From Sediminibacter sp. Hel_I_10 (GTDB taxonomy: Bacteria; Bacteroidota; Bacteroidia; Flavobacteriales; Flavobacteriaceae): DNA of 64,000 nt. The notes under the pieces are model-generated. The model was not told where the DNA came from. It did not search any database and worked only from the letters and a program-made list of their open reading frames with translations. Where the stretch lies: assembly GCF_000688335.1 (NCBI RefSeq), contig NZ_JHZX01000001.1, positions 3,348,001-3,412,000 on the forward strand, written 5' to 3'. The position numbers and the translations under genes were made by a program. Shown here piece by piece: positions 1 to 64,000 of this stretch; positions within the stretch are counted from its first letter, which is position 1, and every line of letters starts with the position of its first letter.

Positions 1-98
1 TGATGCTTGTTAATTTCATAGGGATCTTGCGATTTGTCTGAAGAGCAGCTTACAATAAAAAGGAATAGAGCTATAAAAAGAAAAGTGTTTTTAATCAT
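1..98 (-). CDS. Start of a lipoprotein gene, cut by the window edge
   Basis: Only the first 32 codons are present, reading leftward from an ATG at 98. They encode a short basic start (MIKN), a hydrophobic stretch and a lipobox IVSC followed by SSDKSQD. This is a typical signal peptidase II site, so the product should be exported and lipid-anchored. The rest of the gene lies outside the window, so its function cannot be told. Confidence 0.6.
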   Translation of the reverse strand, partial: MIKNTFLFIALFLFIVSCSSDKSQDPYEINKH

Positions 99-229
99 GA
101 TTTAGTATTTAGGGATTTAAAAATTTAAGTTATGTATTATAGATTATTTAAAAGCATTAAGGGCCTTGTTTTTCGACAATTTGATACCGTTTTAATATCG
201 AATAAAACAACGCTTCTTTACGGTGAATT

Positions 230-1768
230 TTATTTTAGCATTTTGGTCAAGATCCCCAGAACACTTCTTATTACGGTAGGGCTGGTGAGTACTTTGATGA
301 GCGGATTTTGCCTATTACTGCTTCGTCTTGACGAAGTACTTTTTTTACTACGCTCTGCGTTTTCAAGAGCCTCCTTTTCTTGTCTCGCTTTTTCTTTTGC
401 TTCTTCGGCTTCTGCTAACTCAATTTTTTTATTTAGCATTTCATAAGCGCTCTCCCGATCTATGGTTTCGTTATAATTTTTGGCGAGTTTAGATGTTGAA
501 ATGAGTGCAGATAATTCGTTAGAGGTCAACACATCCATCCGGCTCATTGGTGCACGCATCATGGTAGCAGCAAGCGGTGTCGGTTTTCCTTTTTCGTCTA
601 GGGCAGATACCAAAGCTTCACCAATACCCAGAGAAGTTAAAATTTCCGTAGTATCGTAAAAGTCACTATCTGGATAATTTTGAGCAGTCAGTTTAATGGC
701 TTTTCTATCTTTTGCAGTAAATGCTCTTAAGGCATGTTGCACTTTTAAGCCCAACTGACCCAGCACTGCTTCGGGGACATCAGTAGGGTTTTGCGTTACA
801 AAATACAGCCCGACGCCTTTACTTCTTATCAGTTTGACGATGCTTTCAATTTGGCTCAGCAAGGCTTTTGAGGCCTCGTTAAATATCAAGTGCGCTTCAT
901 CAATAAATAAGATCAGCTCAGGTCTTCCGCTATCGCCCTGCTCTGGAAAGGTAGAGTAAATCTCAGCCAAAAGGCTAAGCATAAAAGTAGAAAATAGCTT
1001 TGGTCTGTCTTGAATATCGGTGAGTCTTATGATATTGATATAACCACGACCTTCATCATCTACTCTTAAAAGATCATCAACTTCAAAAGATGTTTCGCCA
1101 AAAAACAAGTCACCGCCCTGTTGTTCAATTTCAACTATTTTTCTAAGAATGGCTCCGGTTGAGGCCGTTGAGATTCTGCCGTAGGCATCGGTAAACTCAT
1201 CTTTGCCCTCTTGGGTGGCGTATTGTAATATTTTCTTAAAATCTTTTAAGTCTAACAGCGGTAATTTATTGTCATCACAATATTTAAAAATGACGGCAAT
1301 GATGCCTGCTTGTGTTTCGGTGACATCTAAAATTCGAGAGAGTAACACGGGGCCAAATTCGCTAACTGTAGCACGAAGCCTTACACCATTTTGCTCAGAA
1401 AGTGTTAAGACTTCAACAGGAAAGCCTTTTGCGGTAAATGGTAAACCTATGCTGTTATGACGCTCGTCAATCTTGGCATGACCTGTACTTGGTTGCGCCA
1501 AGCCACTAAGATCGCCTTTGATGTCCATAAGCAATACGGGAACTCCTTTTTCGCTTAGGTTTTCAGCAAGCACTTGCAAAGTTTTTGTTTTACCAGTACC
1601 CGTTGCGCCAGCAATAAGACCATGTCGGTTCATTGTTTTTAATGGCACGTTTACAAACGTATTGGTCAACGTTTCACCATCAAGCATGGCAGCCCCTAAA
1701 GTAATGAAGTCGCCTTTGCTCGTATTTCCTTCAGTAATCATCTTGACAAAATCGTCGCGTCTGCTCAT
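230..1768 (-). CDS. DUF853 family HerA-like P-loop ATPase
   Basis: A 512-residue ATPase of the DUF853 (HerA/FtsK-related) family. A Walker A motif GATGTGKT lies at residues 54-61 and a Walker B motif LFIDEAH near residue 290. A further conserved block (VTQNPTDVPEAVLGQLGLK) follows near residue 325 and fits the sensor region of this family. The last 70 residues are highly charged (AEAEEAKEKARQEKEALEN), probably coiled coil, ending in a short hydrophobic tail. No NurA nuclease, which accompanies archaeal HerA in end resection, lies next to it. It appears to be a single-gene unit divergent from the aldo/keto reductase. Its cellular role is not established. The family call is sure; a helicase or DNA-pump role is inference. 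Confidence 0.9.
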   Translation of the reverse strand: MSRRDDFVKMITEGNTSKGDFITLGAAMLDGETLTNTFVNVPLKTMNRHGLIAGATGTGKTKTLQVLAENLSEKGVPVLLMDIKGDLSGLAQPSTGHAKIDERHNSIGLPFTAKGFPVEVLTLSEQNGVRLRATVSEFGPVLLSRILDVTETQAGIIAVIFKYCDDNKLPLLDLKDFKKILQYATQEGKDEFTDAYGRISTASTGAILRKIVEIEQQGGDLFFGETSFEVDDLLRVDDEGRGYINIIRLTDIQDRPKLFSTFMLSLLAEIYSTFPEQGDSGRPELILFIDEAHLIFNEASKALLSQIESIVKLIRSKGVGLYFVTQNPTDVPEAVLGQLGLKVQHALRAFTAKDRKAIKLTAQNYPDSDFYDTTEILTSLGIGEALVSALDEKGKPTPLAATMMRAPMSRMDVLTSNELSALISTSKLAKNYNETIDRESAYEMLNKKIELAEAEEAKEKARQEKEALENAERSKKSTSSRRSSNRQNPLIKVLTSPTVIRSVLGILTKMLK

Positions 1769-2127
1769 AAGTTGAAAATTTGCATAAAAATAGGCAAATT
1801 TGTCAAGTATGAAATGCCTTTTATAAGCTCTGATTTTTCTTCGGAAATGAGCGTCTTTTTGTAAATGCGAGACCTATCTTGAGTTTTTGACTATTTATAA
1901 ATCGTGTCCATTGGCTTAAGAATCTCATTTTAAAGAACCCCAATTTGTTTTTATCTACTTTAGAGAAACGTATTATTTTAGATGTCGGCGCCAGTAATTG
2001 TAAAAAAAGTCTGTGCAAGCCACCAAAATTTGGTTAAAATCTTCATTTCGGTTACAAGACAACTGAATCTAGTTACATTTTGTTTTTGATAAACGGAGTT
2101 CTTTGCACTGAACAAAAACGATTAAAA
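1769..2127. other. Intergenic region between divergent genes
   Basis: About 360 bases with no convincing gene. A 65-codon minus-strand frame (1821-2018) is open, but I see no family resemblance or promoter for it. One copy of the recurrent octamer CTTCGGAA sits at 1839-1846. Promoters for the DUF853 gene and the aldo/keto reductase should lie here, but I could not find an unambiguous TAnnTTTG box. Confidence 0.5.
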
Positions 2128-3162
2128 ATGAACTACAAAGTTTTAGGAAATACAGGATTAAAAGTCTCAACACTATGTTTGGGAACCATGAATTATGGCG
2201 GAAAAGGATTTTTCAGCTATATGGGCGATTTAGGCCAAGCAGAAGTTGACGAACAAATAAAAACTGTAATGGATGCAGGCGTAAATTTTATCGATACTGC
2301 AAACATTTATTCTGAAGGACTTTCAGAACTAATGATTGGAAAAGCAATAAAAAACCTTTCGATAAAAAGAGATGATCTCATTTTGGCAACGAAGGTAAGA
2401 GGGAGCATGGGGAAAGGCGAAAACGACAGAGGTTTGTCCAGAAAACATATCATTCAGCAAGTAGATGAAAGTCTAAAAAGATTGAATACCGACTATATAG
2501 ACCTTTACCAATTGCACACTTCCGACCCATTAACACCAATCGAAGAAACGTTAAGAGCTTTAGACGATTTAGTGCGTAGTGGAAAAGTTCGCTACATTGG
2601 TGCAAGTAATTTTATGGCTTGGCATCTTATGAAAGCATTGGGACATTCCACCTATAACAATTTAGAAAAATTTGCTTCCTTGCAAGCGAATTATTCGCTT
2701 GATAACAGAGATTTGGAACGAGAAATGGTACCTCTGTTGCAAGATCAAAAAGTAGGATTACTAGTTTGGAGCCCATTAAGTGGCGGACTTTTGACTGGAA
2801 AATACAAAAGAGACGGAAACAACGAAAAAGGACGTTTGAACGATTTCCCTTTTGAACCTTTCCATAAAGAAAGAGCATTTGATGTTTTAGATGTTCTTTT
2901 TCCAATGGCAGAGCAAAAAGGATGTTCAGTCGCTCAATTGGCTTTAGCTTGGTTATTGCACCAACCAGTTGTTTCGAGTATTATTATTGGCGCAACAAAA
3001 ATGACACAGCTTCAAGACAACCTCAAAGCGGTTGCTATTGAATTTACCGAAGAAGAATTACAACTATTGGAAGCGGTAAGTGCATTATCCATTGAGTATC
3101 CAAAAAATGTTGTAGAAGTAATGACTGCGGACAGAAGTAGCGGACAAGATTTTTTATCGTAA
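2128..3162 (+). CDS. Aldo/keto reductase
   Basis: A 344-residue NADP(H)-dependent oxidoreductase with an (alpha/beta)8 barrel. The usual tetrad is visible: Asp and Tyr in FIDTANIYSEG, Lys in LATKVRG, and His in DLYQLHTSDP. The N-terminus YKVLGNTGLKVSTLCLGT is that of the AKR11/YajO-like group, and the C-terminal block SSIIIGATKMTQLQDNL is the nucleotide-binding end. I chose ATG 2128 because the family sequence starts there; the ATG at 2080 would add 16 unrelated residues. An AraC-type regulator starts 9 bases after the stop, suggesting a two-gene operon in which that regulator controls the reductase. The substrate is unknown. Confidence 0.9.
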   Translation: MNYKVLGNTGLKVSTLCLGTMNYGGKGFFSYMGDLGQAEVDEQIKTVMDAGVNFIDTANIYSEGLSELMIGKAIKNLSIKRDDLILATKVRGSMGKGENDRGLSRKHIIQQVDESLKRLNTDYIDLYQLHTSDPLTPIEETLRALDDLVRSGKVRYIGASNFMAWHLMKALGHSTYNNLEKFASLQANYSLDNRDLEREMVPLLQDQKVGLLVWSPLSGGLLTGKYKRDGNNEKGRLNDFPFEPFHKERAFDVLDVLFPMAEQKGCSVAQLALAWLLHQPVVSSIIIGATKMTQLQDNLKAVAIEFTEEELQLLEAVSALSIEYPKNVVEVMTADRSSGQDFLS

Positions 3163-3171
3163 CTAATACAT

Positions 3172-4083
3172 ATGGAACATACTAACAGACCGAAAATCAT
3201 AAACTCAATAACCGAATTGCATCGGATTTTAGGATTACCAAAACCGACACATCCTTTGATTACGTTGATTGACCATTCGCAAGAACGAGAACAAATAGAT
3301 TTAGGGAAACAAAAAATGGTGCTTAACTTTTACAATGTTACGATCAAAAAAAGTTTTCAAGGTCAACTCAAATATGGTAAAAGTCATTACGATTTTGACG
3401 AAGGCACCATGTCTTTTCTTTCTCCAAACCAAGTGTTGACAATTGACGAAAAAGGCGAAAGAAATAAAGAGGGCTGGTCGTTAGTGTTCCATCCAGACTT
3501 GATTGCAAATTATGCATTATCAAAGGGCATTAAACACTATGGTTTCTTTTCTTATGGCGTAAACGAGGCTTTGCACCTCTCAGGCAAAGAAGAACAGACC
3601 ATAGAAAATTTAGTCCAAAATATTCAAAACGAATACAATTCAACCATTGACTTGTATAGTCAAGATGTGATGGTTTCAAATCTTGAATTATTGCTCAATT
3701 ACTGCAACCGGTTTTACAATAGGCAATTTATCACAAGAAAAATGGCGAGTACCGATTTGCTCGCCAATTTTGAAAGTAAGCTATCGAAATATTTCGATGA
3801 AAATAATGAATCCAAATTACCCACAGTTAAAAGCATTGCCGAGGAAATGAACGTTTCCGCAAATTATTTAAGTGATATGCTAAGAACAATTACAGGACAA
3901 AACACGCAACAGCATATTCATTCTAAACTCATTGAAAAGGCAAAAGAATATTTAACGACAACTTCAAAGTCGATTGGCGAAATTGCCTTTCAACTTGGTT
4001 TTGAACATCCGCAATCGTTCAATAGATTATTTAAGAGCAAGACGGATGTGTCGCCTTTAGAATACAGAAATTCATTTAATTGA
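3172..4083 (+). CDS. AraC family transcriptional regulator
   Basis: A 303-residue regulator. Residues 1 to about 190 form an effector-binding domain of the AraC-binding type, with LKYGKSHYDFDEGTMSFLSPNQ as the cupin-like stretch. The last ~95 residues hold two helix-turn-helix units: SIAEEMNVSANYLSDMLR, then SIGEIAFQLGFEHPQSFNRLFK, the AraC signature. It follows the aldo/keto reductase by 9 bases and is probably cotranscribed with it. AraC proteins with a reductase neighbour often respond to the reductase substrate, but nothing here identifies the ligand. Confidence 0.88.
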   Translation: MEHTNRPKIINSITELHRILGLPKPTHPLITLIDHSQEREQIDLGKQKMVLNFYNVTIKKSFQGQLKYGKSHYDFDEGTMSFLSPNQVLTIDEKGERNKEGWSLVFHPDLIANYALSKGIKHYGFFSYGVNEALHLSGKEEQTIENLVQNIQNEYNSTIDLYSQDVMVSNLELLLNYCNRFYNRQFITRKMASTDLLANFESKLSKYFDENNESKLPTVKSIAEEMNVSANYLSDMLRTITGQNTQQHIHSKLIEKAKEYLTTTSKSIGEIAFQLGFEHPQSFNRLFKSKTDVSPLEYRNSFN

Positions 4084-4182
4084 TCTTTATTTTGAAAATC
4101 ATAACCGCTAAAAATTCATTATAAAAAAATGCTTTAGGTTAAATTTCAAACATAGGCCATCCATTTACTCCCAACTAATTAA

Positions 4183-4190
4183 TACCTTTG
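4183..4190 (+). promoter_or_regulatory. -7 box of the queE promoter
   Basis: TACCTTTG matches the Bacteroidota TAnnTTTG element exactly. The queE ATG follows only 6 bases later, so the transcript should have almost no 5' leader. I see no clear TTG at the -33 position. Confidence 0.6.
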
Positions 4191-4196
4191 CGGCCT

Positions 4197-4829
4197 ATGA
4201 CGAGAAGTGAACAACAGGAACAGATTGATAAGGGCTTATTACTGCCCTTAATGGAAGAATTCTATACCATTCAAGGCGAAGGATTCCACAAAGGAACAGC
4301 GGCTTATTTTATAAGAATTGGCGGTTGTGATGTGGGTTGCCATTGGTGTGACGTTAAAGAAAGTTGGTTGGCAGAATTACATCCTCCAACAGAAACTTCA
4401 AAAATTGTAGAAAATGCCGCTAAATATAGCGATACCATTGTAGTGACAGGAGGAGAGCCATTAACTTGGGACATGACTGAGTTGACCAAGCAATTAAAAG
4501 AGAAACATTTAAAAGTACATATAGAAACCTCTGGGGCTTATAAATTAACGGGTACTTGGGATTGGATTTGCCTATCTCCTAAAAAAATGAAACTGCCTAC
4601 AGAAGAGGTGTATGCTAAAGCTCATGAGCTAAAGGTCATCATCTTTAATAATGACGATTTTAGATTTGCCGAAGAGCAAGCCGCAAAAGTAAATGGCGAT
4701 TGTATTTTATATCTGCAACCAGAGTGGAGCAAACGCGATAAGGTTGTGCCTAAAATTGTGGACTATGTCATGGCGAATCCTAAATGGAAAGTCTCTCTAC
4801 AAACACACAAGTATTTGAATATTCCTTAA
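4197..4829 (+). CDS. queE: 7-carboxy-7-deazaguanine synthase
   Basis: A 210-residue radical SAM enzyme that turns 6-carboxytetrahydropterin into 7-carboxy-7-deazaguanine in queuosine/preQ0 synthesis. The N-terminal block EEFYTIQGEGFHKGTAAYF and the cluster motif CDVGCHWC (C-x3-C-x2-C, residues ~44-51) bind the 4Fe-4S centre. VVTGGEPL is the SAM-contact motif. I chose the ATG at 4197: an upstream TTG at 4188 lies inside the -7 box and adds only MRP. No other queuosine gene is adjacent. Confidence 0.93.
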   Translation: MTRSEQQEQIDKGLLLPLMEEFYTIQGEGFHKGTAAYFIRIGGCDVGCHWCDVKESWLAELHPPTETSKIVENAAKYSDTIVVTGGEPLTWDMTELTKQLKEKHLKVHIETSGAYKLTGTWDWICLSPKKMKLPTEEVYAKAHELKVIIFNNDDFRFAEEQAAKVNGDCILYLQPEWSKRDKVVPKIVDYVMANPKWKVSLQTHKYLNIP

Positions 4830-4835
4830 TAAGAA

Positions 4836-5645
4836 TTACTCTCTAAAATCATACACGAGTCCCAGGCCATAACTTGGGCCTTGAAAAACATTTCTGCCAG
4901 CAAAAATGTGGGAGTAACTTATATAAGTGCCAAAATTACCAAAGATCTTTCGATACAGTGTTGCCCCAATTTTATGATAATCTACTCCTAATTCCCTAAA
5001 GTTTTGAGGTCTTGGGGTTCCTCTGTAATCGATGCCGCCAAAAGTGTATTGATGCTCATAGTACACATCATAATACCAACGGTTGGCTGCTTTTCCTATT
5101 TTTATGGCAACAGGAATGCTATTGGGAACTTCTTCTAACTTATAAGAAAATCCGGTTTGTGCAGTTACAAACCATTGTGTATGCCACTGATAATGCGCTA
5201 AAATTCTTGTGTCTAAAATGGTTGCGCGCTGTCCAATATCGAAAAGACCACCAACATCATAAGGACTTAGAGGAGTAGAAAAGCCTAATCCAAAGCTGAG
5301 TTGAAAATTACCTTTTGAGGTGCTTTTATTCAAAAACCGATATTTTGCAAAAAGCGACAGGTCTTGAAAGTTGCTAGAACGTTCATTGTCTATATAGGGT
5401 ATAGATGTCTGTACATCAATATTATCTGAGATACCATATGATGCAAAAAGCGACAAATATCTCGTACTTCGGCTAAGATCAGAAGGTTCACGACCTATCA
5501 AATAATTCCTATTGTCTTCATAACCAAAACCTAAAACGGTGGTAAGATTTCCTTGACCACGGTAAAATCCATCAATTTTTCCTTGAGAAAATCCTTCCGA
5601 AGACAGTAAAAACAAAACAAATAGTGCGATATATCTTGATAACAT
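4836..5645 (-). CDS. Predicted outer-membrane beta-barrel protein
   Basis: A 269-residue protein with a signal peptide ending SSEGFSQ. The mature part is made of short alternating strands rich in Tyr, Phe and Gly, such as RYLSLFASYGISDNIDVQTS, separated by small turns, and it ends in a strand with the pattern GLGLVYDFRE. This is the layout of a small outer-membrane barrel. I cannot name the family or a substrate. It converges with queE, with 6 bases between the stops. The octamer TTCCGAAG (5595-5602) lies inside the signal-peptide coding region. Confidence 0.7.
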   Translation of the reverse strand: MLSRYIALFVLFLLSSEGFSQGKIDGFYRGQGNLTTVLGFGYEDNRNYLIGREPSDLSRSTRYLSLFASYGISDNIDVQTSIPYIDNERSSNFQDLSLFAKYRFLNKSTSKGNFQLSFGLGFSTPLSPYDVGGLFDIGQRATILDTRILAHYQWHTQWFVTAQTGFSYKLEEVPNSIPVAIKIGKAANRWYYDVYYEHQYTFGGIDYRGTPRPQNFRELGVDYHKIGATLYRKIFGNFGTYISYSHIFAGRNVFQGPSYGLGLVYDFRE

Positions 5646-5741
5646 TTCAATAAAGTTTTAAAGTAAATGATCTACTTGATATCTACGGAAATAGGACGAC
5701 TTCAGTTTTTGTCTCCTTATTTTTAAAAACATTACAGATTG

Positions 5742-6215
5742 TTATCGGTGATGGTAAGGCTCATTCTTTAGAATGGTGAAACCACGGTACAATTGCTCGA
5801 TGATAAATAAGCGAATCATTTGGTGTGAAAACGTCATTTTAGAAAGGGAGAGCTTTCCTTTTGCCTTTTGGTAGACGTCAGATGAAAAACCGTAAGGCCC
5901 TCCAATAACTAAAACCAACTGTTTGATTCCTGAGTTCATGTGCTTTTGAAGATAGTTTGAAAACATAACAGAATCAAACTGTTTTCCGTTTTCATCTAAT
6001 AATACTAACACATCTGTAGGTTGCAATTTACTGAGAATGAGCTCACCCTCTTTTTGCTTTTGTTGATCTTCGCTAAGGTTTTTAACTTTTTTGAGATCTG
6101 GTATAATTTCAAAATCGAATTTCACATAAAATCCCAAACGTTTCTGGTAGTCGTTTATAAGAGACTGAAGGTCTTTATTATCGGTTTTACCAATGGCCAG
6201 AAGTTTAATTGTCAT
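5742..6215 (-). CDS. rlmH: 23S rRNA (pseudouridine1915-N3)-methyltransferase
   Basis: A 157-residue SPOUT-fold enzyme, close to the usual RlmH length. It methylates pseudouridine 1915 in helix 69 of 23S rRNA on assembled ribosomes. The trefoil-knot SAM site is visible as LVIGGPYGFS (~residues 102-111). The conserved C-terminus SLSKMTFSHQMIRLFIIEQL followed by YRGFTILKNEPYHH is the family signature. It is divergent from nadC. Confidence 0.95.
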   Translation of the reverse strand: MTIKLLAIGKTDNKDLQSLINDYQKRLGFYVKFDFEIIPDLKKVKNLSEDQQKQKEGELILSKLQPTDVLVLLDENGKQFDSVMFSNYLQKHMNSGIKQLVLVIGGPYGFSSDVYQKAKGKLSLSKMTFSHQMIRLFIIEQLYRGFTILKNEPYHHR

Positions 6216-6305
6216 GCCTCAAAGTTATCCTTTTTTAGAATTTGTAAATAGGGATTTGATTTTTTTTATCATGCAATCCGTATTTTTACAAGAATAACAG
6301 ACATT

Positions 6306-7166
6306 ATGATTTCAGAAGAACAATTCCATAAAGAAATAGAACTTATAATCGCTAATGCCATTAGAGAAGATGTTGGTGATGGTGACCATAGCTCATTGGC
6401 GTGCATTCCTAAAGATGCCATGGGCAAAGCAAAATTGTTGGTAAAGGATCAAGGCGTTATCGCTGGTGTGGCATTTGCAAAGCAGGTTTTTAGCCATATC
6501 GACAAAGACATGAAGGTTGAAACACGCATAGAAGACGGGGCTCAAGTAAAATATGGCGACATTGTTTTTTATGTGGAAGGGGCATCACAGTCTATTTTAA
6601 AAGCAGAGCGTTTAGTGCTTAACGCCATGCAACGTATGAGTGCTATTGCCACTAAAACCAAAACATTTGTAGATCTATTGGAAGGGACAGGTACAAAAAT
6701 ACTTGATACCAGAAAGACCACTCCAGGAATTAGAGCTTTAGAAAAATGGGCAGTTAAGATAGGTGGCGGCGAGAATCACCGCTTTGCCTTGTATGACATG
6801 ATCATGCTAAAGGACAATCATATTGACTTTGCAGGTGGCATCACTAAAGCCATCCATAAAACCAAAGACTATTTGAAAGCTACCGGACGCGATTTGAAAA
6901 TTATTGTTGAGGCGAGAAGTCTTGATGAAATCAAGGAAATTTTACAAGCCGAAGGCGTTTACCGCATCTTGATTGATAATTTTAATTATGAGGATACAAG
7001 AACCGCTGTTAAGCTTATTGGCGATACCTGTTTAACTGAATCTTCGGGAGGCATCAATGAAAAGACGTTACGATTATATGCAGAATGTGGCGTAGATTAT
7101 ATTTCTTCTGGAGCATTGACACATTCAGTATATAATATGGATTTGAGCTTAAAAGCCGTAGAATAG
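6306..7166 (+). CDS. nadC: Nicotinate-nucleotide diphosphorylase (carboxylating)
   Basis: A 286-residue quinolinate phosphoribosyltransferase, which makes nicotinate mononucleotide from quinolinate and PRPP in de novo NAD synthesis. DTRKTTPGIRALEKWAVKIG and GGENHR hold the basic residues that bind quinolinate and PRPP. IMLKDNHI and IIVEARSLDE are the other active-site strands, and ESSGGINEKTLRLYAECGVDY the phosphate-binding end. No nadA or nadB is adjacent. It is followed by the BrkB-like gene after 74 bases. Confidence 0.95.
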   Translation: MISEEQFHKEIELIIANAIREDVGDGDHSSLACIPKDAMGKAKLLVKDQGVIAGVAFAKQVFSHIDKDMKVETRIEDGAQVKYGDIVFYVEGASQSILKAERLVLNAMQRMSAIATKTKTFVDLLEGTGTKILDTRKTTPGIRALEKWAVKIGGGENHRFALYDMIMLKDNHIDFAGGITKAIHKTKDYLKATGRDLKIIVEARSLDEIKEILQAEGVYRILIDNFNYEDTRTAVKLIGDTCLTESSGGINEKTLRLYAECGVDYISSGALTHSVYNMDLSLKAVE

Positions 7167-7240
7167 TCGTTCTATAAGTTTACTTTTAGTCAAAGAGACC
7201 ATGTCTTTCATTATTTACCCAAATTACTGAACAGAACATA

Positions 7241-8209
7241 TTGAATTCAGAAGAAAACATAGAGGATATTGTTGAGCATAAACTAGAAAGAGCTCCTGTA
7301 TTTAAACATATCATCAAGCTCTTTAAGTTTATAAAACTACCTGCTCTAGAGGGCTTGACGCTCTATGATTTTATGCGTATTTATATTAGAGGTGTCATTA
7401 AAGGGGCTTTAACAGCTAGAGCAAGTGCCATTGCATTTAGCTTTTTTACGGCTATTTTCCCTTTTCTGTTATTTGTTATTATTCTCATTCCTTATATCCC
7501 TGTGGAAGGGTTTGAGGCAGAATTCCGTTCCTTTCTCAATTCTATTTTACCGCCACAAACTTCAGACTTTTTTTTCGATAATATTTTTCAGAACATCTAC
7601 AAAGATGGCACTGCAGGCTTAGTCTCTACAGTATTTGTCTTGTCTTTGCTTTTAATGGCAAATGGCGTGAACTCGCTTTTTTCAGGATTTGAAAGCTCAT
7701 ACCATCAACAGCTTACAAGAAATGTTTTAAAGCAATACCTCTACGCATTAGGAGTGGCGCTAATTTTGGTGGTATTATTAATAGTGACCATTGTGGTACT
7801 GGGATATTTTCAAATTTATGTGGTTAAAGAATTGCTTGAAGCTTTTGAAAGGCAGGGCTTTAATACGCAAGATGGATCTGTGATATGGTATGAGCTGGCC
7901 AAATATGCCTTTTTTATAACCATGCTCTATTTTGCAACGGCAACCATTTATTATTTTGGGACAAAGGAGGGAAGGCATTCCCGCTTTTTTTCGGCTGGAG
8001 CACTATTAACTACCATATTGATCATAGTATTTTCGTATCTTTTCGGGCTATATATTACATATTTCTCAACATATAATGAATTATATGGTTCCATTGGTGC
8101 CCTGCTGATCTTGCTGTTTTACCTCTGGTTGAATTCAAATTTACTGTTGCTAGGTTTTGAACTAAATGCGACAATAAGACGTTTAAAAAGAAAAAATGAC
8201 AATGACTAA
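7241..8209 (+). CDS. YihY/BrkB family inner-membrane protein
   Basis: A 322-residue polytopic membrane protein of the YihY/virulence factor BrkB family, with about six membrane segments between residues 60 and 310. Typical blocks are RASAIAFSFFTAIFPFLLF (first helix) and LYGSIGALLILLFYLWLNSN (last helix). The frame begins at a TTG (7241), and the first in-frame ATG would remove the N-terminal cytoplasmic part, so TTG is the probable start. The family was once called ribonuclease BN in error; its transport function is unresolved. The last 14 bases overlap the DUF2147 gene, implying translational coupling. Confidence 0.85.
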   Translation: MNSEENIEDIVEHKLERAPVFKHIIKLFKFIKLPALEGLTLYDFMRIYIRGVIKGALTARASAIAFSFFTAIFPFLLFVIILIPYIPVEGFEAEFRSFLNSILPPQTSDFFFDNIFQNIYKDGTAGLVSTVFVLSLLLMANGVNSLFSGFESSYHQQLTRNVLKQYLYALGVALILVVLLIVTIVVLGYFQIYVVKELLEAFERQGFNTQDGSVIWYELAKYAFFITMLYFATATIYYFGTKEGRHSRFFSAGALLTTILIIVFSYLFGLYITYFSTYNELYGSIGALLILLFYLWLNSNLLLLGFELNATIRRLKRKNDND

Positions 8210-8621
8210 AATTGCAATCCTAATACTCGTACAGCTTCTAAGTTTTAATAGTTATGCCCAAGATATCGTTGGAAAATGGAAGACCATTGATGATAATTCT
8301 GGAATAGCTAAATCTATTGTTGAGGTTTATGAAAAGGACGGTGAAATTTTTGGTAAGGTGATCGAGATTTTTAATGAAGCCAAACAAGATGTGAGGTGCA
8401 TTGATTGCGAAGGTGTAGATGAAGACAGGCTGGTGTTGGGCATGGATATCATCAAAAACATGGAATACGAAGATGAGGCTTATCGAAACGGCACCATCAC
8501 CAATCCCGAAAACGGAAAAATTTACGACTGCCGTTTGAAATTAGAGGACGATAAATTACAAGTAAGAGGCTACGTTGCCTTTTTTTACAGAACACAATAT
8601 TGGATTAGGGTAGAAGAGTAA
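8196..8621 (+). CDS. DUF2147 domain secreted protein
   Basis: A 141-residue protein with a signal peptide (MTMTKIAILILVQLLSFNSYAQ) and one DUF2147 domain, a lipocalin-like small barrel starting DIVGKWKTIDDNSGIAKSIV and ending YRTQYWIRVEE. A Cys pair, CIDC, sits near residues 68-71 and a third Cys in IYDCRLKL. Probably periplasmic. The gene overlaps the BrkB gene by 14 bases. The function of DUF2147 is unknown. Confidence 0.82.
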   Translation: MTMTKIAILILVQLLSFNSYAQDIVGKWKTIDDNSGIAKSIVEVYEKDGEIFGKVIEIFNEAKQDVRCIDCEGVDEDRLVLGMDIIKNMEYEDEAYRNGTITNPENGKIYDCRLKLEDDKLQVRGYVAFFYRTQYWIRVEE

Positions 8622-8628
8622 CATCCTT

Positions 8629-8636
8629 TAATTTTG
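8629..8636 (+). promoter_or_regulatory. -7 box of the priA promoter
   Basis: TAATTTTG matches TAnnTTTG exactly and lies just after the DUF2147 stop codon. Transcription would start near 8641, about 17 bases before the proposed CTG start of priA at 8658. No well-spaced -33 TTG is present; the nearest is 25 bases upstream. Confidence 0.5.
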
Positions 8637-8657
8637 CACTCTTAAAACCCCTTTGTC

Positions 8658-11111
8658 CTGAGTTACTTTATCAACGTCATACTGCCAATCCCTTTAGAAA
8701 AGAGTTTTACTTACGCTATAACCATGGCAGAGGCAGAATTTCTTAAGCCAGGGATGCGCGTGTCTGTTCCTTTTGGTAAAAGTAAGATTTACACAGGGCT
8801 TGTTGAGACCATTCACAACAACGCACCACAAGTGTACGAAGCCAAGCAAATTCATCAGATTTTAGATGAAGAGCCCTTAGTCACAAAAATTCAACTCAAA
8901 CATTGGAACTGGATTGCAAACTATTACCTCTGTAGCACAGGTGAGGTTATGCGCGCTGCATTACCAAATGGTTTTATCTTAGAAAGTGAAACTGTAATTA
9001 CAAAAAATACAGAGGCCCAGATCAACGATTTAGAGCTTGAAGATGATGAGTTCGTGGTTTTTGAGGCACTCCAACATCAATCATCTCTAAAGATTCAGGA
9101 TTTGATGTCTATTTTGGATAAGAAAAACGTGCTTCCAATTATCAAGAGACTGTTGCAAAAAGAAGTCATCAACGTTCAAGAAGAGATTTACGAAAAATAC
9201 AAGCCTAAATTAGTGCGCTACGTGAAGTTGTCACCTAGGTTTACTTCGGAAAAAGGATTACACGAGTTATTGGATGACTTAAGTAGAGCGCCAAAACAAA
9301 GGGATGTTGTAATGACTATGTTCTCGGTGTCTGCAAGAACAAAAAAACCGATTAAGGTGTCTGATCTGTCTTCAGAAAGTGACGCGTCCTCATCCATTAT
9401 AAAAACCTTAATTGATAAAGGTGTTTTTGAAGAATACCATATACAAATCGATCGTGTACAATATGATGGCGATGAAAACGAAGCCTCAAAACACTTAAAT
9501 GAACATCAAGAGAAAGCCCTAGCGGAAATTTCCGAATCTTTTAAAAACGAAAACATCACCTTACTTCATGGGGTCACCTCCTCTGGTAAGACCGAAATCT
9601 ACGTTAAGCTCATCGAGGCGCAGTTAGCTCAAGGCAAACAAGTGCTTTATCTTTTGCCTGAAATTGCTCTAACAACACAATTAGTAGACCGCTTACAGAC
9701 CTATTTTGGTCAAAAAGTGGCGGTGTTTCATAGTAAATATTCTTCCAACGAACGGGTTGAGGTTTGGAACAACGTATTGGCCAATGCCGAAAATGCTCAA
9801 ATTGTTCTTGGCGCAAGATCCAGTGTGTTGTTGCCGTTTCAAAATCTAGGTTTAATCATTGTAGATGAAGAGCATGAGACTTCATATAAACAATTTGATC
9901 CAGCACCACGATATCATGCTAGAGATGCAGCTATTGTTCTAGCGGCTCTTTTTAAGGCCAAAACCCTTTTGGGTTCTGCCACACCAAGTTTAGAAAGCTA
10001 CTTTAATGTACAGCAACAAAAGTACGGTTTGGTAGAATTGAACCATCGTTTCAATGAGGTGTTGATGCCCGACATAGAATTGATTGACATTAAGGATAAG
10101 CAAAAGCGCAAACAAATGAAAGGGCATTTTAGCGATAGGCTTATCACAGAAATTGAAGACACTTTGAAAGAGCAGCATCAAGTGATCCTCTTTCAAAATA
10201 GACGTGGATTTTCGCCTATTGTAGAATGTAATACCTGCGGGCACTCCCCGCAATGTCCAAACTGTGATGTCAGTTTAACGTTTCACCAGTATAAAAACCA
10301 ATTGCGTTGTCACTACTGCGGTTATAATACCATCATGCACAAAAGCTGTGAAGCTTGTGGCAGTCCAGAGATTGATTCTAAGGGTTTTGGTACAGAGCAG
10401 ATCGAGCAAGAGGCTAAGGTACTCTTTCCAGACCATAAGGTGGCCCGAATGGATCTAGATACCACACGAGGAAAATATGGTTATGAAAAAATAATAACCG
10501 CCTTAGAGCAGCAAGAAATAGATATTTTAGTAGGAACTCAGATGCTTACCAAGGGGCTAGATTTTAGAAACGTTAAGTTAGTGGGCATTATGAATGCGGA
10601 TAATATGCTTAATTTTCCAGATTTTAGAGCACATGAGCGCAGTTATCATTTAATGGCCCAAGTTTCTGGTAGGGCAGGTCGTACTAAAGAACGAGGTAAA
10701 GTGCTGATTCAAACTTATAATCCATACCATCGTATTTTGCAACAGGTCTCTACCAACGATTTTAAGCAAATGTACGAGGAGCAGATGGAGGATAGGCGTA
10801 TCTATAAATATCCACCAATATTCCGGATGATCAAAATTACCCTAAAACATAAAGACTATCAAAAGGTCAATGTGGGTGCAGATTGGTATGCAAGATCTTT
10901 AAGGACCGTTTTTGGAGAACATGTTTTAGGACCAGAGTTTCCGCCTGTAGCACGCATAAGAAATCAGTACCTCAAGCATATCTTGGTGAAGATCCCGCCA
11001 AAACAATCGTTGGGCAAAACTAAAGAGGCCATTTCAAAAATTAATATCAGTTTTCTAAGCGTCAAAGACTTTAGACCAATTCGTATCATCCTTAATGTTG
11101 ATAATTATTAA
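8658..11111 (+). CDS. priA: Primosomal protein N' (PriA helicase)
   Basis: A 3'-5' DNA helicase that reloads the replisome at stalled forks. Visible are the Walker A-type motif GVTSSGKTEIY, the DEEH box LIIVDEEHE, and the zinc-binding cysteines in CNTCGHSPQCPNC, CHYCG and CEACG. Helicase motifs LLGSATPSLES and QVSGRAGR are also clear. The first ATG is at 8724, but the conserved N-terminal strand (YFINVILPIPLEKSFTYAIT) is encoded in frame upstream, bounded by a TAA at 8643. The best start there is CTG at 8658 (CTG-Ser-Tyr-Phe), giving 817 residues. Starting at 8724 would delete part of the 3' DNA-binding domain. Function is certain; the start is inference. Confidence 0.93.
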   Translation: MSYFINVILPIPLEKSFTYAITMAEAEFLKPGMRVSVPFGKSKIYTGLVETIHNNAPQVYEAKQIHQILDEEPLVTKIQLKHWNWIANYYLCSTGEVMRAALPNGFILESETVITKNTEAQINDLELEDDEFVVFEALQHQSSLKIQDLMSILDKKNVLPIIKRLLQKEVINVQEEIYEKYKPKLVRYVKLSPRFTSEKGLHELLDDLSRAPKQRDVVMTMFSVSARTKKPIKVSDLSSESDASSSIIKTLIDKGVFEEYHIQIDRVQYDGDENEASKHLNEHQEKALAEISESFKNENITLLHGVTSSGKTEIYVKLIEAQLAQGKQVLYLLPEIALTTQLVDRLQTYFGQKVAVFHSKYSSNERVEVWNNVLANAENAQIVLGARSSVLLPFQNLGLIIVDEEHETSYKQFDPAPRYHARDAAIVLAALFKAKTLLGSATPSLESYFNVQQQKYGLVELNHRFNEVLMPDIELIDIKDKQKRKQMKGHFSDRLITEIEDTLKEQHQVILFQNRRGFSPIVECNTCGHSPQCPNCDVSLTFHQYKNQLRCHYCGYNTIMHKSCEACGSPEIDSKGFGTEQIEQEAKVLFPDHKVARMDLDTTRGKYGYEKIITALEQQEIDILVGTQMLTKGLDFRNVKLVGIMNADNMLNFPDFRAHERSYHLMAQVSGRAGRTKERGKVLIQTYNPYHRILQQVSTNDFKQMYEEQMEDRRIYKYPPIFRMIKITLKHKDYQKVNVGADWYARSLRTVFGEHVLGPEFPPVARIRNQYLKHILVKIPPKQSLGKTKEAISKINISFLSVKDFRPIRIILNVDNY

Positions 11112-11149
11112 TGAGATAGAAATTTGGAACAAATTTCGTCATCAAATTA

Positions 11150-11170
11150 ATCCCGCTTTTTTAGCGGGAT
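11150..11170. terminator. Hairpin downstream of priA
   Basis: An 8-bp perfect stem ATCCCGCT / AGCGGGAT with a TTTTT loop, 38 bases after the priA stop. No strong T-run follows on either strand, so it is a weak intrinsic terminator or an mRNA 3' end. Confidence 0.5.
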
Positions 11171-11232
11171 CATGAATAGGAAATACCGTTTATAAATGTC
11201 CTGATTGAATGCTTCTGCAAGTTTTTGCGGAA

Positions 11233-11424
11233 TCATGAATCACCAAGGTTTCCGAAAAATTTAATCAACTCGTTCATATCGTTTTTAGATTGAAAATGCA
11301 TGGTTGCTGCCATTGTCTTTAGTTGGTGAATCTCGGTCGACTTATAATCTCCTAGCACAGTCTTTAAAAAAAATGACGTCTCCGCTAAGAGACCAATACT
11401 AAAAGCATTTACTTGAGGCGTATG
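11233..11424 (-). pseudogene. Possible C-terminal remnant of a protein gene
   Basis: On the minus strand a frame reads for 63 codons to a TGA at 11233-11235, with protein-like composition (for example NAFSIGLLAETSFFLKTVLG and NELIKFFGNLGDS). No start codon is seen: going upstream the frame runs without ATG through the terminator hairpin at 11428-11464 to the stop of the response regulator. The two ATG codons inside would give only a ~25-residue peptide. It may be the tail of a decayed gene. I do not recognise the family, and it could also be chance. Confidence 0.3.
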
Positions 11425-11427
11425 CCT

Positions 11428-11464
11428 AAAAAAGAAAAACCCCGCTGGGGCGGCGGGATTTTTG
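11428..11464. terminator. Terminator of the LytTR regulator gene
   Basis: A GC-rich stem CCCGC / GCGGG (11441-11445 and 11453-11457) with an A-rich run on the low-coordinate side, which is a T-run for minus-strand transcripts. It lies ~40 bases beyond the stop of the minus-strand response regulator. A short T-run on the other side could make it bidirectional. Confidence 0.7.
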
Positions 11465-11501
11465 TCTATATTATAGTAAAGATTTGGTTTGTGGCAGTAT
11501 C

Positions 11502-12197
11502 TTAAATGTTATTTAGTGCATCAACCAATTGAGTCTTTTTGTTTCGGCTCAACGGAATTTCGTATGCGCCAACTTCAACATTTTTACTATTGAAGCGATC
11601 GACCTTATCTAGGTTGACAATATAGGATTTATGAATTCTTAAAAACTTGCCTTCTGGCAGTTCATGCTCAAACGCTTTCATTGTGGATAACACCACTAAG
11701 CTGTTTTCTTCAGTAACTAACTTCACGTAGTCACCAAGAGCCTCAATCCATTTAATGTCCTTAATATAAACTTTACGTTTCTTAAGGTTACTTTTTACAA
11801 AGATGTGTTCGCCATCTGTTTCATTGAAATCTAATTTCAATTTATGCTGCTCAACAGCCTTTTCTACAGATTGGTTAAAACGTTCTCTGGTGATGGGTTT
11901 GTGAAGGTAATCCGTTGCATCATAATTAAAAGCTTTAAATGCATACTCGGTTTTACCGGTAACAAAAATAATTTGGGGTTTGTTGTTTAGTACGTCTAGC
12001 AATTCAAAGCCATTAAGAACAGGCATTTCAATATCTAAGAAGATCAAATCAACTTTATGGGTGTTTAGCCCATTTTTGGTTTCTAACGCGCTACTGTATT
12101 CTGCAATGAGGTTAAGTGAGGAATGGTTCTCAATTAACTTTACAATGGACAAGCGCTGAATTGCAGAATCATCAACTACTACACAGTTTAAAGTCAT
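11502..12197 (-). CDS. LytTR family response regulator
   Basis: A 231-residue two-component regulator. The receiver domain has the acidic pair DD at residues 9-10, the phospho-acceptor Asp55 in LIFLDIEMPVLNG and the conserved Lys in YLHKPI (~102). The C-terminal LytTR DNA-binding domain (~130-231) carries FVKSNLKKRKVYIKDIKWIE and FLRIHKSYIVNLDKVDRF. LytTR proteins bind direct repeats about two helical turns apart. The cognate kinase, usually a LytS/YpdA-type protein in this phylum, is not adjacent, so this is an orphan here. It is transcribed away from the rpsF operon. Confidence 0.92.
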   Translation of the reverse strand: MTLNCVVVDDSAIQRLSIVKLIENHSSLNLIAEYSSALETKNGLNTHKVDLIFLDIEMPVLNGFELLDVLNNKPQIIFVTGKTEYAFKAFNYDATDYLHKPITRERFNQSVEKAVEQHKLKLDFNETDGEHIFVKSNLKKRKVYIKDIKWIEALGDYVKLVTEENSLVVLSTMKAFEHELPEGKFLRIHKSYIVNLDKVDRFNSKNVEVGAYEIPLSRNKKTQLVDALNNI

Positions 12198-12333
12198 AAC
12201 ATTATTAATTTTAGGTTAAGATATCGACAATGTTACAAAAATTTCGGACAAAAACCAAAAAACATCGGTAAAGTGTGTTTTTTAACATTTCTAATGGGTT
12301 AGATATAGCTCTTAAATTTAGCGTTGAAAAAGG

Positions 12334-12364
12334 TTGTCAAATATAGAATAATTAGTTATTTTTG
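12334..12364 (+). promoter_or_regulatory. Promoter of the rpsF-rpsR-rplI operon
   Basis: A TTG at 12334-12336, a 20-base spacer and TATTTTTG at 12357-12364, an exact match to the Bacteroidota sigma-A consensus. Transcription should begin near 12369, about 25 bases before the rpsF ATG. Confidence 0.8.
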
Positions 12365-12394
12365 CACGCATTTTTAATTGTAAAATAAGTTTAT

Positions 12395-12733
12395 ATGAAT
12401 CATTATGAAACTGTTTTCATCTTAAATCCCGTTTTATCTGATGACCAGATAAAGGAAACAGTAAAGAAATATGAAGATTTTCTTGTTTCTAGAGGAGCTA
12501 AGATGGTAGCCAAAGAAGATTGGGGGCTGAAAAAATTGGCGTACCCAATCCAAAACAAAAAAAGTGGATTTTACCACTTATTTGAGTACACTGTAGATGG
12601 AGAAGCCATTGGCCCACTAGAGTTGGAATTTAGACGTGATGAGCGCTTTATGCGTTACTTAACGGTAAGTTTAGACAAGCACGCTATTGCTTGGGCTGAA
12701 AAAAGAAGAATCAGAGATAAACAAAAAGCGTAA
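12395..12733 (+). CDS. rpsF: 30S ribosomal protein bS6
   Basis: 112 residues, the usual bS6 length. It opens with [20 protein letters not shown] and ends with a basic tail; [20 protein letters not shown] is the central family block. It pairs with bS18 on the platform of the small subunit. In Flavobacterium ribosomes bS6, bS18 and bS21 shield the anti-Shine-Dalgarno tail of 16S rRNA, which fits the scarcity of SD sequences in this window. First gene of a three-gene operon, 2 bases before rpsR. Confidence 0.97.
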
Positions 12734-12735
12734 CT

Positions 12736-13032
12736 ATGTCTTCAATTGAACAACAAGCAAAAGGAAAGAAAGACGGAGAGATCAGATATCTTACACCGTT
12801 AAATATAGACACGACCAAAGCTAAGAAATACTGTCGTTTTAAAAAATCTGGTATTAAGTACGTAGATTATAAAGACGCAGATTGGCTTATGGGCTTTGTT
12901 AATGAACAAGGTAAAATTTTACCAAGACGTTTAACAGGAACATCTTTGAAATTTCAAAGAAAAGTATCTGTTGCCGTTAAACGCGCTCGTCATTTGGCTT
13001 TAATGCCTTATGTTGGGGATTTATTAAAATAA
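12736..13032 (+). CDS. rpsR: 30S ribosomal protein bS18
   Basis: 98 residues with the bS18 core [20 protein letters not shown] and [20 protein letters not shown]. The N-terminal extension of ~20 polar residues is usual in this phylum. It sits between bS6 and bL9 in the same operon, 2 bases after rpsF and 13 before rplI. Confidence 0.97.
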
Positions 13033-13045
13033 AACACCAATAACT

Positions 13046-13507
13046 ATGGAACTTATATTAAAACAAGACGTTGATAATTTAGGATTTAAAGACGATATTG
13101 TAACAGTAAAGAACGGTTATGGTAGAAATTTTTTAATTCCTCAAGGTCAAGCTGTAATGGCGACTTCTTCTGCTAAAAAAGTATTAGAAGAAACCTTAAG
13201 ACAAAGAGCTTACAAAGAGAAAACAATTATCGCTGAGGCTGAAAAAACAGCAGAAGCGCTTAAGACTCTAGATATTAAATTAACTGCTAAGGCTGGTACA
13301 GGAGCAACTGCTGGTGATAAATTATTTGGTTCTATTACCAATATGGATTTAGCTAGCGCGCTTAAGAATGAAGGTCATGATATCGATAAGAAATTTATCG
13401 CTGTTACTGGTGGTAACATTAAGCGTCTAGGACAGTATGATGCTGTAATTAGATTGCACCGTTCTGTAACTGTTGATTTAACTTTTGAAGTTATCGCAGA
13501 AGCATAA
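13046..13507 (+). CDS. rplI: 50S ribosomal protein bL9
   Basis: 153 residues in two domains: the N-terminal rRNA-binding domain MELILKQDVDNLGFKDDIVT with the loop NGYGRNFLIPQGQAVMAT, then a long connecting helix and a C-terminal domain (GATAGDKLFGSITNMDLASA). Last gene of the operon, followed 20 bases later by a terminator. Confidence 0.97.
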   Translation: MELILKQDVDNLGFKDDIVTVKNGYGRNFLIPQGQAVMATSSAKKVLEETLRQRAYKEKTIIAEAEKTAEALKTLDIKLTAKAGTGATAGDKLFGSITNMDLASALKNEGHDIDKKFIAVTGGNIKRLGQYDAVIRLHRSVTVDLTFEVIAEA

Positions 13508-13526
13508 TTTATAAGCACAACATTTT

Positions 13527-13560
13527 AAAAGCCTCAATCCTTTAGGAATGGGGCTTTTTT
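13527..13560 (+). terminator. Terminator of the rpsF operon
   Basis: An inverted repeat with arms AAAAGCCTC.. and ..GGGGCTTTT, containing an inner TCCT/AGGA pairing, followed by six T. It lies 20 bases after rplI. Confidence 0.8.
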
Positions 13561-13643
13561 CATAACCACAATGTTCACGAATCTTTATTCTGGTTCAAGC
13601 TAGAATGGATTCACGAGTACAACATACAAAATTATCCGCGTTC

Positions 13644-14117
13644 ATGAAATATTCTAGACTCACCAAAGAGCAGTTTGAAGAGCTCAAACAAGAGTTCATA
13701 AATTTCTTAGCAACTCAATCCATTACAGCAGAAGAGTGGGAAGACATCAAAACCAATACACCTGAAACGGCAGAGCAGGAGCTAGACGTGTTTAGCGACT
13801 TGATTTGGGAGGGGGTCTTGTCTAAAGTAAAATATTTAGAGCACATTTCTCCACAGCAAATGCATTTGTTTCATTGCGCTAAAAAGGAAATGAGGTTGAT
13901 TGCACTTAAAATTAAGAAAGAGGATATCGATATTACCACAACCGAAGGTTACGATTGGTTCAGGCAAAACCTATTGTCTGATGATGTCGAGTTTTTTACG
14001 GCTAAAAAAGAATATTCTGAAGATAAAGGAGTAGATAAGTTCAAACTCATTCAAGAGGGCGCTAACATTACAAAAGGAGAATTGTACAACTACTTTGAGA
14101 AATTAGTAAGCAAATAG
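13644..14117 (+). CDS. DUF6495 family protein, function unknown
   Basis: 157 residues from ATG 13644 (MKYSRLTKEQFEELKQEF), where I recall this flavobacterial family beginning; a farther ATG at 13605 would add 13 residues. The protein is acidic and mainly helical, with no signal peptide or membrane segment. Conserved-looking blocks are ELDVFSDLIWEGVLSKVKYL and QQMHLFHCAKKEMRLIALKI. Probably cytosolic. The family assignment is from memory of the sequence pattern, and no role is known. Confidence 0.75.
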   Translation: MKYSRLTKEQFEELKQEFINFLATQSITAEEWEDIKTNTPETAEQELDVFSDLIWEGVLSKVKYLEHISPQQMHLFHCAKKEMRLIALKIKKEDIDITTTEGYDWFRQNLLSDDVEFFTAKKEYSEDKGVDKFKLIQEGANITKGELYNYFEKLVSK

Positions 14118-14170
14118 TCTCTAATGCAATGGCAAAGCCTAGCGGTCTTTAATTACAAGGTCCAACTGCG

Positions 14171-15082
14171 CTAGGTCACGGGAATATATAAATCGACAAT
14201 ACATTTCTTCTCGGGATGTTCGTTGTAATTATTATGATACAGCTGAAAAACGGGCTGATCTGTCTTTTTATAACCATTGGCATTCATGTACATAAATAAA
14301 GACGTCCAAGACGCTTCAAATTGATCCATGCCAATTTCAAAATGTCCAATAATATAGTTGCTTTCTGGAAAGTGAACCATAGCTACCGTGTCGTCCATTT
14401 CTACAGGTTGCTCTACTAAAAGTCCTGCGCTCATCCTTACGTTTGCTTCACTGGTAATTTTTAGGCTATCGTAAAAAATACTTGCCATTTTAAAGTTGGG
14501 AGTTCTTAAAAGGCCACGGGACCCAGCCCAATTTAACAGTTTTTCAAAAGCTTGGTTTGAGTTGTGCTTGCCAATAATTGGAATGCCAACAAATGAGATA
14601 GGGTTTTTAGTTGCTACTGAAATGTGATCGGTCATTAAAATGTCTTTTTGCAGTGGATTAGTGGTGCAAACATAGGCATCAAATTTGGTGATCGCTTGTC
14701 CGTTCTTGCGATTCATTTGACTAATCTTGCTATAGGTTCCTTTGCTCTTTCTTCGGAAATCAGTCGGACTCAAACCATAAAAAGACTTGAAAGCTCTGGT
14801 AAATGAAGAATTGCTCGTGAAACTATATCGAAATGAAAGTTCGGAAATCGTGATGTCCTTTTTCCGAAGTAACACAGAAGCCGCTTTTTCAATACGCTTT
14901 CGTTTGACATAGCCATTAGGAGTTTCTCCTGTAACCATTTTAAAGATGCGATGAAAATGAAACGGACTGTAGTGAGTAAGTCCAGAAAGTGTCTCTAACG
15001 ATAAATTGTCTTCTAGATGAGCCTCAATATAATCAAGTACTTGGTGTATTCTCTTTTGATGGGCTGTTGAGGATGCTGTCAT
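14171..15082 (-). CDS. AraC family regulator with GyrI-like effector domain
   Basis: 303 residues. The N-terminal ~105 carry the two AraC helix-turn-helix units (LETLSGLTHYSPFHFHRIFK and ITISELSFRYSFTSNSSFTR followed by AFKSFYGLSPTDFRRK). The C-terminal ~155 residues form a GyrI-like/SOUL-type effector-binding domain ending CIVDLYIPVT, as in Rob- and SoxS-type multidrug regulators. The adjacent permease on the same strand, ending 53 bases upstream of its start, could be a target, but that is inference. Two copies of the CTTCGGAA octamer lie in its coding sequence (14751 and 14862). Confidence 0.88.
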   Translation of the reverse strand: MTASSTAHQKRIHQVLDYIEAHLEDNLSLETLSGLTHYSPFHFHRIFKMVTGETPNGYVKRKRIEKAASVLLRKKDITISELSFRYSFTSNSSFTRAFKSFYGLSPTDFRRKSKGTYSKISQMNRKNGQAITKFDAYVCTTNPLQKDILMTDHISVATKNPISFVGIPIIGKHNSNQAFEKLLNWAGSRGLLRTPNFKMASIFYDSLKITSEANVRMSAGLLVEQPVEMDDTVAMVHFPESNYIIGHFEIGMDQFEASWTSLFMYMNANGYKKTDQPVFQLYHNNYNEHPEKKCIVDLYIPVT

Positions 15083-15134
15083 TTGGCAGAGCGCTGTTAA
15101 TCAGTAAATGGAATGCTGTTTAAAAAGGTTGCGC

Positions 15135-16370
15135 TTATTCATATCTTAAACTCTCTACAGGATCTAGTTTCGCCGCTTTAATGGCGGGCATTAATCCAGA
15201 TAAAACGGCCACTATAAAAGTGATGATCACGGCGCTTATCATGGCCAACCAAGGTGTTGTGAAATCGAATCCTGCTGCTGCCGAAACGCCCCAACCTGCT
15301 AAAACCCCTAAGATGATACCAACGGCACCACCCAACTGCCCAATGATAATGGTTTCTATAAAAAATTGAAATGCAATGGTAGCGCGCTTGGCACCTAAGG
15401 CTTTTCGAACACCGATTTCTCGGGTACGCTCAGAGACAGATACCAGCATCATGTTGAGAAGCGCAATGGTAGAGCCAAAAATGGTGATAATACTTACAAT
15501 CCAGGCCACAGTAGATAGAATCCCTGTAATGGCACCAATTCTATTGATAAGGTCGTCGCTGCGTTCTATCCCAAAGTTGTTGTCTTCAACCGGTCGTAAG
15601 CCTCTAATATTTCTAAAGAGTAAGATAGCCTCGTCTTGAGCACCTTCTAGCATGTCTTTTTTGTCTGTTTTAACGCTTAAACTGTAGTTGATGTTTGAGT
15701 TGGTAAAAATGGTTCTCGCTTTTTGTAATGGTAGCAAAACCCTAAGATCTTGATTGTTCCCAAACGTGGCGCCCTTTTCTTTGAGCACCCCAATGACCTT
15801 AAATTTAGCGCCTCTTATACTAATAGTTTTATTTAAGGGGTTGACATCTTTAAGTAATGCTTTTCTCAAATCACTGCCAATCACACATACCGAATTGCTA
15901 TTCTCAACATCAAAATAGTTAAGATCTCTACCCAGCTTTACTTCTAGGCCAGAGTTGGTGATAAAATTTTCATTAACCCCGTAAACTTGAACTTCAGGAT
16001 CGGTCTTTTCATTATCGTATTTAACTTCGGCCGTTGCTGTGCCCACAAACGAAATGGAGGTTTTGGTGAACGGAAATTGATAATCTTCTTTAAAGGTCTT
16101 AACGTCCCTGTAGCTGATGACAGGCTTGATTTTTTCATTATCGTTAGCGCGCTGATTGTTGAAATCGTAACGCTGAATGTTAAAGGTGTTGGCGCCCATT
16201 GAAGAGAAGTCGCTCGAAATGGTGTTCTCCAAAGCCGAAACGGCACTTAAAATCCCCACTAAGGCAGTGATGCCTATGGCAATAATCAAAATGGTAAGAA
16301 TGGTGCGTAGCAGTTGACTTCTAATCGCGTCAAAGGCGATGTAAATATTTTCCTTTACTAATGAAAACAT
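15135..16370 (-). CDS. MacB-like ABC transporter permease (FtsX fold)
   Basis: 411 residues with the MacB/FtsX topology: one N-terminal membrane helix (LLRTILTILIIAIGITALVG), a large periplasmic MacB-PCD domain (~55-270), then three helices near 275-405. The loop SVSERTREIGVRKALGAKRA before the third helix and the C-terminus PAIKAAKLDPVESLRYE are diagnostic. MacB-type permeases use a separate or fused ATPase to move peptides, lipoproteins or drugs. No ATPase is fused or adjacent here, so the partner must be encoded elsewhere. Confidence 0.9.
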   Translation of the reverse strand: MFSLVKENIYIAFDAIRSQLLRTILTILIIAIGITALVGILSAVSALENTISSDFSSMGANTFNIQRYDFNNQRANDNEKIKPVISYRDVKTFKEDYQFPFTKTSISFVGTATAEVKYDNEKTDPEVQVYGVNENFITNSGLEVKLGRDLNYFDVENSNSVCVIGSDLRKALLKDVNPLNKTISIRGAKFKVIGVLKEKGATFGNNQDLRVLLPLQKARTIFTNSNINYSLSVKTDKKDMLEGAQDEAILLFRNIRGLRPVEDNNFGIERSDDLINRIGAITGILSTVAWIVSIITIFGSTIALLNMMLVSVSERTREIGVRKALGAKRATIAFQFFIETIIIGQLGGAVGIILGVLAGWGVSAAAGFDFTTPWLAMISAVIITFIVAVLSGLMPAIKAAKLDPVESLRYE

Positions 16371-16469
16371 AAAATGATTTTAATGGCGCTTGTGTATCAT
16401 AAGACTCAAAAGCCTCCATAAAGTTACCACAAATTTAAAATTAGATGGGTTTAGCTCTTTAAATTATAA

Positions 16470-16477
16470 TATTTTTG
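16470..16477 (+). promoter_or_regulatory. Candidate -7 box for hisS
   Basis: TATTTTTG matches TAnnTTTG, about 94 bases upstream of the hisS ATG. No good -33 TTG at the expected distance, so the call is tentative. Confidence 0.4.
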
Positions 16478-16570
16478 TGCAAAAGAGATCAATATAGAGG
16501 CCATTCTATTTCTACGGAAATTTGAGATGGCAGCATAACATAATAATTTTCGTTTTTACGGAGAAAAGAC

Positions 16571-17941
16571 ATGGCACAAAAACCGAGCATACCAAAAGGA
16601 ACAAGAGATTTCAACGCTTTTGAAGTTGCTAAAAGAACCTACATCATACAAACCATTAAAGAACGTTTTGAACGTTTTGGCTTTCAGCCGATAGAAACGC
16701 CCAGTTTTGAGAATTCTGAAACCTTAATGGGAAAATATGGTGACGAGGGTGATCGGTTGATATTTAAGATATTGAATAGTGGCGATTTTTTGAGTAAAGT
16801 TGCTGATACGGATTATCATGCAAAAGATTCAACTAAAATAACGTCGAGTATTTCAGAAAAAGCCCTTCGCTACGACCTCACTGTACCGTTTGCGCGTTAT
16901 GTGGTACAACATCAAAATGAGATTGATTTTCCATTTAAACGCTACCAGATACAGCCGGTTTGGCGTGCCGATCGTCCGCAGAAAGGTCGTTTTAGAGAAT
17001 TTTTTCAATGTGATGCCGATGTTGTTGGGAGTACCTCTTTATGGCAGGAAGTAGAGTTTATCCAACTTTATGATGCGGTGTTTTCGGCCTTAAAACTTGA
17101 AGGTGTCACTATTAAAATTAATAATAGAAAAATACTATCTGGTATTGCCGAAGTTATTGGCGCACAAGACAAGTTGATTGACTTTACCGTAGCGCTTGAT
17201 AAATTGGATAAAATAGGAGAGGATAAGGTCAAGGCAGAAATGCTGGACAAAGGCATTTTGCCTTCGGGCATCGATAAATTGCAGCCCCTTTTTAGATTAA
17301 AAGGCGATTTTGGTTCTCAGATTGAAGAATTAAAGTCGATTCTAAATACTTCCGAAGAAGGAAAAAAGGGTATCGAAGAGTTAGAGTTTATCAACACTGC
17401 AATTTGTACTTTAGGGTTGCACACAGCAAGCTTACAATTGGATGTGACACTTGCGCGCGGACTCAACTATTATACGGGTGCCATTTTTGAAGTTTCTGCT
17501 CCAGAAGGCGTGGCTATGGGTTCTATTGGTGGCGGTGGTCGTTATGATGATCTTACTGGTATTTTTGGATTGAAGGATGTGAGCGGTGTAGGCATCAGTT
17601 TTGGTTTAGATCGTATTGCTTTGGTTTTAGAAGAGCTCAATCTGTTTCCTGAAACGGTAAGTCATGGGGTGAAGGTGTTGTTCATCAATTTTGGAGATCA
17701 AGAGGCCATGGCAAGTTTAAAAGCGATAAAGCAGCTTCGAGCGCATCACATTTCTGCGGAACTTTTTCCCGATAACAAAAAAACCATCAAGCAATTTAAC
17801 TACGCTAATAAACGAGAGATTCCTTTTGTGGTTTTGTTGGGCGAGTCTGAAATGACCTCCAATACATTCACGCTTAAAAACATGAAAACGGGAGATCAAG
17901 AACAGGTTTCCTTAGAAACTTTGATAAGTAAACTGTCATAA
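16571..17941 (+). CDS. hisS: Histidyl-tRNA synthetase
   Basis: A 456-residue class II synthetase. Motif 1 lies near [13 protein letters not shown], motif 2 is [20 protein letters not shown], the HisRS-specific histidine-binding motif is [14 protein letters not shown], and motif 3 is [12 protein letters not shown]. The C-terminal anticodon-binding domain ([20 protein letters not shown] onward) is complete. Start ATG 16571 gives the usual [12 protein letters not shown]-terminus. Single gene, convergent with the large T9SS protein gene. Confidence 0.96.
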
Positions 17942-17975
17942 AAAAAAGACCCTAACACAAGGTTAGGGTCCATTT
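17941..17975. terminator. Terminator between hisS and the large surface-protein gene
   Basis: A 9-bp stem GACCCTAAC / GTTAGGGTC with an A-run on the low side and a weaker T-rich stretch on the high side. The A-run gives a good terminator for the minus-strand gene ending at 18015, and the hairpin can also end hisS transcripts. Confidence 0.75.
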
Positions 17976-18014
17976 TAGTTAAGATCCATGTAGATTTGGG
18001 TCTAGCTTAGCGTA

Positions 18015-21000
18015 CTACTGCACAATAATTTTTTTAGAAACCGAACCGCTTACGGTTTCTAATTTAATAATGTACGTGCCAGTACTTAGGTTCTTAACTG
18101 GGTATTCAGAATAGTCCCGATCTGAAATGTTGTTAAACGTGATAATAGGTTGTCCCATCATATTGAAAAGCGCAAAGGTTTTTATGGATAGTAAGTTTTT
18201 ATTGTAAAGTGCGATACTCTGAGACGTATTCGTGTAAAAGACCTCAACGGTATCAATTATATTATTTTGAGTATCAAGCGTCTCATCTTCATCGGCAAAG
18301 GTTAACTCAAATCGATCTAAATGTTCACCTGCACTTATAAAAAACTCAAAATTGGAGTCACGTAAATTTGTGTAAGTGTTGTTCTCAAGATCGTGAATGT
18401 AGATATTTATATCACTTGGAACATTTTCCAATTCGTCAATACCAATGGTATTTAATCCGTCTTCGTGAGATACTATTCCTAACGGGTATGTGACACCATC
18501 AGATACGGTATTACTTCCTTGAATATTGTATTTTTCAGAATCAATCATCCAGAACATGTCATCAATTTGCGTTTCGTTGTACTTTCCATCATAACCCCAA
18601 TCTGCATTTACAGTGGCATTATCGTCTATGGTAAGTAGGAGTTGCCTGTGTAAATCTCCAACAGAATTAAAACTGATTCTAAACTTCATGCGTTCATCAA
18701 AATTAGTTGTCGTATCTGCTTGTGACGAAGGTTGAGAAGTCTCAGCATTTCTAAAGAATAATGAAGATCCAATTTCTTCTTTTTGAAAAGCACGCTGACC
18801 ATTGTTAAAATTAATTACGCCATCATTTTCTGAAGTCACAAAGAATCCTTGACCTACGGCAATATATCTACCAGATATTTTTAGAGGGAATTCATCTAGG
18901 GATACATTCGGGATTGTGGTACCTATGTAAATTCCAGGTAAAAATCCAGATAAATTATAAGTAGCATAGCCGCCTAGGTAATCTGCTAAGGCATGAGAAC
19001 CACCTCCCCAATGCTCATAGAAATAAACAGTTCCCGTCATTGTTGGCAATAAGCCATCTATGGTTGGCCCATTGTCTAAAATAAATTGAGCGGCATCTAA
19101 TGCAGAAGGATAAGGATTACCCACTAAATATTCATTTCCAGCGTTTATGTTTAACGAAATATCACCATTATTTGGCTTTCCTGAAAACACATAGTTTTGA
19201 GGTTCAAAAACCCCACCAGTACCTGGTCCTTTCATCGTGAATCCTTCACCGGCAAGCATGTCTGTATTTGGGTCTATGGCTTGCCAAGCGGAGTAGTCGT
19301 TATTTGGTAAGTTGTTATATTTATAAAGCCAGCGGTCTGAAACTCCAACAGGTGTTGTTGACGTGCCATTATAAGATGTTACGAAATTGATATCTAATGG
19401 ATTGTTTTGATCTGTGCCATCTTTAAGGGCGCCAGCTATGGTGTAATTACCGTTGTTGGAGGTGGAATTTTGTGCGCCAACTGGAGAAGACCAATAGTTA
19501 TAGGTGTAGGTATCTGCTGTGCCCTGTTGGTCTCTCTCTATCTTGCCCGCACTTGAAGGGTCCAGATAGCTGTTGAGGCCCTGTACAAGTTGGGATTCCC
19601 CTTCCAGGTCAATGGTGCCGTCCAGTTTTAAGTACCAGCTCACGTTCAGTTCCGAGTCATCGGTCACGCTAAATTCTATGGGACTTCCTTCCTCATCCAT
19701 TTCATCAATAAAAAGCGCAAGGTGTCTTTGACTGGCATTATAGGTCACACCAACGTGTTTTACCTTAATTATGGACCAGTCATAGTTAACGGCATCCATG
19801 CCGTTTATGCCCTCTGCTGTTGAGGAAATGGCCGTCTCTAGACTGCCACCCTGCCTTGTGACAAATGGCATTGGGGCAGATTGCAGCTCAAGAACCTTGA
19901 TGTTGTGCAGGCGTGCGCCGCTGCCAACATCCACTGTTGCGGTGCTAAGGTCATCGACAATATCACCTCTGTAGGTATCAAACCTATAATAACGTTCCAA
20001 TGTGGACCAGTCCAGTGTGCTTTCATTGGTGGGGTCTACAAAATCCGTGATGTCCTGTGGGACCTCAGTTCCCCTAACGGTACCACCGTTGTTCTCGATC
20101 TCCTGATAGACCAGTTTATGGATCTCGTCCTCAGAGAGCGCCTTGTTGAAGAGCCTTACCTCATCCAGGTTGCCATGAAAGTAATTGAGGTTGGTGTTGG
20201 CACGTTTGCCCATGGTGAAAGGGGTCGTGTCGTTATTGATGGCTCCGTTGACATCACGATCTGCCACCAGTTCCCCGTTGACATAAAGTTCCATGGTATT
20301 TTTGGTATTGCTATAGGCCATCGCAATATGGATCCATTGATTCTTTTGTACAACGGCACTCTGCAATGCATACCCGTTGACCCTGGCATAGATCCGATCG
20401 TTATTGTTGAACCTGAGGTTTATGCCATCCTGCCCGATAATATACTGATTGCCCGAAGCTCCGGGATCTACTTTGATCCAGCACATCATGGTGGCCTCGT
20501 TGGCGCCCCCGAAAATCGGGGTGTCCTCCACGTAGTCGTTTCTGCCATCAAAATAGAGCAACAGCTTTTTGTTTATCATTCGAGGAGAACCGAACAGAGT
20601 GTTATCGGTGTCAAAAAGGTCCACGATGCCATCACCATCGGTGTCGTTGGTATCATCTATCACGCCATCGTTATTGGCATCAAGCTCAGCGTAGAGTGTT
20701 TTTGAGATATCAAAGGTGCTTCCGTTTGATGTGGTATCCATATAGTCCGGGATGCCATCAGAATCGCTGTCCAGGACATAATTGACATTTCCGAGCCCTT
20801 GATTGTTGTTGCCGTAGGCACTGTTGAAACTATCACCGCTGAAAAAGTCAAAGACATCCAAGATACCGTCGGTAAAAAATTCTGAGACGCCATCGTAGTC
20901 AGAGTCGGTCTCTCTAATATTGTCGCTATCTGGTCCATCACCAACCCCATCACCATCGATGTCGCCATCGCCATTTTGAAACTGGGGGTCGGCACTGTTG

Positions 21001-24000
21001 CCCGCACCGGACTCATCCACATCAAAGATGCCGTCATTGTCACTATCCAGATCGATGTAGTTTGGGATGCCGTCATTATCGGTATCCAGTACCGTTAGGC
21101 CCTCCATGGCATCCTGCATGCCGTTGCCGTTGGTATCGGTAAAGTTTTGGATATAGCCCTTGCCGTTGGTGGTGGCTGCAAATCCTGCCTCTACCGCATC
21201 GGGGATGCCGTCATTATCGGAGTCGAGGTCAAAAATATTGGAGATGCCATCACCATCGGTATCGCACAGCGATTGTACAAATGAGATGTCGTCTATGGCC
21301 AGGTCATTTCCTGCGCCCCCGGTTTCATTGTTGATGAAAAAGACATTGAACTCAGATACGTTCAGGGTGAGCTGTGACGTATAGTTGTGCCAGCTTGCAT
21401 CTGGATCTCCATTGATTGATCGTGGGATCTGACCCGTAGAGAAGGAGTGCAGGAGGTTGTTGTCGGAATCCCTGAACTCGACCAGGATATCCGGGGCTTT
21501 GTCATTTGTCGCTCCAGAGACAGGGATGAGGTTGAGTACCCAAAAACTGTAAGTGGTGGGTACGTTTGGTAGGGTGCCCGTAATATGTGCGGTATAGAAC
21601 ACGCCGGGATCATAAGAGGCATTAAAGATTGCCATCCTGCCATTGGTGTCATCGGGGGTATGATCGTTTCCGATGTACCAGTTGGTCTCTGCCCATGAGG
21701 CGAGGTCCTGGGAGGGCGTGTTGTTGATGCCGTCCCCGTTGCTGATCCTGTTGAAGACCGTGTACTCACCATCACCCAGATCAGAACCACTGATGTTTGC
21801 GGGGTCTGAGCCATCTTCATAGAAATAGGAGGTTGTGGCATTGTAGGTGGTGTTTATGGTCGTTCTTCCACCGGTACCAAAGGTCTCGTTAAGGATCTTG
21901 TAACTGCTCTTTATGGAGATGTTCGAGTTCTTGCAGTCAAGTTCCTCCATGGCGTCTGGGATACCATCATTGTCATCATCAATATCCACATTATCAAAAA
22001 CGCCATCATTGTCACTGTCAAAGAACAGTTGCTTGGACTCACCCCTAACGGTAAAGGTATAGGAGCCTTCATCGGCATCATTGCTGAGGATGGTCACTGT
22101 GGATGAGGATATGCTGTTTCCCAGGTTATTGAACTGTACCGTAAAGGTGGTGCTGCCATTGGCCTGTACTGGAGAGGAGTAGAGCGGTGCCACGATCGAG
22201 AAGTCGGTCGTGTTCGATAAGCTGATCGATGAGATGTCGAGTGCGCCCTGGTCCAAGTTGTCAATGGCGAAACTGCGGGTCAGGGAATTACCTGCATCAT
22301 GTGTCCCAAAATCGGTTCCATCTGCAGGTGTTGGCGTGGTGTCCCCATTTGAAATGGATAGGTTATTGCCCTTGACGTCTATTTCTGGTTCTGCTGGAGC
22401 AGCATTTATGAGCGCAATTTTATCGATAGCCATATCTGCGGCGTAAAAACCTCCGGTGATGCCTCGAAATCTCAATTTCAATGTTTGACCAGAATAAGAG
22501 GATAAATTAATATTAACTTCATTCCAAGAGTCCAAACTGGAGTTTTGTACTTGACCATTTTGAGACCATAGGGTCGTGTTAAAGTTAAGGCCGTCTGTGC
22601 TTGCTTCGAGATAAAGTGCGTCAATATCTGCGCCGTACATATGATAACTAAAAGAGAATTCAGGATTAGACATTCCGCTTAAATCAAAGCACGGACTTTC
22701 AAAAATTGCGGTTTTATTGTATGGGAAAGAACCTTCTATATACATGTAATAATTTCCATCTGCAGGTGCTGATGGGCCGGTATTTCCAGATGGCGTTCCC
22801 CCAGCTTCTCTTTCCCAATCTGCGTTATCATTGGTATTGTTTTGAGTCCATTGGCCAATACCGCTTTCAAAGCTTTCATTATAAGTAAATGAACTAACAA
22901 TCTCACTACAGTTAGTAGCGCTTGAATTTGAAAAATCAATAATTTGTAATTCATGAGACATACTATTCCCGCTTCGATGTGCCCAATGAGCCGCTTGTGT
23001 TGTAGACTTTAAATAGTAGTTTCTCCAACCTCTACCATAGGCTGTGCCACTACCATTTGTAACCGATGTTCCAACAATCAAGGCCTGATCTATAGTTGTT
23101 AATCCGGCGCTTGTGATATTTAATGTGCTTTCATTTTCTGAATTGCTATAATTTTGAAACCTCGTCACGTTTAACTCGCTGTTGTTTAATACGTGAACAA
23201 AATGACGATTATTACCATTAGAGTCATGATCTGAATTAAATAGCCAATTAACCCTTTGATTGTTAGAGCCGGGATAAAATAGAGGCCAATGATCTGAAAT
23301 GGCTTCGTCAGCGCCGTTTGCATTGGTATCTCCAATATGTTGATCAAATATAATAGCGTTGCTCCAATCAGAAACATTAGCCGTATTTCCGGTACCATTT
23401 GTACCATATGGGTTTGATCTTAATGTAATAGTGCCTGAATCTGAGCCCGTACTTCCTGAATTACCATGAAGTACATTCCAATTACTTCCAGTAAATTCTA
23501 CAACCGTAATATAAACGGTTACGTTATTGCCGTTAGATCCTTTGAGCACTCTCAAAGCACCATTATTTTCCATATAAGCGATAGCTGTTCCGGAATCTGC
23601 CCCAGAATTTCCAGAACTATTTATAATGCCTGTAATAAAAGGAATGACATTATTACAATTGGAAATCCCCCCAACACTTTGTAAGACATTATTATTCGTA
23701 CCATTTAAGGAGACGGTATACCGTCCACGAACTCTAAACTCATTAGGACCATTTACTGGTCCCGTATATTCAATAATAGAGCTACTAAATTTTGAGTTGG
23801 TATTAACAGAATTAGGTTCTCTATATAAACTCAAGGTAGATGTGTTTGTTAACCGCACAGCTCCTGCCATATCTCTGCCGCTTAAATTTGCATTGGAGCC
23901 AATAGCCCCAGCATGCGATTTTCGATTGTTGTTGTTTAGAACAAAAGCATTGTTAGTGGAGGACACTGGTGTAAAATTCGTGTAGGTTTTCCCGTTTCTG

Positions 24001-24119
24001 GGTACATCGTCTTGAATGTGTCTGATTGAGAAGTCCTGAGCGAAACTATGGAGTGAAAGTAAAAGGATACTTAAACAGGTTAAGTTTCTGAAATTGAAAT
24101 TAAGATTGATTCGTAGCAT
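18015..24119 (-). CDS. Giant multidomain T9SS surface protein with LamG, MAM-like and TSP3-type segments
   Basis: 2034 residues. In order: signal peptide ending HSFAQ; an Asn/Ser-rich secreted region (~30-410); a MAM-like domain (~412-567: FESGIGQWTQ ... FRGITGGFYAADMAIDKI); a choice-of-anchor D/Hydin-like domain (~575-690); acidic thrombospondin type 3-like Ca-binding repeats (DSDNDGVFDN, DDDNDGIPDA); a jelly-roll-like insert; more type 3 repeats to ~1165; a LamG/concanavalin-like domain (~1180-1350, LYFDGRNDYVED to GNLDEVRLFNKALSEDEI); a long C-terminal region; and a type A T9SS sorting domain ending TGTYIIKLETVSGSVSKKII. Such proteins cross the outer membrane by type IX secretion and stay on the surface or are released. 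Residues ~580-1540 are much richer in G+C than both ends. The ligand is unknown; an adhesive or glycan-binding role is inference. Confidence 0.9.
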   Translation of the reverse strand: MLRINLNFNFRNLTCLSILLLSLHSFAQDFSIRHIQDDVPRNGKTYTNFTPVSSTNNAFVLNNNNRKSHAGAIGSNANLSGRDMAGAVRLTNTSTLSLYREPNSVNTNSKFSSSIIEYTGPVNGPNEFRVRGRYTVSLNGTNNNVLQSVGGISNCNNVIPFITGIINSSGNSGADSGTAIAYMENNGALRVLKGSNGNNVTVYITVVEFTGSNWNVLHGNSGSTGSDSGTITLRSNPYGTNGTGNTANVSDWSNAIIFDQHIGDTNANGADEAISDHWPLFYPGSNNQRVNWLFNSDHDSNGNNRHFVHVLNNSELNVTRFQNYSNSENESTLNITSAGLTTIDQALIVGTSVTNGSGTAYGRGWRNYYLKSTTQAAHWAHRSGNSMSHELQIIDFSNSSATNCSEIVSSFTYNESFESGIGQWTQNNTNDNADWEREAGGTPSGNTGPSAPADGNYYMYIEGSFPYNKTAIFESPCFDLSGMSNPEFSFSYHMYGADIDALYLEASTDGLNFNTTLWSQNGQVQNSSLDSWNEVNINLSSYSGQTLKLRFRGITGGFYAADMAIDKIALINAAPAEPEIDVKGNNLSISNGDTTPTPADGTDFGTHDAGNSLTRSFAIDNLDQGALDISSISLSNTTDFSIVAPLYSSPVQANGSTTFTVQFNNLGNSISSSTVTILSNDADEGSYTFTVRGESKQLFFDSDNDGVFDNVDIDDDNDGIPDAMEELDCKNSNISIKSSYKILNETFGTGGRTTINTTYNATTSYFYEDGSDPANISGSDLGDGEYTVFNRISNGDGINNTPSQDLASWAETNWYIGNDHTPDDTNGRMAIFNASYDPGVFYTAHITGTLPNVPTTYSFWVLNLIPVSGATNDKAPDILVEFRDSDNNLLHSFSTGQIPRSINGDPDASWHNYTSQLTLNVSEFNVFFINNETGGAGNDLAIDDISFVQSLCDTDGDGISNIFDLDSDNDGIPDAVEAGFAATTNGKGYIQNFTDTNGNGMQDAMEGLTVLDTDNDGIPNYIDLDSDNDGIFDVDESGAGNSADPQFQNGDGDIDGDGVGDGPDSDNIRETDSDYDGVSEFFTDGILDVFDFFSGDSFNSAYGNNNQGLGNVNYVLDSDSDGIPDYMDTTSNGSTFDISKTLYAELDANNDGVIDDTNDTDGDGIVDLFDTDNTLFGSPRMINKKLLLYFDGRNDYVEDTPIFGGANEATMMCWIKVDPGASGNQYIIGQDGINLRFNNNDRIYARVNGYALQSAVVQKNQWIHIAMAYSNTKNTMELYVNGELVADRDVNGAINNDTTPFTMGKRANTNLNYFHGNLDEVRLFNKALSEDEIHKLVYQEIENNGGTVRGTEVPQDITDFVDPTNESTLDWSTLERYYRFDTYRGDIVDDLSTATVDVGSGARLHNIKVLELQSAPMPFVTRQGGSLETAISSTAEGINGMDAVNYDWSIIKVKHVGVTYNASQRHLALFIDEMDEEGSPIEFSVTDDSELNVSWYLKLDGTIDLEGESQLVQGLNSYLDPSSAGKIERDQQGTADTYTYNYWSSPVGAQNSTSNNGNYTIAGALKDGTDQNNPLDINFVTSYNGTSTTPVGVSDRWLYKYNNLPNNDYSAWQAIDPNTDMLAGEGFTMKGPGTGGVFEPQNYVFSGKPNNGDISLNINAGNEYLVGNPYPSALDAAQFILDNGPTIDGLLPTMTGTVYFYEHWGGGSHALADYLGGYATYNLSGFLPGIYIGTTIPNVSLDEFPLKISGRYIAVGQGFFVTSENDGVINFNNGQRAFQKEEIGSSLFFRNAETSQPSSQADTTTNFDERMKFRISFNSVGDLHRQLLLTIDDNATVNADWGYDGKYNETQIDDMFWMIDSEKYNIQGSNTVSDGVTYPLGIVSHEDGLNTIGIDELENVPSDINIYIHDLENNTYTNLRDSNFEFFISAGEHLDRFELTFADEDETLDTQNNIIDTVEVFYTNTSQSIALYNKNLLSIKTFALFNMMGQPIITFNNISDRDYSEYPVKNLSTGTYIIKLETVSGSVSKKIIVQ

Positions 24120-24159
24120 TTTGGCATTGGTTTGGTTTTGAGGGAGTGGTTATAATGGC

Positions 24160-24189
24160 CAAATATATAAAAAAATCTATTAAGTGCAA
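24160..24189 (-). promoter_or_regulatory. Promoter of the giant T9SS surface protein
   Basis: On the minus strand TTG (24189-24187), a 19-base spacer and TATATTTG (24167-24160), a full match to the Bacteroidota consensus. The leader would be ~36 bases. The TTG lies inside the repeated motif ATTGCACTTA, so a protein bound there would touch the -33 region. Confidence 0.75.
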
Positions 24190-24204
24190 TAAAAATCCGA
24201 TAAA
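24177..24204. repeat. 28-base direct repeat, copy 1 (overlaps the promoter)
   Basis: Identical over 28 bases to 24517-24544, beginning CTATTAAGTGCAAT and ending TCCGATAAA. Inside and next to each copy a half-site recurs with a 21-base period: here TGCAA at 24185 and TGTAA at 24206. Two half-sites in the same direction two helical turns apart are typical of response-regulator binding sites. Confidence 0.8.
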
Positions 24205-24516
24205 GTGTAAAAAAATGACAAAAAAACCTGAATTATAGTTCTATTGGGGTTTATTTTCTATGTAAGTGCTTAAGGAGGAGTGATTTTGGATAAAATCACT
24301 TTTTTGTTTTGAAGTACCAATGATTTGGATACTTCTGCTTCTTTTCTGTATTCCAATTAAGGAAATTTCAACTAGTCTTATTGTTTCTTTGAAAGATGAG
24401 TTTCACTCAATTTGAAAAATAAGGTATTAGAGATGAAATATTAATCTGTTTTGAAGCGTTTTAAGATGTTTTTAAAGCGAGGGAAGTGTTTTATAGGGGC
24501 AATATAGATATAAAAC

Positions 24517-24544
24517 CTATTAAGTGCAATAAAAATCCGATAAA
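24517..24544. repeat. 28-base direct repeat, copy 2 (degenerate promoter copy)
   Basis: Second copy, 340 bases away. Its half-sites are TGCAA at 24525 and 24546, again 21 bases apart. On the minus strand a TTG (24529-24527) precedes TATATTG (24506-24500), which lacks one T of the TAnnTTTG box. This looks like a duplicated promoter that has decayed or is weak. Confidence 0.75.
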
Positions 24545-24670
24545 ATGCAATAAGATTTAAATAAATTGAGTTCTTAGAAATTTAATTTGAGAAAATTCTG
24601 ATCAATAGCATGTCGATCTATCTCATTGACATCGAGTGTATTTATAAGATTTTCAGCAACATCTATATAT

Positions 24671-26149
24671 TTAAAAAGAGAAGGTCGTACCGTCTTTACC
24701 ATCATTTAATTGAATGCCTTTTTCAGCTAACTGATCTCTGATTTTATCAGAAAGTGCAAAATCCTTATTGGCACGTGCCTGTTGGCGTAAATCAATTAAA
24801 AGTTCAACCGCAGCAGCCAACTTATCGGTACCGGTGTTAGTAACAGCAGTGTTGACAAGGCCTAGAATATCAAAAGTAAAGCTATGCAAGGTGTTCTTAA
24901 AAAGATCTAAATCTTCCCGAGTGAGGCTTGATTTCCCTTCTTTCATTTGGTTGATCAACTTAACGGCCTCAAAAAGATGCGCAATAAGAACGGGAGAATT
25001 AAAATCATCATTCATGGCATCATAGCAATGTTGCTTCCATGCTGCTACATCCATTGAGGAAGCTGTTCCCGGTTGTAGTTCCTCCAAAATGTTAATAGCA
25101 TCCATAAGACGGTGAAATCCTTTCTCACTAGCTAAGAGTCCGTCATTAGTGAGATCTAAAACACTGCGATAAGAAGATTGGGCATTAAAAAACCGAATAA
25201 CGCTAGGCGAATAAGCCTTGCTAAAAAACTCATTTTTGCCAGAAAGCAACTCTGCCGGATTTACAATATTGCCGGTAGATTTTGACATACGCTGCCCGTT
25301 CAACTCTAGCATATTGGCATGCATCCAATAATTGACAGGAGATTGACCTTTAGCAGCTTCGTTTTGCGCAATTTCGCACTCGTGGTGTGGAAATTTTAAA
25401 TCCATACCACCACCATGAATGTCAAACTGGTCTCCCAAATATTTTGTGCTCATAGCGGTACATTCTAAATGCCAACCAGGGAAACCATCGCTCCAAGGAG
25501 ATGGCCAGCGCATAATGTGTTGTGGTTCTGCTTTTTTCCAAAGTGCAAAATCCTGCGGATTCCGCTTATCGGTTTGCCCGTCTAGTATGCGCGTATTATG
25601 AATTAAATCCTCAAGCTTTCTTTTGCTCAACTTTCCGTAGTCGTTGGTTTCGTTGAATTTGTGTACATCAAAATAGACAGATCCATTGGCAATGTAACCG
25701 TAACCATTTTCAATAATGGTCTTGACCAGTTCAATCTGTTCAATAATATGGCCTGTAGCTGTGGGTTCTATACTTGGTGGCAAAAAGTTGAAGGTATTGA
25801 GCGTGTTGTGAAAATCAACGGTGTAACGTTGCACAACCTCCATAGGTTCAATAGCTTCAAGACGTGCTTTTTTTGTTATTTTATCTTCACCAACATCCGC
25901 ATCATTTTCCAAGTGTCCTGCATCTGTGATGTTTCTAACATAACGTACTTTGTAGCCCAAATGCTTCAAATAGCGAAACACCATATCAAAAGACATGAAG
26001 GTGCGCACGTTTCCTAAGTGAACATTGCTATAAACCGTTGGTCCGCAAACATACATGCCTACATGGCCTTTTTCAATAGGAGTAAAGGTTTCCTTTTGAC
26101 CAGAAAGCGTATTATATATTTTTAGGGATTGTTCTTGATACAAAGACAT
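24671..26149 (-). CDS. cysS: Cysteinyl-tRNA synthetase
   Basis: A 492-residue class I synthetase. The zinc-site Cys and HIGH-like motif are in [19 protein letters not shown]; further zinc ligands are in WHLECTAMS and [15 protein letters not shown] appears as RMSKSTGN. The C-terminal DALR-type anticodon domain ends with [20 protein letters not shown]. Single gene, 61 bases downstream of folE on the same strand, possibly cotranscribed. Confidence 0.96.
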
Positions 26150-26210
26150 GATGATGACGTTAAGACGTTCAAAACTACTATTTTTATTATTGCTTCGGAA
26201 AATTTAGCAC

Positions 26211-26888
26211 TTAAAAAGCGGTGTCTAAATTTATATAGTCCAGAAACTCACGTTTGGTTTCCTTGTCTTTAAATTTTCCGCCAAATTCTGAGGTTACCGT
26301 GCTGCTTTCAACATCTCTTATTCCTCTAGAATTGACACACAGGTGCTTAGCATCGATCACGCAGGCAACATCTTCTGTTTTGAGAACCTTTTGAAGTTCT
26401 CTAACCACTTGAATAGTAAGACGTTCTTGAACTTGTGGGCGTTTTGCAAAATAATCAACAATGCGGTTCATTTTAGAAAGGCCCACGACGTGACCACTTG
26501 AGATATAGGCAATATGTGCCTTACCTACTATAGGTAATAAATGGTGCTCACAGGTAGAATATAACGTGATGTTTTTTTCTACAAGCATCTCTCCATATTT
26601 GTATTTATTTTCAAATGTAGAGGCACTTGGCTTTTTGTTGGGATGTAATCCGCCAAAAATTTCGTTTACAAACATTTTGGCAACGCGGTTAGGAGTCCCT
26701 TTTAAACTGTCATCAGTTAAATCAAGGCCAAGCGTTTCCATAATATGGTGAACGTCCTTTTTAATACGTTCTATTTTCTCAGCATCTGTAAGGTCAAAAG
26801 CATCTGTTCTTAATGGTGTATCACTCGATGTTCCAATGTGGTTGTCCCCAACAGCTTCAATATCTGTTATGTTATCTTCAATTTTCAT
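26211..26888 (-). CDS. folE: GTP cyclohydrolase I
   Basis: The first enzyme of folate/pterin synthesis, converting GTP to dihydroneopterin triphosphate. The zinc and catalytic residues are in YSTCEHHLLPIVGKAHIAYI (Cys and the His pair) and VIDAKHLCVNSRGIRD (second Cys). QERLTIQVVRELQKVL is the GTP-binding block. The frame is open further upstream, but I chose ATG 26888 (225 residues, MKIEDNITD), because the promoter box at 26959-26966 would lie inside any longer reading. ATG 26900 (229 residues) is the alternative. Dihydropteroate synthase folP is also in this window, at 47 kb. Confidence 0.93.
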   Translation of the reverse strand: MKIEDNITDIEAVGDNHIGTSSDTPLRTDAFDLTDAEKIERIKKDVHHIMETLGLDLTDDSLKGTPNRVAKMFVNEIFGGLHPNKKPSASTFENKYKYGEMLVEKNITLYSTCEHHLLPIVGKAHIAYISSGHVVGLSKMNRIVDYFAKRPQVQERLTIQVVRELQKVLKTEDVACVIDAKHLCVNSRGIRDVESSTVTSEFGGKFKDKETKREFLDYINLDTAF

Positions 26889-26958
26889 ATAGCTCAACAT
26901 AAGAATGCGATTTGCAATTTTACAAAGGCGAGGCGCATTTCTAATTTTAATAAGGATG

Positions 26959-26966
26959 CAAAGGTA
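26959..26966 (-). promoter_or_regulatory. -7 box of the folE promoter
   Basis: TACCTTTG on the minus strand, an exact TAnnTTTG match, about 70 bases upstream of the folE start. No -33 TTG at the ideal distance. Confidence 0.55.
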
Positions 26967-27126
26967 CGCAAAAATCAAAATGAAATTTAAGGGTAGGAGT
27001 TTTTTGATGAGAACTGTTATATACCTGTAATCGGAATCCTCGCACCATTTATCCAATTTAACAACAGGATCAATAACATTTGTTAGGAAATGGTTAAATT
27101 CCGCAACCAAAACTTAATTAATCATT

Positions 27127-27603
27127 ATGAACTTTACATTACGCCCATTTTTGACAGCGCTATTAATCTTCTTTGTCATCACCTGTTCTTTTTCACAAAG
27201 CCAAAGTCAACATCGCGAGTCGCAAATTGTTAATTATGCTGAAAATATTGCAGCACCTTTAAGTAGTTCTGAATTATCTAAAATTAAAGAGGTCTACGGC
27301 GATAAGGCTGAAAAATATGTTTTAAGCAAGCCTCAGCGTTTAAAGGATATCAAAAATATTCTTCGTAATAGGATTGAATTTATAACAGTTCAGAATCCTC
27401 AGGATCAAAAAGACTGTGAGTTACTTTCAGAAGTACCGCTCTTTAATTATTACGTCTCAGGATTAAAAAGAGATGATACGGTTTCAATAGAAACTTTTAA
27501 TCCATTAAAATATTTATTTAACTATAATTCAATTGGTAATCATATCTATAGAATAGATAATACCAATCAATATATTTTAGTTAAATCTCAATTCAATAAT
27601 TAA
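27127..27603 (+). CDS. Small secreted protein upstream of the giant type B T9SS protein
   Basis: 158 residues with a signal peptide (LLIFFVITCSFSQ) and an otherwise unrecognised mature part. A helical stretch SSSELSKIKEVYGDKAEKYV is followed by IEFITVQNPQDQKDCELLSE and a Tyr/Asn-rich C-terminus. It has no T9SS sorting domain, so it should stay in the periplasm or at the outer membrane. It ends 17 bases before the 2244-residue gene and is very probably cotranscribed with it, suggesting a partner or maturation role. Function unknown. Confidence 0.75.
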   Translation: MNFTLRPFLTALLIFFVITCSFSQSQSQHRESQIVNYAENIAAPLSSSELSKIKEVYGDKAEKYVLSKPQRLKDIKNILRNRIEFITVQNPQDQKDCELLSEVPLFNYYVSGLKRDDTVSIETFNPLKYLFNYNSIGNHIYRIDNTNQYILVKSQFNN

Positions 27604-27620
27604 TCCTATAATCTTTCCCT

Positions 27621-30600
27621 ATGAAAAGAGTATTACCCTTTTTAATATTTTTGATTGCCTACAGTTCTTTTTCTCAAGAATTTTTCATGGAAAATGGAAC
27701 AATAAATACCTGTTCAGGTACATTTTATGATTCAGGAGGGCCTGCAGGAACGTATTCTAACGATGAAGATCTTGTTTTTACTATTTGTCCTGAAAACCCA
27801 GGGCAATTAATTCAATTAGATTTTACTGTATTTAGCACGCAACTAGGTGCAGATACTATGACCATATATAATGGTGATAGTACAGCCAGTCCAGTATTTG
27901 GTACTTTTGATGGAGCCAATGTACCTCCTTATACAGTGGCAACTGCAAACAATGGTTCGGGATGTATAACCATTCAATTTGTATCAAATGATGCCGGGAG
28001 TACAACGGGATGGGCGGCTGATATTTCATGTTTTACGCCTTGTCAAACGATAACCTCTCAATTGGATTCATCAACTCCTGAGCCTAATAGTGAAGGTTAT
28101 ATAAGAGTGTGTCCTAATGAGGAAATTACTTTAATAGGAAGCGGTAATTTTGAATTTGATAATTCTGGTGCAACTTATGAGTGGGATTTAGGAGATGGAA
28201 CGACTCAGACAGGTCAAACAGCAACTGTTTCTTATGATACTCCAGGAGTTTATATAGCAAACTTAAACGTAAGAGATTCAAATACAAGTACAGATCCTCT
28301 GGGTTGTTCGAATACAAATTTAATTAACCAAGTTATCCAAGTGGCTACTGAACCTGATTTCGAGGGAACAGCTGCAGTTGATGATACCTTATGTTTTGGC
28401 GAAACAACAACTATTGAAGGCGTGGTTAATGCTGTGCCTTTTGTTAATGACTGTACTCCTCCAGTAAGTGGTGTGACATTTTTGCCAGATGGTAATGGAG
28501 CTTTTTATCAAACGTGTATCACAGTTGACTGTTATGATTCTAATCAAACGTTGGATGATGTAAATCAATTGATACAGATTTGTCTTAATATGGAGCATTC
28601 CTTTTTAGGTGATTTAGAAATTGTTATAGTTAGTCCTAATGGACAATCGGCTACACTAAAAGATTATCCCGGTGGTGGTAGTACTTTTTTAGGTGCACCA
28701 ATTGATAATGATGCTAATCCTAATCCTGGGGTTGGAGCCGATTATTGTTTTTCTTCGTCAGGCACCACAACTCTAGTAAATGGACCAACTACAAATTTGG
28801 GAACTGGAAATGCAATAACTCCTGGAACTTATTTACCACAAGAATCTTTCACCTCTCTCTTAGGAAGCCCCTTAAATGGAGATTGGTGTATTCAAATTAC
28901 GGATAACTTATTTTCTGATAATGGTTTTATTTTTTCTTGGGGATTGAATTTTGACCCCAATATTCAACCTCCAGAACTGTCATTTACACCTGTGATTACT
29001 TCCGAGGCTTGGGATCCAGATCCAACCATAACAGATGTCACAGGAAATGTCATTACTGTTGCTCCAACTGCGGCTGGAGAATATTGTTATACTTACCGTG
29101 CATTTGATGATTTTGGTTGTGAATATACTGAGGAGGTATGTATCACGATGGAAGAAGAGATTACTGCAGATGCTGTTCCTTTAGATGATGAAATTTGCGA
29201 AGGTGAGAATGCTGTTTTTAATATTGTGGGAACACCAGATACCACAATTAGCTATTCACTGAATTCGGGTGCTACTGAAACACTTTTGTTAGACAGTTCT
29301 GGTGTTGGTATTATTACCATAACATCACCACCTCCGTCTAATCAGGTTCTTAATCTTATAGATGTATCTTCAGCAACATGTACTGTTGTCTTAAATGACA
29401 TTGAAACTATTTTAGTAGGAGAGGCTTTTGATACAAGTTTTTCAGCAACTGCAACATGTGATGGCGCTACGGTGACTATTCTGGGAGATGTTGGTGGTGT
29501 ATTTGGTTTTGTAGATCCTCAACCTACAGATGGCGCTACTATTGATGCTAATACTGGAATTGTTACCAATGGTGTTTCAAATACGACCTATACTATATTC
29601 TATGATTTTGCAACATCTTGTATTCCAGGCACAGAACAACAGTTTACGGTATTATTAGCAGATGATGCTACATTCACCCTGACTTCAACTTGTGATGGTG
29701 CGACAGCCTCAATAGAGGGTACAGCTGGAGGTAGCTTCAGTTTCAATCCAGAACCTGGCGATGGCGCCATTATTGATGCAAATACTGGTACCGTCACGGG
29801 CGGTAGCTTGGGAACAACTTATAATGTTGAATATACAACACCTGGAGTTTGTTCAGATTCCAGCATTGAAACCTTTAGCATTATCCCTGCGGATGATCCA
29901 TCATTCAGTTTAGAACCAAATTGTACAGGAGCGACGGCTACTCTTATGGGAGATAGCGGAGGTACATTTGCCTTTGTTGCAGACCCTGCTGACGGTTCTG
30001 TAATTGATCCAGCAACAGGAACAATCACAAACGGGGTTCCCGACACTACGTATACTGTGGAGTACACAACCGCTGGTCCTTGTGTCCAAACCGCTCAAGA
30101 GACGGTTACCATTTTCTCTGCGGAAGATGCAAGTTTTACTTATACACCAGATTGTGACGGCGCTATAGCCTCCATACAGGGAGACACTGGCGGCACATTC
30201 TCCTTCAATACCGATCCCGGTTCTGAGCCGTTTGGTGAAGCACTCGTTGATCCTATAACTGGAGAGCTTTCCAATGTGATACCAGGAGCATCATATAATG
30301 TAGACTATACCACCGCGGGCAATTGTCCCGATACACAAACGGTGCTAGTGACCATTTTTGACCAGGACGATTCCAGCTTTAGCCTCTTCCCAACATGTGA
30401 TGGAGCAACAGCCATTGTTACCGGTATGGACGGCGGGACCTTTGCGTTCGATTCCGCTCCCTTGGATGGGGCGACCATTGATACGGCCACGGGCACCATC
30501 ACCAACGGTGATTATGAGTCCACCTATACCGTAAGTTATACGACCAACGGGGACTGCCCGACCACAACGGTGCAAACAGTTACCGTATTCGCACAACCAG

Positions 30601-33600
30601 AGCTGACTGTCCCTACCCCCTTGGAGGTCTGTGACGACGGCACCCCTGACGGTATCACTCTGATCGATCTATCACTTAAGAACACGGAGATCACGGGAGG
30701 TAACCCAGGTTATACGGTGAGCTACCATTTCACTGCCTCCGATGCGCAGAGCGGTGTGGACGCTTTGGATATCCCTTACGAGAACGAGTCCAACGGCCAG
30801 ACGGTCTACGTTAGGGTTGAGGATTCCACTACGGGCTGTTTTGACACGACTGAGCTTGTGCTCACGGTTGAGCAGGCCCCTGTGGCCAATGCCCCATCAC
30901 CACTTGAGTTCTGTGACCCGGACAGCGATGGCTTCGGGACCTTTGACCTTACGATGAGCGATGGCGAGATCACGGGCGGCGACGCCGGTCTTGAGGTGAC
31001 CTACCACGAGACCTCTGTCGATGCGCAGAACGGTGTGAACGCGGTGACGAGCCCCTACAGCAACATCGTGATCAACACCCAGACCCTATATGTACGGGTT
31101 GAGAGCGGTACGATCGCCACGGACTGTGCGAGCTTTACGCAGCTGCAGTTGGTGGTGAGCCCAACGCCACAGCTCGGCGCCACGCCACCGACCCCACTGG
31201 GTGTCTGTGACGATGCCTCCGGTGACGGGATCGCGCAGTTCGACCTTACGGTGAAAGAGGAGGAGATCCTACAGAACCTTGACGACCAGACGCTCTACAC
31301 GGTGAGCTATTATTTGAGCGCCACCGATGCGAACGTTCCCCAGAACGCCATACTGAACCCCTTTAACTATACCAATATAGAGCCCTTTTCCCAGACCTTG
31401 GTGGTCCGGGTAGAGGACAACGCCACGGGCTGTTACAAGCTCACGACCCTAGAGCTTGTGGTCAACGGCCTTCCCGAGCTTACCCAGCCCGCTCCGTTGG
31501 AGCTCTGCGACTACGTTTCTTCCGGGGACGAGGTCGAGGGCTTCACCCTTGAGGACGCGACGGACACGATACTTGGTGGCCAGACCGGGATCAGCCTTAG
31601 CTTCCATGCGACGCAGGCGGGCGCCGATACCGGCACCGATGTGATCACCAGTCCCTACCAGAACACAGAGAACCCCCAGACGGTCTATGTACTGGCAACG
31701 GACGATGTTACGGGCTGTACCAGCACGGTGACGCTCCTGCTCAGGGTGAACCCGATCCCATCGCCGGTAGCGCCGATGGACATCGAGGTGTGCGACGGGG
31801 ACAACGACGGCTTTGCGAGCTTCGACCTTGAACAGCGCACGGACGCGATCATCGGCGGAGAGGCCGATGTGGAGGTGACCTACCACGAGACCCAGGGCGA
31901 CGCCGATAGCGGCGAGAACCCACTGACCAGCCCCTACGAGAACATCGTGATGGACGAGCAGGTGGTCTACGTCAGGGCAGAGAACACGGTGACGGGCTGT
32001 TACAGCGCCTCACGTACGCTCACCCTTCGCGTGCTCGGCTCGCCCGAGGTACCGTTGGAGATAGAGGACTACGTGATCTGTGATACCGATGCCAATGGCT
32101 TTGCACAGTTCGACCTTACGACCAAGAACGCCGAGATCCTTGGCGGACAGTCCGCCGCGGACTATATACTGACCTACCACGTGAGCGCTGCGGCGGCCCA
32201 GACGGGCAGTGCCCCTATAGCGAACGTGCTGGCCTATACCAATACCTCGAACCCCCAGACGATCTACGTAAGGCTTGTTGGCAGTGCCAATGGCTGCGCC
32301 GATACGGGGCAGTTCGAGATCCGTGTGGAGCTCCCACCGGTCGCGGTACTGCCCGCACCGCTACAGCTCTGCGACGACGATATTGCCGATGAGATCACGG
32401 TGTTCGACCTTACGGTGCGCGACACGCAGATCACCGGCGGTGAGGGCAGCTGGAGCGTGTCCTACTATGAGACCCTTGCCCAGGCAAATGGCCAGACAGG
32501 TGCGATAGCGGACCCTACGGCCTATACGAACACGACCGTTGGCGGCGCCGCGGCCAATCCGCAGACGCTCTACGCAGTGGTTACGGACACCGATACGGGC
32601 TGTACGGACATTACCACGCTGACCATCCGCGTGCTGCCGAACCCGACGCCGACCACGGACCTTCCCGAGCTTGTGCTCTGTGACGATACCGCGCCCGGTG
32701 ACCTCCAGGAACCGTTCGATTTGACGCTCAACGAGTCGCTGCTGATCAACGGTGAGGACAACGTGACGGCGAGCTACCACACCACGGCCTTTGATGCCGA
32801 CCAGGGCACGAATGCCATAGTGGACCCGACGGCCTATGAGAACACGGCCACGCCACAGGTGATCTACGCCAGGGTGACCAATGACCTTACGGGCTGCTAC
32901 ACGGTAGTGGAGCAGACCATCTCTGTGGACCCGCTCCCGGCACTGCCAGCAGGCGGAGTTGATGACCTGATCGCCTGTGAGCTTGCGACGGACGGCTTTG
33001 CGCCGTTCTTCCTTAGCGATAGGGACCTTGACGTGCTCGACGGGCAGGACCCTGCGCTGTTCACGGTGAGCTACCATATTGACCAGGCGGACGCCGATAA
33101 CCTTGAGGACGGCCTTGTGAGCCCCTATGTGAACGTGACCAACCCACAGCAGATCTTTGTTGCGGTGACCAATAACGATACGGGCTGCTCGATCAGCACG
33201 CTGAGCTTCAACATCGAGGTACAGGAGGGCGCCGCGGCGAACGCCGACATGGCGGATATCCTCTATGAGACCTGTGATGATGAAATGGAGTTTGACGGGG
33301 ACCCAGGTAACGACAGCGCACAGTTCGACCTGACGCCGGTCACTGACGTGGCGGACCTTGTCCCGGGCAGTGTGCAGGCAGAGGTGCTCGACGGGCAGGA
33401 CCCGGCGAGCTATACGGTGAGCTACTATGCGAGCGAGGCGGATGCCGCGCTCGGTCAGGATCCCCTGCCGTTCCTCTATGAGAACCTTGTGAACCCACAG
33501 GTGATCTGGGCACGTGTCGACAACGATACAGAGGCGGCCGATGGCACGGACAGCTCGATCTGTTATGCGGTCGCCCCGGTGACCCTGCAGGTGAACCCGA

Positions 33601-34355
33601 TGCCATCGTTCGACCTGGAGGACAGCTATGTGCTCTGCGTGGGCACGGACGGCACGGAGGTGATCGGTGCGCCGGTACTGGATACCGGGCTTACGGCACC
33701 TGACTACGAATTTGAGTGGACCTTCAACGGCACGGTGATAGCCGGTGCCGATGGGGGCAGCTATATGCCTGGAGCGGAGGGCATCTATGGGGTGAGCGTC
33801 ACGGACGTATCGACCTCATTGGTGACCAGCTGTGTGGGCTATGACCAGGCGGAGGTGATCGAGAGCGGTCCCCCGGCCGTGAGCGCCGAGGTGCTCACCG
33901 ATGGCTTTGCAGATCTCCACGTTGTGGAGGTCACGGTGGCCGGTGACGGCAGCTACGAGTACAGCCTTGACGGCGGCCCATGGCAGGACAGTCCCGTGTT
34001 CAGTGACGTGTCCCTTGGGGACCACGAGCTGACGGCCAGGGACAGGAACGGCTGTGGCCTTGCCAGCACCACGGTGACGGTACTGGACTACCCGGCGTTC
34101 TTCACGCCCAACGGTGACGGTTACAACGACACGTGGAACATTGCGGGGATAAGTGCGCAGGGCAGCGCAAAAATCTTTATATTTGACCGCTTTGGGAAAC
34201 TGCTCAAGCAGCTGGACCCTACAGGTGCAGGTTGGGACGGTAGCTACAACGGTAGCGCCATGCCAAACAGCGACTACTGGTTCGTTGTCGAGTATCAGGA
34301 ACCGAACACTGGCACAAGCAAAGAGTTCAAGGCGCACTTTACACTGAAAAGGTAA
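27621..34355 (+). CDS. Giant repeat protein with T9SS type B sorting domain
   Basis: 2244 residues. In order: signal peptide ending SSFSQ; a CUB-like domain (~25-140, CSGTFYDSGGPAGTYSNDED); a PKD domain (~150-245, YEWDLGDGTTQTGQTATVSY); a proprotein convertase P-like domain (~275-455, MEHSFLGDLEIVIVSPNGQS); five ~75-residue repeats with TCDGAT and GGTFAF motifs (~610-990); ten ~80-110-residue repeats with CDDxxDGxxxFDL and TVSYHxT motifs (~1000-2000); two Ig-like segments; and a gliding-motility-associated C-terminal domain (FFTPNGDGYNDTWNI to HFTLKR), the type B T9SS signal. Type B proteins such as SprB are surface filaments that often need a PorP/SprF partner, but none is adjacent. The coding sequence shifts from AT-rich to GC-rich after ~30,200. 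Probably an adhesin. Confidence 0.9.
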   Translation: MKRVLPFLIFLIAYSSFSQEFFMENGTINTCSGTFYDSGGPAGTYSNDEDLVFTICPENPGQLIQLDFTVFSTQLGADTMTIYNGDSTASPVFGTFDGANVPPYTVATANNGSGCITIQFVSNDAGSTTGWAADISCFTPCQTITSQLDSSTPEPNSEGYIRVCPNEEITLIGSGNFEFDNSGATYEWDLGDGTTQTGQTATVSYDTPGVYIANLNVRDSNTSTDPLGCSNTNLINQVIQVATEPDFEGTAAVDDTLCFGETTTIEGVVNAVPFVNDCTPPVSGVTFLPDGNGAFYQTCITVDCYDSNQTLDDVNQLIQICLNMEHSFLGDLEIVIVSPNGQSATLKDYPGGGSTFLGAPIDNDANPNPGVGADYCFSSSGTTTLVNGPTTNLGTGNAITPGTYLPQESFTSLLGSPLNGDWCIQITDNLFSDNGFIFSWGLNFDPNIQPPELSFTPVITSEAWDPDPTITDVTGNVITVAPTAAGEYCYTYRAFDDFGCEYTEEVCITMEEEITADAVPLDDEICEGENAVFNIVGTPDTTISYSLNSGATETLLLDSSGVGIITITSPPPSNQVLNLIDVSSATCTVVLNDIETILVGEAFDTSFSATATCDGATVTILGDVGGVFGFVDPQPTDGATIDANTGIVTNGVSNTTYTIFYDFATSCIPGTEQQFTVLLADDATFTLTSTCDGATASIEGTAGGSFSFNPEPGDGAIIDANTGTVTGGSLGTTYNVEYTTPGVCSDSSIETFSIIPADDPSFSLEPNCTGATATLMGDSGGTFAFVADPADGSVIDPATGTITNGVPDTTYTVEYTTAGPCVQTAQETVTIFSAEDASFTYTPDCDGAIASIQGDTGGTFSFNTDPGSEPFGEALVDPITGELSNVIPGASYNVDYTTAGNCPDTQTVLVTIFDQDDSSFSLFPTCDGATAIVTGMDGGTFAFDSAPLDGATIDTATGTITNGDYESTYTVSYTTNGDCPTTTVQTVTVFAQPELTVPTPLEVCDDGTPDGITLIDLSLKNTEITGGNPGYTVSYHFTASDAQSGVDALDIPYENESNGQTVYVRVEDSTTGCFDTTELVLTVEQAPVANAPSPLEFCDPDSDGFGTFDLTMSDGEITGGDAGLEVTYHETSVDAQNGVNAVTSPYSNIVINTQTLYVRVESGTIATDCASFTQLQLVVSPTPQLGATPPTPLGVCDDASGDGIAQFDLTVKEEEILQNLDDQTLYTVSYYLSATDANVPQNAILNPFNYTNIEPFSQTLVVRVEDNATGCYKLTTLELVVNGLPELTQPAPLELCDYVSSGDEVEGFTLEDATDTILGGQTGISLSFHATQAGADTGTDVITSPYQNTENPQTVYVLATDDVTGCTSTVTLLLRVNPIPSPVAPMDIEVCDGDNDGFASFDLEQRTDAIIGGEADVEVTYHETQGDADSGENPLTSPYENIVMDEQVVYVRAENTVTGCYSASRTLTLRVLGSPEVPLEIEDYVICDTDANGFAQFDLTTKNAEILGGQSAADYILTYHVSAAAAQTGSAPIANVLAYTNTSNPQTIYVRLVGSANGCADTGQFEIRVELPPVAVLPAPLQLCDDDIADEITVFDLTVRDTQITGGEGSWSVSYYETLAQANGQTGAIADPTAYTNTTVGGAAANPQTLYAVVTDTDTGCTDITTLTIRVLPNPTPTTDLPELVLCDDTAPGDLQEPFDLTLNESLLINGEDNVTASYHTTAFDADQGTNAIVDPTAYENTATPQVIYARVTNDLTGCYTVVEQTISVDPLPALPAGGVDDLIACELATDGFAPFFLSDRDLDVLDGQDPALFTVSYHIDQADADNLEDGLVSPYVNVTNPQQIFVAVTNNDTGCSISTLSFNIEVQEGAAANADMADILYETCDDEMEFDGDPGNDSAQFDLTPVTDVADLVPGSVQAEVLDGQDPASYTVSYYASEADAALGQDPLPFLYENLVNPQVIWARVDNDTEAADGTDSSICYAVAPVTLQVNPMPSFDLEDSYVLCVGTDGTEVIGAPVLDTGLTAPDYEFEWTFNGTVIAGADGGSYMPGAEGIYGVSVTDVSTSLVTSCVGYDQAEVIESGPPAVSAEVLTDGFADLHVVEVTVAGDGSYEYSLDGGPWQDSPVFSDVSLGDHELTARDRNGCGLASTTVTVLDYPAFFTPNGDGYNDTWNIAGISAQGSAKIFIFDRFGKLLKQLDPTGAGWDGSYNGSAMPNSDYWFVVEYQEPNTGTSKEFKAHFTLKR

Positions 34356-34393
34356 AGATGCCGATATAGTATAAATAGAAAATAATTGATAAA

Positions 34394-34433
34394 GTGCCTT
34401 CTCATATTACAATGAGAAGGCACTTTTTTTTTA
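34394..34433 (+). terminator. Terminator of the giant type B gene
   Basis: A 12-bp perfect stem GTGCCTTCTCAT / ATGAGAAGGCAC followed by nine T, 39 bases after the stop codon. A strong intrinsic terminator. Confidence 0.9.
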
Positions 34434-34747
34434 TTCAGATAGAGAAGTCAATAGTTAGGTATACCATACTCATAGCTTTGTTCTTAAAACATTGCTTATT
34501 GATTATCTCAATAGGCTAGTGGAGGCATGGTTTTTTTAGGTTAGGTTGGTTTTATATCTATATTTATCTGTTAGTAGAAAACCATTTAAAGAAATTAGAA
34601 AGAGGCAATGCTAAGTGTTAGTAAGGCGATGGGGTCATTTGAAATGCTTCTACAGATTAGATTTGGAAACTTAGAAAGAATGGTAATAGTATGAAGCTCA
34701 TTGTTTCATGACGTTTTACTACAATTTACAAGAAGATATTTCTCAAT
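34434..34747. other. Intergenic region without a recognised gene
   Basis: About 310 AT-rich bases between two terminators of convergent genes. Only short frames (under 30 codons) occur, with no promoter box or repeat I can support. I see nothing functional here. Confidence 0.5.
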
Positions 34748-34785
34748 AAAAAAAAGTGCCTAGATCATCTCTAGGCACTTTTTTA
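34748..34785. terminator. Terminator of the OmpP1/FadL-like gene
   Basis: A 9-bp stem GTGCCTAGA / TCTAGGCAC flanked by an A-run on the left and a T-run on the right, so it can work in both directions. It lies 30 bases past the stop of the minus-strand porin gene. Its core GTGCCT resembles that of the preceding terminator at 34394. Confidence 0.85.
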
Positions 34786-34813
34786 TTTTATCAGCATGAG
34801 TGATAAATTCAGA

Positions 34814-36331
34814 TTATAAATCAAATCCTAAGGATAATGTAATGTTAGAGTTTGTATTATCTAAGGTTACAGGGCTAGTTAGTCCCCTAGAGAATAACTG
34901 GTTGTCAATCGTTCTTTCCGAACGGTCGTAAGTCAAGTCTAATCGCGTGCTACCGAAGCTATATCCAAGACCTAAAGAATACCCTGTGAGATCTCCATAA
35001 AACGTGTTGTCCACATAAGGACTTTCTTCAAAACGATAACCACCTCTAAAACTTATTTGCTTATAACGATATTCACCACCAACTCTATAGGTATTTGCAG
35101 CTTGGAGTATGTCATTCATCGTGCTGTTTTGAGTTGAGAAAAACAAATCTGAAGTAGGCTTGAATTTTGTGTTAGAATAGTCTTTTCTAGAATAGTCAAA
35201 ACTTAAAAGGCCTTTAGTTCCAAAGACATAAGCTAAACTTCCGGTAATTTTGCCAGGCGTTTGTAATTTGTAATCAGGAAAAATATTGATGATGTTTGGA
35301 TTTATCACAATGTTATCTGTACCCAGATCGTCACTTATTACTGTAGATAAATATTGTGTAGTTTCTTCAGCTATGGTGTACCATGTTGGAGATTGATATG
35401 TTAATCCAGCTCTTAAATCGTTAGTTAGCTTAATAATGGTTCCTAATTGAAAAGAAAAACCATTTCCTGTTGTAAACAATGAATTTTCAAAATCTACATT
35501 AGTGACTAAAGAATTTTCGTTAGAATTAGATTCGGTAAAATTTGAAAATCGCTCATAGCTTATAAAGTGTGCATTCAAGTTAAGACCAAAATAAAGATGT
35601 TCTCCATATTGAGTGGCTGCATTAAAGCTCATTTTTCCGTTATATCCAGTTTCAACTTTAGAATACCCTTGGTTAAATCTGTCACCACTAATATTTGAGG
35701 TGTAAGATGTATTGGCGTCTGTATCTTCATCAGGCTCTAAAATAAAAGATTCATAACCTAAAAATGCTTGTTGGTTTCCGTAGCCATAAAAAGATCCTAT
35801 TTCAGAATAAGCTTGGCCTAATGTTTCATCTTCAAATGCCGAGATTTCATCTAATCTTAAATTTTCAGCATAAGACAAAAAATAATTATCAATAGAGCGC
35901 GTATTTGTTCCACGAACACTCCAGTTGTTATCAAAATTACCCGTTTTATCATAGGCAAAACTCAAGGTGAATTTTTTCCAAGGTGAGTTTTCATCAGTAT
36001 TATTGAATACAAACGCGGCACCGACTTGATTGAGATCAAATTTAGACTCTGATGACGACCCTCTCCCTTCAAAAAAAGAGACATCATTATTGACTGTGAG
36101 ATTCGATAGCGAAAATGAGGCATGACTTCTATTAAAAATAGCTGACCCTGCAGGATTCAAACTTACTGCAGACATTTCTCCTCCCAATGCTCCAAAGGCA
36201 CCACCCATAGCTCTAAATCGAGCAGAGCCTTGAATTTCATCTTGAGAATATCTTACAGCATCAGAAATTTCCTGAGCGTAACTATGAGTCATAGCGCATA
36301 TACCTATGAATAGTAAACTTAACTTTTTCAT
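34814..36331 (-). CDS. OmpP1/FadL/TodX family outer-membrane transport protein
   Basis: 505 residues with a signal peptide (MKKLSLLFIGICAMTHSYAQ). The N-terminal hatch-like region SARFRAMGGAFGALGGEMSA followed by VSLNPAGSAIF is the family signature. The rest is a series of amphipathic strands ending LTLSLGFDL, a typical barrel C-terminus. Family members take up hydrophobic molecules such as fatty acids or aromatics; relatives in this phylum are sometimes labelled hemin receptor without proof. It starts 34 bases downstream of the aromatic-rich lipoprotein gene on the same strand, so the two probably form an operon. Confidence 0.88.
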   Translation of the reverse strand: MKKLSLLFIGICAMTHSYAQEISDAVRYSQDEIQGSARFRAMGGAFGALGGEMSAVSLNPAGSAIFNRSHASFSLSNLTVNNDVSFFEGRGSSSESKFDLNQVGAAFVFNNTDENSPWKKFTLSFAYDKTGNFDNNWSVRGTNTRSIDNYFLSYAENLRLDEISAFEDETLGQAYSEIGSFYGYGNQQAFLGYESFILEPDEDTDANTSYTSNISGDRFNQGYSKVETGYNGKMSFNAATQYGEHLYFGLNLNAHFISYERFSNFTESNSNENSLVTNVDFENSLFTTGNGFSFQLGTIIKLTNDLRAGLTYQSPTWYTIAEETTQYLSTVISDDLGTDNIVINPNIINIFPDYKLQTPGKITGSLAYVFGTKGLLSFDYSRKDYSNTKFKPTSDLFFSTQNSTMNDILQAANTYRVGGEYRYKQISFRGGYRFEESPYVDNTFYGDLTGYSLGLGYSFGSTRLDLTYDRSERTIDNQLFSRGLTSPVTLDNTNSNITLSLGFDL

Positions 36332-36365
36332 ACTAATTTTTTAAATAAATACTCTTGTGCTGTTA

Positions 36366-37352
36366 TTATCTGCCTCCACGTCTAGAAGAGCCACCACCTG
36401 AGGATCTAGAGCTTCCGCCAGATGATCGAGATGAACTACTTCTACTACTTCTTACTGAAGGCGAACTACTTCTAGATGAAGATCTAGAACTTCTCACAGA
36501 AGGAGAAGAACTTCTTCTAGGTGTAGATACTCGCGTTCGGTTGCTTCTACTTCTTACATTAGAAGAGCTTCTAGTAGAGGATGAACGTATTGAAGAGCGG
36601 CTTGATCTAGATCGTGTAACGTTAGAATCAAAACGTCTTCTTGTAGTGTTTGAGGTTGCATTTCTACGAGAATTAGTGGCAGACGATCTTCTTGAAACCG
36701 TATTACCTCTGTTCAATACAGAATTTGCGTTACCTCTTCTGCCTGTATTATAGGCGTATCCTCTTCGTGAGTTATTTCTGTAGTAGTTGTTATAACCATA
36801 ATATCCAGGCGGACACCAAAATGAATTGTATCCATATCCCCAACCTACGTTGTAGCCCCAGTTATTCCATCCCCAACCGAAACCGTTATTCCATCCCCAA
36901 GGTCTATTCCATCCCCAGTTATTCCAACCATAACCGTAACCAAAACCTGCATTCCAGCCAAAATTATTCCATCCGTTGTCATAAACATTAACCGTAACGT
37001 TTTCATTAGCGGCTCCCCATCCAGCATAACCTACCTGTTCTTCATCTTCTAAGGTTTCGTCATAATCGCTAGAATAAGATTCTATATCTGTAAAAATCAC
37101 GCTCTCGTCTTGAGGGATGTCTTCATACTGATTTGATTTCTCAGCAAAATAATTTTTGTAATATGAATTGTCGCCGACTTCTGTCGTGGCGGCTGGAGTT
37201 GCTTCTTCATAAACAACGACTTCATCCTCTTCGTAAATACCATCATTGGAGTAGCCAACGTATTGGTAAGAACCACAAGAGGCTAAAACAAATGTGAAGC
37301 CAAGTGCCATAAAAAATGTAAATTTCTTCTGTATGTAGTTTCTGATCTTCAT
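36366..37352 (-). CDS. Low-complexity lipoprotein rich in Trp/Tyr/Gly and Ser/Arg
   Basis: 328 residues from ATG 37352; a farther in-frame ATG adds 11 residues that do not look like a signal peptide. A lipobox VLASC at ~residue 24 predicts lipidation. After an acidic Tyr-rich region come ~75 residues of Gly/Trp/Asn/Tyr repeats (GWNNFGWNAGFGYGYGWNNW), then about 100 residues of almost pure Ser and Arg (RSSSPSVRSSRSSSRSS), ending GGGSSRRGGR. I do not know its function. The composition suggests a sticky, disordered surface protein. It is upstream of the porin gene on the same strand. Confidence 0.78.
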   Translation of the reverse strand: MKIRNYIQKKFTFFMALGFTFVLASCGSYQYVGYSNDGIYEEDEVVVYEEATPAATTEVGDNSYYKNYFAEKSNQYEDIPQDESVIFTDIESYSSDYDETLEDEEQVGYAGWGAANENVTVNVYDNGWNNFGWNAGFGYGYGWNNWGWNRPWGWNNGFGWGWNNWGYNVGWGYGYNSFWCPPGYYGYNNYYRNNSRRGYAYNTGRRGNANSVLNRGNTVSRRSSATNSRRNATSNTTRRRFDSNVTRSRSSRSSIRSSSTRSSSNVRSRSNRTRVSTPRRSSSPSVRSSRSSSRSSSPSVRSSRSSSSRSSGGSSRSSGGGSSRRGGR

Positions 37353-37454
37353 GTCTCTCTCTTTTTTTATTGTTGAACATAACAAAAATAGTTAGTTTTG
37401 TCGAACTATTTTCCTATTTAACATAGTCACAAGATTTGTGCCAAAACCTTAACA

Positions 37455-38933
37455 ATGAGCAAAAACCTTACAAGTAGAAGTGAAGATTATTCCAAATGGT
37501 ACAATGAATTGGTTGTAAAGGCCGATCTCGCTGAAAATTCTGCAGTACGGGGTTGTATGGTTATCAAGCCATATGGTTATGCAATCTGGGAGAAAATGCA
37601 AGCGGAATTAGATAGAATGTTCAAAGAAACGGGGCATCAAAATGCCTATTTTCCATTATTTGTACCGAAAAGTCTTTTTGAAGCTGAAGAAAAAAATGCT
37701 GAGGGTTTTGCTAAGGAATGCGCTGTTGTAACCCATTATCGATTACAGAATGATCCTGATAACCCAGGAAAGCTAAGAGTTGATCCCGAAGCAAAGTTAG
37801 AGGAGGAGCTTGTGGTGCGACCAACGAGTGAAGCCATTATTTGGAACACTTATAGAGGGTGGATACAGAGTTATAGAGATTTGCCGCTGTTGATTAATCA
37901 ATGGGCTAACGTGGTAAGATGGGAAATGCGTACCAGATTATTTTTAAGAACTGCGGAGTTTTTATGGCAAGAAGGGCATACGGCACATGCAACAAAACAG
38001 GAAGCTATTGCAGAGGCAGAACAAATGAATGGTATTTATGCCGAATTTGCCGAGCAGTTTATGGCTATTCCAGTGATAAAAGGTCTTAAATCTGAAAGTG
38101 AACGTTTTGCAGGTGCAGTAGAAACGTATTGTATTGAAGCGTTAATGCAGGACGGAAAGGCGCTACAAGCAGGAACATCACATTTTTTAGGTCAGAACTT
38201 CGCCAAGGCTTTTGATGTTAAGTTTGCGAACAATGAAGGCAAGCAAGAATATGTTTGGGCAACCTCTTGGGGGGTGTCTACACGTCTTATGGGCGCTTTA
38301 ATCATGACGCATAGTGATGATAAGGGTCTGGTATTACCTCCAAATTTGGCGCCTTCTCAAGTGGTGATTGTACCTATATATAAAAATGACGAGCAATTGG
38401 CGACTATTACCGAAAAAGCCAATTCTATAATCAGCGCCCTTAAGGTTTTGGGGGTAAGCTGTAAGTTTGATGGTAGAACAACACACCGTCCCGGAGCTAA
38501 ATTTGCACAGCACGAGCTTCAAGGAGTGCCTTTGCGAATAGCGATTGGACCAAAAGACCTTGAAAATAATACAGTGGAGCTAGCGAGGCGAGATACGCTT
38601 TCTAAGGAAATTGTTTCCTTTGAAGGGTTAGAGCAGAACGTGGAAGCCTTATTGAAGACCATTCAAGATGAACTTTTCTCAAAAGCCTTGTCCTTTAGAG
38701 ATGAACATATCACTGAAGTGAATGATTTTGAGGAATTCAAAGCGGTTTTAAACACAAAAACAGGGTTTGTATCTGCGCATTGGGATGGTACTGTAGAGAC
38801 TGAAAAAGAGATTAAGGAATTGACAAAAGCAACGATTAGATGCATCCCTATGGACAATAAAAAGGAAGATGGTATCTGTGTTTACAGTGGGAAGCCATCG
38901 ACTCAGCGAGTGCTTTTTGCAAAAGCTTATTAA
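37455..38933 (+). CDS. proS: Prolyl-tRNA synthetase, archaeal/eukaryal type
   Basis: A 492-residue class II synthetase of the short ProS form without the bacterial editing insertion. Motif 1 is [12 protein letters not shown], motif 2 is [20 protein letters not shown], followed by [13 protein letters not shown]; motif 3 is [13 protein letters not shown]. The C-terminal anticodon-binding and zinc-like domain ([20 protein letters not shown] to [10 protein letters not shown]) is complete. Single gene, divergent from the lipoprotein. Confidence 0.95.
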
Positions 38934-38961
38934 ATTTTTTAAAAAAAAAATTAGCTAACTA

Positions 38962-38991
38962 TTGCAACATTTAAAAATAGTTGTATTTTTG
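38962..38991 (+). promoter_or_regulatory. Promoter of tRNA-Glu and rpsT
   Basis: TTG at 38962-38964, a 19-base spacer and TATTTTTG at 38984-38991, an exact consensus. Transcription would start near 38996, ~84 bases before the tRNA. Confidence 0.75.
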
Positions 38992-39079
38992 CATCCGCAA
39001 TGAGGAATTGCTAGTTCATTTGAAATCTGAAAATAGAGTTATTTAAAACGAAACTTTCAGAATTATATTACTAACAAAT

Positions 39080-39151
39080 GGCCCGTTCGTCTATCGGCTA
39101 GGACGCCAGGTTTTCATCCTGGTAAGAGGGGTTCGATTCCCCTACGGGCTA
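39080..39151 (+). tRNA. tRNA-Glu (anticodon TTC)
   Basis: A 72-base cloverleaf. Acceptor arm GGCCCGT pairs with ACGGGCT (one G-T pair at the end); the anticodon arm is CCAGG-TTTTCAT-CCTGG with TTC at 34-36; the T arm is GGGG-TTCGATT-CCCC. CCA is not encoded. Only 24 bases separate it from rpsT, so both are probably on one transcript. Confidence 0.95.
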
Positions 39152-39175
39152 CAATATTTAATTAGAAAAACAATA

Positions 39176-39430
39176 ATGGCAAATCACAAGTCAGCATTAA
39201 AAAGAATTAGAAGCAACGAAGCTAAGCGCTTAACCAACAGATACCAGCACAAGACTACTCGTGGGGCTATCAAAAAGTTACGCGATATGGAATCTGCTAA
39301 AGAGGCAAATGAATTTTTACCTCAGGTAGTATCTATGATTGATAAGTTAGCTAAGAAAAATGTTATCCATGATAACAAGGCGTCCAACTTAAAGTCAAAT
39401 TTGGCTAAGCACGTTGCGACCTTGAAATAA
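39176..39430 (+). CDS. rpsT: 30S ribosomal protein bS20
   Basis: An 84-residue basic helical protein with the bS20 pattern ANHKSALKRIRSNEAKRLTN and VIHDNKASNLKSNLAKHV. It binds the 16S 5' domain and helix 44. It follows tRNA-Glu by 24 bases with no promoter box between, so its mRNA probably arises by tRNA 3' processing. Confidence 0.95.
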   Translation: MANHKSALKRIRSNEAKRLTNRYQHKTTRGAIKKLRDMESAKEANEFLPQVVSMIDKLAKKNVIHDNKASNLKSNLAKHVATLK

Positions 39431-39461
39431 GGATATATCTTATTCTTTTATTAAAAATTAG

Positions 39462-39491
39462 AAAACCTCTCCATAACGGAGAGGTTTTTTT
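39462..39491 (+). terminator. Terminator of rpsT
   Basis: An 8-bp stem ACCTCTCC / GGAGAGGT with a short loop, followed by seven T, 34 bases after the rpsT stop. Confidence 0.85.
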
Positions 39492-39651
39492 GCTTGCATC
39501 CTTAGCTGTTTAAAATCCGTTTCATAAGGTTTTAGTGTTTGTCTATATCAAGATGTGTTCAACTGTATCAAAGCGGCTTGTAGCTCTTTAAAAGACGGGA
39601 GGATTCATTGTTGCAAATCTCATCGGTTGTCCTTCTAAGATGTGGTTGGAT

Positions 39652-39690
39652 CAAAAAAAAAGTCCTTGATATCAATATCAAGGACTTTCT
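39652..39690 (-). terminator. Terminator of rho
   Basis: A 12-bp perfect stem AGTCCTTGATAT / ATATCAAGGACT with a two-base loop, preceded by nine A, which form a T-run on minus-strand transcripts. It is 26 bases past the rho stop. The Rho gene itself thus ends in an intrinsic terminator. Confidence 0.85.
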
Positions 39691-39715
39691 TGTTTATAAA
39701 GCTTTGAGGCGCTTT

Positions 39716-41452
39716 TTATCCATTCATGGATATTAAGAACTCTTCGTTGTTTTTTGTTTGCTTAAAGCGATCATTAATGAATTCCATAGCTTCTACTGGA
39801 TTCATGTCTGCTAAGTATTTACGCATCACCCACATTCTTTGAATGGTGGTCTCGTCAAGTAAAATATCATCTCTTCTTGTACTTGAAGAGGTCAAATCAA
39901 TAGCAGGGAAAATTCTTCGGTTCGATATTTTACGATCCAATTGTAGTTCCATGTTTCCTGTACCTTTAAACTCTTCAAAGATCACTTCGTCCATTTTAGA
40001 ACCAGTTTCTGTAAGTGCTGTTGCAATGATGGTTAAAGATCCACCGTTCTCAATGTTACGAGCGGCACCAAAAAATCGTTTTGGTTTGTGCAGTGCGTTG
40101 GCATCAACACCACCACTTAAAATTTTACCAGAAGCAGGTTGTACGGTGTTATAAGCTCGGGCCAAACGTGTGATAGAATCCAAAAGAATCACAACATCAT
40201 GACCACATTCTACTAAACGTTTTGCTTTTTCCAATACGATATTAGCAATTTTAACATGCTCGTGTGCCTCTTTATCAAAGGTAGAGGCAATAACTTCACC
40301 TCTTACATTACGTTGCATATCTGTGACCTCTTCAGGGCGTTCATCTATCAATAAAATCATTTGATAGACTTCAGGATGATTTGCTGCAATAGCATTGGCC
40401 ACATCTTTTAATAACATGGTCTTACCCGTTTTTGGTTGAGACACAATCATACCACGTTGTCCTTTTCCAATAGGAGAGAACAAATCCATGATACGTGTTG
40501 AAATGGTACTTTGCTTTTCAGCGATATTGAATTTTTCCTGTGGAAACAAAGGTGTCAAATGTTCAAAAGAAACACGATCCCTAACCACTTCAGGTTTTTG
40601 ACCATTAATTTTACTCACACGAATTAACGGGAAATATTTTTCTCCTTCTTTTGGAGGACGCACATGACCTAAAACAGTGTCTCCGGTTTTTAAACCGAAT
40701 AAACGTATTTGGGATTGTGATACATAAATATCATCAGGAGAGGATAGGTAATTGTAATCAGAAGATCTTAAAAAGCCATAACCATCTTGCATAATGTCTA
40801 AAACACCTTCGCTTTGGATGATGGCATCAAATTCAAAATCAGGTTCTCTATAACGGTTTCGGGTATCCTTATTGCCGTTATTTTTATGGTTATTGTTGTT
40901 ATTATTGCTGCTGTTAGAGTTGGTATTGCCATCCTTTGAGCGAGAATTTCCTTTGTTATCGTTAGAATTCTTCGGGCGCGGATTTGGCTTAGACTTATTA
41001 TCGTTTTGATTAGAAGTCCTTTTATCTTGATTGTTGGAGCTGTTCGAAGATTTTGGATGATTTGATCTGGTGTCCTTTTTCTCCTCTGGACTAGCTTTGC
41101 TTGGTCCGTTATTATTTCCATCTTTATCGGTTGGCTCCGTTTTTTGCTGAGAAGTCTTATCTTCTTTCTTGGGCTGAGTTCTTGGTTTCGCCTGTCTTGG
41201 TTTTTTCTGCGGAGCTGGTTTTTTGCTATCATCATTGCTTTTAGAAGCAGTGTCTGTAGACGCAGTTTCTTTGGGACTATCCGCTTCAATAACTTCACTT
41301 TTGACTTTATCAGGATTGGCCGCTTGGAGATCTAATATTTGATATACCAAGTCCAATTTTTTCATTGTGCGGTACTTAGGCACATTTAGTTTTTGAGCTA
41401 TGCCTTGAAGTTCAGGAAGCTTTTTTGCTTTTAATTCGGAAATTTCGAACAT
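39716..41452 (-). CDS. rho: Transcription termination factor Rho with long disordered insertion
   Basis: A 578-residue hexameric RNA-dependent ATPase. After the N-terminal Rho-N helix bundle ([20 protein letters not shown]) comes a disordered segment (~55-200) of Lys, Pro, Ser, Asn and Gln, including a run of Asn. The cold-shock-like RNA-binding domain follows ([20 protein letters not shown]), then the ATPase with Walker A in [14 protein letters not shown], Walker B in [11 protein letters not shown] and the Q/R-loop region. E. coli Rho, 419 residues, lacks the insertion. In Bacteroides thetaiotaomicron a comparable Rho insertion has been reported to drive condensate formation. Single gene. 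Confidence 0.95.
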
Positions 41453-41644
41453 GTATGTAATTACTAATTAAGTTTATTCTTTGAAATGGATTTGTTTCTT
41501 AACTTTTCTGGAACCTAAAATTTGTGGGAAAAATTTGAAATAAATCTGAAGATTAACAATCTGTTATGCTGTTGATAACAGTTCTGTTACTGCAATAATA
41601 CGATTTTATTTTAATTTTTGAAGTCAATTTCAAAAAGAAACTAT

Positions 41645-41652
41645 TAATTTTG
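41645..41652 (+). promoter_or_regulatory. -7 box for the DUF4293 gene
   Basis: TAATTTTG, an exact TAnnTTTG match, 22 bases upstream of the ATG. The nearest TTG is 24 bases upstream, longer than usual. Confidence 0.5.
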
Positions 41653-41674
41653 TCCCTCCATTAAGGAGATTAGA

Positions 41675-42085
41675 ATGATTCAACGCATACAAACGGTTTA
41701 TTTATTATTGGCGGCAGTGGCATCTGCTGGCTTGATTTTCGTTTTCCATCTATGGACCAATAGTAAGGAGGTTGCCGTTTATGCTATGGATGACATGCTG
41801 TATTTAGGTTTATTTCTAGGTTCTGCATTGCTATCCATAATTTCAATTTTTAATTATAAAAAAAGGAAGTTTCAATTTGTATTGGGACGTCTTAATATCA
41901 TATTAAACTTTATTTTGTTAGGCATATTTGTTTATCAACTGCTAATGCCACCTGGAGAGAGTGATATCTCGGAGAAAGGTGTTGGGATTTTTATTCCTAT
42001 TTTATCTATCGTGTTGTTGGTTTTGGCCAACAAGGCCATAAAAAAGGATGAAGATCTTGTAAAATCTGTGGATCGATTACGATGA
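41675..42085 (+). CDS. DUF4293 family four-helix membrane protein
   Basis: 136 residues with four hydrophobic segments (VYLLLAAVASAGLIFVFHLW, then ~50-65, ~72-92 and ~108-125) and the conserved opening MIQRIQTVYLL. Cytoplasmic membrane, function unknown. It is divergent from rho and frequently found beside rho in flavobacteria as far as I recall. A strong terminator follows 29 bases after its stop. Confidence 0.8.
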   Translation: MIQRIQTVYLLLAAVASAGLIFVFHLWTNSKEVAVYAMDDMLYLGLFLGSALLSIISIFNYKKRKFQFVLGRLNIILNFILLGIFVYQLLMPPGESDISEKGVGIFIPILSIVLLVLANKAIKKDEDLVKSVDRLR

Positions 42086-42114
42086 ACCTATAATCTTAAT
42101 TATTTTAGTGCGTG

Positions 42115-42146
42115 AACCCGGGGTGAAGATCCCGGGTTTTTTTTTG
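42115..42146 (+). terminator. Terminator of the DUF4293 gene
   Basis: An 8-bp GC-rich stem AACCCGGG / CCCGGGTT followed by a run of T. Confidence 0.85.
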
Positions 42147-42253
42147 GGTTTTTTCTGAAATTTTAAAAGCGAAGCATATGTCCAACTATAGATGAAGTGC
42201 ATCTTACTCTTGATATAGTTAAAATGAATACCAGATTGATGCTTTAAGAACAA

Positions 42254-42745
42254 CTACTTCGGAAACTCTATAACTTCTAAATTCTCAATTTTTTTACCAT
42301 CAATCGTAAACCTGATCATAGTTCTCACTTTATGAAAACCATGAGTTCCTATGGCTCCAGGATTCATGTGGATCAAGTTGTAGCGTTTATCTGGCATCAC
42401 TTTCAAGATATGTGAATGGCCGCAAATAAATAGTCGCGGTGGATGTGCTTTAATGAGATCTCGCGTTCTCATATTGTATTTTGGTGGATAGCCTCCAATA
42501 TGCGTTATAAACACCTCCACATCCTCGCATAGAAACCTGCTGTTCTCAGAAAATTCTGCTCTTGCCGTTGTGCCATCAATATTTCCGTATACCGCTCTTA
42601 GCGGTTTTAAAGCCTTAATGGCATCTGTTACCTTTAAATCTCCAATGTCTCCAGCATGCCATACTTCGTCGGCTTGCTTCACATATTTTAAAATGACTTC
42701 ATCAATATAACTGTGCGTATCAGAAAGTAAGAGAATTTTTTTCAA
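42254..42745 (-). CDS. YfcE/MJ0936-type metallophosphoesterase
   Basis: A 163-residue calcineurin-like phosphoesterase. Metal ligands are visible in LLSDTHSY, VWHAGDIGD, VYGNIDG, FITHIGGYPP and FICGHSHILKV. Proteins of this length with GHSH cleave phosphodiesters in vitro; the natural substrate is unclear. The last three codons before the stop include the octamer CTTCGGAA (42257-42264). It is divergent from truA. Confidence 0.92.
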   Translation of the reverse strand: MKKILLLSDTHSYIDEVILKYVKQADEVWHAGDIGDLKVTDAIKALKPLRAVYGNIDGTTARAEFSENSRFLCEDVEVFITHIGGYPPKYNMRTRDLIKAHPPRLFICGHSHILKVMPDKRYNLIHMNPGAIGTHGFHKVRTMIRFTIDGKKIENLEVIEFPK

Positions 42746-42850
42746 GGTGTTGTTTTAGAAGTTAAATTGAAACGATTGGTTTTTAAAACTGCTGCGGTTT
42801 TAAAAGGGATTTCTAGTTATCTTTACAGCTTACAAAAGTAACGGATTACA

Positions 42851-43594
42851 TTGAGATTTTTTATCGAATTATCCTATAACGGAAGTGCTTATCACGGTTG
42901 GCAAAGACAACCCAATGCAATCTCTGTACAACAGGTCTTAGAAGAAAGTTTATCGACTATTTTACAAGAAACGATAGTTGTTTTTGGAGCAGGTAGAACA
43001 GATGCCGGAGTTCACGCGTCGCAAATGTTTGCCCATTTTGATGTTGACCGTCAATTGCCAGAAGCACTGGTTTTTAAACTGAATTCATTATTGCCAGTGG
43101 ATATTGCTGTTCACGATCTCTTTGAGGTAAAAGAAGATGCCCACGCGCGCTTCAATGCACAAAGCCGAAGTTATATCTATAAGATTTCGGTTCGTAAAAA
43201 TGTGTTTAATACGCACTTTGCATTTTCATTTCATAAAGATTTGAATATAAATCGTATGAATGAAGCCTGTAAAATCCTATTTCAGTATAAGGATTTTCAA
43301 TGTTTTTCAAAGTCAAATACAGATGTAAAAACGTATCATTGTAAAATTATGGAAGCACAGTGGTACGTGAAGGATCATGAGCTTCATTTTCAGATCACAG
43401 CCGATCGTTTTTTACGAAATATGGTTAGAGCAATTGTAGGAACGCTTATTGAAATAGGCGTCGGTAAATTAAATGTTGAGGATTTGCATAAAATTATTAC
43501 GTCAAAAGATAGGAGCGAGGCAGGGTTTTCTGTACCAGCACACGGTCTGTACTTAACAGATATAAGATATCCCGATTCCATAAAACGAGATTAA
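42851..43594 (+). CDS. truA: tRNA pseudouridine(38-40) synthase
   Basis: A 247-residue pseudouridine synthase acting on the anticodon stem-loop. The catalytic Asp lies in FGAGRTDAGVHASQM (~residue 51); RFNAQSRSYIYKIS and FLRNMVRAIVGTLIEIGVGK are other conserved blocks. The start is TTG at 42851: the family N-terminus RFFIELSYNGSAYHGWQRQP begins directly after it and there is no ATG. An ABC exporter gene follows after 6 bases. Confidence 0.95.
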   Translation: MRFFIELSYNGSAYHGWQRQPNAISVQQVLEESLSTILQETIVVFGAGRTDAGVHASQMFAHFDVDRQLPEALVFKLNSLLPVDIAVHDLFEVKEDAHARFNAQSRSYIYKISVRKNVFNTHFAFSFHKDLNINRMNEACKILFQYKDFQCFSKSNTDVKTYHCKIMEAQWYVKDHELHFQITADRFLRNMVRAIVGTLIEIGVGKLNVEDLHKIITSKDRSEAGFSVPAHGLYLTDIRYPDSIKRD

Positions 43595-43600
43595 ATACAC

Positions 43601-45367
43601 ATGGAGAAACAAAAGAAAAAAGCGTTTGACCTAACCTTGTTTAAAAGGTTGCTACAATACATTCATCCTTACAAATCTATTTTTGTAGGATCTTTAATCT
43701 GTGTGATAGGTCTTGCTGCTTTTGGCGCATTACGGCCATTAGTATTGCAGAGGGCTATCGATCAACATGTGGCAATTAAAGCCTATGACGGCTTTATGCT
43801 TTTGATCATTGTCATGATAGCACTTCTTGTATTGGAAGTCGTGAGTCAGTTGCTGTTTATATACTTTGCTAGTGTGTTAGGGCAATCTGTAGTAAAGGAT
43901 ATTCGTGTTAAATTATATAACCATGTCTTGAGATTTCGAATGAAATATTATGACTCCTCTTCGGTAGGTGTGCTAATTACAAGAACAGTGACAGATATGG
44001 AACGTATTGCAGACATCTTTGGTCAAGGTTTGTTTATGATTTTTAGTGACGTTCTCAAAATGTTGGTTGTTGGTGGTGTGATGTTTTATATCAATTGGAA
44101 ACTGAGTATGATTGCATTTGTGACCATGCCAATTGTGCTCTTTGCTACCAAGATTTTTCAGAAGTACATGAAACGTGCTTTTGAGGAAGTAAGAAATGAA
44201 GTGTCCAATCTCAATTCTTTTGTTCAAGAACGTATAACGGGAATGAAAATCTTGCAATTATTTACAAGAGAAGCTACCGAATTAAAGAAATTTAAGGCCA
44301 TTAATGAGCGTCACAAGAAGGGCTGGTTAAAAACCGTTTGGTACAACTCTGTGTTTTTTCCAATTGCCGATTTGTTATCATCTATTACCTTAGGAACCAT
44401 CATCTGGGTTGGTGGATTAATGGTGTTTGTAGGTAATACTGCAACAGAGGGAGACTTGTTTGCATTTATCATGTTTGTACCGATGTTGTTTAGGCCTTTA
44501 AATCAAATTGCCAATAAGTTCAATACCTTACAAATGGGTATGGTTGCAGCAGACCGTGTTTTTAAGGTTTTGGATACCACATCTCAAATTGATGATGTTG
44601 GGACTGTAGAGGCTTCAGAGTTTAAGGGAGATATTAAGTTTAATGATGTGTATTTTTCTTATGTGGACGATGAAGAAGTGCTGAAAGGGATTTCGTTAGA
44701 AGTAGAGGCCGGCCAAACCATTGCTATTGTTGGCTCTACTGGAGCAGGTAAATCGACCATTATCAATTTACTGAACCGGTTTTATGATATCCAAAAAGGG
44801 ACCATATATATTGACGGGACCGATATTAAAAGTATGACCTTAAAATCTCTAAGAGCGCAAATCGCAGTAGTGTTGCAGGATGTGTTTTTATTTGCAGATA
44901 CCATCTTAAATAATATCACGCTTAAAGATGAGCGCATTTCTGAAGCGGATGTCATGCAGGCTGCTAAAGACATTGGCATTCATGATTTTATTATGAGCTT
45001 GCCCAATGGATATCATTATAACGTCAAAGAGCGTGGGGTAATGTTGTCTTCTGGACAGCGTCAATTGATTTCCTTTTTAAGAGCTTACGTAACCAATCCT
45101 AGCATTTTAATTTTGGATGAGGCTACATCTTCTGTAGATTCCTATTCTGAACAGTTGATTCAAGATGCTACAGATAAGATTACCAAAGGCAGAACGTCTA
45201 TCGTTATTGCGCATCGTTTGGCAACAGTACAGCAGGCCGATCAAATTCTAGTTATGGATGCTGGTCAAATTGTAGAGAGAGGATCTCATAAAGAGCTGCT
45301 TCAAGTAGAAAATGGGTATTATCGGAATCTTTACGAAGTTCAATTTTTGAGAGCAGAGGCGGTTTAG
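43601..45367 (+). CDS. ABC exporter, fused membrane and ATPase domains (MsbA-like)
   Basis: A 588-residue half transporter. Residues ~20-320 are the six-helix type I exporter domain; ~345-585 are the ATPase with Walker A GSTGAGKST, Q-loop VVLQDVFLF, signature LSSGQRQL, Walker B ILILDEAT and H-loop IVIAHRL. The signature begins LSSGQ, the usual form. Working as a homodimer or with a partner it would export lipids, peptides or drugs; the substrate cannot be told. Probably cotranscribed with truA. Its stop overlaps that of the convergent DUF3667 gene by 4 bases. Confidence 0.92.
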   Translation: MEKQKKKAFDLTLFKRLLQYIHPYKSIFVGSLICVIGLAAFGALRPLVLQRAIDQHVAIKAYDGFMLLIIVMIALLVLEVVSQLLFIYFASVLGQSVVKDIRVKLYNHVLRFRMKYYDSSSVGVLITRTVTDMERIADIFGQGLFMIFSDVLKMLVVGGVMFYINWKLSMIAFVTMPIVLFATKIFQKYMKRAFEEVRNEVSNLNSFVQERITGMKILQLFTREATELKKFKAINERHKKGWLKTVWYNSVFFPIADLLSSITLGTIIWVGGLMVFVGNTATEGDLFAFIMFVPMLFRPLNQIANKFNTLQMGMVAADRVFKVLDTTSQIDDVGTVEASEFKGDIKFNDVYFSYVDDEEVLKGISLEVEAGQTIAIVGSTGAGKSTIINLLNRFYDIQKGTIYIDGTDIKSMTLKSLRAQIAVVLQDVFLFADTILNNITLKDERISEADVMQAAKDIGIHDFIMSLPNGYHYNVKERGVMLSSGQRQLISFLRAYVTNPSILILDEATSSVDSYSEQLIQDATDKITKGRTSIVIAHRLATVQQADQILVMDAGQIVERGSHKELLQVENGYYRNLYEVQFLRAEAV

Positions 45368-46170
45368 TTTTTCTTCGGAACAAAATCCTCTAAATTCAAA
45401 GTACCTGTGAGAAACAGCAGTATTGTGACAAGTATTGAAATACCGATGTAAAAGAAAAAGAACACTACTGAAAATAGTAAAATTTTTAGGATAAGCTGTT
45501 TTATGCTTAAATTGAATAAGCGCTTAAAGATATAACAGTGGTAAACAAAAATGAAAATGTACATCACAATAGCGAAAGACATATACTTATTTGGTAAGGT
45601 CAATAAAACAAGAAGGCCAAAAACCACTGAGAGTATAGAGTACACAGACATGCTATAGAGATACAGTATTACATGCTCGGTATAATTATATTTCTTATTG
45701 TAAAAAACGATCAAGCCAACTAATGCAGCAAGCGGTATAAGTAGCGAAAAAAAGAGAGAACCATATTCTAAAGAAAAATCTGATGTGATTGACATGATTT
45801 TTCTCGTAGCTTCATTTTCAGCAGAAGCGATATTTCCCATCATTTGAGATGCATCAAGATATTTTTTAAAGAATTTACTTATTATAAAAATGTTTAATCC
45901 GTTTATAGTTAAAATAATACCGAAGAAACTCACAGGATTGACATACCGTTTTCTCACACCTTGAACGTAAGTGTCAATTACAACTTCTGGCTTTTTGAAC
46001 ATGTCAATAAATGTGCGCAACAATTTATTATCGTAGTTGAAAAAGGTTTCGGTAAAATGTTCAAAAAGATTTTTAAAAGTTAGTCGGTTTCTTATCACTT
46101 TCCCACCACAAAGGTTGCAGTAGTCACTGTTAGAAGGTAGTTGGCTATGGCAGTTTTTACAATGCATCAC
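45364..46170 (-). CDS. DUF3667 zinc-ribbon membrane protein
   Basis: 268 residues. The N-terminus has four Cys in MMHCKNCHSQLPSNSDYCNL followed by CGG, a zinc ribbon. A conserved block FFNYDNKLLRTFIDMFKKPE and VIDTYVQGVRKRYVNPVSFF precedes four or five membrane helices. Function unknown. It follows cdaA by 3 bases on the same strand, so it is likely cotranscribed with folP and cdaA and may relate to c-di-AMP or envelope control, though that is only context. Confidence 0.85.
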   Translation of the reverse strand: MMHCKNCHSQLPSNSDYCNLCGGKVIRNRLTFKNLFEHFTETFFNYDNKLLRTFIDMFKKPEVVIDTYVQGVRKRYVNPVSFFGIILTINGLNIFIISKFFKKYLDASQMMGNIASAENEATRKIMSITSDFSLEYGSLFFSLLIPLAALVGLIVFYNKKYNYTEHVILYLYSMSVYSILSVVFGLLVLLTLPNKYMSFAIVMYIFIFVYHCYIFKRLFNLSIKQLILKILLFSVVFFFFYIGISILVTILLFLTGTLNLEDFVPKKN

Positions 46171-46173
46171 CTA

Positions 46174-46956
46174 TTAAGATAAGTCCTCGTCAAGTATTGA
46201 GGTTAATTCTTGAATGTCGTCAAACATAACAAATTCACCGCTTTTAAGATAAGAGATCTGTCCCGTTTCTTCGCTAACCACCAATGCCACAGCATCTGTT
46301 TTTTCAGTAATACCAATGGCAGCTCGGTGTCTTAGCCCAAAACGCTGTGGGATGTTACGCTCATTACTCACGGGTAAAATAACCCGTGTAGCCTTAACCA
46401 CATTATTTTCTATGATGATGGCGCCATCGTGAAGCGGACTATTTTTAAAAAAGATACTTTCAATAATGGGTTGTGTTACCTTGATGTTCATCTCGTCTCC
46501 CGTATTGGTCAAAAAATCTAAACTGTTATTTCGTTCCAATACAATAAGCGCTCCTGTTCTACTTTCCGACATTTTATCGCAGGCCGAAATAATGGCAATG
46601 ATATCATTCTCGCTTTTACTCTCTGTTTTTAGGAATCGAAGTTTACTAAAAATTTTACCGCGACCACTCAAATTTGTTGAGCCCAGCATGAGCAGAAATT
46701 TTCTTATTTCAGGTTGAAAAACAACAATTAGGGCAATAATTCCCACGTTGATGAATCCGTCAAAAACACGGTGAAGCATAAACATATTGAGAAAATCCGT
46801 AAGTCGCCACACGAGATAGACCACAATAATCCCAATAAAAATATTAATGGCAACAGTGCCTTTAACGAGTTTGTAAATATAGTAGAGTAGGATGGCGACT
46901 AAAAAAACATCAATAAAATCGATGATGCCGAAATCCCAAAATTTGAATTTATCCAA
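46174..46956 (-). CDS. cdaA: Diadenylate cyclase CdaA
   Basis: A 260-residue membrane enzyme making cyclic di-AMP from two ATP. Three membrane helices occupy ~12-90, then the DAC domain with the DGA motif in LHDGAIII and the RHR motif in GLRHRAAIGITE. In Firmicutes cdaA is followed by cdaR (YbbR) and glmM; neither is here. Instead it lies between folP and a DUF3667 gene on one strand. c-di-AMP controls potassium and osmotic balance in other bacteria. Confidence 0.94.
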   Translation of the reverse strand: MDKFKFWDFGIIDFIDVFLVAILLYYIYKLVKGTVAINIFIGIIVVYLVWRLTDFLNMFMLHRVFDGFINVGIIALIVVFQPEIRKFLLMLGSTNLSGRGKIFSKLRFLKTESKSENDIIAIISACDKMSESRTGALIVLERNNSLDFLTNTGDEMNIKVTQPIIESIFFKNSPLHDGAIIIENNVVKATRVILPVSNERNIPQRFGLRHRAAIGITEKTDAVALVVSEETGQISYLKSGEFVMFDDIQELTSILDEDLS

Positions 46957-47003
46957 GATAATACTGTTTTCGTAAATTTAGCAAAATAAACAGCATTCTA
47001 AAA

Positions 47004-47825
47004 TTAATTGAGGGCAGAGCTAAGATTAATACACTCCATGGCTTCTTTAACATCATGAACCCTTAAAATATGCGCTCCTTTATGTAGCGCCATCATATTA
47101 AGGGCGGTTGTTCCGTTAAGCGCTTTTTCCGAAGTGGTATTTAAGGTTTTATAAATCATCGATTTTCTAGAGAGCCCTATTAAAATAGGGAGTTCTGCCA
47201 TATGTAAAAGCTCTAGTTTATGGAGGAGTTCAAAATTTTGTGGGATGGTTTTTGCAAATCCAAATCCCGGATCTATGATCAAATCAACCAAACCTAACTT
47301 ACGGGCTTTTGCTATACGTTCAGAAAAATAGAAAAGGATGTCTTTTACCAAATCTTCGTAATCTGTAAGCTGTTGCATGGTTTGAGGTGTACCACGACTG
47401 TGCATCATGATATACGGCACATTTAATTGCGCAATGGTGTTGAGCATGGCTTTATCCAGATGACCTGCAGAAATATCATTGATCATGCACGCTCCTGCAT
47501 TGATACAAGCTTTTGCAACTTGACTTCGGAAGGTATCAATAGAAATCAAAATCTCAGGAAAGCTCTCGAGCAACATGTGGAGAACCGGAAGTATTCTCTC
47601 TAATTCTTCTGTTTCTGAAACATGAGCAGCTCCCGGTCTTGAACTATAGGCACCCACATCTATAAAGGTAGCGCCATCGTGCAGCATTTTCTCTGTTTGC
47701 TGTAGGATTTCATCTTGATTGTTATAGCGGCCACCATCGTAAAACGAATCTGGCGTAAGATTTAAAATGCCCATCACCTTTGGTGCGCTCAAATTGATGA
47801 GTTGTCCTTTACAATTGATGGTCAT
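47004..47825 (-). CDS. folP: Dihydropteroate synthase
   Basis: A 273-residue TIM-barrel enzyme joining p-aminobenzoate to dihydropterin pyrophosphate; the target of sulfonamides. Visible are VMGILNLTPDSFYDGGRY (loop 1), DVGAYSSRPGA (loop 2), ISIDTFRSQVA, MINDISAGH, IIDPGFGFAKT and the C-terminal ILRVHDVKEA. It is 47 bases upstream of cdaA on the same strand. Two octamer copies (47127, 47524) lie in its coding sequence in different frames. Confidence 0.95.
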   Translation of the reverse strand: MTINCKGQLINLSAPKVMGILNLTPDSFYDGGRYNNQDEILQQTEKMLHDGATFIDVGAYSSRPGAAHVSETEELERILPVLHMLLESFPEILISIDTFRSQVAKACINAGACMINDISAGHLDKAMLNTIAQLNVPYIMMHSRGTPQTMQQLTDYEDLVKDILFYFSERIAKARKLGLVDLIIDPGFGFAKTIPQNFELLHKLELLHMAELPILIGLSRKSMIYKTLNTTSEKALNGTTALNMMALHKGAHILRVHDVKEAMECINLSSALN

Positions 47826-47853
47826 TTTAACTTAATATTTCCGAAGTATGAAT

Positions 47854-48930
47854 TTATAGATACTCGTCGCTGGCCTTAAGTTTCTCTGTGTTTTCGGCAA
47901 GCATCAGCTCGTTAAGGATTTTTTGGATATCTCCATTAACGATATTTTGCAAATCATATAAGGTTAGCCCAATTCTATGATCGGTCACTCGGCCTTGAGA
48001 ATAGTTATAAGTTCTAATCTTGGCACTTCTATCTCCAGAAGATACCATACTACCACGTTTGGCTGCATCTTCTTCTTGTTTTTTGGCCAATTCTAGATCG
48101 TAAAGTCGAGAACGAAGTACTTTAAAAGCCTTTTCCTTGTTTTTATGTTGAGATTTTTGATCTTGACATTGCGCTACCAAACCTGTAGGCTCATGCGTTA
48201 ATCGTACTGCAGAGTAGGTGGTGTTTACAGATTGCCCGCCTGGTCCAGAGGAGCAGAAATAATCTACACGAACATCTTTAGGATCTACTTCAATATCAAA
48301 TTCTTCAGCCTCAGGAAACACCATACAGGTTGCTGCACTGGTATGCACACGGCCTTGGGTTTCGGTTTGTGGTACCCGTTGTACACGGTGTACACCGGCT
48401 TCAAACTTGAGGGTGCCATAGACGTCTTCTCCAGTAACTTCAAACTGAATCTCTTTAAAGCCACCGTTGGTGCCTTCGCTATAATCTACAGTATCCACTT
48501 TCCAGCCTCTACTTTCACAGTATTTGGTATACATTCTATACAAATCTCCGGCAAAAATACTGGCTTCATCGCCTCCTGTTCCTGCACGTAGCTCGACCAC
48601 TGCATTTTTAGAATCTTCAGGATCTTTAGGAATCAACAAAAAGCGAATTGCATCTTCCAAGACAGGGATTCCTGCTTTAGCCTCGTCGTATTGCATTTTG
48701 GCCATTTCTACCATCTCAGGATCACCACCCTCAGAAATAATACTTTCAGCTTCCTTTAGGTTGTCTGTAAGTTCAATGTATTCCTCACGTTTGTCCATGA
48801 GTAATCTTAAGTCTTTATATTCCTTATTAAGGGATACATAGCGCTTTTGATCTGTAATAATATCGGGTTGTATGATGAGGTCACTGACTTCATCAAATCT
48901 TTGTTTCACTATTTGGAGTTTCTCTAACAT
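47854..48930 (-). CDS. prfA: Peptide chain release factor 1
   Basis: A 358-residue class I release factor for UAA and UAG. The GGQ loop is in [20 protein letters not shown], and [20 protein letters not shown] is the RF1-type domain 2 start. The C-terminal STRIR-like block [20 protein letters not shown] is complete. The reading frame is continuous, with no programmed frameshift as in prfB. It is followed by folP after 28 bases. Confidence 0.95.
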
Positions 48931-49042
48931 CTATCTTCTAAAATATTGGATTCAAAAATACGATAATTTATGGATTTGCTTGGCATTGAAAATAGCACCA
49001 TCCAACAAAAATAATTTGGCACTGTTGTACGTTATCTTTTTT

Positions 49043-49333
49043 ATGCGAAGGCAAATAAGATCCATATTCAACTACTACAGACCTCTGGGCGTCTATTCTT
49101 TTATGATCACCTTGGTGATTATGGCCATTCGGCCAAATCTTGTTTGGGCCGTATCGATCAAACTGTTTTTGGTGTTCTTGTTGTGGTTGATGTTGAGTGA
49201 TAGAAAAGTAAGGCAGCGTTTGGGCTTTTATAAAATTAGCGGCGTGTCTAACATTAAGTTTTTTATGACGCTTTTTATTTTCGACTCCCTATTAACGATC
49301 TCCTTTTTTATGGCGGTTAAGGGGTTTATCTAA
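49043..49333 (+). CDS. Small three-helix membrane protein, function unknown
   Basis: 96 residues from ATG 49043 (MRRQIRSIFNYYRPLGVYSF). The frame is open further upstream, but that part overlaps prfA on the other strand and has no family look. Hydrophobic segments lie at ~17-32, ~35-52 and ~73-95, with a basic loop DRKVRQRLGFYKISG between. I recall similar short proteins in other flavobacteria without a known role. It converges with the DUF3078 gene, overlapping it by 4 bases at the stops. Confidence 0.7.
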   Translation: MRRQIRSIFNYYRPLGVYSFMITLVIMAIRPNLVWAVSIKLFLVFLLWLMLSDRKVRQRLGFYKISGVSNIKFFMTLFIFDSLLTISFFMAVKGFI

Positions 49334-50280
49334 AAATCAACAACCACACCAACTCCTAGAAGTTGTTTCCATTGCACTTTAGCACCTTTCTCAACAAGTT
49401 CGGTTTCTGTCTCATCGTTGCTTTCCTCTAAGATTTTAATGTCATTGTCATAACGAATATGAGAGCCTAGGGTGGCCTTTACATAATTGTTTACCTTAAA
49501 GTTAAAAACCAGTTCCCAGTCAATATCAATATTACCAAAATCTTTAAGGTAATCTGTGTAAAGGCTGAGGTTGTGTCTTATTGCAATGTTCTCAAAGACT
49601 TCTTTTTCGTAGAAGTTGGTTATGAGGATTCCCATTTCGGTCCTTACATTTTCGCCTTTTATGATAACATTTCCCTCTTCATCTAAAACTGCTGGCTCCA
49701 CACCAAACGAACCGGCATTTGCTAAGGTTTCATCTAAAACAAAAGTGGCTTTAAAGGTTAAAGGAGACATATAAACTGAGAACTTCTCAAGATTTTTACC
49801 ATATTCAGCACCACCTCCTAAAAACAAATAGCCTGGCGCCATTAATCTAGAAATGGGGACATCTCGGTTGGGATATTGAAAACCGTCTGTAAATTGCGTT
49901 TTAAAATTGAAACGACCAGAGTAGTACCAATTGGTTATGGTATCTTTTCTATAACCTATGGTAGAGATCAGTTCGAGCTCATCTTCAGTTTTCCTTAACT
50001 TTTGTTCTTCTTGCTTATTAATCCCATAGCGCATGCGGGCACTATTTTTCCACTTATAATAGCTGTCACTATAGTCAAGACTGGAAATCATGGTGAGCAA
50101 CGCCGAAATTGAATTGCTACCACCGGCATTCCAATTTACAAAAGTCACTTCACTAATGTCTAGACCAGCTTTGTTGGTTTGGGTCCAATTGAATAGTTTT
50201 CTTTTGGTTGTTGTAGAGTCGGCTTGAGAATAAAAACATTGAAATGTCAGCATCATCGCGATGCATACAGCTAGTCTCAT
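49330..50280 (-). CDS. DUF3078 outer-membrane-type protein
   Basis: 316 residues with a signal peptide ending YSQA and the DUF3078 opening NWTQTNKAGLDISEVTFVNW followed by NAGGSNS. The rest is a set of amphipathic strands (FSVYMSPLTFKATFVLDETL, IDWELVFNFKVNNYVKATLG) ending VGVVVDF, as in a small barrel. Function unknown. It lies 33 bases downstream of purM on the same strand and may be cotranscribed. Confidence 0.85.
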   Translation of the reverse strand: MRLAVCIAMMLTFQCFYSQADSTTTKRKLFNWTQTNKAGLDISEVTFVNWNAGGSNSISALLTMISSLDYSDSYYKWKNSARMRYGINKQEEQKLRKTEDELELISTIGYRKDTITNWYYSGRFNFKTQFTDGFQYPNRDVPISRLMAPGYLFLGGGAEYGKNLEKFSVYMSPLTFKATFVLDETLANAGSFGVEPAVLDEEGNVIIKGENVRTEMGILITNFYEKEVFENIAIRHNLSLYTDYLKDFGNIDIDWELVFNFKVNNYVKATLGSHIRYDNDIKILEESNDETETELVEKGAKVQWKQLLGVGVVVDF

Positions 50281-50313
50281 TGGTGTTTAAAGTTTAGGGA
50301 AAATCAATTGGCA

Positions 50314-51492
50314 CTAGTATTCAAAAATGCCAAATTCACTTTTAATTGTTAATTTCTTTTCTTCGGAAGGAGCAACATGTCCAATAATCTTGGCGTCCAC
50401 GTTAAAGGATTTTGAAATGCTAATAATGGCTTCTGCAACTTGAGGGTTAACATACAATTCCATACGATGGCCGCAATTAAAAACTTGGTACATTTCTTTC
50501 CAGTCCGTTTTAGATTGGTCTTGAATTAGTTTAAATAACGGCGGGATTTCGAACATATTATCTTTGACAATATGTAAACGGTCTATAAAGTGAAGAATTT
50601 TGGTCTGTGCACCGCCCGAGCAATGTACCATACCATGAATATCTTCTGAATTATATTCTGAAAGAATGGCCTTAATAATTGGCGCATAAGTTCGGGTAGG
50701 AGAGAGCACCAGTTTACCGGCATCAATGGGAGAACCGTCAACCGTGTCTTTTAATTTTGTTTGTCCAGAATAGACCAAATCTTCAGGAACGGCCGCATCA
50801 AAACTTTCAGGATATTTTTCGGCTAAATACTTATGAAACACATCATGTCTCGCAGAGGTGAGTCCGTTACTGCCCATGCCGCCATTATATTCGGTTTCGT
50901 AAGTGGCCTGCCCGAAGCTTGCTAAGCCTACAATAACATCTCCAGATGCAATATTGGCGTTATCAATAACGTCTTTTCTTTTTAATCGTGCGGTTACGGT
51001 AGAGTCTACAATAATGGTGCGCACCAAATCACCAACGTCAGCGGTTTCTCCTCCTGTGGAATGAATGGTCACGCCGTGGGATTTGAGATCGTTGATCAAG
51101 GTTTCTGTACCATTAATAATGGCAGAGATTACTTTTCCAGGAATCAGGTTTTTGTTTCTTCCAATGGTTGAGGATAATAGGATATGATCTGTGGCACCAA
51201 CGCAAATGAGGTCGTCAATGTTCATGATCAATGCATCTTGGGCAATGCCTTTCCAAACCGATAAGTCTCCTGTTTCTTTCCAATACATGTAAGCAAGAGA
51301 GGATTTTGTACCTGCGCCGTCAGCGTGCATGATTAAACAATAATCATCATCATTAGTCAAATAATCAGGCACAATTTTGCAAAATCCCTTCGGGAAAAGT
51401 CCTTTGTCGATATTTTTAATGGCATTGTGCACATCTTCTTTAGAGGCCGAAACCCCTCTTTGGGCATATCTTTTGCTGATGTCTTTACTCAT
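50314..51492 (-). CDS. purM: AIR synthase (phosphoribosylformylglycinamidine cyclo-ligase), Bacteroidota type
   Basis: A 392-residue ATP-grasp-like PurM-fold enzyme for the fifth step of purine synthesis. The N-terminal SKDISKRYAQRGVSASKEDV, the nucleotide strand LIMHADGAGTKSSLAY, IHSTGGETADVGDLVRTIIV and the C-terminal PLFKLIQDQSKTDWKEMYQV followed by FNCGHRMELY are typical of the longer form found in this phylum (about 40 residues longer than E. coli PurM). Other pur genes are not adjacent. It is divergent from glnA. Confidence 0.9.
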   Translation of the reverse strand: MSKDISKRYAQRGVSASKEDVHNAIKNIDKGLFPKGFCKIVPDYLTNDDDYCLIMHADGAGTKSSLAYMYWKETGDLSVWKGIAQDALIMNIDDLICVGATDHILLSSTIGRNKNLIPGKVISAIINGTETLINDLKSHGVTIHSTGGETADVGDLVRTIIVDSTVTARLKRKDVIDNANIASGDVIVGLASFGQATYETEYNGGMGSNGLTSARHDVFHKYLAEKYPESFDAAVPEDLVYSGQTKLKDTVDGSPIDAGKLVLSPTRTYAPIIKAILSEYNSEDIHGMVHCSGGAQTKILHFIDRLHIVKDNMFEIPPLFKLIQDQSKTDWKEMYQVFNCGHRMELYVNPQVAEAIISISKSFNVDAKIIGHVAPSEEKKLTIKSEFGIFEY

Positions 51493-51664
51493 GATTGGAA
51501 ATTAAGCCACAAAAATAACAATAGTATTGATATTTAAGTAGAACAGATGCTGCTCATTTCTCGATTTTGCGTTGCAGATTTGACAATCAGAACACCCAAA
51601 ATTGATCACATTCTCACGCAAACGTTATTGTTGATAAAATTTCACTAAATTCATAACCAATATT

Positions 51665-51693
51665 TTGCCTAGTGACAGAAAGTAATAATTTTG
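51665..51693 (+). promoter_or_regulatory. Promoter of the glutamine synthetase gene
   Basis: TTG at 51665-51667 (in TTTTG), an 18-base spacer and TAATTTTG at 51686-51693, all consensus. Leader about 27 bases. Confidence 0.75.
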
Positions 51694-51724
51694 TATACTT
51701 CACTTATATAAATTAAAGCACAAC

Positions 51725-52738
51725 ATGAGTAAATCTAAGTTAGAGTACATTTGGTTAGATGGCTATAAGCCAACCCAAAATATGCGTAGTAAAACCAAAA
51801 TAGAAGAAGATTTTAGCGGAAAGCTAGAAGATTGTCCGGTATGGTCATTTGATGGTAGTTCAACAAAGCAAGCTGAGGGCGGATCTTCAGATTGTTTATT
51901 GAAGCCTGTTGCCATTTATCCAGATCCTGCAAGAGATGATGCCTATTTGGTAATGACAGAGGTTTTGAATTCTGATGGAACCCCACACGAGTCTAACGGA
52001 CGTGCTACTATTGATGATGATGATAATGATTTCTGGTTCGGGTTTGAGCAAGAATATTTCATTATGGATAAGCACACCCAATTGCCTTTAGGTTTCCCTA
52101 TTGGAGGATATCCTGGACCACAGGGTATGTATTATTGCTCTGTTGGTGGACGTCATACACACGGTAGAGGTTTTGTTGAAGAGCACGCCGATTTATGTCT
52201 TGCCGCAGGCTTAAACTTTGAGGGTATTAATCAAGAGGTGGCTTCTGGCCAGTGGGAATACCAATTGTTTGCTAAAGGTGCAAAAAAAGCAGGTGATGAG
52301 ATTTGGATTTCGAGATACTTATTGGATCGATTAACAGAGCAGTACGGGTATTACATTGAATACCATCCAAAACCTGTTAAGGGAGATTGGAATGGTTCTG
52401 GGATGCACGCTAACTTTTCAAACTCTGTGTTAAGAACTTGTGGAGACAAAGAAACATATATGAAAATTTGTGAAGCGTTTAGACCTGTTGTAAAAGAGCA
52501 TATTGCTGTTTATGGTGAGTTTAATGATGAGCGATTAACCGGTAAGCACGAAACAGCATCTATCCATGACTTTAGTTATGGGGTTTCAGATCGTGGTGCT
52601 TCTATTCGTATCCCAATCATTACGGTTGAGAAAGGATGGAAAGGATGGTTAGAAGATCGTCGTCCAGCTTCAAATGGCGATCCTTATAAAATTGCAGGAC
52701 GTATCGTTAAGACGGTGAAATCCGCAAATATTAGCTAG
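51725..52738 (+). CDS. glnA: Glutamine synthetase, GSII (eukaryotic-like) type
   Basis: A 337-residue GSII enzyme, shorter than the ~470-residue GSI. Blocks: KLEYIWLDGYKP, WSFDGSSTKQAEGGSSDCLL, FWFGFEQEYFIM, GRHTHGRGFVEEHADLCLAA, GDWNGSGMHANFSNSVLRTC and SIHDFSYGVSDRGASIRIPI. It makes glutamine from glutamate and ammonia. GSII lacks the Tyr-adenylylation site, so control must differ from the GlnE system. Single gene with its own promoter and terminator. Confidence 0.93.
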   Translation: MSKSKLEYIWLDGYKPTQNMRSKTKIEEDFSGKLEDCPVWSFDGSSTKQAEGGSSDCLLKPVAIYPDPARDDAYLVMTEVLNSDGTPHESNGRATIDDDDNDFWFGFEQEYFIMDKHTQLPLGFPIGGYPGPQGMYYCSVGGRHTHGRGFVEEHADLCLAAGLNFEGINQEVASGQWEYQLFAKGAKKAGDEIWISRYLLDRLTEQYGYYIEYHPKPVKGDWNGSGMHANFSNSVLRTCGDKETYMKICEAFRPVVKEHIAVYGEFNDERLTGKHETASIHDFSYGVSDRGASIRIPIITVEKGWKGWLEDRRPASNGDPYKIAGRIVKTVKSANIS

Positions 52739-52762
52739 ATTATCGCTATTATCAAAGATAAA

Positions 52763-52794
52763 AATGCGTCCTTCATTATTGAGGGACGTTTTTT
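52763..52794 (+). terminator. Terminator of the glutamine synthetase gene
   Basis: A 9-bp stem CGTCCTTCA / TGAGGGACG (one G-T pair) followed by six T, 28 bases after the stop. Confidence 0.8.
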
Positions 52795-52938
52795 ATGCCC
52801 TAACTTTTGTGGTCATCATAGTTCAGTTGATGCCTTAACATAGAAGAGAAGAACCGGTAGTGTTGATGCCTGAAGGATTTGAAGCGCTCCAATTTCCGAA
52901 GAAAAAACTATAGCGGGAGCTTATTTTACCTGCTAGAA

Positions 52939-53886
52939 TTATACTTGGGACCTAAAGGCAAGAAAAAGAAAAACGCCGTAAGCTGCAACCAGAAAAAATC
53001 CTTTGAAACGACCAATGTCCAATTTCTTCGGAATAAGAATCAATGGTAACAAAACCACCGCAAAACCAAGCATCCACAAAATATCACTGTTTAAAATACT
53101 GGCATCTGTAACTTCTATAGTTTTAACCATAGAGGTAAGGCCTAAAACAGAGCCGATGTTAAATATATTAGAGCCGATCAAGTTACCCAGTGATAAGGCT
53201 TTTTCTTGTTTTACGGCTGCTATGACCGATGCGGCCAATTCTGGAACGCTAGTGCCAATTGCAATTACCGTAGCGGCAATAACAGCATCACTAACCCCAA
53301 GGGTAATGGCAAGGTCTTTAGCGCCATCTACCAACCATTCTGAGCCAAAATATAAAGCTGCAGCCCCTATAAGCAGCCAAATGGTCATTTTAAAATTAGA
53401 AACTACCGCTAAGCTTTCATCTACTTCTTCTAAGGCTACTTCTTTTTTTGCGGAACGAATCAAGATGATCAAAAAAGCAATCAAGCCCACAAAAAGAAAG
53501 ATGCCCTCTAGCGCAGTGAGTTGGTTATCGTTATATAAAAAATAATAAAGTAAAATAGAAAACACGAGCATGGCCGGCCAATTGAGCTTGTAAAAAGACC
53601 GGTCTACAGAAATAGAACTCACGAGTGCTGTGATGCCCAATACCAAACCAATGTTGGCTATATTAGAGCCAATAACATTGTTTAAAGCAATTGCAGGAGA
53701 TCCTGCAAGCGCCGCGTTTAAGCTCACTAATAATTCGGGGGCTGAAGTGGCAAAACTCACCACCGTCATCCCTATGACCATTTTTGAAATGTTAAGTTTG
53801 AAGGATAAAGCAACAGAGGCACGCACTAAAAACTCGCCACCAATGACTAATAGAATCAACCCTAAGATAATCCAAAATATACTCAT
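52939..53886 (-). CDS. Calcium/sodium antiporter (CaCA family)
   Basis: A 315-residue antiporter with two inverted five-helix repeats. The paired ion-binding motifs are VSFATSAPELLVSLNAAL with NNVIGSNIANIGLVLGI, and IAIGTSVPELAASVIAAV with GNLIGSNIFNIGSVLGL. The Glu of each GTSxPE-like motif would bind calcium. Related to E. coli YrbG. Single gene on the minus strand. Confidence 0.93.
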   Translation of the reverse strand: MSIFWIILGLILLVIGGEFLVRASVALSFKLNISKMVIGMTVVSFATSAPELLVSLNAALAGSPAIALNNVIGSNIANIGLVLGITALVSSISVDRSFYKLNWPAMLVFSILLYYFLYNDNQLTALEGIFLFVGLIAFLIILIRSAKKEVALEEVDESLAVVSNFKMTIWLLIGAAALYFGSEWLVDGAKDLAITLGVSDAVIAATVIAIGTSVPELAASVIAAVKQEKALSLGNLIGSNIFNIGSVLGLTSMVKTIEVTDASILNSDILWMLGFAVVLLPLILIPKKLDIGRFKGFFLVAAYGVFLFLAFRSQV

Positions 53887-54036
53887 GAAATACTCGTTTT
53901 AAAAACCGTGATAGATGGTTAATTTGACAATGCGAAGATAGTATAAATTGAAGTTTGGACATATCATTTAAGTTACTTCCATTTGAAGTGTCTTTTAATT
54001 TTTATCTAAAATGCGCTCAAGCAATATTTAAGATCT

Positions 54037-54044
54037 TAATTTTG
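54037..54044 (+). promoter_or_regulatory. -7 box upstream of the secreted sensor-like protein
   Basis: TAATTTTG, an exact TAnnTTTG match, 24 bases before ATG 54069. This also argues against the in-frame start at 54048, which would leave almost no leader. No clear -33. Confidence 0.55.
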
Positions 54045-54068
54045 TAATTGGTAGTTAAGACGATTTAT

Positions 54069-54884
54069 ATGAATGTAAATCTATTTTTGAAACACATTTT
54101 AAGCAGCATTGCGCTTTGGGCAATACTTTTATTGCCAAGTCAATTGTTGGCACAACAAGATAGCAAGTCTACACTTCATAATATTGAGGACGTGAATATT
54201 ACCATTGATGCTGCAACCACTATGCTCAATCTTGAGGATATCAATTTGATGTTGGCAGATTACGGTATTGTTGCCAATTTTAAGGATATCAAAAGAAACG
54301 GTGAGCATCTAATTATTGGCTTGAACATTACATTGACAGATAAGAATGGCAAGACCGTGACTTCACAATTTTTAAGTAACATCCCTATTGATCATATCGC
54401 TTTTGGAAGACGTCATGCCAAGCTGTATGTTGATGACGACAATGATTTAACTAACAAATCTACTAGTGAAGATGCTTTAGTTGAAAAGGAAGGCGCTTTT
54501 TCTGAGTCTGAAGATTATGATGCTAATCGCTACTTTAATAATCCGCATTCTATGTTTCTCTTTGAAGGAGATTCCTTGACCATAGATCAAATCAAGGAAC
54601 GCATGATGCAGAATTTTAGTTTTAAGAATGCAAGATCAGATCGATTTGCCTTTCTCTTTGATGAAACGCATAATAACAGACAGACGACCTGTAAATTTAG
54701 TGAAGACGTCACTAAGAAGAAGGTCATAGTGATCGACGGTAAAATTTCAGATTTTAAAACCTTAAATGCATTGGCTAAAAAAGATCTGTTGGATGCTGTA
54801 GATGTTTTAAAACCAAAAATAGCCATTAGCGTTTATGGTAACAAAGCAAGAGACGGCGCCATAATAGCGACAACTAAGCACTAA
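54069..54884 (+). CDS. Secreted protein resembling the periplasmic part of the neighbouring BlaR-like sensor
   Basis: 271 residues from ATG 54069, with a signal peptide (LWAILLLPSQLLAQ). Residues ~45-110 (NLEDINLMLADYGIVANFKD and the following KRNGEHL...LTDKNGKTV) line up by eye with a region of the M56 protein two genes downstream (LTDADLQQIQQDLQVNNISF ... KRNAQGE). The C-terminus YGNKARDGAIIATTK has the TonB-plug-like motif that also ends a module in that protein. It precedes blaI by 181 bases on the same strand. It may be a diffusible paralogue of the sensor domain; function unproven. Confidence 0.7.
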   Translation: MNVNLFLKHILSSIALWAILLLPSQLLAQQDSKSTLHNIEDVNITIDAATTMLNLEDINLMLADYGIVANFKDIKRNGEHLIIGLNITLTDKNGKTVTSQFLSNIPIDHIAFGRRHAKLYVDDDNDLTNKSTSEDALVEKEGAFSESEDYDANRYFNNPHSMFLFEGDSLTIDQIKERMMQNFSFKNARSDRFAFLFDETHNNRQTTCKFSEDVTKKKVIVIDGKISDFKTLNALAKKDLLDAVDVLKPKIAISVYGNKARDGAIIATTKH

Positions 54885-55008
54885 AAAAAACAATTTTTTC
54901 TTTCTAAAAGACACCTACAAGCGTGTCTTTTTTGATATTTAGTAATATCTCATATACCGGTCGCTTTTATTTGTAACGAAAGAAGTAGTTTATTAACTAT
55001 TTAATTAG

Positions 55009-55039
55009 TTGTATAACTATAAAAATAGTTATACATTTG
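55009..55039 (+). promoter_or_regulatory. blaI promoter with an overlapping dyad operator
   Basis: TTG at 55009-55011, a 20-base spacer and TACATTTG at 55032-55039 form a perfect consensus promoter. Its spacer and the start of the -7 box are covered by a perfect inverted repeat, GTATAACTAT (55011-55020) and ATAGTTATAC (55025-55034). A further TAGTT/AACTA pair lies just upstream (54986-54999). A BlaI dimer bound here would block RNA polymerase. Confidence 0.8.
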
Positions 55040-55065
55040 ATTTAAAGTTTAAAACACTGATAATC

Positions 55066-55422
55066 ATGCAGAAACTTACCAATAAAGAAGAAGAGATCAT
55101 GCACATCATGTGGCGATTGGAGACCGCTTTTGTAAAAGATGTGTTAGCAGAAATGGATGATAAACCACATTACAACACGCTCTCGACCATCATTAGAAAT
55201 CTAGAAGAGAAAAACTACGTAGGACATAAGGCCTATGGTAAAACCCACGAATATTACCCTATTGTTCCTAAAGAAGCCTATAAAAAACGCTTTATGAGCA
55301 ATGCGATAGACAGTTATTTTAATAGCTCTTATAAAAGTGTGGTGTCCTTTTTTGCTAAGGAAGATAAAATAAGCGTTGATGAGCTTAAGGAGATTATAGC
55401 GTTAATAGAGAAAAACAAGTAA
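55066..55422 (+). CDS. blaI: BlaI/MecI/CopY family repressor
   Basis: A 118-residue winged-helix repressor starting MQKLTNKEEEIMHIMWRLET. The recognition part KPHYNTLSTIIRNLEEKNYV and the wing KAYGKTHEYYPIV are typical. An in-frame ATG at 55009 is rejected because it lies inside the promoter. In BlaI-BlaR systems the sensor protease triggers cleavage of this repressor. It stops 2 bases before the M56 gene, so the two are coupled, and an operator covers its own promoter, so it is probably autoregulated. Confidence 0.93.
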   Translation: MQKLTNKEEEIMHIMWRLETAFVKDVLAEMDDKPHYNTLSTIIRNLEEKNYVGHKAYGKTHEYYPIVPKEAYKKRFMSNAIDSYFNSSYKSVVSFFAKEDKISVDELKEIIALIEKNK

Positions 55423-55424
55423 TT

Positions 55425-57299
55425 ATGGACTATCTATTAAAATCTTCGGCCCTATTAGCTATTTTCTATATCTGCTATTTTCTGTTTTTGCAGCGCGAGA
55501 CCTTTTTTCAATCTAACCGTTGGTTTTTGATTACAGGTTTACTCACATCCATTGTTTTGCCTTTCATTTTTATTCCTATATACGTTGAGGTCAATTCTTT
55601 TGATCTGTCGTCTATCACGCCAAAAGCCATGTCATATGTGCTTTACAATAGTCCAATAGAAATCACGGAGGAGCCTTTTGACGTAATCCAAGCGTTTTCT
55701 TGGGTGTATGTCGCTGGTATGGTGTTTTTTTTATTACGATTGCTGCTGGCGCTCTTCTCTCTACGCAAGCTGTTTAAGGCGACCAAATTAATAACGGTTG
55801 GTCAATTTAGGGTTTACGAAACCGCTCTCAACGTAACGCCTTTTTCATTTTTTAATCGAATTGTCTATAATCCCAGTCAGTTCAACGCTGAAGATTTAGA
55901 GCATATTATCAATCATGAAAAGGTTCATGCACGTCAATGGCATTCCGCAGATATTGTATTAGTGCAATTGTGCTGTTTGTTGTTCTGGTTTAACCCCGTG
56001 ATTTGGATGTATAGAAAAGAAATGCGCCAAAATTTAGAATTTATTGCAGATGCTGAGGCACAGAGCCTTTCATTTGAAAACGGAGACTACCAGAAGGTGT
56101 TGCTTAAAACCTCACTGTCAAATCAAGAGTTGTCTCTTACAAATACCTTTTATACCTCATTAATCAAAAAACGAATCGTCATGTTACACCAATCAAAATC
56201 AAAAGCGATACATAAGATGAAGTTGGTATTCGCCATTCCGTTTATCGTACTTTTTATGATGAGTTTTAATACAGAAACCATCTACGTCGAAACTAATTCA
56301 AATAACGTCCCGCATGATGCTCTGAACCTGTTTCAAGAAGACTCTGTAAAGGTCACATTTCACAAAGATTTGACAGATGCAGATTTACAACAAATACAGC
56401 AAGATCTGCAAGTCAATAACATTTCATTCACTTACAAACGACTTAAGCGTAATGCCCAAGGTGAAATCACTGCGATTAACACTGTATTTACATCTCAAGG
56501 CAATAGTGCTACATATAACCTTGATAGCTCAAATCCTATATCATCATTTTATTTTGAGCAATCTCAAGATGAGTTTGGGGTGGGTAATATTGAGAATTCA
56601 GAAATAGAAACCACTAAAAATTCAAAAGCAAATACTCCAAATAAAAACACAGAAGATAGCGATACCACTAAAGTAAGAAAGACATCAACCTCGGCTGGTA
56701 CTGTCACTCCTAAAGCGATAAATTCTAAAATATCTGATTCTTTATTTACAAAAACACTTAAGAACCTTTCGGGAACTATTAGTAAGGACGGTACTTTTAC
56801 GAACATAAATGCTTTAGAAAACGGACAGCAACAACCAAATAGATTACAAGTGCAGGATCCTCTAATAATTTTGGATGGTCAGGAATCGTCATTGAGTGTC
56901 ATGCAGCTTTTTGCTCCTAGCCAGATCGAATCGATAACTGTATTGAGAGGACAGCAGGCCATAGATGCTTATGGAGAAAAAGCGAAGCACGGTGCACTAA
57001 TTGTAACCACTAAAAACTTTCTATCTATAGCCAATGCAAAGGTTAAGGACAAAATCATAGTGCATAGAGATGCAGATGGTCAATTCAAGATTTCTGGAGA
57101 AAATATAGCTGAAGTTTTATTCATTTTAGATGGAAAAAAAGTGTCTTACAGTACGCTCGAAACTGTTGATAAAGATGATTTTATCTCTGTAGAAGTTTTA
57201 GATGGTGTTGAGGCCGTTCAAAGATTTGGAAGCAACGGGAGTAATGGTGCGGTAATTATTAGAACGAATCCCAAAGGGAATAGCGCTATTGATGATTAA
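55425..57299 (+). CDS. blaR1: M56 family (BlaR1-like) membrane metallopeptidase with TonB-plug-like sensor region
   Basis: 624 residues. The N-terminal ~290 form the M56 part with four to five membrane helices and the zinc motif HEKVH at 164-168 (H164, E165, H168). The rest is extracytoplasmic: a strand-rich module (~305-385), a Ser/Thr/Asn-rich linker (~390-430), and two copies of a motif known from TonB plug domains, IIL/FILDG ... YGEKAKHGALIVTTK and FGSNGSNGAVIIRTN. Unlike staphylococcal BlaR1 it has no penicillin-binding domain, so the signal is probably not a beta-lactam. It is coupled to blaI. Confidence 0.9.
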   Translation: MDYLLKSSALLAIFYICYFLFLQRETFFQSNRWFLITGLLTSIVLPFIFIPIYVEVNSFDLSSITPKAMSYVLYNSPIEITEEPFDVIQAFSWVYVAGMVFFLLRLLLALFSLRKLFKATKLITVGQFRVYETALNVTPFSFFNRIVYNPSQFNAEDLEHIINHEKVHARQWHSADIVLVQLCCLLFWFNPVIWMYRKEMRQNLEFIADAEAQSLSFENGDYQKVLLKTSLSNQELSLTNTFYTSLIKKRIVMLHQSKSKAIHKMKLVFAIPFIVLFMMSFNTETIYVETNSNNVPHDALNLFQEDSVKVTFHKDLTDADLQQIQQDLQVNNISFTYKRLKRNAQGEITAINTVFTSQGNSATYNLDSSNPISSFYFEQSQDEFGVGNIENSEIETTKNSKANTPNKNTEDSDTTKVRKTSTSAGTVTPKAINSKISDSLFTKTLKNLSGTISKDGTFTNINALENGQQQPNRLQVQDPLIILDGQESSLSVMQLFAPSQIESITVLRGQQAIDAYGEKAKHGALIVTTKNFLSIANAKVKDKIIVHRDADGQFKISGENIAEVLFILDGKKVSYSTLETVDKDDFISVEVLDGVEAVQRFGSNGSNGAVIIRTNPKGNSAIDD

Positions 57300-57323
57300 A
57301 TACCTTCGGAAATCATTACATCT

Positions 57324-57360
57324 AAAAACCCTTCAGTATTAATAATACTGAAGGGTTTTT
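57324..57360. terminator. Bidirectional terminator between blaR-like gene and endonuclease
   Basis: A 14-bp perfect stem AACCCTTCAGTATT / AATACTGAAGGGTT with a three-base loop, an A-run before and a T-run after. It serves the two convergent genes. Confidence 0.9.
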
Positions 57361-57383
57361 GATTATAGTAAAAGTCACTGTTG

Positions 57384-59363
57384 TTAGTTGATGACAATCT
57401 TTTTTACGGTTTGTTTATTTTCCGAAGAAATATTTAAAAGATAAATTCCGCTCGGTAAGTTTAAATGGATTGTAGCTTCTTTGTTGTAAATGAAAGATTT
57501 TAAAAATTGGCCTTCTATTGAAAACACACTGATGTTTGCTTGGGCGTCAAGTCCGTTAATGGTAATGCTGTCTGTTGTAGGGTTTGGGTATAGACGAATT
57601 GCATTGGCATCAAACTTTGTAACATTCAATTCTTGATTCCAAATATCTCCAACGTTTGTTCCCCAAAGATATTCTACTAATTCAGGTTGATCAATAAATG
57701 GGTTTCTATTGAACTGCCAAGTATAAACCAGATTGTTTCGGTTCATTTCAAAGTCGTCGGGCGGGTCGTTTCTATGCCAATCCAATAAGGTTGCTAAATC
57801 TCCAAGTGCTCCTGTTGTGCCTTCAGGAAACCCGTTGACAACTTGAAGTCCGTTATATCTAATTTCCATATAGAGCACACTTCTAGCAACGTCGCCATAA
57901 AAACTGCCTTGAGTTGCTTCTGGACCAGTATATTGCCCATAATGCAGATTATTACGGGTGCTGTTTTCAATGGCATCTGCCGCGCGTAAGGCATGAGCAT
58001 CAGAGTTGCCATGGCGTAAAGAATCGGCTTTGGTACTCCAAAATACATCGGGACCATCCGCAATGCCATCTTCCTCTATATCATAAAAGCCACCTCTAGA
58101 TCTTGGGAAGGTATGTTCTCTGTTCCATTTGTTTTGGTTGTTGGAGCTTGTTTGAAAATCTAGTTTTGGTCGTCCTTCTTCAGAATACACCAACCACACT
58201 TGGTTGCTGTTTAAGGGGTTTTGATCGGCAGATTTTAAAATGTCAATGATATCGGCATAGGTTTGTGCTCTTACGATGTCAGGATTTGCAATAATGTTTT
58301 GCAACGCTTCCCGAAGGTCATCATCTGCCAATTGATCGAGCGTGTTATAATATCCAGAAGGTTGTGTGCTCGTTACATTTCCGAAGGTAGGATTTACGGG
58401 GGTGCCAAAATTTGCCATCGTAAAATCATTGTCTACAATTCTAATTTGGAGATTGTTATTTAAGGCCAAATATCCTGAAGGTAAGCTCTCGAACCGTAGT
58501 TCGGTCACTTCATCTCCTTCATCTTCACTATCATCAACAAGGGTAATGGTAGTTGATGCGTAGGTTTCATTTGTAGGGATGCTAATGGCGGTGTTCCCAA
58601 TAAAATCGGTGGTATTGAAACCATTGTTGTCGAAAAGAATATTGAAATTTAAAGGTTCTGTAACAGGAATTTCAGAAGTAAAGCTAATCTCAAAGCTGTC
58701 GCCTTCTTCATACTGCTCTTGAGCAACTGAGATACTAATACCATTAAGTACAATGCCGCTACCATCGTTAAGCTGTCTAGGTGTTGGAGTGGTGGAGGTG
58801 TAGCTAACGTTACCGTCAAGATCAACAAAACGTTGTATGGAGTTTGTGTTATTGCCTGGTCCCTCATTGATTTGTGTTATGCTTGCAAATCTTGGATCTG
58901 CACTAAAAATAGCAATCATATCGTCGTCATCTGGGTCTGAGGTGTCGTAAAGCAGCACGTCTACAAGATTTTCAATAGTGGCCAGCGTTTGTTCAGGAAA
59001 ATCAAGATCATCGGCTTGGTACAGTGCTACCGCATCTGGGCCGTTTTGAAATGTGTTTGGAGCAATCAAAAGCTGAGGTACAGGACTCACAGCATTGCTG
59101 CCAATGAGCAATAATCCATTAACATCGGTGACGTAGCCATCAAGGTCTAAGGCAAAATAACTAGAGTTCATCCCTGAAGAAGATCCGTTAAAAAACACGA
59201 GAATATAACCGTCAAGAGGGGTTTCTGGATTTTCGGAGAGGAGCTCAATAAATTCCATGTCATCAACACCAGGAGTATCACAGTCGAGTTCATTGATGAC
59301 TACTTGAGAAAATAAGCTCGTTGTAAAACAGAAGAGGATAAACAGTTGTAAGGCTAATTTCAT
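57384..59363 (-). CDS. Secreted endonuclease I with lamin-tail domain and T9SS sorting signal
   Basis: 659 residues. Signal peptide ending SLFSQ; a lamin-tail-like domain (~20-205, VVINELDCDTPGVDDMEFIE); a Calx-beta-like domain (~210-315); an endonuclease I domain (~335-590) with the histidine-metal motif NREHTFPRSRGG and HGNSDAHALRAADAIEN; and a type A T9SS sorting domain (LYPNPTTDSITINGLD to VKKIVIN). It would be exported through the outer membrane to degrade external DNA for phosphate or nucleotides, or to clear DNA from biofilm. Single gene. Confidence 0.92.
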   Translation of the reverse strand: MKLALQLFILFCFTTSLFSQVVINELDCDTPGVDDMEFIELLSENPETPLDGYILVFFNGSSSGMNSSYFALDLDGYVTDVNGLLLIGSNAVSPVPQLLIAPNTFQNGPDAVALYQADDLDFPEQTLATIENLVDVLLYDTSDPDDDDMIAIFSADPRFASITQINEGPGNNTNSIQRFVDLDGNVSYTSTTPTPRQLNDGSGIVLNGISISVAQEQYEEGDSFEISFTSEIPVTEPLNFNILFDNNGFNTTDFIGNTAISIPTNETYASTTITLVDDSEDEGDEVTELRFESLPSGYLALNNNLQIRIVDNDFTMANFGTPVNPTFGNVTSTQPSGYYNTLDQLADDDLREALQNIIANPDIVRAQTYADIIDILKSADQNPLNSNQVWLVYSEEGRPKLDFQTSSNNQNKWNREHTFPRSRGGFYDIEEDGIADGPDVFWSTKADSLRHGNSDAHALRAADAIENSTRNNLHYGQYTGPEATQGSFYGDVARSVLYMEIRYNGLQVVNGFPEGTTGALGDLATLLDWHRNDPPDDFEMNRNNLVYTWQFNRNPFIDQPELVEYLWGTNVGDIWNQELNVTKFDANAIRLYPNPTTDSITINGLDAQANISVFSIEGQFLKSFIYNKEATIHLNLPSGIYLLNISSENKQTVKKIVIN

Positions 59364-60026
59364 CTCAGATTTTTTTATAAAAGTAATATTCTCGGCCGTT
59401 ATTTTAAGATTACGGAGTTATCAAAAGGTTATTTCTGGCGTGTTGTATTTCTCATTTTTAAAGATGACTTTGGGAGTAGCGCCATCTCTAAAAATTAAAA
59501 TCTGAAAAGATAGAATAGCGTAAAAGCGACTATTTAAAGACAAATTGGCCCTTGGTTTAGAAAATACCCTTTAAAAACCCTCTATATTTATTTCAATATG
59601 AAACAATAAATATAAAATAATATTACAAATATTAACTTTTTTGAAGGATATGTATAAAATATTGAAATAGAGTATGTATTTTTAGTTATGATTTCGTATT
59701 CAAATTCATAGAATCTGATCTGATCTCTTGGAAACATAAGGTGTTGCTTTCTATATTGAAAACTCATTAATGAAAGACACCAAAATTTAATCAATAATTA
59801 ACCTTTAAATCCAAAGACAATGATGACACTAGCAAAACTACTAATCGATATTCTGTTTATAATTAGCTAAACGAATGATCGTAAATCGAAGGAGGTTTAA
59901 CCAACTCGATAACAATGTGGAATCCGCTTTATGTAAATAAGAAGGTTCTGCATTTGTCGTGCAGTAACAGTTGCAGAGAAGCTATAAAACCGTTACATTT
60001 ATAAATCATGATGTGAATTTATAGTT
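59364..60026. other. AT-rich intergenic region with only tiny frames
   Basis: About 660 bases. A 16-codon frame at 59821 (MMTLAKLLIDILFIIS) and a 29-codon frame at 59919 are the only plus-strand starts with any context. Neither can be supported. A sequence AAGGAGGT occurs at ~59890 but is ~20 bases from the next ATG, too far to act as a Shine-Dalgarno. No promoter or repeat is convincing. Confidence 0.45.
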
Positions 60027-60176
60027 ATGAAAAAACGATTGTTCAGAGCACTTGCTAAACTCAATAAGGTCATACTGCCTAGTTATTCAAAGCAGCAATT
60101 AGATTTAAGTAAGGCGAGTCAACTGCAAATGGCAGTGATAGGATGGCGAGTTTATGTAACGAAAAGAGCCTTGTAG
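60027..60176 (+). CDS. Small conserved flavobacterial protein (often mislabelled SsrA-binding protein)
   Basis: 49 residues, basic, starting MKKRLFRALAKLNKVILPSY and ending GWRVYVTKRAL. The pattern LAKLNKVILPSY, then LDLSKASQLQMAVIGWRVYV, matches short flavobacterial proteins that I recall being labelled SsrA-binding protein. It is far shorter than SmpB (~150 residues) and shares no SmpB motif that I can see, so that name is doubtful. No signal peptide; the middle may be an amphipathic helix. The tRNA-Arg gene begins 130 bases downstream. Confidence 0.7.
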   Translation: MKKRLFRALAKLNKVILPSYSKQQLDLSKASQLQMAVIGWRVYVTKRAL

Positions 60177-60229
60177 CTTGTTTTTTTATCAAAAGAAATA
60201 CCTTCACTAATGTTTTGACTAATTTTGTT

Positions 60230-60259
60230 TTGTGATTGTTGGGAAAAGAAATATATTTG
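60230..60259 (+). promoter_or_regulatory. Promoter of tRNA-Arg
   Basis: TTG at 60230-60232 (in TTTTG), a 19-base spacer and TATATTTG at 60252-60259, all consensus. The tRNA begins 46 bases after the -7 box. Confidence 0.75.
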
Positions 60260-60305
60260 CACCCCGAAATAGCAGTCTTTTTTTGTTGTTTCGGAATTAC
60301 ATAAA

Positions 60306-60379
60306 GGCCTCGTGGCGCAACTGAATAGCGCACTTGATTACGGCTCAAGAGGTTACTGGTTTGAATCCAGTCGAGGTCA
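60306..60379 (+). tRNA. tRNA-Arg (anticodon ACG)
   Basis: 74 bases. Acceptor arm GGCCTCG pairs with CGAGGTC; the anticodon arm is CTTGA-TTACGGC-TCAAG with ACG at 34-36, the anticodon normally edited to ICG by TadA to read CGN codons; the T arm is CTGG-TTTGAAT-CCAG. CCA is not encoded. A terminator follows directly. Confidence 0.95.
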
Positions 60380-60386
60380 CTAGCTT

Positions 60387-60412
60387 AAAAGCCCTGTTTA
60401 CAGGGCTTTTTC
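60387..60412 (+). terminator. Terminator of tRNA-Arg
   Basis: An AAAAGCCCTG / CAGGGCTTTT stem with a four-base loop followed by T residues, 7 bases after the tRNA. Confidence 0.85.
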
Positions 60413-60526
60413 TATTTATAGACTTTAGCTAGATTAGCGCGTTCGTTTGTTTTATACCGTATTTTGTGGTAAAAAAGCACGTAAGTTGACGGGATCCGAA
60501 GCAATCGAGTCGAGTTAAAAAAATCA

Positions 60527-60557
60527 AATCCATTCTCCACGGTAGATGGATTTTTTG
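60527..60557 (+). terminator. Possible second terminator
   Basis: A 7-bp stem AATCCAT / ATGGATT with a 12-base loop and a T-run. No gene is seen between the tRNA terminator and this hairpin. It may back up the first terminator or belong to an unseen small RNA. Confidence 0.4.
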
Positions 60558-60701
60558 TTTTAGTTAGCTTCATAATGTCTACGCTTATTCTATTTCCTAT
60601 TTCTAAAACAATAACCTATCACTTATTTTTCAGTTTAAGAGTCGCTAAATTTTATTTGACGACATTCCTTTTTTATCTTCATGCACTTTTAATACTTAAA
60701 A

Positions 60702-61328
60702 ATGATTGAAGACCTTAAGAAGAATTACGGATCTCTATTTGAGCCAGCGCTCATTGACGAAATCAATAAAGTAGGGCTGCTTTTAGAAGTACCCGAAGGT
60801 GAAGATTTGATAAGACCAGGGCAGTATATCAAATCGATGCCTTTATTGCTTTCGGGAAGTATAAAGATCATGCGTCCTGATTCTGAAGGAGACGAACTCC
60901 TATTGTATCATATTGAAAAGGGAGACACCTGTGCCATGACCATGACCTGCTGTCTTGGGCATACAAAAAGTGAAATTCACGCTGTTGCCGAAACATCGGC
61001 AAAACTCTTAATGATTCCCATTGCTAAAATGGAAGAATGGTCTAGCACGTATAAATCTTGGCGTAATTTTGTGTTCAATAGTTACCATGCCAGAATGATG
61101 GAAATGCTAGAAAGTATTGATAACATCGCATTCAATAATATGGATGAGCGTTTGGAAAATTATCTGGACCAGAAAATAAAAATCTTAAACAGTAAACACA
61201 TTTATACCACTCATAAAGATATTGCGAGTGACCTTCATACAAGTCGAGTGGTTATCTCTAGACTTCTCAAAAAGATGGAAAAGGATCATAAAATAAAACT
61301 TCACCGCAGTTTTGTTGAAGTCTTGTAA
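60702..61328 (+). CDS. Crp/Fnr family transcriptional regulator of the sulfur module
   Basis: 208 residues. Residues ~1-120 are a cyclic-nucleotide-binding-like beta roll; ~120-150 the dimer helix; the C-terminal Crp-type helix-turn-helix is TTHKDIASDLHTSRVVISRL. The beta roll carries C77-x5-C83-C84 (GDTCAMTMTCCLG), but none of the N-terminal cysteines that bind Fe-S in FNR. The TauE/SafE gene starts 58 bases downstream and the CstB-like gene follows. A dyad fitting a Crp/Fnr dimer overlaps its own stop codon. Regulation of the module by thiol or persulfide sensing is inference. Confidence 0.88.
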   Translation: MIEDLKKNYGSLFEPALIDEINKVGLLLEVPEGEDLIRPGQYIKSMPLLLSGSIKIMRPDSEGDELLLYHIEKGDTCAMTMTCCLGHTKSEIHAVAETSAKLLMIPIAKMEEWSSTYKSWRNFVFNSYHARMMEMLESIDNIAFNNMDERLENYLDQKIKILNSKHIYTTHKDIASDLHTSRVVISRLLKKMEKDHKIKLHRSFVEVL

Positions 61329-61338
61329 CATTGGTTAC
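61325..61338. promoter_or_regulatory. Candidate Crp/Fnr operator before the TauE/SafE gene
   Basis: A 5-4-5 dyad GTAAC-ATTG-GTTAC that overlaps the regulator stop codon. Its right edge is 22 bases before the TACATTTG box at 61361, placing its centre about 41 bases before the expected start of transcription, the usual site for class II activation by Crp/Fnr proteins. Confidence 0.6.
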
Positions 61339-61360
61339 TTAGAGTTCTTTTTCGGTTCTA

Positions 61361-61368
61361 TACATTTG
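61361..61368 (+). promoter_or_regulatory. -7 box of the TauE/SafE promoter
   Basis: TACATTTG, an exact TAnnTTTG match, 18 bases before the ATG. There is no TTG at the -33 position, which fits a promoter needing an activator. Confidence 0.65.
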
Positions 61369-61386
61369 TAGCATATTTAAACCATA

Positions 61387-62187
61387 ATGAGTATCATAGA
61401 GATTTTAGGATATATAGGAGCGCTTCTAGTAGGGGTCGTGTTGGGGCTTATTGGAGGAGGAGGTTCCATATTGACGGTTCCTGTATTGGTGTATTTCTTT
61501 TACCTTAATCCTGTTACAGCTACAGCATATTCGCTTTTTGTAGTGGGAAGTTCTGCATTGGTAGGCGCTTTACGCAATATGCAAAAAAATCTGGTTGTTT
61601 TTAAAACCGCTTTTGTATTTGCGGGCCCTGCACTTGTCATGGTATTTGTCACTAGAAAATTTATAATACCGGCAATTCCTGAACAGCTGTTTTCAATTGG
61701 CGGTTTACTAATTACAAAGAGCTTGGCCATTATGGTGTTTTTTGCCATCATTATGCTTTTGGCATCTGTAACCATGATTCGAAACAGAAAGCCAGAGAAA
61801 GAACAGGTCGCTCTAAATCCGGCGAATCATGCCTTATTGGTTATTCAAGGTATCGTAATTGGTTTTATTACGGGTATGGTAGGTGCAGGTGGCGGCTTCT
61901 TAATTATTCCGGCTTTAGTCATCTTGGCAAAACTACCGATGAAAAAAGCAGTGGCAACATCACTTTTTATAATCGCAATCAATTCCTTAATTGGCTTTAC
62001 AGGTGATATTTCAAACATAACAATAGATTGGTCATTCCTGTTTTTATTTACAGTGCTGTCTATAATAGGGATTTTTATAGGCATTTGGCTCAATAAATTT
62101 TTTGATGGCAAACGGCTTAAAAAAGCATTTGGATGGTTTGTACTGGTGATGGGGATCTATATCATTTACAAGGAACTTTTCAGCTAA
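61387..62187 (+). CDS. TauE/SafE family sulfur-compound transporter
   Basis: A 266-residue membrane protein with about eight helices in two repeats. Glycine-rich starts of each half are LVGVVLGLIGGGGSILTVPV and IVIGFITGMVGAGGGFLIIP, the family hallmark. Members export sulfite, sulfoacetate or related organosulfur anions, or import thiosulfate. Here it lies between a Crp/Fnr regulator and a CstB-like enzyme, as TauE does in the staphylococcal cst locus, so export of sulfite or thiosulfate made from sulfide is the likely role. Confidence 0.9.
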   Translation: MSIIEILGYIGALLVGVVLGLIGGGGSILTVPVLVYFFYLNPVTATAYSLFVVGSSALVGALRNMQKNLVVFKTAFVFAGPALVMVFVTRKFIIPAIPEQLFSIGGLLITKSLAIMVFFAIIMLLASVTMIRNRKPEKEQVALNPANHALLVIQGIVIGFITGMVGAGGGFLIIPALVILAKLPMKKAVATSLFIIAINSLIGFTGDISNITIDWSFLFLFTVLSIIGIFIGIWLNKFFDGKRLKKAFGWFVLVMGIYIIYKELFS

Positions 62188-62237
62188 GATCTTTTGTTGC
62201 ATCTCAATGCATCTATCGGTTACTTTTTTTAGGTTGG

Positions 62238-62251
62238 GTATCAAAGGTTAC
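62238..62251. promoter_or_regulatory. Candidate Crp/Fnr operator before the CstB-like gene
   Basis: GTATC-AAAG-GTTAC, a 5-4-5 dyad with one mismatch to the site at 61325. The distance from its right edge to the next -7-like box (TAATTTTA, 62274-62281) is again 22 bases. A lone GGTTAC also occurs at 62218. Confidence 0.5.
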
Positions 62252-62273
62252 ACTATAGCACTTCATTCTTTAT

Positions 62274-62281
62274 TAATTTTA
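62274..62281 (+). promoter_or_regulatory. -7-like box of the CstB-like gene
   Basis: TAATTTTA, seven of eight positions of TAnnTTTG, 16 bases before the ATG. Weak on its own; supported by the same operator spacing as at 61361. Confidence 0.45.
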
Positions 62282-62297
62282 TAAAAAATTAAATATT

Positions 62298-63626
62298 ATG
62301 ACTATTAAACAATTTGAATATAAGCCACTTGCACATTTTTCTTACGCTATTGTGAGCGATGGTGAAATGGCGGTTATTGACCCAGAACGAAATCCAGAGC
62401 AATACTATGCTTTTGCGAAAGCGAACAATGCAAAAATTGTAGCGGTAATAGAAACACACCCTCATGCCGATTTTGTGAGCTCTCATTTAGAGATTTATAA
62501 CCATACAAATGCTACCATATATAATAGCGAAAAATTGGGTGCCGATTATCCACACCATTCATTTGACTCAGGTGATCAAATTCAATTAGGAGCCATCACA
62601 TTAAAAGCTTTAAATACACCTGGCCACTCGCCAGATAGTATTACGATAATTGCAACAGACGGAAAAGACACGGCGTTATTTACGGGAGATACGTTGTTTA
62701 TTGGAGATGTAGGTCGACCCGATTTGCGTGAAAAAGCAGGCAACATGAGAGCTAAACGCGAAGAATTGGCCGAAATGATGTACGAGTCGATTACAACTAA
62801 ATTCACTGATTTGCCAGATGATGCGCTTGTCTATCCAGCACATGGCGCAGGTTCTCTTTGTGGTAAGAATTTGAGCGATGCCGCGAGCAGCACACTCGGA
62901 AATGAGCGTAATGATAATTGGGCTTTCAAAAAACAATCTAAAGAAGCTTTTATGGAAACCATACTTGACGGGCAGCCATTTATACCTCATTATTTTGGGT
63001 TTGATGTAGACACCAACAAGACTGGAGCTGCTCATTTAAAGTCGTCAATTGATCTTATTCCATTTACTGAAAATACAACTGCCGAAGGATTAATTATAGA
63101 TATGCGTGATGAAGTTACTTTTAAAAAGGGGCATCTCAAAGGGAGTATTAATATTCAAGCGGTGTCTGAAACATCAAAATTTGAAACTTGGTTAGGGTCT
63201 ATCGTAAAACCTGAAGATCAATTCACCTTGGTCATAGATCATAAAGAAAATAAAGAGGCCTTACTGCACCGTATAGCCAAAATCGGTTATGAAAAGCAAC
63301 TCAAGCAAGTCATAACGCTTTTAGACCAAGAGATGAAACGTACAGCAAAACTCGACCTGGAGGATTTTAAAAATAACCCAGACAACTATACTATTGTTGA
63401 CATTCGCAATCAAAGTGAAATCAATAATGGGAAGTTTTTTGAAAATGCGCTTGAGCATCCATTGAATGAGTTACGCGAAACGGCAAATCAAATTCCAACG
63501 AACAAGCCTATCGTTGTGCATTGTGCAGGTGGATATCGCAGTGCTGCCGGAAGCAGTATTGTACAGAACGTTTTGAAGGATGCACTAGTCTATGATTTAA
63601 GTGAAGCTGTGAGTCAGTTTCAATAA
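62298..63626 (+). CDS. CstB-like persulfide dioxygenase fused to two rhodanese domains
   Basis: 442 residues. The metallo-beta-lactamase fold (~1-240) carries THPHADFVSSH, LNTPGHSPDSI, FTGDTLFIGDVGRPDL and VYPAHGAGSLCG, the ETHE1/CstB pattern for one iron; the usual HxHxDH reads HxHxDF here. A first rhodanese domain (~255-350) lacks a catalytic Cys; the second (~355-440) has the active loop HCAGGYRSAAG. This order (dioxygenase, pseudo-rhodanese, rhodanese) is that of CstB, which turns persulfides into thiosulfate. The gene follows the TauE/SafE gene by 110 bases. A role in sulfide detoxification is well founded on the family but untested here. Confidence 0.9.
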   Translation: MTIKQFEYKPLAHFSYAIVSDGEMAVIDPERNPEQYYAFAKANNAKIVAVIETHPHADFVSSHLEIYNHTNATIYNSEKLGADYPHHSFDSGDQIQLGAITLKALNTPGHSPDSITIIATDGKDTALFTGDTLFIGDVGRPDLREKAGNMRAKREELAEMMYESITTKFTDLPDDALVYPAHGAGSLCGKNLSDAASSTLGNERNDNWAFKKQSKEAFMETILDGQPFIPHYFGFDVDTNKTGAAHLKSSIDLIPFTENTTAEGLIIDMRDEVTFKKGHLKGSINIQAVSETSKFETWLGSIVKPEDQFTLVIDHKENKEALLHRIAKIGYEKQLKQVITLLDQEMKRTAKLDLEDFKNNPDNYTIVDIRNQSEINNGKFFENALEHPLNELRETANQIPTNKPIVVHCAGGYRSAAGSSIVQNVLKDALVYDLSEAVSQFQ

Positions 63627-63664
63627 AAATAACCTTCCCATAACCCTATGGAATAGCAGTTGAG

Positions 63665-63701
63665 ACCATTCATTTTACATCGGTAAAGTGGATGGTTTTT
63701 T
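63665..63701 (+). terminator. Terminator of the CstB-like gene
   Basis: A 13-bp stem, arms CCATTCATTTTAC and GTAAAGTGGATGG (one or two weak pairs), followed by T residues, 38 bases after the stop. Confidence 0.8.
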
Positions 63702-63780
63702 CATAAAAATAGTTTCAGATGAAAAAATAAAAAAGGGAGGTGTTTCAGAAGCAAAAAACCGACTATTTGCCAACGTTTAA

Positions 63781-63823
63781 TTAGCTTTCAATTTAGCTAA
63801 GAGTTGGGTTCTTCTTATCTTTG
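63781..63823 (+). promoter_or_regulatory. cydA upstream region with repeats
   Basis: TATCTTTG at 63816-63823 is an exact TAnnTTTG box 22 bases before the cydA ATG. Upstream is an inverted repeat TTAGCT-N8-AGCTAA (63781-63800). AGCTAAGAG occurs at 63795-63803 and again at 63837-63845, directly before the start codon. No GTAAC-N4-GTTAC site was found. Confidence 0.55.
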
Positions 63824-63845
63824 TATCAATCAAAACAGCTAAGAG

Positions 63846-64000
63846 ATGGATACCGAAATTCTTGCTCGAGTACAGTTCGCTTTTACAATCGCCTTTCACT
63901 ATATCTATCCACCTTTAAGCATTGGCTTAGGTTTAATAATGGTAATTTTTGAAAGTCTTTGGATTAAGACAAAAAATGAAAAATACCATATTCTTGCTAA
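63846..64000 (+). CDS. cydA: Cytochrome bd oxidase subunit I, start of gene
   Basis: 51 codons before the window ends. MDTEILARVQFAFTIAFHYI, then YPPLSIGLGLIMVIFESLWI, is the CydA N-terminus; the His of AFHYIYPP corresponds to the ligand of heme b595 (His19 in E. coli). Cytochrome bd resists sulfide inhibition in other bacteria, so its place after the sulfide module is meaningful. CydB should follow outside the window. Confidence 0.85.
   Translation, partial: MDTEILARVQFAFTIAFHYIYPPLSIGLGLIMVIFESLWIKTKNEKYHILA

Follow-up and report, generated by a model that had tools for sequence, protein, structure and literature searches.

A Crp/Fnr-family protein as candidate activator of a cst-like reactive-sulfur module in Sediminibacter sp. 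Hel_I_10

The staphylococcal cst operon comprises CstR, TauE, CstA, CstB and SQR. A similar arrangement, a TauE-type exporter adjoining a CstB-type enzyme, lies near the end of the window analyzed here (the whole stretch of 64,000 nucleotides from Sediminibacter sp. Hel_I_10). A Crp/Fnr gene precedes the two and cydA follows them. The question is whether the Crp/Fnr protein runs the sulfur genes and, if so, which genes belong to its regulon.

Genes of the locus

A sequence-only reading of this DNA had named four genes in a row, and the ORF list and profile searches place them in that order and all on the + strand. The features are:

60702..61328, + strand: Crp/Fnr-family regulator gene, 208 aa (profile matches)
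61387..62187, + strand: predicted TauE/SafE-family exporter, 266 aa (profile match)
62298..63626, + strand: predicted CstB-like persulfide dioxygenase-rhodanese, 442 aa (profiles, structure matches, alignment, residues)
63846..64000, + strand: first 155 bases of cydA (ORF and profile; complete outside the window)
9253-10290 of L002, beyond the window: cydB
10357-10914 of L002, beyond the window: yeeE
10918-11331 of L002, beyond the window: DUF6691 gene

No CsoR-type repressor (CstR) gene was found among the ORFs of the locus, and in the gene order it is the Crp/Fnr gene that occupies its place, as that reading had held. The cst operon includes SQR; two SQR-type queries, run without a positive control, gave no match in this genome.

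The TauE/SafE protein matched its profile with E 3.1e-44, and comparison with PDB sequences at E 0.001 gave no match for it. The product of the complete cydA gene matched Cyt_bd_oxida_I (E 2.2e-164). Beyond the window cydA is followed by cydB, a YeeE half-transporter and a DUF6691 protein. The last two are short, and each aligns best with a different end of the Sulf_transp profile (251-309 and 11-103 of 310), and by this profile criterion they would form a split YeeE/YedE (PmpAB-like) transporter, a type of pair described in an extract of PMC11582611.

The CstB-like protein combines Lactamase_B with two rhodanese stretches. Its closest solved chains were 3r2u (E 6.8e-62, residues 2-423 of 442) and 3tp9 (E 2.4e-61, residues 3-422 of 442). 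C188 and C409 are its only cysteines, and therefore the middle rhodanese stretch is cysteine-free, which agrees with its earlier description as a pseudo-rhodanese. Both cysteines, together with H54, H56, D58, H110, D131 and H182, are invariant in an alignment of nine sequences. The combination of MBL, pseudo-rhodanese and rhodanese domains with metal ligands and catalytic cysteines points to a CstB-type persulfide dioxygenase. Enzymes of this type oxidise low-molecular-weight persulfide towards sulfite/thiosulfate.

The regulator matched cNMP_binding (E 5.8e-9) and, 0.7 bits below the cut-off of 27, HTH_Crp_2 (26.3 bits, E 7.4e-6); a cNMP-binding domain plus a Crp-type HTH suggests membership of the Crp/Fnr family. 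It falls short of the equivalog cut-off for CRP (37 against 266 bits). The closest solved relative is 3dv8, a Crp/Fnr protein of Eubacterium rectale (profile E 1.5e-31, and first in the fold search), which has cysteines at the positions of C77 and C83 of the regulator; identity in the fold search is 22%.

Operator and promoter geometry

The palindrome GTAAC-N4-GTTAC precedes tauE, cstB (with one mismatch) and the yeeE-DUF6691 pair just past the window. The sites and the boxes that accompany them are:

61325..61338, unstranded: tauE operator GTAACATTGGTTAC, perfect, overlapping the crp stop codon (site scan)
61361..61368, + strand: tauE -7 box TACATTTG, 29.5 bp from the operator centre
62238..62251, unstranded: cstB operator GTATCAAAGGTTAC, one mismatch (site scan)
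62274..62281, + strand: cstB -7 box-like sequence TAATTTTA, one mismatch, 29.5 bp from the operator centre
10296-10309 of L002, beyond the window: yeeE operator GTAACATTTGTTAC

The cstB operator recurs with identical letters upstream of the orthologue in G005 (L035). Perfect operators numbered 117 among 2353 upstream regions against one region with the reversed control; these regions come from loci fetched around CstB or Crp, hence a non-random sample, and a site between divergent genes may count for both. Almost all targets in this count were sulfur genes, which in relatives include cstB, tauE, yeeE, sulP, SQR and rhodanese genes. Genome-wide, perfect operators were not commoner than the reversed control (4 vs 20 in this genome, 6 vs 18 in G015), and of the four in this genome two lie in the studied locus and two inside unrelated coding sequence. 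It is only their placement that is special, not their genome-wide frequency.

The distance to the promoter is fixed as well. The -7 box, TAnnTTTG, began 29.5 bp downstream of the operator centre for 35 of the 42 perfect boxes, and the same distance applied in 87 of the 117 sites with at most one mismatch. Since the Flavobacterium -7 box lies at -12 to -5 (an extract of PMC9723704), this spacing centres the operator at -41.5, and by the promoter consensus it spans -48 to -35. Judged from that consensus, the regulator would be a class II Crp-type activator. Of 85 operator promoters, 82 had no TTG between -39 and -27; the missing -33 element was discarded as proof of activation because ordinary promoters of the same loci also lack a TTG peak.

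From the observed gene identities, operator, promoter geometry and co-occurrence we propose, with a probability of about 0.6, a cst-like reactive-sulfur module run by a Crp/Fnr-family activator through GTAAC-N4-GTTAC and triggered by persulfide or polysulfide. The regulator would bind the palindrome centred at -41.5 and activate three separate promoters, those of tauE, cstB and yeeE-DUF6691. The CstB-like enzyme would then oxidise low-molecular-weight persulfide to sulfite/thiosulfate, TauE may export an anion of oxidised sulfur, and transfer of sulfur across the membrane may fall to YeeE/DUF6691.

A site covering -48 to -35 would also suit a repressor that blocks RNA polymerase there and is released by persulfide, like CstR or BigR. 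Repressor sites are, however, usually variable in position. The single constant position at -41.5 is instead that of the activated NtcA promoters described in part of PMC3898017, and we regard repression as improbable.

Conservation of the regulator and extent of the proposed regulon

The sequence-only reading had named a lack of the regulator beside the CstB-like gene in relatives as grounds for refutation. Crp lies within 10 kb of a CstB-like gene in 23 of the 41 genomes with both proteins (this genome included; 57 searched), so the claim survives this check. An operator with at most one mismatch was found upstream of CstB2 in 16 of 29 loci with Crp vs none of 17 without it. In the named loci, scanned for the best 80 matches, Crp was in the locus for 12 of 26 with operator and box vs 3 of 54 without operator. 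In each of the 14 genomes examined that had the operator but a locus without Crp, Crp was encoded elsewhere; the figure was 8/14 in comparison genomes, hand-picked from 41 long loci that lack both operator and Crp, and six of those eight had an operator beside their Crp. Operator absence in the six Crp-less genomes among 30 short CstB loci says little, because only 8 of the 30 hold the site. The short duplicates L133-L162 do not enter the CstB-upstream, upstream-region, cydA/named-loci and TTG counts; second-set half-site counts were read by eye from scans of whole loci, which extend beyond the upstream regions.

One could suppose that these genes are neighbours by chance and that the regulator is unrelated to the sulfur genes, all the more as the enzyme clade is patchy within the genus (3/22 genus-mates). 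The co-occurrence in 23 of 41 genomes and the recurrence of operators at the same genes already contradict this idea, which we consider scarcely credible. A role of the regulator in the sulfur locus has strong sequence support.

For cydA the picture is different. The joint role proposed earlier finds partial support: the operator at its fixed promoter position links the regulator with tauE, cstB and yeeE-DUF6691, but inclusion of cydA in the unit is not supported. One further feature separates it from cstB:

63662..63699, + strand: 17-pair hairpin between cstB and cydA, with a U tract following or overlapping it (folding)

This hairpin (-20.3 kcal/mol, z -6.98) is likely a terminator; it was missed by a consensus-based search for promoters and terminators, which yielded nothing useful at the locus. 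No operator was found within 250 bp of cydA in this genome. A single unit from regulator to cydA, with the bd oxidase induced along with the sulfur genes, could be suspected because in this genome, in G017 and in L118 cydA is the next gene after cstB, and both these relatives have perfect operators at cydA. Without a site and behind a strong hairpin, cydA was rejected as a unit member here; the four-gene unit has a low probability and cydA is probably outside the regulon in this genome. Six cydA genes belong to the window's type: two, both in relatives, have a perfect operator, one has a GTGAC variant and three, that of the window among them, have none, and therefore the respiratory link holds in some lineages only.

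Signal and comparison with known systems

The only cysteines of the regulator, C77, C83 and C84, are grouped in its cyclic-nucleotide-type domain, where we infer that sulfur is sensed; the trigger would most likely be persulfide or polysulfide reacting with this cluster. In the AlphaFold model (pLDDT 85, pTM 0.58) residues 78-85 form a short helix, predicted at lower confidence; the model yields no distances between the sulfur atoms.

Binding of small ligands is common among Crp-family proteins. The same operator and Crp activation could answer another signal (oxygen or redox, sulfite, thiosulfate, a small ligand), with a sulfur response only indirect. C77, present in 52 of 52 sulfur-linked Crps, also occurs in 15 of 17 unlinked Crps (those lacking a seed-set sulfur gene within 8 kb), and C83 is missing in 7 of the 52; these last two counts would suit another signal. 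That these are the sole cysteines of the regulator and that the targets are nearly all sulfur genes argue against it, and we hold it to be unlikely, if less so than repression. Dithiol persulfide sensors such as CstR, SqrR and BigR have two conserved cysteines; here the C77 and C83 pair occurs in 45/52 linked vs 5/17 unlinked Crps, a comparison confounded by descent. C83 was rejected as a mark of sulfur linkage: the difference (Fisher p 1.9e-5) drops to p 0.049 when only Crps with no more than 50% identity to that of the window are counted, and the tree, on which the pair changes four times following descent, gives no independent support. Likewise, V at recognition-helix residue 183, as in this regulator, pairs with GTAAC sites and E with GTGAC sites; the switch follows descent (it changes three times on the tree, with a single independent contrast), and this covariation was set aside as independent evidence, resting on few events. 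Of the short duplicate loci, L143 and L144 were kept in the cysteine counts, the residue-183 comparison and the tree, from which L186 and L187 were left out.

The proposed activator system differs from the staphylococcal operon in its separate promoters and in having a Crp/Fnr protein with an operator at -41.5 instead of the CsoR-type repressor CstR. The bigR operon, in the excerpted text of PMC5823870, has the BigR repressor, Blh and transporters, and thus likewise joins a persulfide-oxidising enzyme and sulfur transporters under one dedicated regulator; there it is an ArsR-type repressor, here a Crp/Fnr protein, and the window enzyme scores 42.5 bits against the Blh model (cut-off 625). Cyanobacterial NtcA shares a GTA-N8-TAC type site at about -41.5 (same part of PMC3898017), and its recognition helix resembles that of the regulator, with V in the equivalent position. 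Unlike NtcA, the regulator scores 38.1 bits against a cut-off of 244.95 and nitrogen genes are absent among the targets found. Among the matches listed in open-licence PMC, none reported a Crp/Fnr protein in control of cst-like genes; the nearest lead was the persulfidation of Acinetobacter Crp, in an extract of PMC7315123.

In the cited sources the cst and bigR modules are run by repressors of the CsoR or ArsR type. More tentatively, at somewhat less than even odds, the regulator may represent a phylum-wide class of reactive-sulfur sensors: a Bacteroidota Crp/Fnr activator with a cysteine cluster in the former cyclic-nucleotide domain, acting at GTAAC-N4-GTTAC at -41.5 to induce the transport of sulfur and the oxidation of persulfide and, in certain lineages, also SQR and cytochrome bd. 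The operator offers a direct test of the claim, and candidates for the regulon can be read from the genomes of the group. If true, a cyclic-nucleotide fold would have been turned to thiol chemistry, and a Crp/Fnr activator with a defined operator across many Bacteroidota would make their reactive-sulfur regulon traceable.

The Crp-CstB locus and its conservation

The genome of Sediminibacter sp. Hel_I_10 is a single contig of 4.1 Mb, of which the window covers positions 3348001-3412000. The gene order that the sequence-only reading had given, a Crp/Fnr regulator, a TauE/SafE transporter, a CstB-like enzyme (CstB being a persulfide dioxygenase-rhodanese) and cydA, was found as described, with the genes consecutive on one strand:

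60702-61328, + strand, crp, Crp/Fnr-family regulator
61387-62187, + strand, tauE, TauE/SafE transporter
62298-63626, + strand, cstB-like gene, enzyme of 442 aa
from 63846, past the window end, + strand, cydA

Beyond the window end follow cydB and the genes of a YeeE half-transporter (185 aa) and a DUF6691 protein (137 aa), whose best-matching stretches lie at different ends of the Pfam profile Sulf_transp. The regulator scores far under the NtcA, CRP and Fnr cut-offs. The CstB-like enzyme has MBL and rhodanese domains and is alignable over nearly its full length with 3r2u and 3tp9; the histidine and aspartate residues expected in it are retained, as are two cysteines (C188 and C409). A signalling block adjoins the DUF6691 gene (11464-14956 of L002 and 1902-5966 of L033, own-genome loci reaching past the window) and holds a BLUF blue-light protein, an AraC-type regulator, a response regulator, a PAS histidine kinase and a CheB-CheR-PAS-kinase fusion of 1354 aa.

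About 15 kb downstream of the first, a second CstB-like gene (L033 7203-8606, genome position about 3426202) stands alone and codes for the common kind of 467 aa, 37% identical to the window's enzyme. At least one CstB-like gene was present in 50 of the 57 genomes of the order (own included), and when 81 long CstB-like proteins from the loci of the best 80 of at least 583 relatives in a scan of named genomes were clustered, 70 were nearer to this paralogue. Of the 22 genus-mates, 3 carry close relatives of the 442-aa enzyme (61-77% identity), as does a single genome from a different genus of the family. Given this patchy spread in the genus, the crp-cstB locus could be an insertion beside the tRNA-Arg gene (anticodon acg, 60306-60380) found 322 bases ahead of crp; its G+C, 0.388 versus 0.393 for the window, lends that reading no support.

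The regulator is conserved beside the CstB-like gene in relatives: both were found in 41 of the 57 genomes, at 10 kb or less from each other in 23. Of the 35 Crp matches with the highest scores, 25 were near a CstB-like gene, versus 1 of the remaining 19. The repeated layouts were Crp-TauE-CstB and Crp-YeeE-DUF6691-TauE-CstB, and longer clusters add rhodaneses, SQR, peroxiredoxin and cydAB. Among the named loci (best 80 of at least 583, several cut by contig ends) there were 15 with Crp, 21 with TauE, 20 with DUF6691, 15 with YeeE and 7 with cydA.

Geometry and placement of the operator

The predicted Crp site is the palindrome GTAAC-N4-GTTAC. Inspection of the intergenic regions, confirmed by script, located GTAACATTGGTTAC before tauE and GTATCAAAGGTTAC before cstB, and a script search found GTAACATTTGTTAC before yeeE. 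Over the fetched loci there were 117 perfect operators among 2353 upstream regions, and the reversed control pattern occurred in one region. The operator centre was 50-59 bp ahead of the start codon in 48 of the 117, and the box TAnnTTTG started 29.5 bp downstream of it in 35 of the 42 perfect boxes found, or in 87 of the 117 sites when one box mismatch was allowed. In Flavobacterium psychrophilum this box spans -12 to -5 (accessible text of PMC9723704), and with the spacing of 29.5 bp the operator would thus be centred at -41.5. The similar motif of NtcA, GTAN8TAC, is used at about -41.5 (accessible text of PMC3898017).

Genome-wide totals were often not above control (own genome 4 versus 20 reversed; G015, a genome of the order, 6 versus 18). 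The operator is distinctive by its placement, not by its number. Two of the four own-genome sites are in the sulfur locus and two inside ORFs of other kinds; relaxation to GTRAC/GTYAC added four, every one inside ORFs. Since the other sites lie inside ORFs, the predicted targets here are tauE, yeeE-DUF6691 and also cstB, whose site has one mismatch. The best match in the 250 bp upstream of the second CstB-like gene has at least three mismatches. Among other genomes of the order, G017 has 8 of its 10 perfect sites at 17 kb or less from one sulfur cluster, G015 has 5 of 6 within 11 kb, and the sulfur loci hold 5/12 in G013, 3/6 in G005 and 2/7 in G033.

Perfect operators also precede genes with no clear sulfur link, namely those of an FA_hydroxylase-type membrane protein, of a 120-aa protein that precedes a cluster of DoxX, 5'-nucleotidase-type and thioredoxin-like genes, of DUF983 proteins and of a TPMT-like methyltransferase (loci L061, L063, L068, L037; L034, L035, L087; L043, L111, L169; L064). 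These are candidate new sulfur genes.

The inclusion of cydA in a four-gene unit is not supported in this genome. There is no operator within 250 bp upstream of it here, where it is the genome's sole cydA match, and a hairpin of 17 pairs (-20.3 kcal/mol, z -6.98), accompanied by a U tract, separates it from cstB, a hairpin absent from the list of a consensus terminator scan. Among six closely related cydA genes, a perfect operator precedes those of G017 (L036) and L118 and a GTGAC variant that of L111, with none at the window's, L043 and L088. Of the seven cydA genes in the named loci (best 80 of at least 583), three share 74-78% identity with that of the window and the other four 35-41%. The bd oxidases of E. 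coli resist sulfide.

Linking the operator to the regulator

Where the locus has Crp, 16 of 29 CstB2 upstream regions contain a site with no more than one mismatch, versus 0 of 17 where it does not. Operator and box occurred together in 26 of the 80 named loci (best 80 of at least 583); Crp was encoded in 12 of these 26 and in 3 of the other 54. All 14 operator-bearing genomes with no in-locus Crp encode one elsewhere, versus 8 of 14 hand-picked genomes whose locus has no operator (p 0.016), and in 6 of those 8 the operator adjoins Crp. G001, G006, G014, G041 and G054, genomes with no Crp match at E 1e-5, had 4, 6, 9, 3 and 1 sites. Among the short CstB loci, those from six genomes lacking Crp had no operator, and equally none was found in 16 of 24 from Crp-positive genomes, because Crp-linked genes are often elsewhere.

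Residue 183 of Crp covaries with the third base of the half-site: V went with A in 162 of 184 half-sites and E with G in 14 of 22, and in a second set V had 35 A and 3 G, E 2 A and 10 G. The covariation is consistent with Crp reading the operator, but residue 183 changes about three times on the tree, with a single independent contrast, so that the pairing is unreplicated. The recognition helix aligns with that of NtcA, both having V where E. coli CRP has E181.

Proposed sensing and possible substrate

The sole cysteines of Crp (77, 83 and 84) are within the cNMP_binding domain (29-112). C77 was present in 52/52 sulfur-linked Crps and 15/17 unlinked ones, and the C77+C83 pair in 45/52 versus 5/17, a pattern that common descent explains in large part. 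We favour the view that persulfide is sensed by thiols of Crp. C83 is missing from seven linked Crps. Those linked to CstB with C77 and no C83 (L047, L070, L082 and L127) have GTAAC-N4-GTAGC 57-72 bp before cstB, and the C83-less forms may represent a sister regulator that reads a separate site.

Among the papers listed by searches of open-licence PMC on sulfur-gene regulators, Crp sites and the promoter box, none had a title or abstract about control of cst-like genes by a Crp/Fnr protein. The accessible part of the review PMC9774590 names CstR, SqrR and BigR, with no mention there of Fnr or Bacteroid. Two SQR-type queries, searched with no positive control, had no match in this genome; some relatives do have SQR genes with operators. 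The module may handle persulfide from other routes or from uptake, and not sulfide directly.
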